Shown one piece after another: positions 1 through 55,117 of a stretch of 55,117 nucleotides of DNA (its first letter is position 1; each line of letters opens with the position of its first letter). The DNA is from Gammaproteobacteria bacterium (GTDB lineage: Bacteria; Pseudomonadota; Gammaproteobacteria; Pseudomonadales; Azotimanducaceae). The stretch is from the NCBI GenBank assembly GCA_027297435.1, contig JAPUIA010000237.1, positions 1-55,117 on the forward strand, given 5' to 3'. A model generated the notes under the pieces. That model searched no databases. It was not told where the DNA came from and was given only the letters and a program-made list of their open reading frames with translations. Both the position numbers and the translations under genes were made by a program.

Positions 1-1
1 A

Positions 2-190
2 GACGTCGACTTCACCGGCACCGATCTCAGCAACATACACGGCAAAGGCATGAGTCTCGTCGGCGCAGACTTGCGCGGGGCAATATTCAACAACCTCAAC
101 CCACGCGAGATCGACTTGACCGGAGTACGCATCACCCTGGACCAAGCGCTATGGCTGCTCGATCCCATGGGCGTGGTGATCGAGCCTTAA
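2..190 (+). CDS. Pentapeptide-repeat protein, C-terminal fragment
   Basis: The window opens inside a gene whose last 62 codons are readable. Residues near the edge follow the five-residue A(D/N)LXX-type pattern of a right-handed beta-helix (FTGTDLSN, LVGADLRGA, IDLTGVR). The end, ITLDQALWLLDPMGVVIEP, resembles the capping segment of Qnr/MfpA-like pentapeptide proteins, some of which mimic DNA and bind gyrase. The N-terminus and full length lie outside the window, so a Qnr-like function cannot be judged. The stop TAA is at 188-190. The fold is fairly clear from the repeat pattern; any role in quinolone or gyrase protection would be inference. Confidence 0.7.
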   Translation, partial: DVDFTGTDLSNIHGKGMSLVGADLRGAIFNNLNPREIDLTGVRITLDQALWLLDPMGVVIEP

Positions 191-222
191 CGGTTCGACT
201 GTACGAGGTTTTTATTTAGTCG

Positions 223-239
223 TCCCTGCGATGCAGGGA
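223..239. repeat. Short inverted repeat TCCCTGC-GAT-GCAGGGA
   Basis: A perfect 7-bp inverted repeat with a 3-nt loop lies 33 bp after the pentapeptide gene. No T-run follows, so it is not a clear intrinsic terminator. It could be a short REP-type palindrome or a transcript-end stabiliser. Confidence 0.4.
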
Positions 240-300
240 ACCCATGCCCTGCAAGCGGGCCGCCGCATGCCGCAAGGTTCTAGCGGAAAACCCGGTAAAC

Positions 301-316
301 CTTGCAAATTTGCAAG
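301..316. repeat. 16-bp perfect palindrome CTTGCAAATTTGCAAG
   Basis: This perfect palindrome lies 64 bp beyond the stop of the minus-strand FKBP gene, between two convergent genes. As RNA it folds into a 6-bp stem with an AAUU loop. It may help end the FKBP transcript or be a protein site. Together with the 223-239 repeat it is all I see in the 190-bp gap. Confidence 0.35.
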
Positions 317-379
317 CCGGTAGTTCTACAAGAACTTTAGGCGTCTCCTGTGCTCGAACGCTTTATAAGGGCCGACTAT

Positions 380-1096
380 TCAGTCGATGCTCAACAGTTC
401 GACGTCGAAAATCAACGTTGCATTGGCCGGAATACTCGGCGGGGCACCGCGTTCTCCATAGGCTAAGTCGGGTGGTATGAACAGCCGCCATTTTGAACCT
501 ACAGACATGCGCTGCAAGGCCTCCGTCCAACCCCGGATCACGCGGTCGACCGGAAAACTGGCGGGCTCACCCCGTTGCACCGAACTATCGAACACGGTGC
601 CGTCAATGAGCGTGCCCTCGTAGTGCGTGGTAACCGTATCGGTCCGAACCGGCTTCGGCCCCTGGGTTTCGATCAGCACCTCGTACTGCAGGCCGGAAGA
701 CAGAGAGACCACTTCGCTGCGTGTGCCGTTGGCTTTGAGAAACTGCTTGCCGTCGTCGCTAACTTGCACCGCCGTTGCCTGCAGTTGCGCCTGCCGACGC
801 TGCAACAACTTGTCCAACCCGGCCGTACCGTCGGCCTCCGCGACCTGCCGCTCGTTTCGACGCAGGCCATCTTCCGCGCCGGCGGTAAAGACGTCGATAT
901 CGAGTCCATCGCCGTATTGTGCGAGCAGGGATTCACCCATCGCGTAACCCAACGTGTAACTGGCTTGAGCAAGCTCTCCGGCAATCGCCGCAGCCGCTGG
1001 CTCCTCGGACACCGGCTGGCCGCAACCCGTCAACAGACCGACGAGGACCGCGACGGCTAAAATTGTTGACCGGGTCAGTTTTCCAGGGATACGCAT
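380..1096 (-). CDS. FKBP-type peptidyl-prolyl cis-trans isomerase, lipoprotein (Mip/FkpA-like)
   Basis: 238 residues. The N-terminus has a signal peptide ending in a lipobox, LTGC, with Cys25 as the expected lipidation site, so the protein is probably anchored in the outer membrane facing the periplasm. An FKBP_N helical dimerisation region (about 45-125, YTLGYAMGESL) precedes the FKBP catalytic domain (about 140-238), seen as YEVL...VTTHYEGTLIDGTVFDSS and VIRGWTEALQ...YG. These enzymes isomerise Xaa-Pro bonds and help fold envelope proteins. The ATG at 1096 has AAGGA eight bases upstream. The gene is divergent from prc; both act on envelope protein quality, but shared control is only a guess. 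Confidence 0.92.
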   Translation of the reverse strand: MRIPGKLTRSTILAVAVLVGLLTGCGQPVSEEPAAAAIAGELAQASYTLGYAMGESLLAQYGDGLDIDVFTAGAEDGLRRNERQVAEADGTAGLDKLLQRRQAQLQATAVQVSDDGKQFLKANGTRSEVVSLSSGLQYEVLIETQGPKPVRTDTVTTHYEGTLIDGTVFDSSVQRGEPASFPVDRVIRGWTEALQRMSVGSKWRLFIPPDLAYGERGAPPSIPANATLIFDVELLSID

Positions 1097-1219
1097 CTAG
1101 ATTCCTTCACTACTTTCGCTTTTGCCGGTTGCTCAGTGCCCGAACGACGGGTTACATTCCTTTAACAGTACCACCTATGCGTTTCCGATAGTCTCGACTC
1201 AAGTGGTTGGGGGAACCAT

Positions 1220-1354
1220 ATGACGTTCTTGATGGTCGTACCTAGTGAAATGCAGGACACTTACACCGGGTCGATCGCCACCTACATCATGGTATCGGGA
1301 AGCCAGTTGTATTGGGTAGAAAACAACGGCGGGCAGTTTCCCGCCCAAGATTAA
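1220..1354 (+). CDS. Small ORF upstream of prc (44 aa)
   Basis: An ATG at 1220, preceded by a strong GGGGGA at good spacing, opens a 44-codon frame ending TAA at 1352-1354, only 13 bp before the prc start. The peptide begins MTFLMVVPSEMQDTYTGSI and has no Cys, signal peptide or clear membrane segment. prc itself lacks an obvious Shine-Dalgarno, so translation of this ORF might feed prc by coupling. I recognise no family. It could be a chance frame; the ribosome-binding site and position are the only support. Confidence 0.35.
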   Translation: MTFLMVVPSEMQDTYTGSIATYIMVSGSQLYWVENNGGQFPAQD

Positions 1355-1367
1355 GCGAGTTTGTTCG

Positions 1368-3497
1368 ATGCGGTTAACACGTACGGTCACATCCTGGATT
1401 TTCGGCGGCAGCCTGGTTTTCATTGCCGCCGCCGTCACCGCGAATCCGCAAGTCGCAGATACCACACGGGTTGATGAGTCCTTCTCATTGTCTCCGCTCG
1501 AGGTGCATCCTCGCACGAGTCTCACCATCGTCGAGCAACTCCGGCACAACCACTACCTTAGAAAAGACCTCGACGACGACGTCTCCAGTCAGATCTTCGA
1601 GAAGTACATCGAGTCGCTCGATGGCGCCAAGGTTTACTTCCTGGCGGACGACCTAGCAGCGCTCGAGAAATACCGATATAAGATTGACGATGCTTTGCGG
1701 CGAGGCGACTTGGGACCGGCGTTCGAAGTATTCAATCTCTATCAATCACGTCGGCTCGATCGATTCTCGTACCTGCTTGCCATGCTCGAAGACAGCATAG
1801 AGGACATAGATTTTACCATCGATGAAGACATCGAGCTCGATCGCGACAACGCCCCCTGGGCACCCAACCAAGCTGCAATGGACGAGTTGTGGCGCAAAAG
1901 ATTGAAAGCCGCCGTCCTCAATCTGAAACTGAACGGCAAAGATTTACCCGAAATTGAGGAACTGCTGACCAAGCGGTACGCCAACCGCCTCAAGCAAACC
2001 AAGCAGACCAAGAGCGAGGATGCGTTCCAACTGTACGTCAACGCGTTCGCGAGCACTTACGATCCACATACACAGTACTTTTCGCCGCGCACCTCGCAAA
2101 ATTTCAACATCAACATGTCGCTTTCGCTGGAGGGTATAGGTGCGGTACTACGCACCGACGATGAGTACACCGCGGTGGTGCGTTTGGTACCCGCCGGTCC
2201 TGCCGACAAGTCCGGGCAGATCAAGCCCGCCGATCGCATCGTGAGCGTTGGCCAAGGTGACCAAGGCCCTCTCATCGACATCGTCGGCTGGCGTCTGGAC
2301 GATGTGGTGGAGCTGATTCGCGGCCCGAAGGGTTCGAAAGTACGCCTCGAGATCATCCCGAGTGAAGCCGAGGACGACGGCTCGAAGATCGTCCACATCA
2401 CCCGCAATACCGTTCAACTCGAAGAGCAAGCGGCCCAGAAGAAGCTTTTGACATTGAACGCGGGCGGACAAGAATTCCGTCTGGGTGTCATCGAAGTACC
2501 GACGTTCTACGTCGACTTCAAAGCAGTCCAACGGGGCGACCCCAACTACAAGAGCACCACACGCGACGTTGAAATCCTGATCGGCGAACTCATGACGGAA
2601 GGCATCGACGGTCTCGTGGTCGACCTTCGCAACAACGGCGGTGGTTCGCTGCAAGAAGCCGATTCGCTAACCGGACTCTTCATCAAATCCGGTCCTACCG
2701 TACAGGTGAAATCTGCCAGGCGGCGGCCGAACATCTATTCAGACACCGATGACGAAGCGGCTTGGGACGGGCCAATGGCGGTAATGGTCAACCGCCTGTC
2801 CGCGTCCGCTTCCGAGATTTTCGCCGGCGCCATCCAAGACTATGAACGCGGCATCATCATCGGCAGTCAAACGTTCGGCAAGGGCACGGTGCAAACCCTC
2901 ATCCCACTGAACCGCGGCCAGCTCAAAATCACGGCGGCGAAATTCTACCGGGTGTCGGGTCAAAGCACGCAACATCAAGGCATATTGCCGGACATCGAGT
3001 TTCCGGAATTGTTCGACGTGGACCGAATCGGGGAGAGCAGCCTGGACGACGCGATGCCCTGGGACATGATTCAACCTGCCGTCTACCCTCATTCAAACGT
3101 CTTACAACCGCTGTTGGGTGATCTGCAAACGCGTCATGATATTCGGGTCGCCGACGACCCGGACTTCAAGTACGTTCGCGCGTTGGCGCTGAAGAACAAA
3201 GAACACGGCAAGAAAACTCATCTGTCGCTCAACGAAGCAACACGCCGTACCGAAAAGCAACGTGATGACAAGTGGCGCCTCGATCTCGAGAACGCGCTGC
3301 GCGTTGCCAAGGGAGATGTCGCGCTCGAGAGCCTCGATCAGTGGGACGACGAACTCGAACGAGCAGCGGCGGAACAGGCAGACAGAGACCCCAGAGACGA
3401 CGCCATGCTTGTCGAGGCCGGTCATATTCTACTGGACTACATCGGCCTCACTCGTCAAATCGCAATGGTCGAAAACTTCGATCAAGCGGTCCAGTAA
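1368..3497 (+). CDS. prc: Carboxy-terminal processing (tail-specific) protease Prc
   Basis: 709-residue periplasmic S41 peptidase. A signal peptide covers about residues 1-25. A helical N-terminal region is followed by a PDZ domain (about 250-335, with LSLEGIGAVL and GPADKSGQIKPADRIVSV) and the S41 catalytic core. The core motif SASASEIFAG places the nucleophile at Ser482, and TFGKGTVQ gives the general base Lys505. The C-terminal region matches the extension of proteobacterial Prc/Tsp. Length is close to E. coli Prc (682). It trims C-terminal tails of periplasmic proteins and peptidoglycan hydrolases. It follows the 44-aa ORF by 13 bp and converges on thrS. Confidence 0.95.
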   Translation: MRLTRTVTSWIFGGSLVFIAAAVTANPQVADTTRVDESFSLSPLEVHPRTSLTIVEQLRHNHYLRKDLDDDVSSQIFEKYIESLDGAKVYFLADDLAALEKYRYKIDDALRRGDLGPAFEVFNLYQSRRLDRFSYLLAMLEDSIEDIDFTIDEDIELDRDNAPWAPNQAAMDELWRKRLKAAVLNLKLNGKDLPEIEELLTKRYANRLKQTKQTKSEDAFQLYVNAFASTYDPHTQYFSPRTSQNFNINMSLSLEGIGAVLRTDDEYTAVVRLVPAGPADKSGQIKPADRIVSVGQGDQGPLIDIVGWRLDDVVELIRGPKGSKVRLEIIPSEAEDDGSKIVHITRNTVQLEEQAAQKKLLTLNAGGQEFRLGVIEVPTFYVDFKAVQRGDPNYKSTTRDVEILIGELMTEGIDGLVVDLRNNGGGSLQEADSLTGLFIKSGPTVQVKSARRRPNIYSDTDDEAAWDGPMAVMVNRLSASASEIFAGAIQDYERGIIIGSQTFGKGTVQTLIPLNRGQLKITAAKFYRVSGQSTQHQGILPDIEFPELFDVDRIGESSLDDAMPWDMIQPAVYPHSNVLQPLLGDLQTRHDIRVADDPDFKYVRALALKNKEHGKKTHLSLNEATRRTEKQRDDKWRLDLENALRVAKGDVALESLDQWDDELERAAAEQADRDPRDDAMLVEAGHILLDYIGLTRQIAMVENFDQAVQ

Positions 3498-3502
3498 AAG
3501 CA

Positions 3503-3587
3503 GTCGGGCTGAAACTTTTCAACTTATTCACCGCAACTAAGCTCGGCGGCGAATAAGTTGAATAAGTTGAATAAGTTTCAGCCCGAC
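3503..3587. terminator. Bidirectional terminator hairpin with a 9-bp tandem repeat
   Basis: The 15-bp arm GTCGGGCTGAAACTT (3503-3517) pairs perfectly with 3573-3587. The right arm contains three tandem copies of GAATAAGTT (3551-3577); the left arm holds only about one matching TTCAACTTATTC. The element sits exactly between the convergent stops of prc (3497) and thrS (3607). Confidence 0.7.
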
Positions 3588-3606
3588 CGTGGCGCGACGT
3601 CATTCG

Positions 3607-5445
3607 TTACGGTAACAAGAACTCCAACGCTCTCGCACTGATGGTCGACAACAACGCTTGTTTGAACGCTTCCACCGCCAGGGTGTGCTGCTGCTTGTGA
3701 CCATAGCGTCTCAATGTGACGGTACGCTCAGCCTGTTCGCGCTCACCAACGATCAACAGATTGGGAATCTTCTGTGTCGTACCTTGGCGAATTTTCTTGG
3801 GCACCGTGTCGTTCGACGGAGCTAGCTCGGCACGTATCATGTGATCGCGAAGCGCGTCGACGATCTCGACTGCATAGTCATCAAATTGCTCCGATACGGT
3901 GATCACCTGTACCTGCACCGGCGCCAACCAGGTCGGAAATGCCCCCCCGTAGTGCTCGAGCAAGAACGCGACCATTCTTTCGTGGGTGCTAAACGGCGCA
4001 CGATGAATGCAGTACGGTATGTGTTCGGCACCGTCCGCGCCTACATAGCGTAGAGCCAAACTCGCCGGTTGCGAGAAATCCAGCTGCACCGTCCCCAAGG
4101 ATTCTTCTCGACCCGTGACAGTGGGAAACTGAAGGTCGATCTTCGGCCCGTAAAATGCGGCCTCGCCCAAACCCTCGATATAGTTGACGCCGAGTTCTTG
4201 CAGAACTTCTTCCAATATCTTCTCGGACTTTGCCCAAGCCTCCGGGTTGTCGACGTACTTGTCTTTGCCTTTCGGGTCTTCTGGGTCCCAACGCGAAAAG
4301 CGCACCACGTACCCTTCTAGCCCCAGAATCTCGTACGCTCGCTGGTACATGGCCATCACCGCCTTGAATTCCTCTTTGATTTGCGCTTCGGTGCAGTAGA
4401 TATGCGCGTCGTTCATGCACATGCCGCGCACGCGCACAAGGCCGCTGACGCCGCCGGAATCTTCAAACCGGTAGACCTGTCCGTACTCGGCCAGTCGTAA
4501 CGGTAGATCGCGGTAGCTGCGCGGCTCGGCCGCAAACACCTTGTGGTGGTGCGGGCAGTTCATCGGCCGCAATCGATACGCTTCCTTGACCTGCTGGTGT
4601 CCATCATGGGTCTCGATAACCTCCATGGCCGGGTACATGTCTTCGGCGTAGTAGGGAAGGTGACCAGAAGCGTAGTAGAGGTCTTCTTTAGCGAGATGCG
4701 GCGTCGCAATGCGTTTGTACCCCGCTTTGAACTCGAGTTCCTTGGCCAAGGTTTCGAGTTCATCGCGTATCACGGTGCCGTTCGGCAACCACAGCGGCAA
4801 ACCGCGACCAACGTCGTTGTCGATCGTGAAGATGCCTAGCTCGCGACCGAGCTTTTTATGATCTCGAGCTTGCGCCTTTTCCCACCGAACGACAAAATCG
4901 TCGAGCTCTGCCTTGGTCGCGAACGCCCACACATAGATGCGGGTCATCATCACGTTGTCAGAATCACCACGCCAGTATGCACCGGCAACGCTGCGAAGCT
5001 TGAAGGCATCGCGCGGTAGCTCTTTGGTCGTGTCGACATGCGGGCCCTCACACATGTCGAGAAACGAGCCGTTGCGGTAAAACGACAGGCCTTCGAGCCC
5101 ATGCTTTTCGATCAGCTCAGTGCCGTATTCACGTTTGTAGGGTTCGCCCATCTCATCGATTCGCGCGAGCGCCTCGGCAGCACCGAGATCTTCGCGATAG
5201 AAGCGCTGACCCTTCTTGATGATCTTCTTCATGCGACGCTCGAGTTCCGGGAAATCCTCCTCCGTGAGCGGTTCGCTCAGAATGAAGTCATAGTAAAAAC
5301 CGTCGCGTATGGGCGGGCCAAAACCGAGCGTCGACCCCGGCCGCATCTCCAAAACAGCTTGAGCCAGGACGTGGGCCAGGCTGTGACGGATCTTGTACAG
5401 CTGGTCTTCTGCCCGCTCATCGCCACTGTGTTCGAACTGTGCCAT
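3607..5445 (-). CDS. thrS: Threonyl-tRNA synthetase lacking the TGS domain
   Basis: 612-residue class II synthetase that charges tRNA-Thr. It starts directly with the editing domain: HSLAH at 21-25 and MCEGPH at 131-136 are the two halves of the Ser-tRNA-Thr editing site. The catalytic domain carries RPMNCPHH (zinc ligand Cys297), DAHIY (His348) and IHRA (His481). A C-terminal anticodon-binding domain ends the protein. The usual 60-residue N-terminal TGS domain is absent, and no in-frame start upstream restores it. The ATG at 5445 follows two tandem AGAGGTAA motifs. The MNCPHHH...CMNDAHIYC signature differs from E. coli ThrS (MNCPGH), suggesting another ThrRS lineage, possibly a second copy. 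The infC-rpmI-rplT genes usually found downstream are missing. A leader peptide and terminator upstream suggest attenuation. Confidence 0.95.
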   Translation of the reverse strand: MAQFEHSGDERAEDQLYKIRHSLAHVLAQAVLEMRPGSTLGFGPPIRDGFYYDFILSEPLTEEDFPELERRMKKIIKKGQRFYREDLGAAEALARIDEMGEPYKREYGTELIEKHGLEGLSFYRNGSFLDMCEGPHVDTTKELPRDAFKLRSVAGAYWRGDSDNVMMTRIYVWAFATKAELDDFVVRWEKAQARDHKKLGRELGIFTIDNDVGRGLPLWLPNGTVIRDELETLAKELEFKAGYKRIATPHLAKEDLYYASGHLPYYAEDMYPAMEVIETHDGHQQVKEAYRLRPMNCPHHHKVFAAEPRSYRDLPLRLAEYGQVYRFEDSGGVSGLVRVRGMCMNDAHIYCTEAQIKEEFKAVMAMYQRAYEILGLEGYVVRFSRWDPEDPKGKDKYVDNPEAWAKSEKILEEVLQELGVNYIEGLGEAAFYGPKIDLQFPTVTGREESLGTVQLDFSQPASLALRYVGADGAEHIPYCIHRAPFSTHERMVAFLLEHYGGAFPTWLAPVQVQVITVSEQFDDYAVEIVDALRDHMIRAELAPSNDTVPKKIRQGTTQKIPNLLIVGEREQAERTVTLRRYGHKQQHTLAVEAFKQALLSTISARALEFLLP

Positions 5446-5447
5446 CT

Positions 5448-5465
5448 CTTACCTCTGTTACCTCT
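5448..5465 (-). promoter_or_regulatory. Duplicated Shine-Dalgarno of thrS
   Basis: Read on the minus strand, AGAGGTAAC (5465-5457) and AGAGGTAAG (5456-5448) stand in tandem just before the thrS ATG at 5445. The proximal copy is at normal spacing. The distal copy may be a standby site or a chance duplication. Confidence 0.5.
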
Positions 5466-5502
5466 ATGTACGCCTACTAAGGCTTCGCCCATCCCACAAC
5501 GA

Positions 5503-5536
5503 GAAAACCCCGGTGGCGGTCGCCTTCCGGGGTTTC
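5503..5536 (-). terminator. Attenuator-type intrinsic terminator in the thrS leader
   Basis: On the minus strand AAACCCCGG (5535-5527) pairs with CCGGGGTTT (5513-5505), nine base pairs, with an inner GGC/GCC pairing. The sequence then reads TTTTCTC. It lies between the threonine-rich leader peptide (stop at 5570) and the thrS start (5445), where a transcription attenuator should be. A GGCGG segment after the leader stop can pair with CCGCC inside this hairpin, and could act as an antiterminator. Confidence 0.7.
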
Positions 5537-5569
5537 AACCTGGTGCCTCAAGAGGCCGCCTGCAAACCG

Positions 5570-5647
5570 TCAAAGCTTAGGCGCCCACCTTTTTTGCGTG
5601 GTAGTCGTCCCGGTTAGGGCGGCCAGATTTCGGCGTCGTGGTTTCAT
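5570..5647 (-). CDS. Threonine-rich leader peptide of thrS
   Basis: A 25-codon frame from ATG (5647-5645) to TGA (5572-5570). It begins MKPRRRNLAAL and contains Thr-Gly-Thr-Thr-Thr-Thr (ACC GGG ACG ACT ACC ACG), that is five Thr codons in six, 34 nt before the terminator hairpin. This is the layout of amino-acid leader peptides such as thrL and pheM: ribosome stalling at scarce charged tRNA-Thr would prevent the terminator from forming. No Shine-Dalgarno is visible. A TATTAT hexamer ends seven bases before the ATG, so the mRNA may start at or near the ATG and be leaderless. Confidence 0.7.
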   Translation of the reverse strand: MKPRRRNLAALTGTTTTQKRWAPKL

Positions 5648-5654
5648 AGTGACA

Positions 5655-5684
5655 ATAATAGATCAACATCGTCGCGAGTTGAAA
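5655..5684 (-). promoter_or_regulatory. Putative promoter of the thrS leader transcript
   Basis: On the minus strand a TATTAT -10 box (5660-5655) lies 18 bp downstream of a weak TTTCAA (5684-5679). The predicted start falls at or next to the leader ATG (5647). The -10 is good and the -35 poor. Confidence 0.4.
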
Positions 5685-5764
5685 CCGGAGATACAATGTC
5701 CCCACTGGAATTGATCGAGTCGATTCTGCAATGGGGCATACGCCTGACTGAAAACCGGTGTGGA

Positions 5765-5792
5765 TTGAAAAGTGCCATCCTCGCCCCGACAT
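5765..5792 (+). promoter_or_regulatory. Putative sigma-32 heat-shock promoter of lon
   Basis: TTGAAA (5765-5770), 13 bp, then CCCCGACAT (5784-5792) fits the sigma-32 pattern TTGAAA-N13/14-CCCCAT-T, and lies about 36 bp before the lon start. A GGTAA-ATAC-TTACC inverted repeat (5794-5807) follows at the expected transcription start and could be an operator. Confidence 0.55.
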
Positions 5793-5827
5793 AGGTAAAT
5801 ACTTACCAGGTTTAGGTCGCGAGCGCT

Positions 5828-8215
5828 GTGGAGATTGACGAACAAAGCGACATCATCCTACCGGACGGATCGCCCGGACGGGATGTGGTCCTGCCGCGAG
5901 ACGTCCTGCCAGGGGTCATTCAGATCATCGCGCAAGAAAGTCGGCCATTCTTCCCAGGGCAGGCGATACCGTTGCTCTTGGATGCGCAAATGTGGACATC
6001 CACTCTGCAAGTCATCCGCGAACGCAAGCTGCAGGTCGTCGGTCTGATCGCCACCCGCGGCGAGTTGTCCGAAACCCTGGCGCCTGAGGATCTGTATGCA
6101 ATGGGCACCGCGTGCCGCATTCATCGCATCAATCAAACCGAAGGCCATATCCAGGTCTTGTTGGAGGGCCTACAACGGTTCCGCGTCCGGCGCTGGGTCA
6201 ACGACCGCACACCGCTATCGGTGAACGCTCAGTACTTTCCGGTGCGGGCGGCCAGCGACACACCCGAAGAAAAGGCCTATGCGGTGGCCATCATCAATAC
6301 CATCAAAGAGCTCATCCCGCTGAATCCGCTTTTTGGCGAGGAACTCAAGATCTTCTTGGCCCGCTCAAACCCCAACGAGCCCTCGGTGCTGGCCGACTTC
6401 GCCGCAGCGCTAACGACGGCTTCCAAAGAAGACTTGCAGGAGGTGTTGGAAACGATTTCCTTGCAGCCGCGGCTGGAACGCGTCGTAGAGCTACTGCATC
6501 GCGAGGTGCAAATCGCTCAGGCGCAGATGGAGATACGCCAGCACGTCGAAGAAGCGATTCAAGGGCACCAGCGTGAAACTTTTTTGCGCCAACAACTGAA
6601 GTTCATTCAGCAAGAACTCGGCATAACCAAGGACGACAAGACCGCTGAAATCGACGAATTCCGTGGGCGTCTCGAAGGTAAGTCAGTACCCGAAACCGCC
6701 CAGCAGAGAATCGACGACGAGCTTACCAAGCTCTCGCTCCTAGAGCTCGGATCGGCAGAATATGGGGTCACACGTAACTACCTCGACTGGTTGACGGCCG
6801 TACCGTGGGGAACATACACGGAGGATACGAACGATCTGGCGATCGCCAAGCAGCGGCTTGCCAAAGACCACGAAGGCCTGGACGACGTCAAAGCGCGAAT
6901 CATCGAATTCTTGGCGCTTGGCATCATGAAAGGCGACGTTACCGGTTCGATCATCTGCCTCGCCGGCCCGCCGGGCGTCGGCAAAACGTCGCTCGGTCGT
7001 TCCATCGCCGCGGCGCTCAACCGTAAGTTCTACCGATTCTCGGTCGGCGGCATGCGCGACGAAGCCGAGATCAAAGGTCATCGTCGCACCTACGTCGGGG
7101 CCATGCCGGGCAAGCTCATACAAGCGTTGAAAGATACAGGCGTGGCGAACCCCGTGATCATGTTGGACGAGATCGACAAGATCGGTGCCTCCTACCAGGG
7201 TGACCCCGCATCGGCACTACTCGAAGTGTTGGACCCCGAACAGAACAGCAACTTTCACGACCACTACCTAGACGTCGACTTCGATCTATCGAAGGTGTTG
7301 TTCATCTGCACCGCCAACCAGTTGGACACCATTCCCGCACCACTGTTGGATCGCATGGAGGTCATTCGCCTATCCGGCTATCTGGACGTCGAGAAACTCG
7401 CCATCGCCCGCAAACACCTCTTGCCCCGACAGCTCGCGCGCGCCGGCCTACGCAGGCGTGGCGACATCAAGATCAATGCCGCCGCGTTGAAAACCATCAT
7501 CGAAGGCTACTCGCGAGAGGCGGGCGTGCGCCGCCTCGATAAGGCCCTCGCCGCCATCGTGCGCAAATGCATCATCAAGTTGTTGGAGGGCGCCGAGAAG
7601 CCCATCGCGGTCGGCAAATCCGACGTCTCGGAGTATTTAGGACCACCGATCTACGAGAAAGAACCGCTCCAACAGGGGGTCGGAGTGGTAACCGGGCTTG
7701 CCTGGACGGCACTCGGCGGCGTGACCCTACCGGTGGAAGCGACGCGGGTTCACAGCCGCCAAGCGGGCCTACGCATTACCGGGCAGCTCGGAGACGTTAT
7801 GCAGGAATCCGCCAACATCGCCTACAGCTACCTGCTTGCCAACCGCGAACGCTTGCAGATCGATGAGGAATTTTGCAACCGGGCGTTCATTCATCTACAC
7901 GTTCCGGCGGGCGCCACGCCTAAGGATGGTCCGAGCGCGGGCATCACCATCGCGACCGCCTTGTTGTCGCTGGCGAGAGGCAAACAACCGCGAATCAACG
8001 CGGCGATGACCGGCGAGTTGACCCTCACGGGCAAGGTGTATCCTGTCGGTGGGATCCGCGAAAAGCTACTTGCGGCCAAGCGTCAAAAAATCAGACGCGT
8101 AATCTTGCCGGCAGCCAATCAACGCGACTATGACGAAGTACCGGAACACATCCGCAAAGGGATCAAGGTAGACTTCGTCGTCACCTTCGAGGATGTGGTC
8201 GCGCTCGTTTTTTAA
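5828..8215 (+). CDS. lon: ATP-dependent Lon protease (possibly a Lon paralogue)
   Basis: 795 residues with full Lon architecture: N-terminal substrate-binding domain (about 10-215), coiled linker, AAA+ module with Walker A GPPGVGKT (380-387) and Walker B IMLDEID (Asp447-Glu448), and a C-terminal protease domain with KDGPSAG (Ser703) and GGIREK (Lys746). The Ser-Lys spacing of 43 equals that of E. coli Lon. It degrades damaged and regulatory proteins in the cytoplasm. It begins with GTG at 5828; no better start is visible. The N-terminal sequence RPFFPGQAIPLLLDAQMW differs from housekeeping Lon, and clpX/hupB neighbours are absent, so this may be a second Lon of the AsrA type. A sigma-32-like promoter precedes it, and its TAA overlaps the next ATG. 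Confidence 0.93.
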   Translation: MEIDEQSDIILPDGSPGRDVVLPRDVLPGVIQIIAQESRPFFPGQAIPLLLDAQMWTSTLQVIRERKLQVVGLIATRGELSETLAPEDLYAMGTACRIHRINQTEGHIQVLLEGLQRFRVRRWVNDRTPLSVNAQYFPVRAASDTPEEKAYAVAIINTIKELIPLNPLFGEELKIFLARSNPNEPSVLADFAAALTTASKEDLQEVLETISLQPRLERVVELLHREVQIAQAQMEIRQHVEEAIQGHQRETFLRQQLKFIQQELGITKDDKTAEIDEFRGRLEGKSVPETAQQRIDDELTKLSLLELGSAEYGVTRNYLDWLTAVPWGTYTEDTNDLAIAKQRLAKDHEGLDDVKARIIEFLALGIMKGDVTGSIICLAGPPGVGKTSLGRSIAAALNRKFYRFSVGGMRDEAEIKGHRRTYVGAMPGKLIQALKDTGVANPVIMLDEIDKIGASYQGDPASALLEVLDPEQNSNFHDHYLDVDFDLSKVLFICTANQLDTIPAPLLDRMEVIRLSGYLDVEKLAIARKHLLPRQLARAGLRRRGDIKINAAALKTIIEGYSREAGVRRLDKALAAIVRKCIIKLLEGAEKPIAVGKSDVSEYLGPPIYEKEPLQQGVGVVTGLAWTALGGVTLPVEATRVHSRQAGLRITGQLGDVMQESANIAYSYLLANRERLQIDEEFCNRAFIHLHVPAGATPKDGPSAGITIATALLSLARGKQPRINAAMTGELTLTGKVYPVGGIREKLLAAKRQKIRRVILPAANQRDYDEVPEHIRKGIKVDFVVTFEDVVALVF

Positions 8216-10020
8216 TGCCCGATATTCCCAATCCGCACGCGCTCGCCTCGATGCTCCTAACGGTCGTGGCGCTGTATCTGTTCAGCCAAGACCGTATCCG
8301 TTTAGAGATATCTAGCCTCGGTCTGATCGCCATACTCGCCGTCGGATTTGCGGTTTTTCCGTATCGGGATTTCCGGTCGACGGCGTTCTTTTCCGGTTTC
8401 GGTCACGAGGCATTGATAGCCGTCTGCGCCTTAATGGTGCTCGGCCAAGGATTGGTTACGACGGGTGCGCTGGAACCCGTGGGTCGGTTACTCGGTCGGA
8501 TGTGGGGCAAATCGCCCTTCTTGTCCTTTGCGGCAACGTTGCTGGTCGGTGCGGTGCTGTCCGCCTTCATCAACAATACCCCGATCGTCGTGCTGCTCTT
8601 GCCGATCCTCATTAGCGTCTGCCTACGTACTTCGACCTCTCCTTCGCGCATTCTGATGCCCATGGGGTTCGCGACCCTTATCGGCGGTATGGGCACCACC
8701 ATCGGCACGTCGACCAACCTGCTAGTCGTCAACATTGCAGCCGATCTCGGGCTGCCCAGATTCGGTATGTTCGATTTCCTTTTTCCGGCAGCAATCGGCG
8801 GCGGGGTGGCACTGTTGTATCTGTGGCTCATCGCACCGCGGCTGCTTCCGGAACGCGACATTGACCTAACCGACGCCTCTCCACGCCTTTTCGAGGCGCG
8901 CCTGCACCTGAACGAGGAATCGCCCGTCGTCGGTCAGACCCTTACGGACGCCATTGCGACTGCGGGGGGTGACATGAAGGTCACGCGCATCCGCCGTGGC
9001 GGGACGTTTATCTTGCCCTTGCCCGACGTCGAACTGCGTGCCGGGGACCGGTTGCGCGTCACGGACACCCCGCAAAAACTGAAAAGCTTCGAAGACGCAT
9101 TGAAGGCCACGTTGTACAGCGAAGATCACGTTGTCGACGAGGAACATCCGCTCGCGGCGGAAAACCAGATGCTGGCCGAGGTGGCCGTCGTTCAGGGCTC
9201 ATCATTGGACCGTACTAATTTGCGCTTCGCGCGCTTTCTGAATCGCCACCAACTCGTGGTGCTGGCCCTGCATCGAGCTGGCAAGGATATCTGGCGACCG
9301 CGCGAAGACATCGAAGACGTCATCTTGCAACCCGGGGACATATTGCTGGTGCAAGGCCCACGGGAGCAGATCGCCGAGTTGAAGAAGAGTACGGAGTTCT
9401 TGGTCTTGGACGCCAGTATCGATCTTCCGAGTACCAGCAAAGCGCCCATGGCGCTACTGATTCTCGCCGGCGCCATCGGCCTCGCCGCGGCCGGGATCAT
9501 GCCTATCGCCGTCAGCGCGGTTGCCGGTGCGGCGATCATGTTGCTGACCCGTTGTATGAATGTTGGTACCGCGATTCGCGCCATCAGCCCGTCGGTATTC
9601 TTTGTCGTGGTGGCAAGCCTGGCGCTTGGGCGCGCCCTAATCGAAACCGGTGCCACCCAATACATCACCGAGGTCTTCCTGTTCGTCACGAGCGGCGCCG
9701 ATAACGTGGTGATACTCGGTGCGTTGATGTTATTGCTGACCATCCTCACCAACGTGGTCTCGAACAACGCCGCAGCCGTAATCGGCACCCCAATCGGCAT
9801 CGGTATCGCGCAGCAACTCGGCCTTCCGCCAGAGCCATTCGTACTCGCCGTATTGTTCGGCGCCAACATGAGCTATGCGACGCCCATGGCATATCAAACC
9901 AACCTGTTGGTGATGAGTGCGGGCAATTACCGCTTTTCAGAGTTCGTCAAGGTGGGTGTACCGCTAACGGTGTTGATGCTGATTACCCTGACTTGGGTGC
10001 TGTCGGCGCTTTACTTTTGA
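8215..10020 (+). CDS. SLC13-type anion transporter with TrkA-C domains
   Basis: 601-residue polytopic inner-membrane protein of the DASS/citrate transporter family. Two hydrophobic halves (about 1-205 and 395-601) carry the paired signatures FINNTPIVVLLLPI/GTSTNLLV and NVVSNNAAAVIGTP/MSYATPMAYQTN. Between them lie two TrkA-C-like cytoplasmic domains (about 215-295 and 310-390), a typical insertion in bacterial SLC13 permeases, perhaps for ligand regulation. Substrates of the family are dicarboxylates, sulfate or citrate; the sequence does not tell which. ATG at 8215 overlaps the lon stop (TAATG), so translation is probably coupled to lon, an unusual partnership. Confidence 0.88.
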   Translation: MPDIPNPHALASMLLTVVALYLFSQDRIRLEISSLGLIAILAVGFAVFPYRDFRSTAFFSGFGHEALIAVCALMVLGQGLVTTGALEPVGRLLGRMWGKSPFLSFAATLLVGAVLSAFINNTPIVVLLLPILISVCLRTSTSPSRILMPMGFATLIGGMGTTIGTSTNLLVVNIAADLGLPRFGMFDFLFPAAIGGGVALLYLWLIAPRLLPERDIDLTDASPRLFEARLHLNEESPVVGQTLTDAIATAGGDMKVTRIRRGGTFILPLPDVELRAGDRLRVTDTPQKLKSFEDALKATLYSEDHVVDEEHPLAAENQMLAEVAVVQGSSLDRTNLRFARFLNRHQLVVLALHRAGKDIWRPREDIEDVILQPGDILLVQGPREQIAELKKSTEFLVLDASIDLPSTSKAPMALLILAGAIGLAAAGIMPIAVSAVAGAAIMLLTRCMNVGTAIRAISPSVFFVVVASLALGRALIETGATQYITEVFLFVTSGADNVVILGALMLLLTILTNVVSNNAAAVIGTPIGIGIAQQLGLPPEPFVLAVLFGANMSYATPMAYQTNLLVMSAGNYRFSEFVKVGVPLTVLMLITLTWVLSALYF

Positions 10021-10032
10021 TGCCGACTGGGA

Positions 10033-10056
10033 ATCGCGGCTAAAGCCGCTCCTACC
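10033..10056. repeat. Solitary REP palindrome
   Basis: This unit contains CGCGGCTAAAGCCG and ends GCTCCTACC. It is the same REP type as the pair at 48703-48775, with TAAA instead of TGAA in the loop. It sits between the convergent transporter and HAD genes. Confidence 0.75.
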
Positions 10057-10112
10057 GTGTCGAGCCTTGCTTCGCTTGGCCACCACGTTTCTACGTTCTC
10101 GTGCTTGGCGCT

Positions 10113-10757
10113 CTATCTCGCCGGCAACGACGCCAAGAGGGCAACTACTTCGTGGAGAGACCGAACGATCGTATGTCCGAGCGCTTGCACAGAGTCCGAC
10201 GGGCGAACGAGATCCGGCACCTGAAATACCGTCAACCCAGCGGCCACCGCGGCCCGGACCCCGTTGTCGGAGTCCTCGAAAGCCCAACAGACGTGAGGGG
10301 CCAGCCCCAAGCGCTGGACGGCTTCGAGATACGGGTCGGGATGCGGTTTGCCGCGCCGGGTTTCGCCACCGCAAATCACGTGCTGAAACCGATTCGACAG
10401 CTTGGCGTTGCCGAGTTTCGCGATAGTCGTCTCGCGTCGGGTAGACGTCGCGAGCGCCGCGGGCACGCCGTGGCGGTCCAACAGATCGAGCACCTCCACC
10501 GCGCCGGACTTCACGACGACCGGATGGTGCAACACGCGTGCGTGATACAGATCGTGCCATCGCTCAGAGACCGCTTGCCACGGGAATCGCGCACCAAAGT
10601 TGGTGCACAAAATCTGCTCCGTCGCAGCGTATGTCGAGCCAATGCACAGATTGTATACGTCGAGATCCGGTTCCCAATCGCAATCACGGCACGCTTCCAC
10701 GAAGCACTGCCGTGCGACTCGTTCCGAATCGAGCAACAAGCCGTCCATGTCGAACAC
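10113..10757 (-). CDS. HAD-superfamily hydrolase (phosphoglycolate phosphatase / beta-PGM-like)
   Basis: 214 residues. Motif I FDMDGLLLDSE lies at the very N-terminus, with the nucleophile Asp in FDMDG. A helical cap domain follows (about 15-80), then motif II (ALATSTRR) and motif III/IV (GKPHPDPYLEAVQRLGLAPHVCWAFEDSDNGVRAA). Such enzymes remove phosphate from sugar phosphates or nucleotides; the substrate is not deducible. The likely start is the GTG at 10757, which has AAGG upstream; it gives an unusually short N-terminus, and no ATG lies in frame upstream before a stop inside acnA. It is transcribed with acnA, 25 bp after its stop. Confidence 0.85.
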   Translation of the reverse strand: MFDMDGLLLDSERVARQCFVEACRDCDWEPDLDVYNLCIGSTYAATEQILCTNFGARFPWQAVSERWHDLYHARVLHHPVVVKSGAVEVLDLLDRHGVPAALATSTRRETTIAKLGNAKLSNRFQHVICGGETRRGKPHPDPYLEAVQRLGLAPHVCWAFEDSDNGVRAAVAAGLTVFQVPDLVRPSDSVQALGHTIVRSLHEVVALLASLPAR

Positions 10758-10782
10758 GACGCCTTGCGGCCACTGGGTCGGC

Positions 10783-13464
10783 TCAGGCAGCGCCAGCCAC
10801 CAGGTTGTTCAACACGTATTGGAGAATGCCGCCGCTCTTGAAATAGGCGATTTCATTGTCGGTATCCAAGCGGCTTCGTACCTGAATGGTTTGCTCGCTG
10901 CCGTCCGCATCCGTGACCACCAGCTCCAAGAGTTGCCGCGGGGTTATCTCGGTGACGCCGGCCGGTAGGCGTATGTCAACAACTTCGTCACCGGACAAAC
11001 CCAGGCTCTTACGGCTGTCGCCCTCCTGAAACACCAAGGGCAACACGCCCATGCCGATGAGGTTGGAGCGATGAATACGCTCGAAGCTCTCGACAATGAC
11101 CGCTTTGACGCCAAGCAAGCGCGTGCCTTTGGCGGCCCAATCGCGACTGGAACCGGTGCCGTATTCCTTACCGGCGAACACCACCAACGGCGTCTCTTCG
11201 CCCTGGTAGCGCATCGCCGCGTCGTAAATGCTGAGTTGATCGCCCGATGGAATGTGCACCGTATAGCCGCCTTCCACACCCTCAACCATCTCGTTGCGGA
11301 TACGGATATTGGCGAACGTGCCGCGCATCATCACCTCGTGATTGCCGCGGCGCGAGCCGTAGGAGTTGAAATCGACGACGTTGACGCCGTACTGCTGCAG
11401 ATACTGACCCGCAGGACTGTCGGCCTGGATCGCGCCGGCCGGTGAGATGTGATCGGTCGTGACAGAATCACCCATCAGCGCGAGGATGCGCGCGCCCGAT
11501 ACCGCGACCGGCTGGTCGAGATCCCCGCCCACCGAGAAGAACGGCGGTTGTTTGATATAGGTCGAGTTCTCCCATCCGTAGGTGCCGGAGTCAGAGATGT
11601 CGATGGCTTGCCAGGCCTCGGGGCCGGTGAACACGTCCGCGTACTGGCGGCCGAACATGTCCGCAGAAACTTCGGCCACCGCATCGGCTATCTCTTGATT
11701 GCTCGGCCAAATATCCCGCAGGTAAAGGTTCTCACCATTCTTGCCTTGGCCGATGGGATCGGTCGCCAAATCGATGCGGGTGGTTCCCGCGATTGCGTAC
11801 GCGACAACCAATGGTGGGGATGCAAGCCAGTTGGTCCGCACTTCCTGGTGCACGCGACCCTCAAAATTGCGATTGCCCGACAGTACCGACGCGACCAGCA
11901 AGTCACCCTCGATGATCGCACTCGAGATCTCCTCCGGCAGCGGACCGGAGTTGCCAATGCAGGTCGTACAACCGTAGCCGACCAGATTGAATCCGAGCTT
12001 GTCGAGCTCATCCTGCAAATGGGTTTTCTCCAAGTACTCGGTCACCACCTTGGAACCCGGGGCCAACGAGGTCTTCACCCAAGGTTGAACCTCGAGGCCC
12101 AGCTCTGACGCCTTCTTCGCAACCAGTCCTGCACCCAACATGACCGCAGGATTCGACGTGTTGGTACACGAGGTGATGGCGGCAATCACCACGTCGCCGT
12201 GGCCCAGCGTGTAGTCGGCGCCTGTGACCTCAACCTGAACATCTTTGCTGTCGGCGCGACCCTCGAGATCGAGAGCGTCGTCAAACGCTTTGGCCATATC
12301 CGTCATCGCGACACGATCTTGGGGGCGCTTCGGACCCGCCAGGCTTGGCACCACGGTTTCGAGTTCCAAAGCCAACGTATCGGTATAGGCCGCGTCGACG
12401 CCATCGTGCCCGCGCCACAGGCCCTGCGCTTTCGCATAGGCTTCCACCAACGCCACCGTTTCCGTCGGTCGATCGGAGAGTCGCAGATAGTTGATGGTTT
12501 CTTGATCGATCGGAAAGAAGCCGCAGGTCGCACCGTATTCGGGCGCCATGTTGGCAATGGTGGCGCGATCGGCAAGCGGCAGCTGATCGAGGCCGTCGCC
12601 GAAAAATTCGACGAACTTGCCGACGACACCGTGCTCGCGCAGCATTTCGACGACCCGCAACACCAAATCGGTCGCGGTGATGCCTTCGGGCAACGTGCCG
12701 GACAGTTTGAATCCGACAACGTCGGGAATCAGCATCGAGATGGGTTGGCCCAGCATCGCGGCCTCGGCTTCGATCCCGCCGACGCCCCACCCCAGCACAC
12801 CCAGCCCATTGATCATAGTCGTGTGGCTATCGGTACCGACCAACGTATCCGGATAGGCGATCGCGCGCCCGTCGACATCTTTGGTCCACACGACCTTGGC
12901 GAGGTATTCGAGGTTCACCTGATGACAAATACCGGTGCCTGGGGGCACCACGCGAAAGTTATCAAACGCCTTCTGACCCCAACGCAAGAACCGATAGCGT
13001 TCCTGGTTTCGCGCCATCTCCATTTCGACATTCTCTTCAAACGCCGCTGCATTACCGAACTTGTCCACCATGACCGAGTGGTCGATGACGAGATCGACAG
13101 GCGACAGAGGATTGATGATGCTCGGATCGTGGTCCGCGGCGACGACGGCGCTGCGCATGGCGGCTAGATCGGCCACCGCCGGTACGCCGGTAAAGTCCTG
13201 CATGAGTACCCGCGCCGGACGATAAGCGATTTCCTCTGCTTCCGGCGGTTGGTCGACCCACCCCCCTAGCGCTTGAATGTCCCCGGTCGTAACGCTGTTG
13301 CCGTCTTCGAACCTCAGCAGATTTTCCAACAGAATCTTGAGCGACATGGGCAGCTTGGATACGTTACCGATCCCAGCGGCTTGAGCGTCCGGCAGGCTGA
13401 AATAGTCGTATTCCCGGCCGTCGACATTGAGGGTCTTCTTACAGTTGAAACTATTTAGACTCAT
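10783..13464 (-). CDS. acnA: Aconitate hydratase A
   Basis: 893 residues, the AcnA/IRP-type aconitase that interconverts citrate and isocitrate in the TCA cycle. The 4Fe-4S ligands are visible: Cys433 in [11 protein letters not shown], and Cys499 and Cys502 in [14 protein letters not shown]. Substrate-binding segments include [22 protein letters not shown] (about 209-230) and the C-terminal swivel domain with [10 protein letters not shown]. Length matches E. coli AcnA (891). The ATG at 13464 has GAGG upstream. It leads a two-gene unit with the HAD hydrolase. In the 150-bp upstream gap I see no convincing promoter or operator. Confidence 0.97.
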
Positions 13465-13615
13465 AGGTCCTCACTAAAGGTGTCGTGCTTCACCCCGGTT
13501 CAACGCCAGGGTGCAAAGGGGGCGCATATTTTGCCTGAAGAATAGCGGACGGCAATTCAAGAAAAAAACGAATAAATGGAATATGGTACGTGACTAAAGG
13601 GCAACTACCGGATAT

Positions 13616-14443
13616 TCAGGCGTCCCGTGGCTCGGCTTTGCGGAACAGATGCTGACCACAGCGCCAGCAGTAGGTGGCCTCGCGAGAGTGACCTTCCGCC
13701 GAACAGTCCGGGCAAGTGCGGGTATTGGCGCGGCGGCGATTCGCCTCGCTCAGCTCTAACGTCACGATACCGGTGGGTATGGCGATGATGCCGTAGCCCA
13801 TGATCATGACGAATGTGGCCATCCCTTGGCCCAACGCCGTCTGCGGCGTCAGGTCTCCGTAGCCTACCGTCGTCAAGGTAATCACCGCCCAGTAAATGCT
13901 TTTGGGGATGCTGGTAAAGCCGTTCTCGCCCCCCTCGATGAGATACATGAACGAACCAAACACGACCACCAAGGCCATCACCGACAGGATGAACACGCTG
14001 ATCTTGCGTCGGCTCGCAACCAGCGCTTGAGTCAACAGCTCTGCTTCGCCTACATAACGCACCATGCGCAGCACGCGGAAGACACGTACCACGCGTAAGA
14101 TTCGCACCACCAAGAGATATTGGGCGCCGGCAAAGAACAGGCTCAGATAGGTCGGAATGATGCCAACGAGGTCGACGATACCGAAGAAGCTTCGCGCATA
14201 GAGCCGCGTGTTGTTGATGCACCAGAGCCGCAGCCCATACTCGATGGTAAAGAGTATGGTGAAGAACCATTCGACGAGATAGAGTTCATCACCCCACGGT
14301 TCGTGGATGGCCGAGACGGTGTCTAACAAGACGGCCAACACCGACAGTAGAATGCAGATAATGAGGCCCACGTCGAACGCTTTACCGCTCGGTGTGTGGG
14401 CCTCAAAAATGACGGTACGAACCGAGTCTTTATTAAAGCTCAT
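13616..14443 (-). CDS. Voltage-gated-type potassium channel with C-terminal zinc ribbon
   Basis: 275 residues, six-transmembrane ion-channel fold. S4 is an arginine-rich helix, RILRVVRVFRVLRMVR (114-129); the pore helix and filter read TLTTVGYGDLTP (filter 192-197); S6 contains the glycine hinge region MIMGYGIIAIPTG. This is the Kv/KvAP-like arrangement in the inner membrane, likely for K+ flux. After S6 a short cytoplasmic tail holds CPDC (244-247) and CWRC (259-262), a probable rubredoxin-like zinc ribbon. The ATG at 14443 has AGAGG upstream. A palindrome TCCAGG-GTA-CCTGGA (14467-14481) lies just upstream and could be an operator. Confidence 0.9.
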   Translation of the reverse strand: MSFNKDSVRTVIFEAHTPSGKAFDVGLIICILLSVLAVLLDTVSAIHEPWGDELYLVEWFFTILFTIEYGLRLWCINNTRLYARSFFGIVDLVGIIPTYLSLFFAGAQYLLVVRILRVVRVFRVLRMVRYVGEAELLTQALVASRRKISVFILSVMALVVVFGSFMYLIEGGENGFTSIPKSIYWAVITLTTVGYGDLTPQTALGQGMATFVMIMGYGIIAIPTGIVTLELSEANRRRANTRTCPDCSAEGHSREATYCWRCGQHLFRKAEPRDA

Positions 14444-14536
14444 GCAACCTCTCGTCGTCGTGCACTTCCAGGGTACCTGGAGGCGCGCACACCCTATCGC
14501 GGCACTCTCTGGATGCGCAAGCGACGACTTTGAGTT

Positions 14537-14594
14537 TTAGTGGACACCCGCTCTTAGTGGACCCGCTCTTAGTGGACACCCGCTCTTAGTGGAC
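14537..14594. repeat. Tandem repeat over the hsp20 stop codon
   Basis: Units beginning TTAGTGGAC start at 14537, 14554, 14569 and 14586. The first three are TTAGTGGACACCCGCTC or a 15-bp variant and the fourth is partial. On the minus strand each unit reads GTCCACTAA, which are the final codons and stop of hsp20. The 3' end of that gene was apparently tandemly duplicated. Confidence 0.85.
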
Positions 14595-15002
14595 TTTCAC
14601 CTCGATCATTCGCGGACCCTCGACCTCGCGTTTGCTGATCACCAGTCTGAGTAGGCCGGCCTCGGAAGTGGCAGAGATACTTTCCTCGTCGACGTTTTCC
14701 GGCAACCGAAAGCTACGGGTAAATTTACCGAAGCGGCGTTCTACACGATGCCGCTTGCCTTCGATTTCCTTCTCGAACTTGCGTTCACCGGTCACCGATA
14801 GCACGCCGTCTTTGACGGAGACCGATACATCGTCGCCAGCAACCGCTGGAATCTCGATCTCTATTTGGTAGGCGTCCTCGGTTTCCGAGATATCCACGGG
14901 CGGCAGCCACGCCGATCGGGCCAGGTTCTCACTGGCAAGAGTCGGAAAACGCGAGAACAGATCATCGAACTCTCTGAAGGGGCTCCAGTTGACTAAATTC
15001 AT
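14586..15002 (-). CDS. Small heat-shock protein, Hsp20/alpha-crystallin family
   Basis: 138 residues. A short N-terminus (MNLVNWSPFREFDDLF) precedes the alpha-crystallin domain (about 35-125: PPVDISETEDAYQIEIEIPAV...GVLSVTGER...FGKFTRSFRLPENVDEESISATSEAGLLRLVISKR) and a short tail. It is an ATP-independent cytoplasmic holdase that keeps unfolded proteins soluble. The start is the ATG at 15002 because AGGAGA stands at correct spacing; an upstream in-frame ATG at 15071 overlaps the promoter. A sigma-32-like promoter is present upstream. The last codons lie in a tandem repeat. Confidence 0.93.
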   Translation of the reverse strand: MNLVNWSPFREFDDLFSRFPTLASENLARSAWLPPVDISETEDAYQIEIEIPAVAGDDVSVSVKDGVLSVTGERKFEKEIEGKRHRVERRFGKFTRSFRLPENVDEESISATSEAGLLRLVISKREVEGPRMIEVKVH

Positions 15003-15044
15003 GACTTGTCTCCTATTGGTCGTAAATGAATGCTCAACACACTC

Positions 15045-15071
15045 TAAATAGGTCCAAAACCGCGCTTTCAA
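15045..15071 (-). promoter_or_regulatory. Putative sigma-32 promoter of hsp20
   Basis: On the minus strand TTGAAA (15071-15066), 13 bp, then CCTATTTA (15052-15045). The spacing equals that of the lon site. It leaves a 5' leader of about 35 bases before the ATG at 15002. Confidence 0.5.
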
Positions 15072-15102
15072 AGATCTTGAAAAAAACTATTTCGCCCCCA
15101 AC

Positions 15103-15552
15103 ATGTCTAGCTCACTTGAGCACCCACAGAATCAGCCCATGACCCACATGACAGCGGACGAAAAACAAGCATTTCTGGCCGACCTGCACGTCGGCGTGCT
15201 CGGCATCAACGACCCCGGGAAGGGTCCGCTCACCGTACCGGTATGGTACGACTATGAACCGGGTGGGCAGCTTTGGTTTCTGACCGGACCCGCCTCGAGG
15301 AAGGGTAAGTTGTTGGCGGTAGGAGATCGCATCAGCCTGTGCGCGCAGACCGAGACACCACCGTATCAATACGTGAGTGTCGAGGGCAGCGTCGCCTCGA
15401 TCGACGAACCTCGGGATGAGGGGTTGCCGATGGCGGTACGCTACCTGGGCGAGGAGCGGGGGCGCGCTTACAGCAAAGGGTCAGCCGGCGAGAGCGTCGT
15501 CGTGCGCATGAATTGCGGAAGCTGGCTTGGTGTGGATTACTCGAAGAGTTGA
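15103..15552 (+). CDS. Pyridoxamine 5'-phosphate oxidase-like FMN-binding protein
   Basis: Up to 149 residues of the split-barrel flavin-binding fold: VGVLGINDPGKGPLTVPVWYDYEPGGQLWFLTG is the first half, and KGKLLAVGDRISLCAQTETPPYQYVSVEGSVASI the second. Members bind FMN, F420 or haem and include small oxidoreductases; the reaction here is unknown. Two starts are possible, ATG 15103 and ATG 15139 (MTHMTADEKQAF); neither has a strong Shine-Dalgarno. It is divergent from hsp20 and is followed by repeat copy A. Confidence 0.8.
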   Translation: MSSSLEHPQNQPMTHMTADEKQAFLADLHVGVLGINDPGKGPLTVPVWYDYEPGGQLWFLTGPASRKGKLLAVGDRISLCAQTETPPYQYVSVEGSVASIDEPRDEGLPMAVRYLGEERGRAYSKGSAGESVVVRMNCGSWLGVDYSKS

Positions 15553-15580
15553 CAGGTTCGCGATGACCCGCACTGTTAGC

Positions 15581-15708
15581 GGTCTCAAAAATGCCGTCCT
15601 GGCATTTTTGCTCCACGTTTTCTTCGAAAACCACCCATTTTCGGTACGTAAAATGATCGCGCAGCCCTGCGCTCCTAGAAGCGGTCTCATTTTTGAGGCC
15701 GCTTCTAG
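15581..15708 (+). repeat. Multi-hairpin repeat, copy A
   Basis: About 128 bp, beginning GGTCTCAAAAATGCC and ending GCTTCTAG. Five consecutive stems can be drawn: AAAAATGCC/GGCATTTTT, GTTTTC/GAAAAC, CATTTT/AAAATG, GCGCAG/CTGCGC and CTAGAAGCGG/CCGCTTCTAG. It lies between the convergent PNPOx-like and tpm genes, and its last CTAG supplies the tpm stop codon. Confidence 0.85.
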
Positions 15709-16367
15709 TGCTCTTTCGTGATGTGGTAGATGCCTTCCATCGCCGAGGTGACTCCGGCCTCGGTGAAGTGCGGTGGCACCACGTCGGTTGTGCCGACCTC
15801 TAGCAACTCGACCTTACAGCGACTCCCATACAGCGTCTGCACCTCGGATTGCTCGACGCTAAAGGGCGGCCCCGGAACTTGTCCCTGGTCGTATTCAAAG
15901 GTGAGCAACAACATGTGTCCGCCATCGGGCATGACCCGTTGAACGTGGTCCGCATAGATAGCGCGCTGCTCGAGTGGCAGGGCGACCAGGCCGCCCCGGT
16001 CGTAGGTACCGTGCGCCACGTTCAGTTGCCGGGCGCTGATTTCCAGATAATCGCCGCAATAGATGTTGAACACGTCGCCACGGTAGCGCGGCAAATCCGG
16101 CGGGTTTTCGACGATCTCGAATTCGATTTGCGCTTCGGCAAAAAATTCTTCGACCGCCAGTTCCGATAGCTCTACCCCAAACACCCGATGGCCCGCAGAC
16201 TTGAGCCACATCATGTCGAGAGACTTTCCGCAAAGCGGAACGAACACAGAAGAGCCTGCCGGCAACGCAAATCCAGGCCAGTATTTGATGAGCCACGGGT
16301 TGAACTGGTCTTGGTGCCACCCGATCTGGCGGTTCAACCATCGCTCGAGCCAAAACTTAGCCTCCAA
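15705..16367 (-). CDS. tpm: Thiopurine S-methyltransferase
   Basis: 220 residues, SAM-dependent methyltransferase of the TPMT family. It begins MEAKFWLERWLNRQIGWHQ and has VPLCGKSLDMMWLKSAGHRVFGVELSELAVEEFF as SAM-binding motif I region, then IYCGDYLEI and YDRGGLVALP. Bacterial Tpm methylates sulfur, selenite or tellurite compounds. The start is a TTG at 16367 placed directly after the ggt stop (TAG-TTG), with GGGGA upstream inside ggt, so translation is coupled. Its TAG stop is part of the CTAG end of repeat copy A. Confidence 0.93.
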   Translation of the reverse strand: MEAKFWLERWLNRQIGWHQDQFNPWLIKYWPGFALPAGSSVFVPLCGKSLDMMWLKSAGHRVFGVELSELAVEEFFAEAQIEFEIVENPPDLPRYRGDVFNIYCGDYLEISARQLNVAHGTYDRGGLVALPLEQRAIYADHVQRVMPDGGHMLLLTFEYDQGQVPGPPFSVEQSEVQTLYGSRCKVELLEVGTTDVVPPHFTEAGVTSAMEGIYHITKEH

Positions 16368-18083
16368 CTAGCGGGTCCCCATCGAGTTGACGCCTATCGC
16401 ACCGCCCTCGTTGCGAGGATCGGCCATACCACGAAAACCCTCTTTGGTCCGCATTACCGAGTTGGCATCGCCTAAGCCGAAACGCGCTCTGACCTGGTTG
16501 ACGTGCCCTCGAGTTTGCAGCACTGCGAGCGTATCGGGAGAAAAACCCAGAGCCTCGAATATGACCCGGTCGGGTTGCCACTGGTGATGAAAACGCGGCC
16601 GCCCCACCGCGTCCGATACCGACATGCCGTGATCGATCACGTTCATGATCACCTGCATCGTTGTGGTGATGATCGTACTGCCGCCGGGAGAGCCCGTCGC
16701 CAACAAGATCTCGCCATCCTTCACCACGAGTGTTGGGGTCATCGAACTTAGCATGCGTTTGCCCGGCTGTATGGCGTTGGCTTCACGCCCGATCAAGCCA
16801 TAGGCGTTGGGGGTATTGTCCTTGGATGAGAAATCGTCCATCTCGTTGTTCAGTAAAAACCCGGTACCCTGTGCGACGATTTTGGAACCGTAGGACAGAT
16901 TCAACGTCGTCGTGTAGGCCACCGCATTGCCGTCTTGGTCGATGACCGACACGTGCGTCGTATCCGGACTTTCCGCCGGTGGTATTGCGCCTGCGCCGAT
17001 GTCCGAGGACTGGCTCGCCCGCTCGGGATCGAAATCGAGGAATCTCTGCCGCGCGTAGCTCTTGTCGATCAACATCGCGACCGGCACGGGGTAGAAGTCG
17101 GGATCGCCCATATGCTCCGCACGGTCGGCATAGGCCCGCCGTTCGGCTTCGATGACATGATGAATCGCATCGGCACTGCCGAAGCCCATGGCGCCTAAAT
17201 CGTACGCTTCCAGCATGTTCAGCATTTGCACGAGCAGCACCCCGCCGGAAGACGGCGGCGGCATGGAAACGATCTCGTGGCCGCGGTAACTGCCGACAAT
17301 GGGTTCGCGCCACACACTGTGGTACTCGGCAAGATCTGCAGCGCTGATCAGTCCGCCGCCCCTTTGCATCTCGGCGACGATGAGATTGGCAGTCTTGCCC
17401 TCGTAAAAACCCGCCCGGCCATCGCGCCGAATCCGCTCGAGCGTGGCACCAAGATCCCCTTGCCGAAAAACATCGCCCGGCTCGTAAGGCGTACCATCCT
17501 TATTGGCAAACTGCTTCGCGCTCGCCGGGTATTTGGCAAACTTCGCATGCACCGATGCCAACGACTCGGCGAGATCTCGCGACAACACGAAGCCGCGCCG
17601 CGCGATATTGATAGCCGGCTGCACCACCTCTCTACGGCTCATCGTGCCGTATTTTTCAAGTGCCGAAAGCAGCCCGTCCACGGTGCCCGGGACGCCGACC
17701 GCCAGATGCGACGCGGTAGACAATCCGCGCACGACCTCACCATCCGCGTCCTGGTACATCTCGCGAGTGGCCCCCGTCGGAGCTTTTTCACGGTGATCGT
17801 TGGCGGCAATCGTGCCGTCGGCCATGCGAATGACCATAAATCCGCCACCACCGAGGTTGCCAGCTGACGGATGGGTCACGGCGAGGGCAAAACCCACGGC
17901 AACCGCCGCATCGACCGCGTTGCCGCCACGCCGCAAGGTTGCCGAACCAACGATGGAAGCCAGCTGCGAGCGCGAGGCCACGGCGCCAAACTCTCCGTAC
18001 GCAGCATCGCGGCTGGCAGAGTGTCCCGTCTGGGCACACGACAAGACAACACAAACTGCCCAAACTCGGTACTTCATGTACAT
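16368..18083 (-). CDS. ggt: Gamma-glutamyltranspeptidase
   Basis: About 571 residues. A signal peptide (YRVWAVCVVLSCAQTGHSA) sends it to the periplasm. The proenzyme cleaves itself before the catalytic Thr in SPDTTHVSVID (about residue 375), giving large and small subunits. Other signatures are GNLGGGGFMVIR, PPPSSGGVLLVQML and LNLSYGSKIVAQGTGFLLNNEMDDFS. It hydrolyses glutathione and gamma-glutamyl peptides. I chose ATG 18083 (GAAG eight bases upstream); ATG 18077 or TTG 18089 are alternatives. Coupled to tpm downstream, and divergent from ycaQ. Confidence 0.95.
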   Translation of the reverse strand: MYMKYRVWAVCVVLSCAQTGHSASRDAAYGEFGAVASRSQLASIVGSATLRRGGNAVDAAVAVGFALAVTHPSAGNLGGGGFMVIRMADGTIAANDHREKAPTGATREMYQDADGEVVRGLSTASHLAVGVPGTVDGLLSALEKYGTMSRREVVQPAINIARRGFVLSRDLAESLASVHAKFAKYPASAKQFANKDGTPYEPGDVFRQGDLGATLERIRRDGRAGFYEGKTANLIVAEMQRGGGLISAADLAEYHSVWREPIVGSYRGHEIVSMPPPSSGGVLLVQMLNMLEAYDLGAMGFGSADAIHHVIEAERRAYADRAEHMGDPDFYPVPVAMLIDKSYARQRFLDFDPERASQSSDIGAGAIPPAESPDTTHVSVIDQDGNAVAYTTTLNLSYGSKIVAQGTGFLLNNEMDDFSSKDNTPNAYGLIGREANAIQPGKRMLSSMTPTLVVKDGEILLATGSPGGSTIITTTMQVIMNVIDHGMSVSDAVGRPRFHHQWQPDRVIFEALGFSPDTLAVLQTRGHVNQVRARFGLGDANSVMRTKEGFRGMADPRNEGGAIGVNSMGTR

Positions 18084-18123
18084 TGACAACTTCTACGACG
18101 CTTCTAGCGTGGGCGATTCTGAC

Positions 18124-19347
18124 GTGATTGAGCCTAAAGGCAAGGCCACCTTACCCATCAGCAAACTGCGCCGGGTGGCGCTGGAACAGCAAGGTTTACT
18201 GCGCCGCGCGCATTTCGGCCGCGGTAAGAACGCCACGCTGCGCGCCATCGAACATCTCGGCTATGTCCAAATCGACACGATCTCGGTCGTACAACGCGCG
18301 CACCATCACGTGCTGAGGACCCGTGTGCCAAACTACGAAACCGCGTTTCTCGATCGGTTGCAGGCCGAAGCCAAGGTGTTCGAGTACTGGTATCACGCAG
18401 CCGCGTATCTGCCGATGCGCGACTATCGGTTTGCGCTGCCGAGAATGCGTGCCATGAAACGCCATTCGACAGAAGGTGGCGCCGGCTGGGTACGCAGCCG
18501 CGATAAGCAACTCATGGACAAGATCCTCGACCGAATTCGCATCGATGGACGCTTGCGGTCGCGCGACTTCGAAGATACGGGAGGCTCGAATGCCGGTTGG
18601 TGGGATTGGAAACCGGCAAAACGCGCACTCGAACAACTGTTCATTCAGGGTGACTTGATGATTACGGGTCGCGTAGGATTCCAGAAATCCTACGACCTGC
18701 CCGAACGCGTTCTGCCGTCCGACGTCAACGTCGACGAACCGACTACCGACGAGCTTGCCCACCACGTCGTCGGCAACACGTTGCGTGCCCACGGTTTCGC
18801 CACACTAAAATCGTTCACCCACGGACGCAAAGGCTCGGCGCTCAGACAAGCCGTGAAAAAATGTCTGGAAGACGGAGCAGTCGGCGGTCGCTTCGCCCGG
18901 TTTACAACCGCGAACGGGACTCTGTGGTACGGCGATAGAAGCTCGCTAGAACCACGAGCGCCTTCGACCAGTGCGAGCGTCAGAATACTTTCGCCGTTCG
19001 ACAACGCGGTCATTCTGCGCCACCGCGCGCAAGTGCTGTTCGAATTCGATTATCAGATCGAATGCTATGTCAAAGCCGAACATCGCCGGTTTGGCTACTT
19101 CTGCCTGCCCATTTTGTATCGGGATCGTTTCGTCGGCCGCATGGACTGCAAGGCACACCGCCAAGATCGACATTTGGAAATCAGGCGACTGTTCATCGAA
19201 GCGCCGGTTGATGACGGGTTTTTGCAAGCGTTCACGGACGCTACTTGGGACTTTGCCGGCTGCAACGACTGTGTCGAGGTGTCGCTGACGAGCTGCGAAC
19301 CTGGCAAGCTCACCACCCAGATTGCAACGTCGTTGAAGGCACAGTGA
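18124..19347 (+). CDS. ycaQ: YcaQ-type winged-helix DNA glycosylase (crosslink repair)
   Basis: 407 residues from the GTG at 18124, almost the same as E. coli YcaQ (410). Family signatures are strong: QIDTISVVQRAHHHVLRTR, FEYWYHAAAYLPMRDYR, GWWDWKPAKRALEQLF, LSPFDNAVI, FGYFCLPILYRDRFVGRMD. YcaQ/AlkX unhooks interstrand crosslinks and alkylated bases by glycosylase action. The frame is open far upstream (to 17800), antisense to ggt; I reject that region because alignment with YcaQ starts at this GTG. ATG 18076 is possible but would overlap the ggt start. Confidence 0.9.
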   Translation: MIEPKGKATLPISKLRRVALEQQGLLRRAHFGRGKNATLRAIEHLGYVQIDTISVVQRAHHHVLRTRVPNYETAFLDRLQAEAKVFEYWYHAAAYLPMRDYRFALPRMRAMKRHSTEGGAGWVRSRDKQLMDKILDRIRIDGRLRSRDFEDTGGSNAGWWDWKPAKRALEQLFIQGDLMITGRVGFQKSYDLPERVLPSDVNVDEPTTDELAHHVVGNTLRAHGFATLKSFTHGRKGSALRQAVKKCLEDGAVGGRFARFTTANGTLWYGDRSSLEPRAPSTSASVRILSPFDNAVILRHRAQVLFEFDYQIECYVKAEHRRFGYFCLPILYRDRFVGRMDCKAHRQDRHLEIRRLFIEAPVDDGFLQAFTDATWDFAGCNDCVEVSLTSCEPGKLTTQIATSLKAQ

Positions 19348-19348
19348 C

Positions 19349-20218
19349 ATGACCGATTATCACCACCCCGAATATCTGATCGGCCCCGCCGATCTCGAAC
19401 CCAGCCTCGCCGATGAGAATACGCGGGTATTCGACGCGACGGTTTTCCTGGTACCCGCGGATACCGGGTATCGCGCCGAAAGTGGTCGAGCCAAGTACGC
19501 CCAAGGCCACGTGCCGGGCAGTGCGTTCATGGATCTGATCGAAACCTTCGCCGATACCAGCACGGGGCTCGGATTCAGCCTACCGAGTGCACAAAAACTG
19601 CAGGACGGCTTTCGCTCGATCGGTATCAACGACGATAGTCGAATCATCTTCTACTCGACCGGGCATATGATGTGGGCGACTCGGGCCTGGTGGTTGGCTT
19701 ACTACGCGGGCTTGAGCAACATTGCCGTGCTAAATGGCGGGTTCAAGCGCTGGAAGCGTGAGTCGCGCAGCATCGAGACGGGTGCGTCGAACTATCCAGA
19801 GGGCACCGTTACGGTGCGCGCCCATGCAGATTATTTCGTCGACAAGAGCGACGTCCAAAGCGCCATCGAAGACCCGCACACAAGCACGGTCAACGCGTTG
19901 TCACCCGAGGTGTATGCCGGCACCGGAGACATGCACTACGGGCGCCGCGGGCACATACCCGGCAGTTTGAATCTGTTCTACGATGAACTGATGCAGGAGG
20001 GGGGCTTCTGTTCGGCCGACAACTTGCGCACAACCCTCAACCGACAGGGTTTATTGGACGCCGACCGGGTCATCGCGTATTGCGGCGGCGGTATTTCCGC
20101 GACTATCGATGCGTTTGCATGCCTGCTGGTCGGCAAGGAAGACGTCGCGGTGTACGACGGATCGATGTCGGAGTGGGTGCGTGAGGGCTTACCGTTGACA
20201 GAGGGCAACAACCCTTAG
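19349..20218 (+). CDS. Two-domain sulfurtransferase (rhodanese/SseA-like)
   Basis: 289 residues with two rhodanese domains. The inactive N-terminal half includes ARPGRAKYAQGHVPGSAFMDL-like sequence (about 45-60). The active C-terminal half has GHIPGSLNLFYDEL and the loop VIAYCGGGISA, whose Cys (about residue 245) forms the persulfide. These enzymes move sulfur from thiosulfate or 3-mercaptopyruvate to cyanide or thiols; CGGGIS does not settle which donor. The ATG lies one base after the ycaQ stop, so they form an operon. Confidence 0.88.
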   Translation: MTDYHHPEYLIGPADLEPSLADENTRVFDATVFLVPADTGYRAESGRAKYAQGHVPGSAFMDLIETFADTSTGLGFSLPSAQKLQDGFRSIGINDDSRIIFYSTGHMMWATRAWWLAYYAGLSNIAVLNGGFKRWKRESRSIETGASNYPEGTVTVRAHADYFVDKSDVQSAIEDPHTSTVNALSPEVYAGTGDMHYGRRGHIPGSLNLFYDELMQEGGFCSADNLRTTLNRQGLLDADRVIAYCGGGISATIDAFACLLVGKEDVAVYDGSMSEWVREGLPLTEGNNP

Positions 20219-20240
20219 CGGCCGGGCCGTAGGTTAGCGG
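20217..20240. terminator. GC-rich hairpin between convergent genes, motif 1
   Basis: AGCGGCCGGGCCG (20217-20229), then TAGGTTAGCGG. The sulfurtransferase TAG and the cyclase stop (TAA on minus) both fall in it. A near-identical block occurs at 39743-39768. It is probably a short REP-like transcript end; no T-run follows. Confidence 0.45.
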
Positions 20241-21181
20241 ATTGCGATGGGGTTGATGATCATCTGCACCGCGCCGCGCACTTTTGCCTGCCCCAACACA
20301 AACAGGAACTCGAACGCTTCATCCCGCACCAAGGGGCCGGTGTTCATGGTTTCGAGCACGTAGATGCCGTTCTCTTTCAACAGCGTGACATGGCCCCGAA
20401 AGGGACGGTCCGGGTGTTCCGAAGGCACGACATCCAAACCCCAGGTATCCGAACCGACCGCCACTACGTTCTTGCTTGCGAGGTACTCGGCCACTGCCTC
20501 GGCCTGTCCCGGCGCACTCGCTGCCCAAGCATCGGGGTCACTGATCAACTTGGCATCGGTCCAGCCCGTGTGTATCAATACGACGTCGCCCTCTCGAACC
20601 GGTGTACCTTGTTTGGCCTCCACCGCCTTGATGTCCTCGACAGTGTAGGCCTGGCCGGCGGCAAGGTATTCGACGCCGTAGTGGCCGGCCATATCCAGCA
20701 CGATGCCTCTCGCCACGAGCGGCGGAACGTTTTCGATACCGAGCTTGGTGAGCCCATCGATCGCTGCGAAATCGCTCGCATGGTTGCAGTTGTAGTAAAC
20801 GCCATCGATACCGAGGTGTCCGAGCCCGTCGATCTGCGGACCGATGCCAAACCAACCGTTGAAGATGTCATCGTTGTAGGTCATCGCCCCGAACGGACGC
20901 GCACCTTCTTGTTGTCCCGGCTGTACGATCGTCAACGACAAACCACGAGGCGGAAACGCCGGCGTGTTCGCGTCGATCGTGATACCCAAGCTATAGGTCT
21001 TGCCGGTTTTAATGAGCGACGCGGCCTGTAGCACCGATTGCGGTGTCAACAGGTTGGCGTTGCCGATCTCGTCGTCACCTCCCCAACGCGACGGCTGACA
21101 CGAATCTGCCGCACCGGCCGGCATGGCCAAGCTAAGGGTCAGCGCGCCGAGGCCAACCGCCACCGATTTCATCGCTTGCAT
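20234..21181 (-). CDS. Secreted cyclase-family (kynurenine formamidase-like) hydrolase
   Basis: 315 residues from ATG 21181, which has a strong AGGAGGGA upstream; the longer frame to 21214 is less likely. A signal peptide (VGLGALTLSLAMPAGAA) predicts a periplasmic or secreted protein. The cyclase domain (PF04199 type) shows the metal-binding region DGLGHLGIDGVYYNC, in place of the usual HxGTHxD, and a later VLIHTGW...SDTWGLD segment. Members hydrolyse amides or cyclic compounds using a metal. The altered metal motif means the activity is uncertain. It is convergent with the sulfurtransferase. Confidence 0.85.
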   Translation of the reverse strand: MQAMKSVAVGLGALTLSLAMPAGAADSCQPSRWGGDDEIGNANLLTPQSVLQAASLIKTGKTYSLGITIDANTPAFPPRGLSLTIVQPGQQEGARPFGAMTYNDDIFNGWFGIGPQIDGLGHLGIDGVYYNCNHASDFAAIDGLTKLGIENVPPLVARGIVLDMAGHYGVEYLAAGQAYTVEDIKAVEAKQGTPVREGDVVLIHTGWTDAKLISDPDAWAASAPGQAEAVAEYLASKNVVAVGSDTWGLDVVPSEHPDRPFRGHVTLLKENGIYVLETMNTGPLVRDEAFEFLFVLGQAKVRGAVQMIINPIAIR

Positions 21182-21320
21182 CTTTCTCTCCCTCCTCAAG
21201 GAACCAGACTGCAATGTTTAACCCATATTGAGATTGAATTCACGCCCAGTTCGACCTCCTCATGCATCGCCACGACGGATTCAGCCGCCCAATACACGGA
21301 GCGGGCTCAAGTCTACGACC

Positions 21321-21449
21321 GATCTCAAAAATGCCGTCCTGGCATCTTTTCGAGACGGTTTGCTGCGCAAACCTCGCATTTTCCTTACGTATCATGATCG
21401 CGCATCCATGCGCTTCCTAGAAGCGGTCTCTTTATGAGAGCGCTTCTAG
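21321..21449 (+). repeat. Multi-hairpin repeat, copy B
   Basis: 129 bp aligned end to end with copies A and C: GATCTCAAAAATGCCGTCC at the left and CGCTTCTAG at the right. Stem 2 is GGTTTGC/GCAAACC and stem 4 GCGCAT/ATGCGC. The terminal CTAG gives the stop codon of the histidine phosphatase gene (21446). Confidence 0.88.
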
Positions 21450-22162
21450 AGGTTTGGACTAACGCGGCGTTCCTCGCCGTGTTGGCTCTTCAACCAATAG
21501 ACATCGTCGTCCCGATAGGCAATCAAGGCGTCCAGGAACTCGACCCTGGGACCGTCCACCGGCTCACCGAGCAGCCGGTCGCGTACCAGGTGCACGGTCA
21601 TGTCGTGGGAAACACAGATATCCAACTGTGGCGTGCCGATCGGCGAACTGAGTTTCTCGGTCATTACGCGCAACACCAGCGTCGCGGCCAATTGCGACGG
21701 CATCATCGCATCTAGAGGCACGTCACCGGCAAACCACTGCTGCAGATAGTTGACCATCCCGCCAGCTTCAGTCATGCCCTTCCACATCTTCATCTGGTCG
21801 AGCACGTAGAACACACCCAAGGCCTCTAGGGGCCGATGCCGGGTCACGTCGCCGCCCGCTTCTCGATGACTCGTCAAGATCAGCTCTGCGGTTTCCAAGC
21901 AGCGCGCGGCGGGACTAGCATAGGCTCGAAGCGTGAGATCCTTAGGCAGCGCTTTGCCGAAGCGCAGACAACGTTCGCGGCCTTCTTCGGTCAACGGGTT
22001 CGCGAGGTCGTGCACCGCAGGATCGAACTCGCGAGCCGAATGACGCATCAGAACCACCGCGTGGTGCACACCGTTGGCAAACACGCTTTCGATCAAGCCA
22101 ACCGTGGCGTCCCCGTAATCGTTCACATGCGTTCCCGTCGTGAATCGCAGTTTTTCTTGCAT
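21446..22162 (-). CDS. Histidine phosphatase-family protein (phosphoglycerate mutase-like)
   Basis: 238 residues from the ATG at 22162, which has GGTGG upstream; the frame runs on upstream only because it crosses repeat copy C. The motif AVVLMRHSAREFD is the family RHG-type start (RHS here), with a second histidine region in DICVSHDMTVHLVRD near the C-terminus and TEEGRERCLRFG between. Such enzymes dephosphorylate sugars, nucleotides or proteins through a phosphohistidine. The gene lies exactly between repeat copies B and C. Confidence 0.85.
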   Translation of the reverse strand: MQEKLRFTTGTHVNDYGDATVGLIESVFANGVHHAVVLMRHSAREFDPAVHDLANPLTEEGRERCLRFGKALPKDLTLRAYASPAARCLETAELILTSHREAGGDVTRHRPLEALGVFYVLDQMKMWKGMTEAGGMVNYLQQWFAGDVPLDAMMPSQLAATLVLRVMTEKLSSPIGTPQLDICVSHDMTVHLVRDRLLGEPVDGPRVEFLDALIAYRDDDVYWLKSQHGEERRVSPNL

Positions 22163-22169
22163 TACCACC

Positions 22170-22298
22170 GATCTCAAAAATGCCGTCCCGGCATTTTTTT
22201 CGAGACGGTTTGCTATGCAAACCTCGCATTTTCCTTTGGAAAATGGTCGCGCATCCATGCGCTCCCTAGAAGTAGTCTCTTTTTGAGACCCCTTCTAG
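22170..22298 (+). repeat. Multi-hairpin repeat, copy C
   Basis: 129 bp, same orientation as A and B. Stem 1 (AAAAATGCCG-TCC-CGGCATTTTT) is perfect and followed by T residues; stem 3 is CATTTTCC/GGAAAATG. It lies seven bases upstream of the phosphatase ATG. The end is followed by two tandem TAGTATCTTT units (22296-22315). Confidence 0.88.
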
Positions 22299-22371
22299 TA
22301 TCTTTTAGTATCTTTTAATATCGAAAGCATTCCAACGAACACAAGTACTCATTGATCGAAAAGGGGGAATC

Positions 22372-23286
22372 ATGGGACGTCTGGACGATAAAGTCGCTGT
22401 CATCACGGGCTCCGGGCGCGGCATCGGACGCGAAATCGCTCTGATGATGGCGCAAGAAGGCGCCAAGATCGTGGTCAACGACCTCGGAGGCAACACCGAT
22501 GGCACCGGTACCGGAAAAATTGCCGATGACGTGGTTGCCGAAATCCAAGCGGCGGGCGGCGAAGCCGCGTCCAACACCGATTCCGTAGCCGAGGTCGCGG
22601 GCGGCGAAGCCTTGTTACAGACCGCGCTCGACGCTTTCGGTGGTATGGACATTCTGGTCAACAACGCCGGAATCCTACGCGATAAGTCCATCTTCAACAT
22701 GGAAGAGTCGGACTGGGACACGGTGATCGCCGTGCACCTCAAAGGCCACTACTGTTGCTCACGGCCTTTCGCCAAGTATGTTCGCGAGCACAACCGCACC
22801 GGCTGCCGCATCATCAACTTCTCGAGCGTCTCCGGCCTCTACGGCAATTTCGGACAGGCGAATTACGGCGCGGCAAAGGCCGGTATCGCCGGTTTTTCGC
22901 GGGTCTTGGCTTTGGAACTTGCGAAGTACGGGTGCACCGTCAACACCATCTCACCGGGGGCGTTGACGCGCATGACCATCCCCTTACGAGAAAATCGTGG
23001 CGAAGAGGTCGACGACTCCGACATCGAGGAAGGCGGACCCCAACATGTCGCGCCAATCTGTGTGTGGCTGGCTGGTGAAGAGGCAGCCGGCATTACGTCG
23101 GAAATCTTCCACACCGGCCGCGGCGGCGTGGCTATCATGCAGCAACCTCGAGTCATCAAGCAATTCAGGAAGGCCGCTGGCATGTGGACGCTCGACGAAC
23201 TCGACAACATCGTTCCGCAGCTCATCGACGCGAAGAAGGCCAACATGGAATCAGCCGAGATTTCGGGTAAGTCGATCGAGGTATGA
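22372..23286 (+). CDS. Short-chain dehydrogenase/reductase (3-hydroxyacyl-CoA dehydrogenase-like)
   Basis: 304 residues, classical SDR. The cofactor motif TGSGRGIG (about 12-19), NNAG (LVNNAG), the catalytic Ser in NFSSVSGLYG, and YGAAK (Tyr-x-x-x-Lys) are intact. The DLGGNTDGTG insert resembles the dehydrogenase domain of peroxisomal multifunctional enzymes (HSD17B4) acting on acyl-CoA or steroid substrates. The ATG follows AAGGGGGA. The gene starts after repeat copy C and leads an apparent operon with the LptA-like and YjbR genes. Confidence 0.9.
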   Translation: MGRLDDKVAVITGSGRGIGREIALMMAQEGAKIVVNDLGGNTDGTGTGKIADDVVAEIQAAGGEAASNTDSVAEVAGGEALLQTALDAFGGMDILVNNAGILRDKSIFNMEESDWDTVIAVHLKGHYCCSRPFAKYVREHNRTGCRIINFSSVSGLYGNFGQANYGAAKAGIAGFSRVLALELAKYGCTVNTISPGALTRMTIPLRENRGEEVDDSDIEEGGPQHVAPICVWLAGEEAAGITSEIFHTGRGGVAIMQQPRVIKQFRKAAGMWTLDELDNIVPQLIDAKKANMESAEISGKSIEV

Positions 23287-23299
23287 CGCCGAGACGATC

Positions 23300-23752
23300 G
23301 TGTTAACCGCCCTGTTTGTGGTGTTGGTCGCTGCGGCTAACTCCGTGCAGCCGATCAACATCGAAGCCCGTCAGTTTGAAATGCTGCTGGCCGAGCGCAA
23401 GGCGGTTTACACAGGCGACGTGTACGTGACGCAGGGCAACTACACGATCAACGCCGACGAGTTAGTGGTTTTCTTCGACGAGGACAACCAAATTACCGTC
23501 ATGGAAGCCACGGGTTCTCCCGCAACGCTGACCGATCGAGTCAGACAACCGCCCTTGCTGATAACCGGCGACTCACTCGACTACTTCTTCGAGGAGTCGA
23601 CCGTGCGCGCTAGTGGTAATAGCATCCTCAAACAGGGCGAAGGCTCCGTGGAAGCGGACACTATCGTGTACGACCTAGACGCGGAAACCGCCCGCGCGTT
23701 CGGGGGTGAAGGCAGACGGGTTCGGTTGACGCTAGCCCCTGCGTCGCGCTAG
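23300..23752 (+). CDS. LptA/OstA-like periplasmic protein
   Basis: 150 residues from GTG 23300. A short hydrophobic leader (LTALFVVLVAAANS) is followed by an OstA-type beta-jellyroll: INIEARQFEMLLAERKAVYTGDVYVTQGNYTINADELVVFF, then a second half ending AFGGEGRRVRLTLAP. LptA bridges lipopolysaccharide across the periplasm, but the true lptA normally lies with lptC, lptB and rpoN, not after an SDR gene, so this may be a paralogue. The longer frame beginning at 22997 overlaps the SDR and is rejected. Confidence 0.75.
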   Translation: MLTALFVVLVAAANSVQPINIEARQFEMLLAERKAVYTGDVYVTQGNYTINADELVVFFDEDNQITVMEATGSPATLTDRVRQPPLLITGDSLDYFFEESTVRASGNSILKQGEGSVEADTIVYDLDAETARAFGGEGRRVRLTLAPASR

Positions 23753-23768
23753 CCGAACTGCCTTCTTC

Positions 23769-24149
23769 ATGGATTTCGATGCGGTACGAACCTACTTCCT
23801 GTCTCGTCCGGAGGCGGTCGAGGATTTCCCTTTCGGACCCGATGTCTACGTGTACAAAATTCTCGGGAAGATGTTCGCCACGCTTGGAACGGAAGACGGG
23901 CTTGCGCGCATCAACCTGAAGTGCGACCCCGAGGAAGCCTTGGCGCTGCGCGATATCTTCGAGGCGGTACTGCCCGGCTATCACATGAACAAGGCGCATT
24001 GGAACACGGTGCTGCTGGACGGCTCCATTCCGCGAGGCGAAATCGAGCGGATGATCGATCGCTCCTATGGGTTGGTCGTGAAAAAACTCGCAAAAAAAAC
24101 TCGGGAGGGTCTCGAGGTACGGCACGGGAAGGAAGTCGTGTATCGGTGA
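23769..24149 (+). CDS. MmcQ/YjbR-family protein
   Basis: 126 residues. It matches the YjbR/CyaY-like fold: MDFDAVRTYFLSRPEAVEDFPFGPDVYVYKILGKMFA, INLKCDPEEALALRD, and GYHMNKAHWNTVLLDGSIPRGEIERMIDRSYGLVVKKL. Members may bind DNA; the cellular role is unknown. It starts 16 bp after the LptA-like gene and ends 4 bp before the convergent outer-membrane gene. Confidence 0.88.
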   Translation: MDFDAVRTYFLSRPEAVEDFPFGPDVYVYKILGKMFATLGTEDGLARINLKCDPEEALALRDIFEAVLPGYHMNKAHWNTVLLDGSIPRGEIERMIDRSYGLVVKKLAKKTREGLEVRHGKEVVYR

Positions 24150-24153
24150 TTGG

Positions 24154-25431
24154 CTAGAAGTAGTACAACCACCGAACGAACACGGTGCTCGCGCCGCCCG
24201 TCGTTATCGCATCACCTAGAAGGGGTAATCCGCCAAACTCATCTCCAGCGCTCCCCAGGGGTTCGACCCAGCCAAATTGCATCCGCTGATGATCGCCGGG
24301 CTCGTAGGACAAAGAGGTCTGCAACAGCGAACTGCCGTCGTGCAAGTTACCGATGACCACCAACGACTGGGTCCACAACGGATGCCATTGCAGGGTGGCG
24401 CCAACCGCCAGATAGTCACGCATCACATTGAATACCTCACCACGTCCGAGTCTCTCTAATAGCTCGGGTGGCAACGCAACCACCGACCCGGGAATATCGT
24501 CGACGCCAAAACCGTTGTGGAAGTACTCGGCGAATACGTAGGCGGTACGCTCGAGCAACGTCAGACCATAGTCGACATTGACGATGCCCGAGATCTCCCA
24601 ATCGCCATCACGCAGATGGGTCGCAACGATGTCGGATCGAACCAGCGCTCCACCCATTGGAAAGCGCCCGCTGATGCCGTACACCGCATCGGTATAGTGT
24701 TTCGCGGCCACCAGTTCGAGCTCGCCTTCACCGAAAAAACCGTGCCACTTCACCGCCGCACTACCCGCTTGCCCGGTTAGATCCTCGTCGGCATCACGGC
24801 GACCTACGACGAGCAGTTGTACGTCACTACCATCTGCGAAGAGCCGCTCGACGAGCAATAGATCGTCTCCCGCCTTGTAGTCCCGGTCGACGGTCGTCGG
24901 CGCAAACGGGCTGAATAGATCCAAAGGCTGGAACACGAGGCCGTTGCCCCAACTCACGGCTTGACGCCCAAGGGTCACCGACCAGTCACCTTGTTGATAC
25001 TGCATGGCCAACCGATCCAGCCGGTGCAGGCTGCGATGGCGGGAGCCATCTTCGATCTCCCAAGTGAGATCCATGACACGGCGCTCATCGTCCGTCGGGG
25101 ATTGATCGAGCGTCGTCTGCGGCGCGTTGAAAAACCCGAACGAATCGCCGGAGATCAGCGTGGTGGAATGATCCACCAGAAAACGGAACGACCCGGTTTC
25201 CTGTCGAAACATGAGCCTGAGATCGATATTGGTGTCGTACGCCGGTGTCTGGTCTTGAAGACGCTGTATGTCGTGGCTCGGTAGCGCCGATGCGGTACCG
25301 AACCACTTGACACGCGCGTCGAACTCGAGCGCAAAAGTAGGCGGACTCGCGAAAATCCAGCAACTCGCCCACAGCCAGCGAAGGTATCGTTTAGGCAACC
25401 TTGGCAGCCGAATCCTCGACGATCGCGCCAT
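24154..25431 (-). CDS. Outer-membrane beta-barrel protein of the ABC export cluster
   Basis: 425 residues. A signal peptide (YLRWLWASCWIFASPPTFA) is followed by alternating amphipathic strands (IDLRLMFRQETGSFRFLVDH, WSVTLGRQAVSWGNGLVFQPLDLFSPF, MQFGWVEPL) and the chain ends in Phe (RWLYYF), the usual BAM recognition signal. It looks like a porin or DUF1302-like barrel; I cannot name the family with certainty. Its start overlaps the ATPase gene end by 41 bp, so it is the last gene of the export operon and may be its outer-membrane component. Confidence 0.75.
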   Translation of the reverse strand: MARSSRIRLPRLPKRYLRWLWASCWIFASPPTFALEFDARVKWFGTASALPSHDIQRLQDQTPAYDTNIDLRLMFRQETGSFRFLVDHSTTLISGDSFGFFNAPQTTLDQSPTDDERRVMDLTWEIEDGSRHRSLHRLDRLAMQYQQGDWSVTLGRQAVSWGNGLVFQPLDLFSPFAPTTVDRDYKAGDDLLLVERLFADGSDVQLLVVGRRDADEDLTGQAGSAAVKWHGFFGEGELELVAAKHYTDAVYGISGRFPMGGALVRSDIVATHLRDGDWEISGIVNVDYGLTLLERTAYVFAEYFHNGFGVDDIPGSVVALPPELLERLGRGEVFNVMRDYLAVGATLQWHPLWTQSLVVIGNLHDGSSLLQTSLSYEPGDHQRMQFGWVEPLGSAGDEFGGLPLLGDAITTGGASTVFVRWLYYF

Positions 25432-26092
25432 CGCGTAAGTTCACTTGGCGTTGTGCGTAACTCATCACGATCGGATCGTGGGTCGCCGTCAAGATGGACA
25501 CGCCACGTTCCTCGTTGAGCCTGCGTAGTAGTTGCAACAGATCCTCGGTGGTTGCCGAGTCCAAGTTGGCACTCGGCTCGTCAGCTAACAGCAGTACCGG
25601 GTTGGTGACGATCGACCGCGCGATGGCCACGCGCTGTTGCTGACCCCCAGACATATCACCGGGACGTCGATCAGCGAGGTCTACGATGTCCAGAGAATCG
25701 AGCATGCTCATCGCCCGTTCGGCCCGCTCGGCAGGCCCGACGCCCTGTAACTGCATGATGAACTCGACGTTCTCCAACGCCGAGAGCACCGGAATCAAGT
25801 TGTACGATTGAAACACGAAGCCCATCTTGTGGAGCCGCAGATCGGAAAGCTCGGTTTCGTTCAAACCGTTGAGCTCGACGCCGTCGACCGTAATGGTGCC
25901 CGCATCCGGTCGGTCGAGACCGCCAATGACGTTCAACAGCGTCGACTTGCCGGACCCGGAAGGTCCGGCGATGCTCACGAATTCACCGCGCGCGAACTCG
26001 AAATCCACGCCCCGCAGGGCGTGTACCGGCACCGATTCTTCTTGATAGGTGCGGCTGACACCTTTGCACGATACGACGATGTCACTACTCAT
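25391..26092 (-). CDS. ABC transporter ATPase (LolD/MacB type)
   Basis: 233 residues. Walker A GPSGSGKST (about 43-51), Q-loop VFQSYNLIP, signature MSGGQQQRVA, Walker B LLLADEPSANLD and the H-loop ATHD are intact. The sequence is of the LolD/MacB/FtsE group that drives FtsX-type mechanotransmission permeases rather than importers. It follows the third permease by 7 bp and is the only ATPase for three permeases. It probably powers movement of a lipid, lipoprotein or drug from the inner membrane outward. Confidence 0.93.
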   Translation of the reverse strand: MSSDIVVSCKGVSRTYQEESVPVHALRGVDFEFARGEFVSIAGPSGSGKSTLLNVIGGLDRPDAGTITVDGVELNGLNETELSDLRLHKMGFVFQSYNLIPVLSALENVEFIMQLQGVGPAERAERAMSMLDSLDIVDLADRRPGDMSGGQQQRVAIARSIVTNPVLLLADEPSANLDSATTEDLLQLLRRLNEERGVSILTATHDPIVMSYAQRQVNLRDGAIVEDSAAKVA

Positions 26093-26099
26093 GTTCTTG

Positions 26100-27311
26100 T
26101 TACCTTCTCAGTGCCTCTAGGGGTTTTATTTTTACGACCCGCCAAGCGGGATAAAGACTTGCCAGCACGCCAAACAGCAGGCTTAAGCCAGCCACCAAGA
26201 GCATGTCGCCAGCGAGTGGTATGGGTCTCATAGTGGTACGCATGCCAAACGCGTCCATACCCTCGGCAAAGCGGCTGAGATCAATACCCTCGCCCAACCA
26301 AAGGATGAACAGCCACCCGGCTATCAATCCGCATGCCACCCCAATGAACATCAAGATGCTGGACTCGAGCACCACCTGAACGATGACGCTTTTGGGACGC
26401 ATGCCAACCGCTCTCAGCATGCCGAGCTCACGCACCCGCTCCATCACCGAGGTTATCAAGGTGTTGACCAGACCGAAAATCAACGCGCCCATCATGATGA
26501 AGAACCAGATGAAGATCGCCGCGTCGGCAAACACGAACATCGCCGCGGCTTGCGGTTCCAATTCGCGCCAGTCGAGCACCTCCAACCCGGTGAAGAACTC
26601 GATCATCGACGTCTTGAACTGAAACAGGAACGGCTCGCGAACGAGCCTGATGGAGAGCTCTGTGAAGACGTCGGCCCCGACCATCTTCTGCAACGTATTC
26701 ACACCGGTGAAGACGAAGATCTTCTCGAGGCTGGTACCATCGGTATCGTAGAGGCCCGCAATCCGAAAACCCGCTTCTCGATTGAGCCCGTCGGCACCTT
26801 GCGTGATGATCACCAAACGTCTGCCGACGGTCGTCTCTAACTGTTCCGCAAGCGCGCGACCGATGACCACGCGTCCATCCGAACCATCGGTTAGCCGCTC
26901 ACCGTCATACGCAGCCTGGCCGATGAACGAGATATCTTCCTGGTCGGGATCGATGCCGACGAACTGTATGCCACGCGTGCCGCGTTCACTCATGATGACG
27001 GCCGGCACCCGCACTCGCGCGGCCCATCCGACGAGTTCTTCTGCTGCGACATCGGGTTGCCAGTTCTCGGCAAGCACGAAGTTTTTGTCGATGTTTGGAT
27101 CGTCTCGGTAGCCCTCTGCGAGGATCTTGACGTGGCCGGTCAAATTGCTGACCGCCGCATCGGCCATGTCGTATTGCATGCCTCGTATGAGACTATTGCT
27201 GACCGTAACTGCGCCAACTGCGACAATGATGGCAGCCAACAACAGCCCGTTGCGCCGCTTGTGACGCAGAATGTTGCGGGTCGACAGCTGTAACAAGAGT
27301 TTCAACGGCAT
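26100..27311 (-). CDS. FtsX-family ABC permease 3
   Basis: 403 residues from the ATG at 27311. Topology is that of MacB/LolC permeases: one N-terminal membrane helix after STRNILRHKRRNG, a large periplasmic domain (about 50-265), and three C-terminal helices including LGMLRAVGMRPKSVIVQVVLESSILMFIG. The coupling-helix motif MLRAVGM contacts the ATPase. It starts 5 bp after the stop of permease 2; AGGA lies upstream. It is more divergent from the other two permeases than they are from each other. Confidence 0.9.
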   Translation of the reverse strand: MPLKLLLQLSTRNILRHKRRNGLLLAAIIVAVGAVTVSNSLIRGMQYDMADAAVSNLTGHVKILAEGYRDDPNIDKNFVLAENWQPDVAAEELVGWAARVRVPAVIMSERGTRGIQFVGIDPDQEDISFIGQAAYDGERLTDGSDGRVVIGRALAEQLETTVGRRLVIITQGADGLNREAGFRIAGLYDTDGTSLEKIFVFTGVNTLQKMVGADVFTELSIRLVREPFLFQFKTSMIEFFTGLEVLDWRELEPQAAAMFVFADAAIFIWFFIMMGALIFGLVNTLITSVMERVRELGMLRAVGMRPKSVIVQVVLESSILMFIGVACGLIAGWLFILWLGEGIDLSRFAEGMDAFGMRTTMRPIPLAGDMLLVAGLSLLFGVLASLYPAWRVVKIKPLEALRR

Positions 27312-27316
27312 GCTTG

Positions 27317-28594
27317 TTATTCCTGCGCCCGAAGCGCCTCGACGCACCGCAGCCGTCGCAGGCGCAGTCCAGGCACCAGCACCGCTACTTGCGTCCCGAC
27401 AAACATCGTGATGACACCTATCCAGGTCGCCTCCCAGCTATAACCCGGGTACAACCGGTTCGGCATGTTCATTCCCCGTAAAATCTCCTCGGTCCCCGCG
27501 GGCAAAGGAATTCCGCTGATCCCCAACGCACCGACGAGCAACACGGCTGCGCCGATTCCGACACTGATGCCGAGCGCCCACAACCAGATCGCTTCCAGCT
27601 GTAGTTGCACCAAGATAGCCCCTGGCCGCATGCCGATGGCTTTCAGCATGCCGAATTCTGGCGTGCGTTCGAACACCGTCATCATGAAGGCATTGATGAC
27701 ACTGAAGGTGACGATGATGGCAATGAGCACAAATATTAACTGGACGCCAACCGCCTTGAGCTCGATGAACTGCACCATCTCGGGCATGAGCACGTGCCAG
27801 TTGAGCGTATTGAGGCCAACGGCTGTCTCCGCCACCTCTTCGGCGAGCTCGAGGCTGCTCTCGACGCCTTCCGCCAGTACGACCAACGTATGTGCTTCAT
27901 CGACTTCGAGGCTCCACGCATCTTGAAAGTCGGCAATCGGTATCTGCACCAGCGCGCGATCGACGTCGACCATGCCAGTGTCGAAGATACCGACAACGCG
28001 CGCGACCGCTGCCGCCACGCCGCCCTGCTTGGCCGTGCCGAGCATGACGAGTTCATCGCCGACGCGTAAGCCTAAGTTGCGCGCCAGCACGGCGCCAACA
28101 TAGGCTTCACCCGGCCCCGAAAGATAGCGTCCGTCGGCGATCATCGTCGGCAGGGTCGACCACTTGGCTTCTCGGTCCGCCTCTACGCCCATGATCTGGG
28201 CGCCGAAGCTACGTTCTTCCGCCGATACCAGCGCGAACGATTGCGCCCGCAAGGACGCTGCAACGACGCCATCCAACGATTCGATGCTTTTCCGTAAAGC
28301 GGGGGCATCCGACAGCAAGTCTTCGAGACGCGGATTGTCGTGATAGTCCGGGTGTTGGACTTGTACATGGCCAAGGCTCATGCGGGCACCGTTGTCGACC
28401 ATGACGTTGAACGTGCCCATTTGTACGGATTGCGCGAAAACAAGCATCCACACGGCAAAGCCGATACCGCTGGCCATGAGCCATGTGCGCCGGCGGTTGC
28501 GCCACAAGTTGCGCCATGCAATCGCAACGATACCGTGCGCGCCACCGCGCCTCTGTTGCCTGCCAACCGTAACGTCTAGCGTCGCTTCTACCAT
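27317..28594 (-). CDS. FtsX-family ABC permease 2
   Basis: 425 residues with the same one-plus-three membrane helix plan: AWRNLWRNRRRTWLMASGIGFAVWMLVF at the start, a periplasmic domain, then VFERTPEFGMLKAIGMRPGAILVQLQLEAIWLWALG. It is closely similar to permease 1 (shared RNLWRNRRRTW and MLKA(I/V)GMRPG), so the pair probably arose by duplication. The ATG lies 10 bp after permease 1. It is likely an inner-membrane half-transporter pairing with permease 1 or 3. Confidence 0.9.
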   Translation of the reverse strand: MVEATLDVTVGRQQRRGGAHGIVAIAWRNLWRNRRRTWLMASGIGFAVWMLVFAQSVQMGTFNVMVDNGARMSLGHVQVQHPDYHDNPRLEDLLSDAPALRKSIESLDGVVAASLRAQSFALVSAEERSFGAQIMGVEADREAKWSTLPTMIADGRYLSGPGEAYVGAVLARNLGLRVGDELVMLGTAKQGGVAAAVARVVGIFDTGMVDVDRALVQIPIADFQDAWSLEVDEAHTLVVLAEGVESSLELAEEVAETAVGLNTLNWHVLMPEMVQFIELKAVGVQLIFVLIAIIVTFSVINAFMMTVFERTPEFGMLKAIGMRPGAILVQLQLEAIWLWALGISVGIGAAVLLVGALGISGIPLPAGTEEILRGMNMPNRLYPGYSWEATWIGVITMFVGTQVAVLVPGLRLRRLRCVEALRAQE

Positions 28595-28604
28595 GGTTGA
28601 GCCT

Positions 28605-29873
28605 TCACTCGGCAGCTCGCACCCCGGCCGCGGCCCGGAGCCAATAGATGCGCAAGGAAGAGGCGAACGCGGCGATCTGTGTGGCCGCCAGCATGACTGC
28701 GGGTGCCGCTAGGAGGCTTGCGGGGCCCAGTGCCGGGTAGATGCGATCGGTAATGTAATACTGCTTGGCGAGCTCGACGATCGCTTCTCCCAGATAGATC
28801 CCAGAACTCTGCAGCCACGCGAGCAGCGGCACCATCAGACCCATCGCAATGCCGACGCCAATCGCCCAGAGCAACAACGCCTCGATCTGTACCATCAATA
28901 CGATTTTGCCCGGACGCATGCCTACGGCTTTAAGCATGCTGAACTCACGCAGACGTTCAAAGACGGTCATGGTGAAGGTATTGACGATGCTGAACGTGAT
29001 GATCATCAAGACGATGGCATACATGAACATGCCGCCCAGACGATCGACGTCGATGCCTTGGCGTATCTCGGGCAAGACCTCGTCCCAGTTGCGTACGCTC
29101 AAGCCCTCGGGCAACTGATGCCCAAGCGCTTCGACAACCGCCCGGCTGTCATCGACTTGTGTGCGGACCACGATCGTGTGTACTTCGTCGCCCAGACCAA
29201 ACTCGTTCTGTACCGCGGCAATAGGCACGAACAGCAAACTGCGATCCAGTTCTGAAATACCCGAGTCGAAAATCCCAACGATGTCGAGCACCATCGCCGC
29301 GACACCACCCCGCTTGGCTGAGCCGAGCACCACTATCTCGTCGCCAAGGTCGGCGTTGAGATTGCGGGCGAGCCCCGACCCGATCACGGTCTCGTCGGGG
29401 CCCGCCATCACCCGCCCGCGACTCAGGCGGTCGAAGAAGTTTACAACCTGCCGCTCCCGCTCGACGTCGACGCCGAGCACTTGCGCACCGAAACTACGCT
29501 CATCGACTGAGACCAACGCAAACGCTTCTACTCGAGCTGTCGCCGACAATACGCCCGCCTGCTGCTCCACCCTGCGCAGCGTCTCCGTCGCATCACCAAT
29601 CGTCTGTTCGAACCGTGATAGTTCGATGTAGTCGGCGCGCTGTATCTGCACTTGGCCGGTCAAGAACGAAGTGGCGTTGTAGATCATGTCACCGTAGCTA
29701 CCCGCCTGGAACGCCATCGAGAACACGACCAACGAGACACCGAAGGCGATGCCGCCCGCAGTCAGCCACGTGCGCCGCCGATTGCGCCACAGGCTGCGCC
29801 AGGCGATCGCAGCGACAAGGCCGCGACCCCTACCGACGTCCCGCTTCGACGCTGTGGCAGCGATTTCCGCCAC
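28605..29873 (-). CDS. FtsX-family ABC permease 1
   Basis: 422 residues from GTG 29873, whose G is the last base of the preceding TAG (TAGTG). The open frame upstream to 30125 overlaps the LolA-like gene and is not used. Key segments are WRSLWRNRRRTWLTAGGIAFGVSLVVF, a periplasmic domain, and VFERLREFSMLKAVGMRPGKIVLMVQIEALLLWAIG. It has the MacB/LolC/E topology and is translationally coupled to the LolA-like gene. Confidence 0.9.
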   Translation of the reverse strand: MAEIAATASKRDVGRGRGLVAAIAWRSLWRNRRRTWLTAGGIAFGVSLVVFSMAFQAGSYGDMIYNATSFLTGQVQIQRADYIELSRFEQTIGDATETLRRVEQQAGVLSATARVEAFALVSVDERSFGAQVLGVDVERERQVVNFFDRLSRGRVMAGPDETVIGSGLARNLNADLGDEIVVLGSAKRGGVAAMVLDIVGIFDSGISELDRSLLFVPIAAVQNEFGLGDEVHTIVVRTQVDDSRAVVEALGHQLPEGLSVRNWDEVLPEIRQGIDVDRLGGMFMYAIVLMIITFSIVNTFTMTVFERLREFSMLKAVGMRPGKIVLMVQIEALLLWAIGVGIAMGLMVPLLAWLQSSGIYLGEAIVELAKQYYITDRIYPALGPASLLAAPAVMLAATQIAAFASSLRIYWLRAAAGVRAAE

Positions 29874-30670
29874 TACGACCGTCCCCCACTCTGCAGATAG
29901 AACGTCGTGAACATTCGATCTTCGAGCGGCAGATCGAATACCGCCACCTTGTACTCGATCTCGGTGTAGTGATCGGGCTCGTCGAGCTTCCACATGCGCA
30001 TCAGCGTCGGCATCATGCGCCCACCGAGTTCTTTGATCTCGAGCGTCTCCATGCGTTTCAAGGGCTCGAACTCTTGGTCGAAGAACGTCTGGGAGATCAG
30101 CACGTGGTCGTCGCGCACCACCCACTCCTCCTTACCCCAGACCACCGGCGCGTCATCGTGTGGCACGGCTTCTATCGTGTAAACGGTATGCCCATCGATT
30201 TGTTCGACGTTCGCAACACGCAAGCTGTAGAAGGTCAGCAAGTTGTCCGTGCGCGATAGATCGTTGTACGAAAAATCCGACCCCGCCCAACTCTGCGACA
30301 TCAAGCTGAACGGCAACCGGATCGTGCGGTTCAGCTTCGGCGTGTAGGTCCACATCTTGTCGCCTTGCTTGAGGGTTGCACTACCGGCGTCCTTGGCCGG
30401 TGCGGTAAACCGAATCAGCGCGTCCTCGCGGCCGCGCGTCCAGGCGACGAGGCTCGAGGAACGTTCCCATTCGGGACGGTGCACGAACATGCTCATCTCG
30501 GAATACGATGTGAGGCCACGGTTGAGATCGATGGCACCGGCAATGATATCGTAGGCGTCCGGCACCGGGATTGCGGCGGTCTCATCGGCACCGGCAGCCA
30601 TCGGCGGCAGACAACACAACATCATCAGCACCGCGCATCTCATCCTTACCCCATAAAACTGCATTGACAT
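29873..30670 (-). CDS. LolA-like outer-membrane lipoprotein-sorting protein
   Basis: About 265 residues from ATG 30670 (GAGG upstream); ATG 30643 (MRCAVLMML) would give a more compact signal peptide. The mature part matches the LolA-like family often annotated as outer membrane lipoprotein-sorting protein: DLNRGLTSYSEMSMFVHRPEW, SATLKQGDKMWTYTPKLNRTIRLPFSLMSQSWAGSDFSYNDL, and DHVLISQTFFD. These periplasmic half-barrels carry a lipid moiety. As first gene of the export operon it is probably the periplasmic carrier for the permeases. Confidence 0.85.
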   Translation of the reverse strand: MSMQFYGVRMRCAVLMMLCCLPPMAAGADETAAIPVPDAYDIIAGAIDLNRGLTSYSEMSMFVHRPEWERSSSLVAWTRGREDALIRFTAPAKDAGSATLKQGDKMWTYTPKLNRTIRLPFSLMSQSWAGSDFSYNDLSRTDNLLTFYSLRVANVEQIDGHTVYTIEAVPHDDAPVVWGKEEWVVRDDHVLISQTFFDQEFEPLKRMETLEIKELGGRMMPTLMRMWKLDEPDHYTEIEYKVAVFDLPLEDRMFTTFYLQSGGRS

Positions 30671-30709
30671 GGTCCTCGATTCAGGCAATATCTATATTCG
30701 CTCTAATAA

Positions 30710-30722
30710 TTGACTGTGTCAA
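30710..30722. promoter_or_regulatory. Putative TetR operator TTGAC-TGT-GTCAA
   Basis: A perfect 5-bp inverted repeat lies in the 63-bp gap between the divergent export operon and the tetR start at 30734, beside an AT-rich stretch (AATATCTATATT) suited to a promoter. It is the obvious candidate for autoregulation and control of the operon. Confidence 0.5.
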
Positions 30723-30733
30723 AACTTTCTAGC

Positions 30734-31354
30734 ATGTCGCTACGCGAACAGAAGAAACACCGAGCCAGAGTGGACATTCTCACCGCGGCAAGCGATCTCA
30801 TCGGGCGCCTTGGCTACAAGCAAGCCAAGATGCGGGATATCGCGCAAGCCGCAAATATTAGCTACCAGACACTGTACAACTACTTCCCAACCAAGGCGCT
30901 CATCCTGCAGGAGTTGCTGCTTCAGGAGGTAGCGGATACCGGCGGGGAGATTGCCTCGCTGACCGACAACTACGACGGCGATCTGCTCGAAACGCTGCAG
31001 CGAATCAACGCCGTCCGGATCGAGATGGTTTGCCGCCACGACCGGAATCTGTGGCTCGAAGTGTTCCTCGATCTCCTCAAACAGCAACGGGAGGCGACGC
31101 AACTCGCACAGCTTATCGATTCCGCCGCTCACGAAGCCTTCGGTATTTTCTTCACTACCGTGCAACAGCGCGGCGACCTTGACGCGGCCTTGGACGTGCG
31201 ACTGTTGGCACACATGCTGTTCGCGCTGACCGAGCAAGCCTTTCTGCAGTACTTCATGATTCCGTCCATGTCGACCGCGGATCTCATCGAGTCGATCAAC
31301 AAGCAAACGGCGACATTGGTAGGCCCTTATCTCGTCAGCGAGAGTGCTGCATAA
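30734..31354 (+). CDS. TetR/AcrR-family transcriptional regulator
   Basis: 206 residues from ATG 30734 (MSLREQKKHRARVDI); the frame is open a little further up from a TTG. The N-terminal helix-turn-helix is clear: ILTAASDLIGRLGYKQAKMRDIAQAANISYQTLYNYFPTKALILQELL. The C-terminal ligand and dimerisation domain is helical and does not reveal a ligand. It is divergent from the ABC export operon and probably represses it. Its end overlaps the convergent PHP gene by 20 bp. Confidence 0.92.
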   Translation: MSLREQKKHRARVDILTAASDLIGRLGYKQAKMRDIAQAANISYQTLYNYFPTKALILQELLLQEVADTGGEIASLTDNYDGDLLETLQRINAVRIEMVCRHDRNLWLEVFLDLLKQQREATQLAQLIDSAAHEAFGIFFTTVQQRGDLDAALDVRLLAHMLFALTEQAFLQYFMIPSMSTADLIESINKQTATLVGPYLVSESAA

Positions 31355-32183
31355 CGTCGGGCTTGGGCCAATCGGTATCGAACCCGGCCTCGATGAGAAC
31401 CGCAATGCCTTCCGCCATGCCCGCGCCTACGGTCGCCGTGCCGTGCGAGTCGTCTCCCGGCACGCAAACGATACCAAGCTCCTTGGCCAATCTTAACAAA
31501 GGTTCGGACACATAGGGTTCGGGCTGACCTTTCGCCAGCGCACGCACGTTGAAATCGAGTATTAGGTCGAGCTCGGCAATCCGCTCCAGGTTGCGTGCCG
31601 CGCGTTCCCAAACGTTGGGGTCCTGCAACGTTTGCGCATAGTCCCCATCGTGAATTCGAATGAGGTCGAAGTGCCCCACCACGGCCGGGCGAAACGCGTC
31701 GATGAGCTCAAGCTGCAGATCAAAGTAGTCGCAATACATGGCCGCCATGCCGCCGGCCTTGGCCACGGCATCGAGATAATCGCCAGGGGAGGCGTCGAAG
31801 GGCACGTCGTTGACGTGGTGCACCGATCCCACCAGGTAATCCGGGTGGAATTCCTCGACCAAGGCGGCGACTTCGGTCTGATAGCCGCTGTAGGCTTCTG
31901 TCTCGAACGCCACCATGATGTCGATGTCATCGGCGTACGCCGACTGCAAGCGTCGTGCCTCTTCGAAATAGTGCTCGAAGCGATGGAAGGCCTCTGCTTC
32001 ATCGAACCCGTGGGCGAGTTCCTCAACGGCTAAGAACGCATCGCTCGATGCCATGTGCTCAGTCAGTGCGATCCATACGAATCCCTGGCGGACGTACTCT
32101 GCAACGACGGCCTCGAGGGGGTCCTTGGCGTGGCTGCAAAACTCACCGCTGTGGCCCCCGTGTACCGAGACTTTGTCGACCAT
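31335..32183 (-). CDS. PHP-domain phosphatase (histidinol-phosphatase HisK-like)
   Basis: 282 residues from ATG 32183 (AAGG upstream); the longer start at 32264 is less likely. PHP signatures are HGGHSGEFCSHAKD (metal ligands), ALTEHM, AFETEAYSG, VGSVHHVND, GHFDLIR and VPGDDSHGT. This fits the histidinol-phosphate phosphatase of the PHP type, which makes histidinol, but related PHP esterases exist and no his gene is nearby. It is convergent with tetR, overlapping by 20 bp. Confidence 0.82.
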   Translation of the reverse strand: MVDKVSVHGGHSGEFCSHAKDPLEAVVAEYVRQGFVWIALTEHMASSDAFLAVEELAHGFDEAEAFHRFEHYFEEARRLQSAYADDIDIMVAFETEAYSGYQTEVAALVEEFHPDYLVGSVHHVNDVPFDASPGDYLDAVAKAGGMAAMYCDYFDLQLELIDAFRPAVVGHFDLIRIHDGDYAQTLQDPNVWERAARNLERIAELDLILDFNVRALAKGQPEPYVSEPLLRLAKELGIVCVPGDDSHGTATVGAGMAEGIAVLIEAGFDTDWPKPDVMQHSR

Positions 32184-32344
32184 GAGCTTGGCCTTGATCT
32201 GATAATCGCGTCTGAAGGTGCTCCTACCAGCTAATCTCACTTGATAGTAGGTAGGGCGCCTCAACCGCGATAATTGACCATTGACCTCGTGGACACAAGG
32301 GGACGCCGGCGACGCGCAGCCGCTCCCACCCAGGAATTGCGGGA

Positions 32345-33484
32345 CTACCAGGGTTGCTTTTTGACGGCTTCGGTATGTTCACCAAGTTTGGGCGAAGGTA
32401 AGTTCAGCGTAAGTTCGGCGTCGGAGAAGCGGATCGGTGTACGCACGCTGGGCACTCCGTCTATTTCGATCTCGATACCCCGGTGTTTGATCTGCGGATC
32501 GGCGAACGCATCCGCGACGGTGTTGATGGGGCCTGCCGGCACGGCAGCCTGCGTAAGACGCTCAATCAAATCGTCCCTGGCAAATTGTTGCGTCCGTTCC
32601 GACAGCAAGACTTCGAGCGCTTGGCGATGCTCGACGCGCAGTTCGTTGCTTGAGAATCGCGCATCGCTTACCAACGTCGGCAGCTGCAAGACTTCGGCCA
32701 GCCGTTCGAACTGCGCATCGTTGCCGCAGGCTACTATCAGGTGGCCGTCGCGGGACGGGAACGTCTGATACGGGGCGATGTTGGGGTGCGCGTTGCCAAG
32801 CCGCGTTGGCGACGTTCCCGAGGCAAGATAGTTGAGTGCCTGATTCGCAAGCACGCTCGTCATGCAATCCAACAGCGCCATGTCGACGTGTTGTCCACGG
32901 CCGCTGGTTCGTCGTTGTGCAAGCGCCGCTTGAATACCGATCACGCCGTACAAACCGGTAAACAAATCGGCAAACGCAACACCGATTTTCTGCGGCTCGC
33001 CATCGGGCTCTCCGGTAATGTCCATGATCCCGGACAAGCCTTGAATCATGAAGTCGTAGCCCGCCCGCTCCGCATAGGGCCCGTCTTGTCCGAACCCGGT
33101 GACAGAGCAATACACCAGTCGCGGGTTCAATCGCTCGAGAGTCGCGTAGTCGAGGCCATACTTGGCCAACCCTCCAACCTTGAAATTCTCGACGAACACG
33201 TCGGCCTCTGCAACAAGCTCCCGAACGAAGGCTTGATCGCTTGCCTTGTTCAAGTCCGCCACAACGGACCGCTTGCCACGGTTGCAAGAATGAAAGTAGG
33301 CGGCGGAACGTTCCTCGCCGCGTTCGATGAAGGGTGGGCCCCAACCGCGGGTATCGTCGCCTTGCGGGCTTTCGATCTTGATGACGGTTGCACCTAAATC
33401 GGCAAGCGTCTGACCGATCCAAGGGCCCGCGAGGATGCGAGCCAACTCTATGACCTTGAGCCCCTCCAATGGTGCAGCGGCCAT
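32345..33484 (-). CDS. Family III CoA transferase (CaiB/BaiF)
   Basis: 379 residues. Begins PLEGLKVIELARILAGPWIGQTLADLGATVIKIESP, then WGPPF, KRSVVADL, and VDMALLDCMTSVL with the catalytic Asp. Members move CoA between carboxylic acids (formyl-CoA, carnitine, mesaconyl or succinyl-CoA types). The specific acids are unknown. It is the last gene of a five-gene minus-strand operon, 9 bp after the preceding ORF. The 161-bp region downstream (32184-32344) holds a tandem ATTGACC pair but no gene that I can see. Confidence 0.92.
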   Translation of the reverse strand: MAAAPLEGLKVIELARILAGPWIGQTLADLGATVIKIESPQGDDTRGWGPPFIERGEERSAAYFHSCNRGKRSVVADLNKASDQAFVRELVAEADVFVENFKVGGLAKYGLDYATLERLNPRLVYCSVTGFGQDGPYAERAGYDFMIQGLSGIMDITGEPDGEPQKIGVAFADLFTGLYGVIGIQAALAQRRTSGRGQHVDMALLDCMTSVLANQALNYLASGTSPTRLGNAHPNIAPYQTFPSRDGHLIVACGNDAQFERLAEVLQLPTLVSDARFSSNELRVEHRQALEVLLSERTQQFARDDLIERLTQAAVPAGPINTVADAFADPQIKHRGIEIEIDGVPSVRTPIRFSDAELTLNLPSPKLGEHTEAVKKQPW

Positions 33485-33493
33485 CTCGACGCC

Positions 33494-33949
33494 TCAACGA
33501 CGACGGCGGGTAAGGGGAATGACGTTGTCGCCTTTAACTGCGTGTTGTTTGAGGGCAAAGGCAATCTCCCACGTGAAAGTGCTCTCACCCTCTCTCAAGA
33601 AGCCGCGAAATCCATAGCCGTTGGATACGTTGAAAAGCGCAAAGGTCGCGTGCTGGGTGCCGCCGGCGTTCCATAGCAATCCCAAATTGGGCACGCTCTC
33701 GAGTTTCGCGACACCGTCTACGGCAACACCACCGACACGTGCATCTATCGAGTAGGTACCGACCTCATTCGAAGCGATGCGAATGGATAGCTCCCTTTGC
33801 GGAGCATCCTTGAGCGTGTAGCTTCCCGATAACGTGAAACCACCGGCGTCTTCTTCGACCTCGACGTCGACCTCAAGCTGTTCGCCGAGGCTCGCCCCCT
33901 CCACCAACAGGCTGCCGCGCCCAAGCCACTGACCTTTTCTCAACAACAT
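33494..33949 (-). CDS. Conserved-looking protein of unknown function
   Basis: 151 residues. ATG 33949 overlaps the SRAP gene stop (TGATG), so it is translationally coupled; the open frame further upstream to 34522 is antisense-free but overlaps SRAP out of phase and is rejected. The protein has no signal peptide. Alternating strands (RGSLLVEGASLGEQLEVDV, FTLSGSYTL, ELSIRIASNEVGTYSIDARV) suggest a beta-barrel of lipocalin-like size, ending in a basic TRRRR tail. I recognise no family. Confidence 0.7.
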   Translation of the reverse strand: MLLRKGQWLGRGSLLVEGASLGEQLEVDVEVEEDAGGFTLSGSYTLKDAPQRELSIRIASNEVGTYSIDARVGGVAVDGVAKLESVPNLGLLWNAGGTQHATFALFNVSNGYGFRGFLREGESTFTWEIAFALKQHAVKGDNVIPLTRRRR

Positions 33950-34686
33950 CAGGTGCCGGATCCGATGTGTACCGGAGCGCCAATTGGATCTACGCACCGG
34001 CTGTCTTTGTTGCGGGCATTGTTCACATACGTGGAGACGGGAATGGCATCCAGCGCCATGGGCAGCCGGGACGCGAAGACGTCGATCAGCTCCTCGCCAT
34101 CGACCCCGCGATCCAGCCAGCGGTGGGCATCGCCCAGCGACAACATGACCGGTTGGCGACGGTGCACGAATTCGAGGGCCGCATGTGCAGCGGTCGTCAT
34201 GACCGTAAAACTCTCGATCACCGCACCCGTCGTTTTGTCGTGCCATCGGTCCCACAGCCCCGCAAGCAACATGCCAGCGCGCTCGCTCGGCGTGATGAAG
34301 AACGGGCACTTCTGAGCACCTGCGGCGACAGGAGAAGTGCCTGCGGCGGAAGGGATAGTGTTGGCCTTCTGCCATTCGTAGAAGCCCAAGATGGGCACAA
34401 CGCAACGACGTTTCTTGAACGGTTCCTTGAATGCCGGGCTCTTGTGCGCGGTTTCCGATTTGGCGTTGAACATGCTGTACTTGGTCGACGGCTGCTTCGC
34501 CCAGTAAGGCGTGAGCCACCAACGCATGGGCACCAGTTCCGGTTCGCCGGCCTGATCCAGTCGCAGGACCGTGACGGTTTCTGTGGGTGCCGTGTTGAAG
34601 TTGTCCGGACCGGGATGCTGCAGGCCGACCAATTCCATCATAAGGGTCGACAACGGGTCAGTCGTGACGTTGAAGCGTCCGCACAT
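33949..34686 (-). CDS. SRAP-domain protein (abasic-site sensor, YedK/HMCES family)
   Basis: 245 residues. The start at ATG 34686 is fixed by the required N-terminal MCGRF: Cys2 becomes the N-terminal nucleophile after Met removal and crosslinks abasic sites in single-stranded DNA. Other SRAP signatures are FNTAPTE, MRWWLTPYW, MFNAKSETAHKSPAFKEPFKKRRCVVPILGFYEW with the conserved Glu, and FTVMTTAAHAALEFVHRRQPVML. It protects replication forks from abasic lesions. It lies 2 bp after the AKR gene within the operon. Confidence 0.95.
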   Translation of the reverse strand: MCGRFNVTTDPLSTLMMELVGLQHPGPDNFNTAPTETVTVLRLDQAGEPELVPMRWWLTPYWAKQPSTKYSMFNAKSETAHKSPAFKEPFKKRRCVVPILGFYEWQKANTIPSAAGTSPVAAGAQKCPFFITPSERAGMLLAGLWDRWHDKTTGAVIESFTVMTTAAHAALEFVHRRQPVMLSLGDAHRWLDRGVDGEELIDVFASRLPMALDAIPVSTYVNNARNKDSRCVDPIGAPVHIGSGT

Positions 34687-34688
34687 TG

Positions 34689-35624
34689 CTAGAGCAGTTC
34701 CTTCACGTCGCTCATGTCGGCGGGGGTCAAGCGCCAATCCTTCGCCGCTTGAACATTACCGGCAACCTGGTCGGCGGTGGTCGCGCCAGCGATCACCGAG
34801 CTGATGACCGGCTGACTCAAGAGCCACGCAAACGCCAGGTCCAGGATCGTATGCCCGCGTTCTTCGGCGAACGCCGACAGTCGGTCGAGGACGTCGAAGT
34901 TGCGCTCGGTCATCGACCGTTTCTGAATGCGTTCCGCTCGTGCCATTCGGGAGCCTTGGGGCGGTGGTTCATCGCGTCGATACTTGCCGGTCAACAACCC
35001 GCTCGCCAACGGGAAGTATGGCAGCATGCCGAGTCTAAAGCGTTCGCACGCTGGCAGTACCTCGTGCCGCACCGCTCGTTCAATGAGGCTGTAGTGGTTC
35101 TGCGCCGTCACGAACGACGTTGAGCCGGTGGTCGCCGCGACCCAATGCGCATCGGCAATCTGCCAGCCAGCGAAGTTGGAATGCCCGATGTAACGCACCT
35201 TGCCTTCCCGCACCAGATCGTCGAGTGCGCTCAACGTCTCATCGATGGGCGTATCCACATCAGGCAGGTGCATCTGGTAAAGATCGATGTAGTCCGTGCC
35301 CAGTCGCTCGAGGCTAGCCTCGACCGCACGCCGCACGTGATGACGCGATCCGCCACGGTCCTGACGGCCTTTGCCCATGGGAGATCCGAACTTGGTCGCG
35401 ATCACGACATCCTGGCGACGCGCGCCGAGTGCTTCGCCTAAAAATACTTCCGAGCGACGCTCACCGTACACGTCGGCCGTGTCGAAAAAGTTGATGCCGC
35501 AATCCAGAGCCGCATCCACGACCCGTTGGGTATCGGCCGCATCGACCCGGCCACCGAAGTTGTTGCAGCCTAAACCGACCTCCGAGACCAGGAGATCGCT
35601 GTTGCCTACGCGTCGAAGCTGCAT
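34689..35624 (-). CDS. Aldo/keto reductase
   Basis: 311 residues, TIM-barrel NADPH-dependent oxidoreductase. The catalytic tetrad is visible as Asp (FFDTADVYG), Tyr (VYGE), Lys (IATKFGS) and His (LYQMH). Motifs IGHSNFAGWQI and the C-terminal PVISSVIAGATTADQV are typical of the YghZ/Tas-like branch. The substrate is unknown. Second gene of the CMD-AKR-SRAP-ORF-CaiB operon, starting 6 bp after the CMD stop. Confidence 0.93.
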   Translation of the reverse strand: MQLRRVGNSDLLVSEVGLGCNNFGGRVDAADTQRVVDAALDCGINFFDTADVYGERRSEVFLGEALGARRQDVVIATKFGSPMGKGRQDRGGSRHHVRRAVEASLERLGTDYIDLYQMHLPDVDTPIDETLSALDDLVREGKVRYIGHSNFAGWQIADAHWVAATTGSTSFVTAQNHYSLIERAVRHEVLPACERFRLGMLPYFPLASGLLTGKYRRDEPPPQGSRMARAERIQKRSMTERNFDVLDRLSAFAEERGHTILDLAFAWLLSQPVISSVIAGATTADQVAGNVQAAKDWRLTPADMSDVKELL

Positions 35625-35630
35625 CCGCCG

Positions 35631-36281
35631 CTACCCTTGATGCTTGCCAAGTTGCCATCCGAGCGCACCGAGGGCTTGTGCCGCGAACTCGGATGGCGCT
35701 GGCTCTAGTTGTGTCGCCATTGTGTCGTTCCAACGATTCAAGAAGCCAAACATCGCAATGACGCCGACAATCTGCACGATTTGCCGGTCCGTAAAGTGTT
35801 CACGCAGCGCCGCAAAGTGGTCCGAATTCGACTCGTTGGGTACTGCACCCGCCGCGAGGGCTAGCGCGACCACCGCCTTCTCGGCTTCGCTGTAGTGAGT
35901 GCTTGTCTCGAAGTTGAGTAGATCATCAAGTTTGTCTTGCCCGGCACCAAGTCGGTGAGCGCTATGTGACGTGTGCGCCTGACAGTAGCGACACCCCGAA
36001 CTGACGCTGGTCGCATAGGCAATCAGCTGCACCAGTTCGGGTGGCAAACTCTGCTGCGGGTCGGTCTGGGCGGGTACCACGCTTGCCAGCCTCTTCATGA
36101 GCGGCTGCAAGTCTCCGCCGAACACGACGTTGGCGAGCATCGAGAACGCCACCGGCAGCTGCGGCATGTGGGCCATGGTGAGCATGCTGTTCGGCACGAA
36201 TCCCATCGCAGCCTCGGCGCCTTCGAAAACCGGCGCCAAGCCCGGCATCTCATCCATCGAACGCGGTGCTACGTGAGCCAT
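35631..36281 (-). CDS. Carboxymuconolactone decarboxylase-family (AhpD-like) protein
   Basis: 216 residues. The AhpD-type active site SSGCRYCQAHTSHSAHRLG gives Cys97, Cys100 and His103, so peroxidase or thiol-redox activity is likelier than lactone decarboxylation. A second similar helical region (about 130-205) follows. The ATG has GAGGGAGG upstream. It leads the five-gene minus operon. A strong hairpin lies in its leader at 36316-36343. Confidence 0.87.
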   Translation of the reverse strand: MAHVAPRSMDEMPGLAPVFEGAEAAMGFVPNSMLTMAHMPQLPVAFSMLANVVFGGDLQPLMKRLASVVPAQTDPQQSLPPELVQLIAYATSVSSGCRYCQAHTSHSAHRLGAGQDKLDDLLNFETSTHYSEAEKAVVALALAAGAVPNESNSDHFAALREHFTDRQIVQIVGVIAMFGFLNRWNDTMATQLEPAPSEFAAQALGALGWQLGKHQG

Positions 36282-36315
36282 GTGCGACCTCCCTCTGCTT
36301 CAGTGCCATCTCAAC

Positions 36316-36343
36316 TAGCAGCGTGTCTTTCGACACGCTGCTA
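36316..36343. repeat. 12-bp perfect hairpin between divergent genes
   Basis: TAGCAGCGTGTC-TTTC-GACACGCTGCTA. Being between divergently transcribed genes, it is not an ordinary terminator. It could be an operator, a leader-RNA structure, or a terminator left from a lost gene. Confidence 0.6.
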
Positions 36344-36455
36344 CTGTTTACGAGGCGGTGGCTTTTTGCAACTGCTTCATCGTGCAAGGCAACCCGCGTT
36401 GCGTTTTGTACCGTGATCCGCAATGCTTTCGCTGTAGGTGGATGTGGGGGAACAC

Positions 36456-37643
36456 ATGTCTGAGGCAGCTCTCGAAGAATTTCGGCTCGAAACTCGAGCT
36501 TGGCTCGAGGCCAACTGTCCCTCTGGCGCCAAAGGCGAAGGACAAGTACCCACCGGCAGCAGCAAGATCGCCATCGATGACCCCGACGTCACTCTGTGGC
36601 TCGAACGAGCCGCCGAGAAAGGTTTCACCGTACCGACCTGGCCGGTCGAGTACGGCGGCGCCGGGCTGACTACACAGCAGTTCGTAGTGGTCGTGGAAGA
36701 GATGCGCCGCATCGGCGCACGGGCCCCGCTCATGGGCATGGGCACGTCACTCATTGGACCGACTCTACTGGAATTCGGGACCGAGGCGCAGAAGGACAAT
36801 CACCTGCCGAAAATCGCCCGTGGCGAAGTAGGCTGGTGCCAGGGATATTCCGAACCCGGTGCCGGATCCGACCTGGCGAGCCTGCGCACCCGTGCCGAGG
36901 ACAACGGAGACCATTTCATCATCAACGGGCAAAAAATCTGGACCTCGGGTGCCCAGTCTGCTGACTGGATGTTCGCGCTGGTGCGCACGGACCCGGACGC
37001 CCCCAAACACGAGGGCATCAGCTTCGTGTTGCTCACGATGGATCAACCTGGCGTCACGATCAAACCCATCAAGCTGATCAGCGGCAACTCGCCGTTTTGC
37101 GAGACGTTCTTCGACAACGCCATCGCCAAGAAAGACGACCTGGTGGGCGAGCTCAACAAGGGTTGGACCGTCGGCAAGCGGCTGCTGCAATACGAACGCG
37201 CCGGCATGTCGCAGTTGGTCGGCAATCGGCCACAGGATCCCGGGCCAACGCTGGCGGAAGTGGCGAAGTCGTACCTGGGCACGGAGGACGGCAAAATCGC
37301 CGACGCGGCCCTGCGCCATCGGGTCGTCGTGCACGACATGAACAGTCAGGCTTTTCGCCTGACCCAGCGCCGTACCGTCCAGGAGGCCGACGAGGGTAAA
37401 ACGCCAGGTCCCGCCACCTCTATCTTCAAGATGTACGGCACCGAACTTCAACAGGACAAGTCTCAGCTGATGTGCCAGTTGCGTGGGACCCAAGGCTTAG
37501 GCTGGAACGGCGCAGGCTTCACGGCCGAAGACCTCGAATGGACACGTAGCTGGCTGTCGACCCGAGCCGCATCGATCTACAGCGGCACCAATGAGATTCA
37601 AAGGAACATCATTGCCAAGCGGGTGTTGGGTCTGCCGGACTAG
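36456..37643 (+). CDS. Acyl-CoA dehydrogenase
   Basis: 395 residues from ATG 36456 (GGGGG upstream); the frame continues to a GTG at 36438. The FAD-binding fold is clear: WCQGYSEPGAGSDLASLRTRAE, FIINGQKIWTSGAQSADW, and the C-terminal IYSGTNEIQRNIIAKRVLGLP. It oxidises an acyl-CoA to the enoyl-CoA; WLEANCPSGAKGEG at the start is typical of the large uncharacterised ACAD group. Neighbouring TesB, CaiB and SDR genes suggest fatty-acid or side-chain catabolism. It is followed 6 bp later by oligopeptidase B. Confidence 0.94.
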   Translation: MSEAALEEFRLETRAWLEANCPSGAKGEGQVPTGSSKIAIDDPDVTLWLERAAEKGFTVPTWPVEYGGAGLTTQQFVVVVEEMRRIGARAPLMGMGTSLIGPTLLEFGTEAQKDNHLPKIARGEVGWCQGYSEPGAGSDLASLRTRAEDNGDHFIINGQKIWTSGAQSADWMFALVRTDPDAPKHEGISFVLLTMDQPGVTIKPIKLISGNSPFCETFFDNAIAKKDDLVGELNKGWTVGKRLLQYERAGMSQLVGNRPQDPGPTLAEVAKSYLGTEDGKIADAALRHRVVVHDMNSQAFRLTQRRTVQEADEGKTPGPATSIFKMYGTELQQDKSQLMCQLRGTQGLGWNGAGFTAEDLEWTRSWLSTRAASIYSGTNEIQRNIIAKRVLGLPD

Positions 37644-37649
37644 GCGACC

Positions 37650-39716
37650 ATGGCGATGAAACCCCCGGTCGCCCTCAGGCGGCCGCATCACTTCACTCTC
37701 CACGACATCACCGTGCACGACCCTTATCACTGGTTGAAGGATCCTGGCTATCCAGACGTGACCGACCCGGACGTGCTCGACTACCTGAGCGCCGAGAACG
37801 CCTACTTCGAGGACTACCTGGGCCCACATGCATCCCTGGTCGATGAGCTGTTCCAGGAAATCAAAGGCCGCCAGCCGGAAGAGGATGAATCGGTACCCTA
37901 TCGCAAGGGCGGCTATTGGTACCGTTGGGTCTACCTTGCGGGTGCGCAATACCGCACGTGGCTGCGTTCGACCACGACCGATCCGGAAGGCTGGACCGTG
38001 ATGCTCGACGAGACGACGCTGGCAGAGCAGCACGATTATTTCAATCTCGGTGGCTTGGCCGTCAGCCCGGACGGCAAATACCTCGCGTGGAGTGCCGATT
38101 GCAACGGCTCGGAGCGCTACACGCTCAAGGTCAGAGACCTCGTGACCGGCGAAGATCTCGCCGAGACGATCGAACAGACCATAAACTCTCCCGTTTGGTC
38201 ACAAGACAGCCAACACCTCTTCTACCCGGTGGTCAACGAGCAGTGGCGTCCGTATCGGGTGTGCCGGCACCGCATCGGCAGTACGCCGAAAGACGATGTG
38301 ATCGTCTACGAGGAAACCGACGAGTCATTCTTCGTGGGCGTCGATGAAACCCAGTCAGAGGCGTTCATCCTGATCTCCACCGGCGACCACGTGACTTCCG
38401 AAGTGCGCTACCTGTCCGCCCACACACCCACCGACGAACCACAACTGATCGCTGCGCGGCGCACTGGGCACGAGTACTACGTCGATCACCGAGAGGGACG
38501 GTTTTTCATCCGCAGCAACCGCCGCCACAAGAACTTCGATATCGTCAGCGTTGCCGACGAATCGCCAGCGGAAGCCAATTGGCAAACCGCGATCGCGGGC
38601 GATCGAGAACGCTATCTGGTTGGCCACCTCTGTTTCAAGGACTACTTGATCGTCGGGCTGAAAATCGACGGACTCGATCAAATCCTCATTCGTGATCTCA
38701 CGAGCGGCAAAGCCGACGCCGAGCACCATATCGAATTTCCTGAAACCGCCTACGACATTCATTTTGGCGCGAACGCCGAATACGCAACCGACACGCTCCG
38801 GCTCGCCTACAGCTCGATGGTCACACCAACGACTGTTTACGACTATCAGATCACCGACAAAGCGCTCGAGGAGCGCAAGGTGCAAAAGATTCCGAGCGGC
38901 TACGACGCCGCAAACTACACAGCGGTCAGACTTCAAGCGCGGGCACGGGACGGCGTGACGATTCCCGTCAGCCTGGTCTACAGGAAAGGCCGCGAGCAAC
39001 GCGGCTTGCTCTATCTTTACGCCTATGGCGCCTACGGACATGCGGTTGCCCCGAGTTTTTCGCCGAACCGTTTGTCGCTGCTCGACCGGGGCTTTGCCTT
39101 CGCCATCGCCCACGTTCGCGGCGGCGACGATCTCGGTTACCACTGGTACGAAGACGGCAAACTTGACAAACGGACCAACACGTTCAACGACTTCGTGGAC
39201 GTAGCACGCTTCCTGATCGACGAGGCGTGGACGAATGCCGGCCGAATCGCAATCGGCGGCGGTAGTGCCGGCGGCGAACTCATTGGCGCGGTCGTCAACC
39301 AAGCACCTGAGCTGTGGGGCACGGTGGTGGCCCACGTGCCCTTTGTGGATGTGCTCAACACCATGGTCGACGCGAGCTTGCCGTTGACCCCGATGGAGTG
39401 GCCGGAGTGGGGCAACCCCATCGAGGACAAGGACGCATTCGAGTTCATCCAATCCTACTCGCCTTACGATCAGCTCGAACCCGGCGCCTATCCACCCATG
39501 TTGGTGACGGCTGGATTGAACGATCCACGCGTCACCTATTGGGAACCGGCGAAATACGTCGCAAAGCTTCGAACGTTGAAGACCGACGACAACCCGCTAC
39601 TGTTGAAGACCAACATGGGTGCAGGCCATGCAGGTCAATCCGGACGTTTTGATGCCCTCAAAGAGGTGGCGGAGGAATATGCGTTCTGCTTGCTCAATCT
39701 GAAGGACGACGGGTAG
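37650..39716 (+). CDS. ptrB: Oligopeptidase B (prolyl oligopeptidase family)
   Basis: 688 residues. The N-terminal beta-propeller (about 70-400) is followed by an alpha/beta hydrolase domain with GGSAGGEL (nucleophile Ser), the acid in NDPRV and the His in GAGHAGQSGRF. The opening PHHFTLHDITVHDPYHWLKD is typical. It cleaves short peptides after basic residues in the cytoplasm or periplasm; no signal peptide is seen. It is in an operon with the acyl-CoA dehydrogenase. Confidence 0.93.
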   Translation: MAMKPPVALRRPHHFTLHDITVHDPYHWLKDPGYPDVTDPDVLDYLSAENAYFEDYLGPHASLVDELFQEIKGRQPEEDESVPYRKGGYWYRWVYLAGAQYRTWLRSTTTDPEGWTVMLDETTLAEQHDYFNLGGLAVSPDGKYLAWSADCNGSERYTLKVRDLVTGEDLAETIEQTINSPVWSQDSQHLFYPVVNEQWRPYRVCRHRIGSTPKDDVIVYEETDESFFVGVDETQSEAFILISTGDHVTSEVRYLSAHTPTDEPQLIAARRTGHEYYVDHREGRFFIRSNRRHKNFDIVSVADESPAEANWQTAIAGDRERYLVGHLCFKDYLIVGLKIDGLDQILIRDLTSGKADAEHHIEFPETAYDIHFGANAEYATDTLRLAYSSMVTPTTVYDYQITDKALEERKVQKIPSGYDAANYTAVRLQARARDGVTIPVSLVYRKGREQRGLLYLYAYGAYGHAVAPSFSPNRLSLLDRGFAFAIAHVRGGDDLGYHWYEDGKLDKRTNTFNDFVDVARFLIDEAWTNAGRIAIGGGSAGGELIGAVVNQAPELWGTVVAHVPFVDVLNTMVDASLPLTPMEWPEWGNPIEDKDAFEFIQSYSPYDQLEPGAYPPMLVTAGLNDPRVTYWEPAKYVAKLRTLKTDDNPLLLKTNMGAGHAGQSGRFDALKEVAEEYAFCLLNLKDDG

Positions 39717-39742
39717 GAACGCTTAAGATGAGAAGCGTGAGA

Positions 39743-39768
39743 AGCGGCCGGGCCGCAGAGTTAGGCGG
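39743..39768. terminator. GC-rich hairpin between convergent genes, motif 2
   Basis: AGCGGCCGGGCCG (39743-39755), then CAGAGTTAGGCGG, nearly the same as 20217-20240. It lies between the convergent ptrB and zinc-ribbon genes and contains the stop codon of the latter (TAA on minus). Confidence 0.45.
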
Positions 39769-39994
39769 TTTGTTGAATCTTGGCTTCGTATGCCTGACGC
39801 ATGCGTTTCTTGATGATGTTCTGTACCACGGTGACCGTGGTCCAGTCGTGCATCATGGCGCGACCGCAACCGTCACATTCAATGTCCTGCTGGTCGGTCA
39901 CGAGGTCTAGCAGCGCGCTATAGGATAGACGCGAGATACTCTTGCAACTGGAACACTCCAGTCCAACAGCAGGGTCTATGCCTATGTAGTCCAT
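39761..39994 (-). CDS. Small zinc-ribbon protein
   Basis: 77 residues. CSSC and CDGC separated by about 24 residues predict one zinc ribbon; a helical, basic C-terminus (VQNIIKKRMRQAYEAKIQQ) follows. AAGGAG nine bases before ATG 39994 supports it as a real gene. I know no family name; a DNA, RNA or protein-binding adaptor is plausible but unproven. It is a lone gene with its own promoter and a CRP-like site. Confidence 0.75.
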   Translation of the reverse strand: MDYIGIDPAVGLECSSCKSISRLSYSALLDLVTDQQDIECDGCGRAMMHDWTTVTVVQNIIKKRMRQAYEAKIQQTA

Positions 39995-40032
39995 GACGCG
40001 GAACTCCTTTTCTCGTCATCTCGGCTCGCACT

Positions 40033-40093
40033 ATTGTATGTAAGCTGAGTCTCGATCCGGACTTCTCCTAGCCGATTTGTGATCCGGTTCACA
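40033..40093 (-). promoter_or_regulatory. Putative CRP-dependent promoter of the zinc-ribbon gene
   Basis: TGTGA-TCCGGT-TCACA (40078-40093) is a perfect match to the CRP/Vfr consensus TGTGA-N6-TCACA. On the minus strand a TACAAT -10 box (40038-40033) follows with a poor -35. The site centre is about 60 bp upstream of the predicted start, close to the class I position (-61.5). Confidence 0.6.
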
Positions 40094-40107
40094 CGCATTA
40101 CATGATC

Positions 40108-41310
40108 TCATCGTCCACACGCGGCGAGCTCATCGCGAAAGGCCGGCGCAGCGATTGCCGCCAGCTGGGCGACACGCTCGCCGAGATCTCGTCCTTGCAA
40201 TTCGGCAACGCCAAATTCCGTGACAACCATGTCGACGTCCGTGCGCAACGCCGTCACGACGTCCACACGCGGCACGATGCGCGACACCTCGCCACCACGT
40301 GCGGTGGCATTCATCGCAACGATGGAGCGACCATCACGCGAGGCCTTGGCCGCGCGCATGAAGTCGACCGAGCCACCGGTTCCCGATATCTGGCGACCGT
40401 TGGCCACTTCCGCGTTCACTTGGCCCATCAGATCGACTTCGACCGCCGAGTTGATGGAAACGAACTGTGTCAGCTGACGGATCACGGTCACTTCATGCGT
40501 GTAGTTGGCGCCCTTGAACCGCACGGACGACGTCTCGGCCAGCCAATCGATGAGCTCTTGCGATCCCAACGCCATACCCGCAACGTGCAAGCCTTTGTCG
40601 ATCGGCTTGTTAGCACCATTGACGATGCCGGCTTGGACAAGGCGCATGCCGCCGTCGTCGATCAGGCCGCCGTGCAGCCCCAAATCGTTCTTGTCACCCA
40701 GTTCGCCGAGTATCGCCGCTGGTATGGCTCCGATTCCGGTCTGCAGACAATCACCGTCACGGATGAGACCAGCGACATGCTGGCCGATCTCTCGAGCAGC
40801 CTCATCGATGGTTGGATGGGGCGCCTCGAACAGAGGCCGGTTCGTGGTCACCGTAGCGTCGAGTCGACTCTCATCGATGAGCGGACAACCGGCCGGCGCC
40901 ACAAACCCCTCATTCACTTCCGCCAGCACAAAGCGCGCAGTCCCGAGTACGGCTTCCGCAAAATCGACGTTCGGCCCCAACCGTAAGCGTCCGTCGTGCC
41001 CGTACGCTGCTTGAATGAGCGCGACGTCGATGTCGGCCAACAGATAGTCGTAGACCGCTCGCATCTGCATGGGAACGAAATGCAGACGCGCCTTATCCGC
41101 ACCCTCGAGGTGCGCGGTCATGAACACCGTGGTCATCTCGAAGCTCGGATGCCATGCGGTGAAATCGGTTCGGTTGTAACCCGCAAGAGGAAACTGCACG
41201 AAGTGCAGGTCATCCGGCAGATCCGCGTCCCTCATCAGCTCGAGCAGACCGGTGGGCTCGTTGCTGCTACCGGCAACGAAAATGCGTTGGCCCGATTGCA
41301 GGCAGCTCAT
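40108..41310 (-). CDS. Acetyl-CoA hydrolase / CoA transferase (family I)
   Basis: 400 residues from ATG 41310; the open frame upstream overlaps the next gene and is not used. Segments ADIDVALIQAAYGHDGRLRLGPNVDFAEAVL, IGQHVAGLIRDGDCLQTGIGAIPAAIL, DLGLHGGLIDDGGM and VVTEFGVAELQGRDLGERV match the acetyl-CoA hydrolase/4-hydroxybutyrate CoA-transferase family. The catalytic Glu cannot be placed with certainty. It transfers or hydrolyses CoA from short acyl groups. It starts 8 bp after the stop of the preceding small gene. Confidence 0.85.
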   Translation of the reverse strand: MSCLQSGQRIFVAGSSNEPTGLLELMRDADLPDDLHFVQFPLAGYNRTDFTAWHPSFEMTTVFMTAHLEGADKARLHFVPMQMRAVYDYLLADIDVALIQAAYGHDGRLRLGPNVDFAEAVLGTARFVLAEVNEGFVAPAGCPLIDESRLDATVTTNRPLFEAPHPTIDEAAREIGQHVAGLIRDGDCLQTGIGAIPAAILGELGDKNDLGLHGGLIDDGGMRLVQAGIVNGANKPIDKGLHVAGMALGSQELIDWLAETSSVRFKGANYTHEVTVIRQLTQFVSINSAVEVDLMGQVNAEVANGRQISGTGGSVDFMRAAKASRDGRSIVAMNATARGGEVSRIVPRVDVVTALRTDVDMVVTEFGVAELQGRDLGERVAQLAAIAAPAFRDELAACGR

Positions 41311-41318
41311 ATCGATAC

Positions 41319-41792
41319 TCAACCCAACGCCTCGACGACCTGGTCTAGGTATTCGGCATTGTCGATTTCCAACGCCGCCAACGCCCCGAGTTCCGCCTTG
41401 GCGGCGGTATCGCCGGCTCCATCCGCCAACCCCAGCCAAGCAGCGTTGCCTTCCCGCTCGGCGCTCGCCTGAATCTGCAATTGCCGAGGCACCTCCAGCC
41501 CGTCGAATATCTGGAAGTAGGTGCTCCGTGCCTGGGGCAGGGCAGCCTCGATCGCCGGCAGGTCTTCGGCGATTACCGCAAACAACGCATCGGCGCGCCG
41601 TGCGATCTCGTCTTCACGTGCGGCGCATTCGAGCAATCCAGGCGCATGTGCCGGCAGGACCGAAGCCCAGTACCGGTACCGATCTGCCGCGCCGCGCTCC
41701 AGGCGTGCCAAGAACCGCGGCACCGCGGCCGCCGGTATCGCGCTGATGTATGGCGCCAACAGCTCGCCGAGATTCGGTATTGCGTCACTCAC
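41319..41792 (-). CDS. Helical protein of unknown function
   Basis: 157 residues from GTG 41792 with GGGAGG upstream. The protein is Ala- and Leu-rich and almost entirely helical (ARLERGAADRYRYWASVLPAHAPGLLECAAREDEIARRADALFAVIAEDLPAIEAALP), with no signal peptide or membrane segment. It lies 8 bp before the CoA transferase, in the same unit, so it may be a partner or act in the same pathway. I do not recognise the family. Confidence 0.65.
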   Translation of the reverse strand: MSDAIPNLGELLAPYISAIPAAAVPRFLARLERGAADRYRYWASVLPAHAPGLLECAAREDEIARRADALFAVIAEDLPAIEAALPQARSTYFQIFDGLEVPRQLQIQASAEREGNAAWLGLADGAGDTAAKAELGALAALEIDNAEYLDQVVEALG

Positions 41793-41839
41793 CCGAGCAT
41801 CCTCCCAAGTTTCCCCAGGCCGTTTTTACCAAGGCCTTG

Positions 41840-41866
41840 CACGGAAAAAAACTTGCATTTTCCGTG
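41840..41866. terminator. Hairpin CACGGAAAA/TTTTCCGTG
   Basis: A 9-bp perfect stem with a 9-nt loop lies between divergent starts (41792 and 41967). As it is upstream of both genes, it may be an operator or leader structure rather than a terminator. Nothing else was recognised in the 174-bp gap. Confidence 0.4.
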
Positions 41867-41966
41867 ATTTACCCCACCGGACGCTCTATCCACCGATCAT
41901 ATTGATCGAATCCGAGCCACGTTGCTGCCAGCACGGTGTCACTAAGGGTGCCTTATAATCGACGCC

Positions 41967-42806
41967 ATGATTCGGGGAGTATGGGCAGATTTAACGTCTT
42001 TGTTGAGGGTCGAGGCCGCCGGTGCGGGTCGTTTCATAGGCGGTCATTCAGGCGTCAGTCGCCATCGGGTGTACGGCGGACAATTTCTCGGGCAGGGCTT
42101 GATGGCGGCCGCCAATGGTCAAGCAGAACCCGCGCGCTCGCTACATGCGTACTTCATCCGGGCCGGTACCACGGAATTGCCAATCGAGTATCGAACCGAG
42201 CGGCTAGCTGAGGATTGCGTCGGCGTGACGGCGACGCAGCGAGACCGAACGATCTATCTGATGGACGTGTTGTTCGGACCGCCCGCCCCGCCGGCCGTTC
42301 ATGCGCCACCGCGGATGCCGGACCCTGATCGTTGCATTCCTCGCGCGGAAGGCATACGCGGGTTGCCGACCGATACCGACGCCAGCTGGGCGGTCGCGGA
42401 TTCGCCTTTCGACAATCGGTTCGTCGAGAACATCTGGGAGCGTGCCTACGCTGCACCGGGACACAACGTTTGGTTCGCTGTCCCTGGCAGCGCCGGAGAG
42501 CCCGACAATGTGGGCGCATCCGTGCATCTTCAGCAGGCCGCACTCGCCTACTACTCCGACGACACCATCATGGACAACGCGTTGTTTCCTCACGACTGGA
42601 TGCAAAGCTGGCAGAACCTGCAAACGACGAGCCTGGATCACTGCCTGTGGTTCCACGCACCCTTGGATCTGACGCGCTGGATTCTGCACACCCAAGACAG
42701 TCCAGTCGCCGACGGCGGCCGTGGCATGACGCGCGGTCGCATGTACGACAAAGACGGCACGTTGCTTGCGAGTGTTGCACAAGAAATCCTGATGCGGCAC
42801 CCATGA
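41967..42806 (+). CDS. tesB: Acyl-CoA thioesterase II (TesB family)
   Basis: 279 residues, double hot-dog fold. Signatures are HRVYGGQFLGQGLMAA, LHAYFIRAGTTELPIEYRTERL, TSLDHCLWFHAPLDL and GGRGMTRGRMYDKDGTLLASVAQE. It hydrolyses medium and long acyl-CoA to free acid and CoA. The first half is less conserved than in E. coli TesB. Its stop overlaps the lhr start by four bases (ATGA). Confidence 0.9.
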   Translation: MIRGVWADLTSLLRVEAAGAGRFIGGHSGVSRHRVYGGQFLGQGLMAAANGQAEPARSLHAYFIRAGTTELPIEYRTERLAEDCVGVTATQRDRTIYLMDVLFGPPAPPAVHAPPRMPDPDRCIPRAEGIRGLPTDTDASWAVADSPFDNRFVENIWERAYAAPGHNVWFAVPGSAGEPDNVGASVHLQQAALAYYSDDTIMDNALFPHDWMQSWQNLQTTSLDHCLWFHAPLDLTRWILHTQDSPVADGGRGMTRGRMYDKDGTLLASVAQEILMRHP

Positions 42807-45800
42807 GCGTTCTGGAGACTTTCCATCCGACCATCAGCAGCTGGTTCTCGAGTCAGTTTGCAACCCCCACCAACGTGCAGGAACGCACCTGGCCCGTGAT
42901 CGCGGCGGGCGAGCATGTGCTGGCAACGGCCCCCACGGGCAGTGGTAAAACGCTGACCGCGTTCCTCTGGTCTTTGCATCGCTTCGCCAACGGTGACTGG
43001 GCGCCGGGTCAGACCCGCGTGGTGTACATCTCTCCCCTAAAGGCCCTGAACAACGATATTCAGCGCAACTTGCTCGCCCCGCTGAGCGATCTCAAAGCCA
43101 ACTACGACTTTCCGAGCATCAGCGTGCAGACACGGTCCGGCGATACCTCCCAAGGCGATCGGCAACGCATGCTGCGAAAACCGCCGGACATTCTGATCAC
43201 CACGCCCGAGAGTCTCGCCCTGCTTCTGACGACCACCAAGGGGCGTCTGGCGTTGGCGAACGTGGAAACCCTGATTCTCGACGAGGTGCACGCGATCGTC
43301 GGCAACCGGCGCGGCGTACAGCTCATGACCTCGGTCGAACGACTCGCCCATATTGCCGGTGAGTTTCAGCGCATCGCGCTTTCCGCCACCGTGCGGCCGC
43401 TCGAACCGGTTGCCGCCTACATCGGCGGATACCGGCTGGACGGGTCGCCGCGCCCGATGACCCTGGTGACTGCGGACCAAGACAAAGACATCCGGTTTCG
43501 AGTGCGCTTTCCGGAAGACGCGCGCAACGCCGCACAGAACGGCAAGAAGATCTGGGACCCCTTATCGTCGAGTTTCCGCGAGCTGATAGAGCACAACCGT
43601 TCGACGTTGTTTTTTACCAACAGCCGGCGCTTGGCCGAGAAGATCACGCTGAAAATCAACGAAGACCAACCGGCGCCCATCGCCTACGCCCACCACGGGT
43701 CGCTGGGGCGGGAAATTCGCGCCGAAGTGGAAAGCCGTTTGAAGCTGGGGGAGCTGAAAGCCATCGTGGCGACCAGCTCACTGGAGATGGGCATCGACAT
43801 CGGCCACCTAGACGAGGTGGTCATGGTGCAATCGCCGCCGTCCGTGGCGGCCACCCTGCAACGCATCGGGCGGGCCGGACACCGTGTGGGCGAGGTGAGT
43901 CAAGGCACCCTGTATCCCACTCACGCGCAGGACTTTTTGGAAGCTGCGGTACTCGCCGACGCGGTAAAGCAACGCGACATCGAACCCATTACGCCGTTGG
44001 TAAACCCGTTGGACGTGCTCTGCCAGGTCATCATCTCCATGTGCGCAAACGAGACCTGGGAAGTGGATGAGATGTTCGGCGTGATTCGCGCGAGCACGCC
44101 CTATCACGACCTGCCGCGCGAGCGTTTCGATCTCATCGTCGACATGCTCGCCGGTCGCTACGCCGGGTCCCGGGTACGCGAGCTGAAACCGCGCATCGCC
44201 TATGATCGGATCAACCAAACGGTCAAAGCCAATAAAAGTGCGGTGTTCGCACTCTACAATTCGGGCGGTACCATTCCCGACCGCGGCTACTACCAACTGC
44301 GCCACGCCGATTCTGGCACCGTCATCGGCGAACTGGACGAGGAATTCGTCTGGGAGGCGACCACCGGCCAAACGTTTACGCTCGGGTCGCAGAATTGGCA
44401 GATCATGCGCATCACCCACAACGACGTCATGGTGCGTGCCGCCAAACCGGGCAGCACCGCACCGCCGTTCTGGCGCAGCGAATCTTTCAATCGCAGCTTC
44501 TACTTTAGCGAGCGTATCGCCCAGTACCTCGAGATGGCTGAGGCTACGTTCGTCAAGAAAGACGAAGCAACGCTAAAAACCCAGCTGTCCGAGCAGGCCT
44601 GCTTCGACGCTATCGCTGCGGAGGAACTCATCGACTATCTCGCTCGGCAACGGGAGGTGAGCCAGGCGCCGTTGCCCCATCGCCACCACCTATTGCTGGA
44701 GCTGGTGCATTCAGGACCGGCTGGTTACCGCGGCCCCGACCTGCAGCAGCAGGTCGTCATACATACGTTTTGGGGTGGCCAACTCAACCGCCCGTGGGCG
44801 CTTGCCTTGGAAGCGGCGTGGCGCACGCGCTATGACACTGAACCGGAGATACACGCGGACAACAACGCCGTCGTCGTGCAATTGAAGCAACAGGTTGATC
44901 CAACCGACTTGTTGTCGCTGGTCACGCCGGACAATCTGGAAACGCTATTGCGCGAATCGCTCGAGGGCTCAGGGTATTTCGGCGCACGCTTTCGCGAATG
45001 CGCAGGTCGAGCACTGCTTCTCACCAAGCAGCGCTTCAACCAGCGCCTGCCGTTGTGGATGAGCCGTCTGCAGGCAAAAAAGCTCATGACCGCGACCAAG
45101 CAATACAGCGATTTTCCGATCCTGTTGGAAACCTGGCGGACGTGTTTAGCGGACGAATTCGACCTGCCCGCCCTCACCCAGATGCTCGAAGAGCTTCAAG
45201 ACGGAGTCATCGACTGGTCGCTGGTCAACACGACCACACCCAGCCCGTTCGCGTCGAACGTGACCTTCGATCAAGTCAGCCGCTACATGTACGCCGACGA
45301 CACACCTGAGCGAGCGGACGTGAGCGCTCTCGGCGCCGATCTCATTCGAAGCGCTGTGTTCAACGAAGCCTTGCGGCCGCGGCTGCACCGTGAGGTGATC
45401 GACGCGTTCGAGGCCAAACGTCAACGCCGCGCACCGGGGTACGTTCCGCAAGACATCGACGATTGGTTGGAATGGGCCAAGGAGCGCATCCTCATCCCGC
45501 TCGCAGAATGGCCGCCCGAGATCAAGCACGAACGGCTCATCCGTGTGACCGATGGGCGTCGGACCTGGATCACCCACCTGGAGCTGGGGCATGGGTTGTT
45601 CGCGGGCGACTTCGGCAGAACCCTGACCTGCCCCGATCCCTTACCCGAGGTGCCCGATGCTAGAAACGCCGAGCAGTTCGCAGCTGAGGTTCTGTCTTTC
45701 TACGGCCCGTTGAGTTTGGCGCAAATCGAAGAATTGTTGCCCGTAGTGCCCGAAGGACTGCTTCAAGACGAAGAACAGTTCGTCATAGGCGAACTGGTCG

Positions 45801-47059
45801 AAGGCGACGCCACCACCTACTACTGTGACGCCGATAACGTCGAGATCTTGCTCAGGTTTCAGCGCGCCGCCAACCGCGTTGAGGTGATCGCCAAACCGAT
45901 CACCGACTTACCCGGTTTTCTCGCCGCTTGGCAGGGCTTGGGTCAACGTTGGTCGGACCATGGCGGTCGACGGGCGATCGACCAACTGAGCGGTTACCCG
46001 GCGTCGGTCAGCGTTTGGCTACACGACATCATGCAGGCGCGCTTCACCGATTTCGCCGACCACCAGCTGGATCAGCTCTTCACCCAGGAGCAACTGACCT
46101 GGCTCGGCACCGGCAACCAGCAAGTGACGCTGTGCTATCCCGATGAAGTCGAGCTTTACCGGAACGACGCCAAGACCTCACCGCTCGCCGGTTACTTCAA
46201 CGACCCCAATGCCCAGTACGGCTTCTTTCAGATCAAGGACCAGATCAGTGATCAGGCCGAGACATCCTCCGCGGAATTCAGCGAACAGTGGTGGAAGGCG
46301 GTCTGGCGCGGTGAGCTTGCCGCAGATACGTTGAGCCCCCTGCGTCTCGGGCTGATCCGCAACTTCCAGCTGGTCGACGGCGGCCGGTCAAATCGACCCC
46401 GGCGGAGAGCCCGCGCCCTGGCCCAAGGCTGGCCCGGCAACTGGTACCTCACGACTACGCCGGACGCGGAAGCCGATCCCTTGCAGGCTCTCGAGGATGC
46501 CAAAGACACCGCACGCGTACTGCTCGAGCGCTACGGTTTCGTCAATCGCGAAATCGCCAATCGCGAAGCCCGCTGGGGCCGGCTTTTCAAGGCGCTCAGG
46601 GTGATGGAGTTGGCGGGCGAAGTGATCGCCGGTTACTTCTTCGAGGGCCTCTCCGGACCTCAGTTCATGACGCCGCGCGGCCTGAATCGTTGGCAGAATT
46701 ATGCGGCCCCGGCGAGTTTTTGGGTCAACGCCACAGACCCTGTCGCACCCTGCGGTTTGTCTCTCGAATGGGACGAACTACCGCAGCGCCGGCCCGGTAA
46801 TTACCTGAGTTTCTTCGACAACCGGCTCGCGTTGACGATCGAGAATAGCGGCGCGCGGCTCAACTTTTACGTACCCGCCGAACATGCCGCGATCGACGAA
46901 ATCACAGCACCCCTGCAGTATTTGGTGAACCGCGAGCGGCGCATCACGGTAACCACCATTAATTCGCTACCCGCCAAGCAAAGCCCCTATTTAGCGAGCT
47001 TGGATCGAACATTGCACCGTGTGACGGACCACAAGCAAATCTATTTCGAAGCGAATTAG
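42803..47059 (+). CDS. lhr: Lhr-type ATP-dependent helicase
   Basis: 1418 residues from ATG 42803; the frame continues 157 codons upstream through tesB, which I reject. Superfamily 2 motifs: Walker A APTGSGKT (43-50), DEVH (160-163), SAT (194-196), and QRIGRAGH in the second RecA domain, followed by a winged helix and the Lhr-specific beta-barrel and the long C-terminal region. E. coli Lhr is 1538 residues. Lhr translocates 3'-5' on single-stranded DNA and unwinds RNA:DNA hybrids; it is linked to DNA repair. It is coupled to tesB, which has no evident functional link. Confidence 0.95.
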   Translation: MSVLETFHPTISSWFSSQFATPTNVQERTWPVIAAGEHVLATAPTGSGKTLTAFLWSLHRFANGDWAPGQTRVVYISPLKALNNDIQRNLLAPLSDLKANYDFPSISVQTRSGDTSQGDRQRMLRKPPDILITTPESLALLLTTTKGRLALANVETLILDEVHAIVGNRRGVQLMTSVERLAHIAGEFQRIALSATVRPLEPVAAYIGGYRLDGSPRPMTLVTADQDKDIRFRVRFPEDARNAAQNGKKIWDPLSSSFRELIEHNRSTLFFTNSRRLAEKITLKINEDQPAPIAYAHHGSLGREIRAEVESRLKLGELKAIVATSSLEMGIDIGHLDEVVMVQSPPSVAATLQRIGRAGHRVGEVSQGTLYPTHAQDFLEAAVLADAVKQRDIEPITPLVNPLDVLCQVIISMCANETWEVDEMFGVIRASTPYHDLPRERFDLIVDMLAGRYAGSRVRELKPRIAYDRINQTVKANKSAVFALYNSGGTIPDRGYYQLRHADSGTVIGELDEEFVWEATTGQTFTLGSQNWQIMRITHNDVMVRAAKPGSTAPPFWRSESFNRSFYFSERIAQYLEMAEATFVKKDEATLKTQLSEQACFDAIAAEELIDYLARQREVSQAPLPHRHHLLLELVHSGPAGYRGPDLQQQVVIHTFWGGQLNRPWALALEAAWRTRYDTEPEIHADNNAVVVQLKQQVDPTDLLSLVTPDNLETLLRESLEGSGYFGARFRECAGRALLLTKQRFNQRLPLWMSRLQAKKLMTATKQYSDFPILLETWRTCLADEFDLPALTQMLEELQDGVIDWSLVNTTTPSPFASNVTFDQVSRYMYADDTPERADVSALGADLIRSAVFNEALRPRLHREVIDAFEAKRQRRAPGYVPQDIDDWLEWAKERILIPLAEWPPEIKHERLIRVTDGRRTWITHLELGHGLFAGDFGRTLTCPDPLPEVPDARNAEQFAAEVLSFYGPLSLAQIEELLPVVPEGLLQDEEQFVIGELVEGDATTYYCDADNVEILLRFQRAANRVEVIAKPITDLPGFLAAWQGLGQRWSDHGGRRAIDQLSGYPASVSVWLHDIMQARFTDFADHQLDQLFTQEQLTWLGTGNQQVTLCYPDEVELYRNDAKTSPLAGYFNDPNAQYGFFQIKDQISDQAETSSAEFSEQWWKAVWRGELAADTLSPLRLGLIRNFQLVDGGRSNRPRRRARALAQGWPGNWYLTTTPDAEADPLQALEDAKDTARVLLERYGFVNREIANREARWGRLFKALRVMELAGEVIAGYFFEGLSGPQFMTPRGLNRWQNYAAPASFWVNATDPVAPCGLSLEWDELPQRRPGNYLSFFDNRLALTIENSGARLNFYVPAEHAAIDEITAPLQYLVNRERRITVTTINSLPAKQSPYLASLDRTLHRVTDHKQIYFEAN

Positions 47060-47092
47060 TGTCTACCCTTTAGGCAAAGCATTGGATGGCGG

Positions 47093-48688
47093 TTGAATCT
47101 CTGTGGCTTCATTGCCGACCCGGCACTAAGACATCGGCTCACAAGCCTAGCCCAGCGCGCCAGCTGGAGTTGTTGGCTGACCGATAGCACCGAGGCGCTC
47201 AGCCACCTGGTGAAGGCGATCAGTCCACCACCGGACCTGATCTTAAGCGACGACGCATCCGCCTTCGACAACCTGCAAACGGTCTGTCCGGGCGTCTATT
47301 TCGGCAGCACCGCAAACGCGCCGGACTCGACCATTCCAATCGCGTTGAACATCACCGACGCCGAGCTGCAGCGGCGCTTGAAGACTTGCGTCAATGTGCG
47401 CCGTTTCGAGCGCCAGTTTCAGGAGTTCGATCGCAACGAGCCGATCACTCGACTACTTCGCCACACAGAACTGCTACAGCAGCTACAGGAAATGCGCGGC
47501 TGCGCGGTGGGGCTTGCGATCATTCGGATCGACCACTCCGAGCACCTCTATGCCAACCTCGACCCCGTGAGTAAGACCGACCTTCTGGGTAGCTTGAGCC
47601 GACACATCGAGGCCTCGCTGCCCCCCGGTACCCGCTTGGGTTTCTACGACGCCGCCTGTTTCGTGGCCGTTCTGGAGGTCGCAAACCAAGTGCAACTCGC
47701 CGATATTTGCGGCGAGCTGGTACACGCACTGCGCCTACCCGTCACCGACCGTGGCGGCGAGATTCACGTAACCGCCAGTATCGGTCACTGCTTCGAACGG
47801 GTGCTCGCCAATGCCGAGCACCTTTGGTCAAAAACTTGGCGCGCCATGACCCGCGCGAGCGGCGATGGCGGCGATCGCGCCCACGCGGAATTTACCGACG
47901 AACTTTCCGAGCGCATTCCGTCGGCACTGGACAGAGACGAATTTTCCCTCGCCCTGCAACCACAATGGCAGATCGACGGTTCTACGTTGAGCGGTGTCGA
48001 GTGCCTGCTGCGTTGGCAGGGCATGGAGGTCGGTCAACTGTTGCCCGAACACTTCATCCCAGTCGCCGAGCAGAGCGGACATATGACCCGCATGGGTGAC
48101 TGGGTTCTAGAGAACGCGTGCATCCAGGCGACGACCTGGCTCGAACAGATGCTAGACCCGCTGGTGCTGAGTGTGAACGTCTCTCCGCAACAATTTACGA
48201 ACGGCGTGATCACCAAGCAAATCATGCGTTTGGCCGCGGAGCATTGGCTGAACCCGAGCATGTTAGAGCTTGAACTGTGTCACGAGAACATGCTGCATCT
48301 CGTGGATCAAGAACGAGGCCAACTGTATCGACTGCGAGATATGGGCGTACGCTTTGCGCTGGACAACCTCGGTTCAAGCCTCATCGACACCAACAAGCTG
48401 TTGCGTTGCCCCGTGGACAGTTTCAAGCTGGATCGAAGTCTGGTCGCGGCGATGACCCAAGACCCCCAGTCTGCGGGCTTGGCGCGGGAAATCTGTCACC
48501 TGGGCAGTCGCTTTGGCCTACGGGTCGTGGGGGTTGGCGTGGAACAGCCGGAACAACTGGAATTGCTGAAACGCTACGGATGCACCGACGTCCAAGGGTA
48601 TCTGCTGTCACCTCCGATTCCGATCGACGAATTTCACGTGTTGCTGCGCGCACGGCTGCTTGTGACGGAATCGAAGAACCGCGCATAA
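47093..48688 (+). CDS. Degenerate GGDEF-EAL protein (likely c-di-GMP receptor)
   Basis: 531 residues. Residues 1-100 resemble a degenerate receiver domain; about 115-270 is a GGDEF fold whose active motif is replaced (FYDAACFVAVLE); about 275-525 is an EAL domain. EAL itself reads ECL (Glu303), Asn362 is kept, but the metal-binding DDFGTG has become DNLGSS (Asp425 replaced by Asn) and EGVE reads VGVE. Both enzyme activities are therefore probably lost and the protein may bind c-di-GMP, like FimX. The start is a TTG at 47093; no ATG lies in frame between it and the preceding lhr stop region. Confidence 0.85.
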   Translation: MNLCGFIADPALRHRLTSLAQRASWSCWLTDSTEALSHLVKAISPPPDLILSDDASAFDNLQTVCPGVYFGSTANAPDSTIPIALNITDAELQRRLKTCVNVRRFERQFQEFDRNEPITRLLRHTELLQQLQEMRGCAVGLAIIRIDHSEHLYANLDPVSKTDLLGSLSRHIEASLPPGTRLGFYDAACFVAVLEVANQVQLADICGELVHALRLPVTDRGGEIHVTASIGHCFERVLANAEHLWSKTWRAMTRASGDGGDRAHAEFTDELSERIPSALDRDEFSLALQPQWQIDGSTLSGVECLLRWQGMEVGQLLPEHFIPVAEQSGHMTRMGDWVLENACIQATTWLEQMLDPLVLSVNVSPQQFTNGVITKQIMRLAAEHWLNPSMLELELCHENMLHLVDQERGQLYRLRDMGVRFALDNLGSSLIDTNKLLRCPVDSFKLDRSLVAAMTQDPQSAGLAREICHLGSRFGLRVVGVGVEQPEQLELLKRYGCTDVQGYLLSPPIPIDEFHVLLRARLLVTESKNRA

Positions 48689-48702
48689 GCGGCGAACGAT
48701 CT

Positions 48703-48775
48703 GGTAGGAGCGGCTTCAGCCGCGATTCTTTGCATCAAATCAACGGCTTATATCGCGGCTGAAGCCGCTCCTACC
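48703..48775. repeat. REP pair in inverted orientation (BIME-like)
   Basis: Two perfect 24-bp inverted copies (48703-48726 and 48752-48775), containing TAGGAGCGGCTTCAGCCGCG, are separated by 25 bp. Same type as 10033-10056. Located between the GGDEF-EAL and HDAC-like genes. The rest of the 178-bp gap shows no gene. Confidence 0.85.
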
Positions 48776-48866
48776 GCAGACTGCCAGGTGCTTGCAATGT
48801 TGCTGCCCGCCCGCCTAAGGTAGCGCCACCCTCCACTACAACCTCTTTCGTCAATATAAGGCAAGG

Positions 48867-49775
48867 GTGCTTTTCTACACGCACGAGGACTGCTTGAAGC
48901 ACGAAATGCAGCCCGGTCATCCCGAGCGGCCTGACCGGCTGCGTGCCATTCTCGAACGCATGGGATCCAGCGGCCTGCTTGACGATTTGAACTGCCGCGT
49001 CGCCAAACCCGCCGCCATTGACGACCTTGGCCAAGTTCACGTCGACGGCTTTGCCGCTCGACTACAGGCGTCCGTGCCGGAATCGGGCCTTACCACCCTG
49101 GATGCCGACACCATCATGAATCCGCACAGCCTCGATGCGGCGTTGCTTGCGAGCGGTGCGGTTCAAGCGGCCGTCAAGGAAGTGCTGGATGGCCCAGAGG
49201 TGCGCGCGTTCTGTGCGGTACGCCCGCCCGGCCATCACGCAGAAGCCGATGCGGCGATGGGCTTTTGTTTCTTCAACAGCATCGCCTTGGGTGCAAGTGT
49301 GGCACTCGAGCACGTGGACCGGGTCGCCATCCTCGACTTCGACGTGCATCACGGCAACGGCACCGTCGACATCTTCAAGGACCGTCCGGAGGTACTGGTG
49401 TGTTCGAGCTTCCAGCACCCTTTCTATCCGAATCGTTATCAAGACATCGAACGACCCAACATCATCAATACCCCCTTGCCCGCCGGCACCGCCAGCCAGG
49501 CTTTTCGGACTGCGGTTGAACGCGACTGGAGCCGGGCGATCGCTGATTTTCGGCCTCAGTTGATATTGGTTTCTGCCGGCTTCGATGCGCATCGCGACGA
49601 CCCTCTCGGCGAGCTGCTCCTCTGCGACGAGGACTACCGCTGGATAACCGAACTCATCATCGGGTTTGCCGACGACTACTCTGAGGGGCGCATCGTTTCA
49701 GCGTTGGAAGGCGGCTACGATCTCGCCGCGCTGGCCCGCAGTACCGAACTGCACGTCGCCACGTTGAACGACTGA
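48867..49775 (+). CDS. Histone deacetylase-family hydrolase
   Basis: 302 residues from GTG 48867. Zinc-site motifs are intact: RPPGHHAEADAAMGFCFFN (catalytic His pair), DFDVHHGNGT (Asp and His ligands) and SAGFDAHRDDPLG (Asp ligand). Bacterial members remove acetyl groups from acetylpolyamines, acetoin enzymes or proteins. The opening FYTHEDCLKHEMQPGHPERPDRL is typical of the class II-like group. It overlaps the glycosyltransferase start by one base (TGATG). Confidence 0.93.
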   Translation: MLFYTHEDCLKHEMQPGHPERPDRLRAILERMGSSGLLDDLNCRVAKPAAIDDLGQVHVDGFAARLQASVPESGLTTLDADTIMNPHSLDAALLASGAVQAAVKEVLDGPEVRAFCAVRPPGHHAEADAAMGFCFFNSIALGASVALEHVDRVAILDFDVHHGNGTVDIFKDRPEVLVCSSFQHPFYPNRYQDIERPNIINTPLPAGTASQAFRTAVERDWSRAIADFRPQLILVSAGFDAHRDDPLGELLLCDEDYRWITELIIGFADDYSEGRIVSALEGGYDLAALARSTELHVATLND

Positions 49776-50800
49776 TGCGCATCCTCATCGTCAGTGACGC
49801 TTGGTACCCACAGCTAAACGGTGTGGTGCGGGCGCTTTCGACTATCCGTGACAAGCTCATCGAGATGGGTAACGAAGTCGAGGTGATCGGACCGACCGGA
49901 TTCAAGAGCGTGCCTTGCCCCACGTATCCGGAGATTCGGCTGGCCATCACGGGACCGGGACGGGTCGGCCGCATGATCCAAGCATCCGATCCCGATGCGA
50001 TACACATCGCCACCGAAGGGCCCCTCGGCTGGTGCGCGCGGCATTGGCTGAAACGACGCAACATCCCTTTCACGACATCGTTTCACACCATGTTTCCGCT
50101 CTACCTGAACATACGCTTCGGCCTACCGGAGAATTGGACCTTTGCGGGCTTGCGCCTCTTTCACAATGCCGCAACCGCAACCATGTACTCCACCGAAACC
50201 CTGCGCGCGCTACTAGCAAAACAGGGCTTCAAGTCGCTGGTGCAGTGGGTTAGAGGTGTCGACACCGAACTGTTTCGACCAGTCGCGCCAGTCGATCTGA
50301 AGCAACCGGGCCCGATACTCATGTACGTTGGACGCATGGCGGTCGAGAAGAACTTGGAGCAGTTCTTATCATTGCAAATCGCCGGCACGAAAATCATGGT
50401 CGGCGAAGGCCCGCAACGCGCCGCGCTCGAGAGACGCTATCCGGAGGCGATCTTTCTGGGCGCGAAGTATGCCGACGAACTCGTCGCCCACTATGCCGCC
50501 GCCGACGTGCTGGTGTTCCCCTCGAAGACCGATACTCTGGGCCTTGTCATGTTGGAGGCTGTTGCGTGTGGCATCCCGGTCGCCGCACTGCCCGTGCCGG
50601 GACCGAACGACGTGATCGGCGATAGCGGCGCCGGTGTGCTCGATCACGATCTGGGCAACGCCATCGAAAAAGCCATTGGGATCGACCCGCAGCATTGTCG
50701 CGCGCACGCGCTGAAACATTCATGGGACCGTTCCGCGATGGAGTTTTTCAACAATCTAGTGCCGATAAAGGTCGCAGAGCTTCAGGGGGAAACAGCATGA
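49775..50800 (+). CDS. Glycolipid glycosyltransferase (Agt/SqdX-like, GT4)
   Basis: 341 residues, GT-B retaining glycosyltransferase. It starts MRILIVSDAWYPQLNGVVR; it has IHIATEGPLGWCAR, TSFHTMFPLYLNIR, WVRGVDTELFRP, MYVGRMAVEKNLEQF and the donor-site VFPSKTDTLGLVMLEAVACG. This pattern fits the glycosyltransferase used for diacylglycerol glycolipids (alphaproteobacterial Agt) and its relative SqdX. The adjacent sqdB, overlapping by four bases, suggests UDP-sulfoquinovose as donor, making SQDG at the inner membrane. Glucosyl transfer is the alternative. Confidence 0.82.
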   Translation: MRILIVSDAWYPQLNGVVRALSTIRDKLIEMGNEVEVIGPTGFKSVPCPTYPEIRLAITGPGRVGRMIQASDPDAIHIATEGPLGWCARHWLKRRNIPFTTSFHTMFPLYLNIRFGLPENWTFAGLRLFHNAATATMYSTETLRALLAKQGFKSLVQWVRGVDTELFRPVAPVDLKQPGPILMYVGRMAVEKNLEQFLSLQIAGTKIMVGEGPQRAALERRYPEAIFLGAKYADELVAHYAAADVLVFPSKTDTLGLVMLEAVACGIPVAALPVPGPNDVIGDSGAGVLDHDLGNAIEKAIGIDPQHCRAHALKHSWDRSAMEFFNNLVPIKVAELQGETA

Positions 50801-52014
50801 AAGTAGTGGTCTTGGGCGGCGACGGTTTCTGCGGTTGGCCAACGGCATTGCACCTGTCGATGCAGGGCCACGAGATCGTCATCCTAGACAACCTGTCGCG
50901 CCGCAACATCGACAACGAGCTGGAGGTGCAAAGCCTGACGCCGATTCAATCGATATCGATTCGACTCGAGGCTTGGCACCAAGTCACGGGCAAAACGATT
51001 ACCTACCAGCGCCTCGACGTCGCGACGGAATACGACCGGCTCTTGCAGCTGATCTCGGATCTTCAACCCGACAGCATCGTGCACTTCGCTGAGCAACGCG
51101 CGGCCCCTTACTCGATGAAATCGTCCTGGCACAAACGTTACACCGTCAACAACAACTTGAACGCCACCAACAACGTACTGGCTGCCATCGTCGAGACGGG
51201 TCTCGACATCCACCTCGTGCACCTCGGTACGATGGGCGTCTACGGTTATTCCTCCGTGGGCGTGCGTTTGCCGGAAGGTTACCTAACGGTGAAGATGACG
51301 GCGGATGACGGCGCAGAAGTCGAACAGGAGATTCTGTATCCGTCCAACCCTGGCAGCATCTATCACATGACCAAAACCCAGGATCAACTGTTCTTCGCTT
51401 TCTATAACAAGAACGACGAGATACGCATCACCGATCTGCACCAAGGCATCGTTTGGGGCACCCAAACGCGTGAGACGCGGCTGGACGATCGCTTGATCAA
51501 CCGGTTCGACTACGACGGCGACTACGGCACGGTACTCAACCGTTTCTTGATGCAGTCGGCTATCGATTATCCTTTGACCGTGCACGGGTCCGGTGGCCAA
51601 ACCCGAGCGTTCATTCACCTTCAAGACACGGTGCGTTGCGTGGAACTCGCGATTACCAACCCGCCCGCGGCCGGAGAGCGCGTCAAGATCCTCAATCAAC
51701 TGACCGAGACCCATCGGCTGATCGAATTGGCCAACATGATTGCCGAGATGACCGGCGCTACCATCGAGCACGTCCCGAACCCGCGCAAGGAAGCGGACGC
51801 CAACGACCTCGCCGCTGCCAACGCGGGGCTGTTGGACCTCGGGCTGCAACCCACGACGCTACGACAGGGCCTGTTGGAAGAAGTGACCGACATCGCCAAG
51901 CGGTTCGCCGCACGTTGCGATCGTAGCCGCATTCCTTGCGCGTCCCACTGGACCAAGCAAATCGCGGAAACCCAAGGCGATGACGACCAGCTCACGCTAA
52001 CCCTGCACAGCTGA
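50797..52014 (+). CDS. sqdB: UDP-sulfoquinovose synthase
   Basis: 405 residues from ATG 50797 (GGGGG upstream; ATGA overlap with the glycosyltransferase). It is an extended SDR closely like plant SQD1: GGDGFCGW (7-14) for NAD binding, DNLSRRNIDNELEVQSLTPI, HFAEQRAAPYSM, LGTMGVYGYS, IYHMTKTQD (YxxxK), QGIVWGTQTRETRLDDRLINRFDYDGDYGTVLNRF and GQTRAFIHLQDTVRC. It converts UDP-glucose and sulfite to UDP-sulfoquinovose, the sulfolipid head group donor. The C-terminal tail of about 25 residues is an extra. Confidence 0.92.
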   Translation: MKVVVLGGDGFCGWPTALHLSMQGHEIVILDNLSRRNIDNELEVQSLTPIQSISIRLEAWHQVTGKTITYQRLDVATEYDRLLQLISDLQPDSIVHFAEQRAAPYSMKSSWHKRYTVNNNLNATNNVLAAIVETGLDIHLVHLGTMGVYGYSSVGVRLPEGYLTVKMTADDGAEVEQEILYPSNPGSIYHMTKTQDQLFFAFYNKNDEIRITDLHQGIVWGTQTRETRLDDRLINRFDYDGDYGTVLNRFLMQSAIDYPLTVHGSGGQTRAFIHLQDTVRCVELAITNPPAAGERVKILNQLTETHRLIELANMIAEMTGATIEHVPNPRKEADANDLAAANAGLLDLGLQPTTLRQGLLEEVTDIAKRFAARCDRSRIPCASHWTKQIAETQGDDDQLTLTLHS

Positions 52015-52059
52015 TACCTGATCGCTTAGACTGCCATTTCTGATCGGGGGCTTGAACGC

Positions 52060-52593
52060 GTGGCACAAACCCTACTAACACTCATCGCCAGTTGGACTCT
52101 GGCCGGTATATTCATGGTCGCTGCGGTTCATAAGACCCGCAACTATCTGGAATTTGTCGGTATTCTCAACCAATACAAGCTGCTGCCGAATTTTAGCATC
52201 CCGTACGTCGCGCCGCTTGTCATAGCGGCAGAGCTGGCCGGTGCCGCGGCGTTGCTGACGGTACTCACCCGCGATATGGGGCTCGCCATCTGCGTCGGCT
52301 TATTGGGCATCTATATACTCGCCATCGGCATAAACCTAGCGCGCGGCAGAGCCGCAATCGATTGTGGATGCGGCGGAGAAGCCACGCCGCTGTCTGTTTG
52401 GTTGGTGCTGCGCAATGTGGTATTGATCATATTGGCCAGCACCGCGTGGTCGACCACCGAGGCGACGATGTCATTTTCCATCTACTTGCTCGCCGCAACG
52501 ACCACTGCATTGCTGTGGCTGATCTACGTTACAGGCAACCAGCTCTTGGCCAACTGGGGTAAACGGCAAACGCCCGCAGACCAACATGGATGA
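52060..52593 (+). CDS. mauE: MauE-like membrane protein
   Basis: 177 residues from GTG 52060, with four to five hydrophobic segments. The motif INLARGRAAIDCGCGGE is the MauE signature; the two cysteines may exchange electrons with MauD. MauE is an inner-membrane protein needed for methylamine dehydrogenase maturation, part of the DoxX/MauE fold. It overlaps mauD by eight bases. No dehydrogenase gene precedes it; sqdB ends 45 bp upstream. Confidence 0.87.
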   Translation: MAQTLLTLIASWTLAGIFMVAAVHKTRNYLEFVGILNQYKLLPNFSIPYVAPLVIAAELAGAAALLTVLTRDMGLAICVGLLGIYILAIGINLARGRAAIDCGCGGEATPLSVWLVLRNVVLIILASTAWSTTEATMSFSIYLLAATTTALLWLIYVTGNQLLANWGKRQTPADQHG

Positions 52594-53236
52594 CTTGCTC
52601 GTCATATCAAACATCATACTGTGGTGTACGGTCGCCGCGCTGGGGGTGTTGGTCTATGCACTCACGCGCCAAGTGGGCGCTCTGTTCGAACGCGTAGCGC
52701 CTGCAGGCGCGTTGATGGTCAACCAGGTGCTCAAGGTAGGAGACACGGCGCCCGAAGTCTCCGTTGACGACTTGAACGGAACCCGCCATCGGTTAGGCGG
52801 CCTACCCGAGCACGAGAAAAGCACGTTGCTGTTTTTCTTGGCGCCGGATTGTCCCATCTGCAAATCGCTTTTGCCGGTATTGCGTTCAGTGAGCAAATCG
52901 GAAAATTGGGTCGACATCGTGCTAGCCAGCGACGGCGGCGAACTCGCCGATCACGCGGCCTATGTCGCCAAGCACGATCTGTCTCAGTTTCCCTACGTGC
53001 TCTCCGAGATGCTCGGTAAATCCTACGGTGTAGGCAAGCTACCGTACGCGGTCTTGATAGACGAGCAAGGACTGATCGCCTCGCTCGGGCTCATCAATTC
53101 TCGCGAACATCTCGAGAGCTTGTTCGAAGCGAAAGAATTGAACGTCACATCCATTCAGGACTATATGCAAAAGTTTGCCCACGAGGACTATTATGACGCG
53201 TCATTTATGACGCGTCATCGGGAGACTGACCAATGA
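52586..53236 (+). CDS. mauD: MauD-like thioredoxin-fold protein
   Basis: 216 residues. An N-terminal membrane anchor (ISNIILWCTVAALGVLVYALT) holds a periplasmic thioredoxin domain with FFLAPDCPICKSLLPVL (CPIC active site) and YGVGKLPYAVLIDEQG (cis-Pro). MauD helps form the six disulfides of methylamine/aromatic amine dehydrogenase small subunit. Its C-terminal codons pass through a tandem palindrome. It is followed by a cytochrome gene overlapping by four bases (ATGA). Confidence 0.87.
   Translation: MDDLLVISNIILWCTVAALGVLVYALTRQVGALFERVAPAGALMVNQVLKVGDTAPEVSVDDLNGTRHRLGGLPEHEKSTLLFFLAPDCPICKSLLPVLRSVSKSENWVDIVLASDGGELADHAAYVAKHDLSQFPYVLSEMLGKSYGVGKLPYAVLIDEQGLIASLGLINSREHLESLFEAKELNVTSIQDYMQKFAHEDYYDASFMTRHRETDQ
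53191..53218. repeat. Tandem palindrome ATGACGCGTCAT, two copies
   Basis: TTATGACGCGTCAT occurs twice back to back (53191-53204, 53205-53218) inside the mauD 3' end, 15 bp before the cytochrome c start. Each unit contains a perfect 12-bp palindrome. It could be an operator, or simply a small coding duplication. Confidence 0.7.
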
Positions 53237-53667
53237 AGCAGTTAGCGCCAATGCGGGCATGGCTCATGCTCTTGTTAGCGGTGACGGCGTGCCATACGTT
53301 CGCCGATACCGAAGTCAACGCCAACCGCGCGCGCTTCAACTACATGCTGAACTGCCAAGGTTGCCACTCCGCCGACGGCAGCGGTATCGGCGACATTCCC
53401 GAAATGAAAAACTTCGTCGGCAACTTTTTGCGCGTACCGGGCGGCCGGGAATTTCTGGTACGCGTGCCCGGTTCAGCCAACGCCCCGCTGAACGATGCGT
53501 TGCTGGCGGAACTGCTGAACTGGATGCTCATGGAGATGAGTGCCGACGAGCTGCCGGCCGACTGGCAACCCTATACGGAAGCGGAAGTGACCGCCTACCG
53601 GTCGACACCGTTGCTCGACGTCGAAAAGCTACGCACGGTGTTGATCGACCGGATCGACGCCCTTTAA
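53233..53667 (+). CDS. Periplasmic monohaem c-type cytochrome
   Basis: 144 residues. A signal sequence (MLLLAVTAC/HTFA) is followed by one CQGCH haem motif (Cys41, Cys44, His45) and downstream Met residues that may give the sixth ligand (MKNFVGNF or WMLMEM). VTAC could be a lipobox, so it may be a lipoprotein. Together with mauE and mauD it resembles the accessory part of aromatic amine dehydrogenase clusters, whose cytochrome takes electrons from the dehydrogenase. The partner enzyme is not in this window. Confidence 0.85.
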   Translation: MKQLAPMRAWLMLLLAVTACHTFADTEVNANRARFNYMLNCQGCHSADGSGIGDIPEMKNFVGNFLRVPGGREFLVRVPGSANAPLNDALLAELLNWMLMEMSADELPADWQPYTEAEVTAYRSTPLLDVEKLRTVLIDRIDAL

Positions 53668-53718
53668 CCAGCCGCGTGTAACGGCGACTGTGCGTCCTTG
53701 GTGCCCAATGCGCCTCAA

Positions 53719-54721
53719 TCAAGAGTCGTCATCACGCTCCACCAACCCATGATCGGTTAACAGTCGTTCGAGCGGACTAACCACCCCGCCCGCGCCGCGA
53801 TCGAGCAGGTGCGTATAGATCTGCGTGGTACGCACATCGGTATGCCCCAACTGCTCCTGCACGGTACGAATATCGGCGCCCGCTGCGAGCAAGTGCGTCG
53901 CAAACGAATGCCGGAAAGTGTGGCAACTCACCTTCTTGTCAATGCCGGCTCGACGCACCGCGACGCGCACCGCCTTCTGCAAGGTGCGTTCCCCGACATG
54001 GTGGCGACGCTCCTCGCCGGTGCGCGGATCCACACTACGACGACGAGCCGGGAACACGTACTGCCAGCCCCACTCTGAACCCGCATTGGGGAATTTTCGT
54101 CCCAACGCGTGCGGTAGCCAGACATCGGCGATGCCTCGGGCAACCTCTCGGTCGAATTCACTCCTGACCACGTTCAAATGAGCTTGCAGGTGAGGTATCA
54201 GACCATCGGCCAACGTGACGACGCGGTCCTTCCCACCCTTGCCTCTGCGCACCGTCAAGCACCGATACTCGAAATCGACATCCTTGACACGCAAGCGCAC
54301 GCACTCCATTAAACGCAACCCCGACCCGTACAACCATCAACCATGAAACGCCGTCGAGTTGCTGCAGAATGTGCAAGACCTCCCGTTGAGAGAGCACTAC
54401 CGGAAGGTTGTTCGGTCGCTTAGCTCGCGACACCCCATCAACCAATCCAAGCGGCTGCGACAACACATTCCGATAGAGGAAGACCAAGGCGCTAAGCGCT
54501 TGATCCTGCGTAGATGCCGATACCTTCCGCTCGACCGCTAGCCATGTCAGAAACCTACCGACGTCGGCGGCCGCCAGTTCCCGCGGATGGCGCAAACCGT
54601 TGAATCGAATGAATCGTTTCACCCATTGCACATACGTTTCTTCGGTGCGAATGCTGTAATGGCGAACGCGTACCGCATGACGAAGTTGACTGATCAGTCG
54701 AGATTTGGGTTTCTGACTCAC
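53719..54721 (-). pseudogene. intI: Integron integrase IntI, frameshifted
   Basis: The N-terminal half (54721 to about 54335, GTG start) has SAM-like core-binding sequence RVRHYSIRTEETYVQWVKRFIRF and PNNLPVVLSQREVLHIL; the C-terminal half (about 54333 to 53719) has [16 protein letters not shown] (catalytic Arg), [12 protein letters not shown], and YTHLLDRG (catalytic Tyr). The IntI-specific insert is present: [27 protein letters not shown]. The two halves lie in different frames: where WLMVGLLYGSG is expected, the sequence reads TGGTTGATGGTTGTACGG, as if eight bases were lost between short GTTG repeats. Otherwise the gene is full length, so the damage looks recent or could be a sequencing error. 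Confidence 0.9.
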
Positions 54722-54836
54722 GTGAGATTAGGCAAAAGCGTTGGCAGGCGGATAACTCTACGTTCGCAATTCACCACGGTCTGCAGATGCAAACCCTTGA
54801 TTCCGTATGATATTCGCCAGCTCGCGAGCGATTTAT

Positions 54837-54851
54837 ACGAACCAAGTTCGT
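54837..54851. promoter_or_regulatory. Palindrome ACGAAC-CAA-GTTCGT, copy 1
   Basis: This perfect inverted repeat of 6 bp with 3-bp centre lies about 115 bp upstream of intI. On the minus strand it runs straight into TATAAA, a good -10, so it would lie in the intI promoter spacer. A repressor or IntI site is likely. Confidence 0.6.
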
Positions 54852-54952
54852 CTTTCCACGCCAAATGGCGTACTTTTCCGCAGGTGAAGTAACCTAACTC
54901 ATTGAAAACTGGGGAAATGAGGTGGCGAAGGTTTCGATTTTGGCGTCACATT

Positions 54953-54967
54953 ACGAACAAAGTTCGT
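54953..54967. promoter_or_regulatory. Palindrome ACGAAC-AAA-GTTCGT, copy 2
   Basis: Same palindrome as at 54837, 116 bp away, nine bases before GTTAGGC. On the plus strand it is followed by CATATTTA, a possible -10 towards the cassette gene. Sixteen of the 17 flanking bases agree between copies. Confidence 0.6.
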
Positions 54968-54976
54968 CCATATTTA

Positions 54977-54983
54977 GTTAGGC
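54977..54983 (+). other. Putative integron recombination point GTTAGGC (attI)
   Basis: GTTAGGC fits the core GTTRRRY where cassettes join. It lies 256 bp upstream of the intI start, on the side where the cassette array should begin. A facing ACCTAAC is at 54892-54898. The exact attI limits cannot be read from sequence alone. The region 54722-54976 has no gene; it contains palindromes (also ACGCCA-AA-TGGCGT at 54858-54871). Confidence 0.55.
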
Positions 54984-54997
54984 GACGCGCCAGGGCT

Positions 54998-55117
54998 ATG
55001 ACTCCTCGACAGGCCATGGACTTCATTCGCTACAAAGGCGTTGTTCTGGAAGCTGCCAAGGGTCTCGAACCCTCCCTCGCACAACGGGTCGCGGGTGAGC
55101 CCATCCGTGGTAGCTGG
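54998..55117 (+). CDS. First integron cassette ORF, N-terminal part
   Basis: An open frame runs from ATG 54998 (AGGG upstream) to the window end, 40 codons, beginning MTPRQAMDFIRYKGVVLEAA and ending GEPIRGSW. It starts 14 bp after the GTTAGGC core, the usual arrangement for a cassette gene. The sequence looks like a real protein and recalls a conserved small family, but I cannot name it. The attC that would prove a cassette lies beyond the window. Confidence 0.65.
   Translation, partial: MTPRQAMDFIRYKGVVLEAAKGLEPSLAQRVAGEPIRGSW

Follow-up and report, generated by a model that had tools for sequence, protein, structure and literature searches.

Why does one stretch of gammaproteobacterial DNA carry three copies of an array of small hairpins, and what has kept the hairpins paired while their sequences changed? 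The window analyzed here (the whole 55,117-nt stretch of contig JAPUIA010000237.1) holds copies A, B, and C, whose hairpins (H1 to H5) are laid out as follows.

15573..15708, plus strand: copy A, whole element (covariance model match, 141.8 bits)
15586..15610, plus strand: copy A hairpin H1, with a CsrA-like AGGA loop on the reverse strand (fold and sequence)
15617..15631, plus strand: copy A hairpin H2, GTTTTC/GAAAAC (fold and sequence)
15636..15655, plus strand: copy A hairpin H3 (fold and sequence)
15659..15672, plus strand: copy A hairpin H4, reverse-strand loop without GGA (fold and sequence)
15675..15708, plus strand: copy A hairpin H5, terminal-repeat palindrome; its CTAG gives the TAG stop of a minus-strand TPMT-like gene
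21313..21449, plus strand: copy B, whole element (covariance model, 154.4 bits)
21327..21349, plus strand: copy B hairpin H1, reverse-strand loop AGGA
21357..21373, plus strand: copy B hairpin H2, GGTTTGC/GCAAACC
21377..21396, plus strand: copy B hairpin H3, degenerate
21400..21413, plus strand: copy B hairpin H4, reverse-strand loop ATGGA
21417..21449, plus strand: copy B hairpin H5; its CTAG gives the TAG stop of a minus-strand histidine-phosphatase-like gene
22162..22298, plus strand: copy C, whole element (covariance model, 150.4 bits)
22176..22198, plus strand: copy C hairpin H1, reverse-strand loop without A(N)GGA
22207..22223, plus strand: copy C hairpin H2, GGTTTGC/GCAAACC
22227..22245, plus strand: copy C hairpin H3
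22249..22262, plus strand: copy C hairpin H4, reverse-strand loop ATGGA
22266..22298, plus strand: copy C hairpin H5, terminal-repeat palindrome

A sequence-only reading of the window had described three copies in one orientation that align from end to end, and this was borne out; the right-hand limits it gave agreed with ours, and on the left the covariance model reached ∼8 nt further. Predicted RNA folds were far more stable than expected (z-scores of −8.4, −5.3, and −8.8 for A, B, and C; none of 200 dinucleotide shuffles of each copy was equally stable) and showed five hairpins in copies A and C; in copy B, hairpin 3 did not form. The paired change reported in stem 2 (GTTTTC/GAAAAC versus GTTTGC/GCAAAC) is real. 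That reported in stem 4 (GCGCAG/CTGCGC versus GCGCAT/ATGCGC) had to be withdrawn, since a sixth pair would leave a loop of 2 nt: all three copies have the stem GCGCA/TGCGC, and A differs from B and C in the loop. The left and right ends are complementary, as had been noted. In the predicted folds, however, the right end falls within hairpin 5 and not in a helix closing the whole element, and the complementarity fits better with a mobile element that has terminal inverted repeats.

Further copies were found in both the genome and its relatives. Elements of ∼130 to 150 bp, with no capacity to encode a transposase, were located by covariance model at 30 places in the window's own genome (E ≤ 6 × 10−11), in 18 of 206 genomes from its GTDB family (7 of 37 genera; own genome included), and in 13 of 369 genomes of a class-wide sample (own included). 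None of the eight other genomes of the genus carried the element. A model built from remote copies only (R3) recovered the window copies at 34.1, 36.7, and 39.9 bits and gave no match in eight element-free regions from the same genus; the order of hairpins and loops recurs in remote genomes whose elements have other ends. Those subtype sequences that were compared with a given collection matched no phage, plasmid, Escherichia coli, or viral contig sequence, and the six viral contigs that matched a loose H4 pattern folded as a single hairpin without the array. Rfam gave no match above gathering score in the window, and its sole matches across 20 loci were a tRNA and an S15 leader, both outside the elements; a literature search covering few subscription papers likewise gave no description, in keeping with the earlier remark that no named family has this form. 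The copies are members of a large and apparently unnamed family that is dispersed in gammaproteobacteria. Chance or artefact was ruled out as the source of the family by fold shuffles, covariation controls, and a reversed-pattern control, which gave far fewer matches than the true pattern in element-rich genomes.

Covariation could not be demonstrated from the three window copies alone; the wider family demonstrates it, well above shuffled and slid controls. Across 28 copies, 91.4% of cells were paired, double changes occurred at 19 of 30 pairs, and covariation was 0.353 (0.115 when shuffled). Across 93 distinct copies, 92.4% of 2,685 cells paired, double changes occurred at 26 of 30 pairs, and covariation rose to 0.432 (shuffled, 0.127; slid controls, 0.034 to 0.092). 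Stem sequences thus vary between lineages with pairing retained. Bases in loops H1 (T 1.00, C 0.99, C 0.92) and H4 (T 0.87, C 0.88, C 0.92) varied less than those at many stem positions. G-T cells on the plus strand (53) showed no excess over A-C cells (55), and without the loop-closing pair of H4 the counts were 34 and 52, compared with 22 and 0 in tRNA stems of the same genome (two L155 rows, repeats of L010, were left out of the wobble, tRNA-comparison, and loop-motif counts). Wobble pairs are therefore less clearly favored than in tRNA on either strand, which decay of dead copies could cause, and no plus-strand RNA signature was found in wobble pairs.

The ends of the elements identify their likely means of dispersal. 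In the window subtype, the left end is CTAnAAgcGGTCTC and the reverse complement of the right hairpin is CTAGAAGCGGTCTC. Both terminal inverted repeats, with a TNNCTGTCC-type end, were recognized in 43 of 95 aligned copies, and among these 43 GTDB-family copies (the 52 without both GTCC-type ends recognized were omitted from the count) an exact 6-bp target duplication flanked 15 (shuffled mean, 2.5; none of 1,000 shuffles as high). A duplication of 8 bp, first seen by eye, was set aside on the counts (7 of 43 exact at 8 bp). Remote elements, with ends of the form YTAR-GGAAGCTCTGAATAAG, showed a 4-bp YTAR duplication in 14 of 15 cases, and none of 25 copies of the window subtype had a target duplication. 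In one insertion sequence, the end CTAGTTCCTGTCCGGAAATTC is followed by the open reading frame of an ISNCY transposase (NF033593; E = 1.9 × 10−36), and five ISNCY-type elements carry such GTCC-type ends on both sides. These insertion sequences resemble the GTDB-family elements in terminal repeat (YTAGTTCYTGTCC) and target, and one ISNCY copy is identical to the left end of those elements over its first 21 bp; they differ in length (∼1.6 to 1.75 kb), in encoding a transposase, and in lacking the hairpin array. The remote elements, with their YTAR-type ends and 4-bp YTAR duplication, resemble IS5 in end sequence and YTAR target; no such hairpin body is known in IS5. No transposase of the ISNCY kind matched in the window's own genome, and no autonomous partner with the window's GGTCTC-type ends was found.

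Given dispersed copies with terminal repeats and the ends of insertion sequences, target duplications in two of the subtypes, kept pairing, and a motif shared by two loops, the family is probably one of non-autonomous DNA transposons (MITE type) with a selected hairpin body. At each end, the terminal inverted repeat would lie next to its own reverse complement and so form hairpins H1 and H5, with the conserved body H2-H3-H4 between them. The element would be moved in trans by transposases from insertion sequences whose ends resemble its own, of the ISNCY type within the GTDB family and of an IS5-like type (judged by end sequence) in remote genomes; we infer that such an enzyme also mobilizes the window subtype. 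Insertion would duplicate 4 or 6 to 8 bp of a CTAG/YTAR-rich target. Mobilization as REP-type palindromes by a Y1 (RAYT) transposase would also account for high copy number, palindromes, and two solo end-palindromes (31 and 43 bp, as measured from pattern positions), but the 4- and 6-bp target duplications and the ends held in common with a DDE-type ISNCY element make it very improbable.

Short mobile repeats are usually regarded as what is left of decaying transposons, with a single fold-back stem. In this family, the five-hairpin plan is constant across genera and orders while stems and transposon ends vary, which points to a body whose function is under selection; we infer such a function for H2-H3-H4. 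According to PMC2229807, bacterial MITEs (Correia/NEMIS, ERIC, RUP, YPAL, RU-3) are likewise intergenic, 100 to 200 bp long, and stably folded, with terminal repeats and target duplication, but most form one long stem from both ends, unlike the five successive hairpins, constant loops, and paired stem changes seen here. The CIR repeats of Caulobacter and Brucella described there are also similar (∼110 bp, separate stem-loop arms, a conserved loop motif, occurrence across species) and differ in having two arms and a GANTC motif, with no terminal repeat given in that paper's table. A covariance model of the present family would annotate many unlabeled intergenic repeats.

The reverse-strand loop motif is the only feature that points to a function at the RNA level. 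On that strand, A(N)GGA was present in the loops of H1 in 69 of 93 copies and H4 in 72 of 93, compared with 7 of 93 for H2 and 4 of 93 for H3; on the plus strand it occurred in 1 of 93 H1 loops and in none of 93 H4 loops. Both H1 and H4 loops carried it in all 14 remote copies examined, which were our choice among the class-level matches. Within the window, the loops of copy A H4 and copy C H1 are without GGA. A(N)GGA is the CsrA/RsmA motif according to PMC7652899, where most SELEX-derived CsrA hairpins have four or fewer contiguous pairs; H1 stems, at 8 to 16 bp, are longer. CsrB/RsmY-type RNAs, according to PMC7652899 and PMC4383904, have GGA (CAGGA(U/A/C)G type) in more than one hairpin loop, and this feature is present on the reverse strand here; they differ in being small, freely acting RNAs by which CsrA is sequestered, with ∼18 motifs in CsrB compared with two in the mobile repeat described here. 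By sequence, the H1 and H4 loops look like candidate CsrA docking sites. The likeliest role of the body, to which we give somewhat less than an even chance, is that in reverse-strand RNA H4 and H1 would form a pair of hairpins of the CsrA/RsmA type with CA(N)GGA in the loop, so that the element carries putative CsrA sites into transcripts. The broader proposal is a mobile CsrA/RsmA-binding module, in which hairpin arrays, spread by transposases across Gammaproteobacteria and borne on three or more kinds of transposon ends, would seed paired CsrA hairpins into the transcripts of tens of loci, perhaps as many as a hundred, in each genome, rewiring or titrating the Csr network; we hold this to be tentative and somewhat unlikely. 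If the loops do bind CsrA, transposition would spread the sites of a global regulator.

Copies in the window's own genome are mostly intergenic, and the contexts of 28 of them were mixed (14 tandem, 6 convergent, 6 divergent, and 2 undetermined), showing no preference for gene ends. Tandem copies in that genome split 9 to 4 in orientation; on widening to 92 copies (10 incomplete), 28 of those in tandem contexts were reverse-sense and 18 plus-sense, and no clear preference of orientation relative to genes was observed. An RNA role unrelated to CsrA, whether in cis or as a free molecule (such as a terminator, processing site, or plus-strand small RNA), would suit the very stable folds and intergenic positions but is quite improbable given the absence of an Rfam match, of a plus-strand G-T excess, and of a gene-end preference. 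The hairpins might instead act as DNA only, folding on single strands during replication, shortening a stiff 130-bp interior, and joining the ends for the transposase, with the TCC loops as contacts for a DNA-binding protein. In favor of this, the near-equal G-T and A-C cells favor neither strand as RNA, gene orientation shows no clear preference, and strong single-strand DNA folds are predicted for both strands. Against this, ISNCY sequences with the same ends show no hairpin array (best score 10.2 bits, E = 0.2, 13 loci), so that such a transposase has no need of one, and the loop motif suits a known RNA-binding protein; we consider action as DNA alone possible but rather doubtful.

Matching of the arms might also arise by mutation and not selection, if one arm were copied onto the other during replication and paired changes appeared in one step. 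Double changes (482 cells in the 93 copies) far exceed one-sided ones and wobble intermediates are few, which speaks for copying, but loops steadier than many stem positions and a hairpin and loop order repeated in remote genomes with other ends speak against it, and arm copying appears unlikely. Transversion-type double changes were dropped as a sign of copied arms: their ratio (321:149) represents the same share as in tRNA (91:39), so this measure gives copying no support.

For the transposon with a selected body, the target would often be a stop codon, the stop being preserved on insertion. At site A, the gene end ..TKEH* is retained with TAG supplied by the element, and a same-genus genome without the element has TGA.

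Covariance model matches place three copies of the repeat family in the window:

15573-15708, plus strand: copy A
21313-21449, plus strand: copy B
22162-22298, plus strand: copy C

The alignment agrees with the sequence-only reading that these copies share one orientation and align end to end. The paired change it described in stem 2 is genuine; the difference it placed in stem 4 falls in the loop, since a sixth pair would leave a 2-base loop. RNA folding z-scores against dinucleotide shuffles were −8.4, −5.3 and −8.8 (A, B and C), and single-stranded DNA folds of either strand were likewise far better than dinucleotide shuffles for all three copies. An Rfam scan of the window returned no family matching the repeat.

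Hairpin order was fixed across 59 copies segmented by folding:

H1: loop of NTCCY type, then a linker
H2: usually 7 pairs with a 3-nt loop, then TC-C/G
H3: usually 8 pairs with a 3-nt loop, then TC
H4: loop of NTCCYT type
H5: palindrome of the element end

A fixed hairpin parser left 10 copies unparsed, mostly ones with extended or extra hairpins. Variants included a tandem repeat of GTACGCAGTGC between H3 and H4 at L038:302-470 (present once in that genome's other copies), a subfamily in which H3 and H4 are longer and H2 is GC-rich (L083, L094 and L200-L205, genome G035), and a 12-bp H2 (L088 and L220-L224, genome G012). Stem sequences were replaced wholesale from lineage to lineage. Pairing held in 91.4% of cells of a 28-copy alignment, with double changes in 19 of 30 pairs, and in 92.4% of 2685 cells of a larger one (95 matches, 93 distinct), with double changes in 26 of 30. 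Covariation, whose significance had been proposed as a check, was borne out: the 93 distinct copies scored 0.432 versus 0.127 for shuffles, which related sequences can exceed through kinship alone without structure, and 0.034-0.092 for slid controls, which preserve relatedness and still score far below the true value. A purely mutational origin of the matched arms is disfavored, as loops vary less than many stem positions.

The covariance-model search suggested in the sequence-only reading did find further copies. R1, built from 24 copies, matched 30 places in the own genome (E ≤ 6e-11) and 18 of 206 GTDB-family genomes, own counted, in 7 of 37 genera. With copy A as query, blastn gave 41 matches in the own genome (full-length copies, fragments and palindrome self-matches included). 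A blastn search of relatives matched 5 of 97, own counted. Neither blastn nor R1 matched any of the 8 other same-genus genomes. In named records, one exact H3 pattern occurred in seven stretches, all gammaproteobacterial or Pseudomonadales metagenome assemblies.

The repeats are probably bacterial miniature transposons, distinguished by a conserved five-hairpin body. Among 43 copies with GTCC-type ends recognized on both sides, 15 carried exact duplications of 6 bp (mean 2.5 in shuffles, with 0/1000 as high) and 7 carried exact duplications of 8 bp (mean 0.9 in shuffles). At one locus, found by pattern search, a transposase reading frame truncated at the contig edge follows a GTCC-type end; this frame matches Pfam PF05598 and the NCBIfam ISNCY transposase NF033593 (E = 1.9e-36), the latter under the curated cut-off because the frame is a fragment. 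Relatives of this transposase occur in 10 of 206 GTDB-family genomes, with none in the own genome. Five of 12 matched transposase places had GTCC-type ends on both sides, spaced 1.63-1.75 kb (one 7-bp and one 6-bp duplication), and in the 13 insertion-sequence loci covariance model R2 detected no hairpin array (top score 10.2 bits, E = 0.2). The window copies belong to a subtype with GGTCTC ends; no duplication was seen in 25 copies of it, and its mobility therefore rests on kinship with the other subtypes. A second copy directly followed the first at L077, L079 and L096, and two ends had CTAATTAG in common at L191. Solo end-palindromes were also seen: H5 alone at L025, and pattern pairs in G055:C290 and G161:C205 whose positions give lengths of 31 and 43 bp.

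Across the order R2 matched 9 of 390 genomes, and across the class 13 of 369, own counted in each. Remote copies keep the hairpin order and have different ends. For the end type GGAANSTCTGAANAA, one 3.2-Mb genome had 246 matches and four others had 102, 31, 16 and 7, which are not copy numbers because one element usually holds more than one match; the reversed control pattern gave 0 in all five. YTAR flanked GGAANSTCTGAANAA-end elements on both sides, identically in 14 of 15. R3, built from 14 remote copies only, recovered most family elements supplied, at their known places, and scored 34.1, 36.7 and 39.9 bits on the window copies; R2 recovered 21 of 24 remote loci supplied (E ≤ 1). Neither model matched eight element-free same-genus regions. 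Common descent of the remote and family hairpin bodies is likely, not proven; convergent constraint could possibly have produced the likeness. At L144:1333-1457 (minus strand), an Rfam S15 leader match only just above the cut-off (40.2 versus 39.5 bits) adjoins a remote element.

In reverse-strand sequence, the loops of H1 and H4 read CA(N)GGA(U/C/A). A(N)GGA was present in H1 of 69 and H4 of 72 of 93 copies, versus 7 for H2 and 4 for H3, and in both H1 and H4 of all 14 remote copies examined, six of which had a further A(N)GGA between them; remote H4 CACAGGGAUGUG includes ACAGGGAUGU. The CsrB loop motif is given as CAGGA(U/A/C)G and the SELEX-derived CsrA motif as RUACARGGAUGU (PMC7652899). 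By this resemblance the H1 and H4 loops may be putative CsrA sites on reverse-strand RNA, a bold and unproven reading. Copy B is the only one in the window to carry both motifs; the H4 motif is absent from A and the H1 motif from C. G-T cells were as common as A-C cells on the plus strand (53 and 55), versus 22 and 0 across the acceptor and T stems of 29 own-genome tRNAs. Without the H4 loop-closing pair, the counts (34 versus 52, P = 0.07) lean slightly to the reverse strand; a wobble-pair signal of this sort would be obscured by decay in dead copies.

By gene calls from a simple codon-usage script rather than curated annotation, 28 own copies lay in 14 tandem, 6 convergent, 6 divergent and 2 undetermined contexts; tandem contexts among 92 copies of three sets were reverse-sense in 28 and plus-sense in 18, with 10 incomplete. 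In the window, the end of copy A coincides precisely with the stop codon of a TPMT-like gene; the protein finishes in ..TKEH* both here, where the stop is TAG, and in same-genus genome G004, where it is TGA and the element is absent. Copy B provides the TAG stop of a histidine-phosphatase-like gene; by the same gene calls, such stop codon overlap occurred in 10 of 28 own copies. Copies B and C (21313-22298), in the same orientation, flank one histidine-phosphatase-like gene, and C ends at its likely ATG (22160-22162, minus strand), which would make the reverse strand of C that gene's leader.
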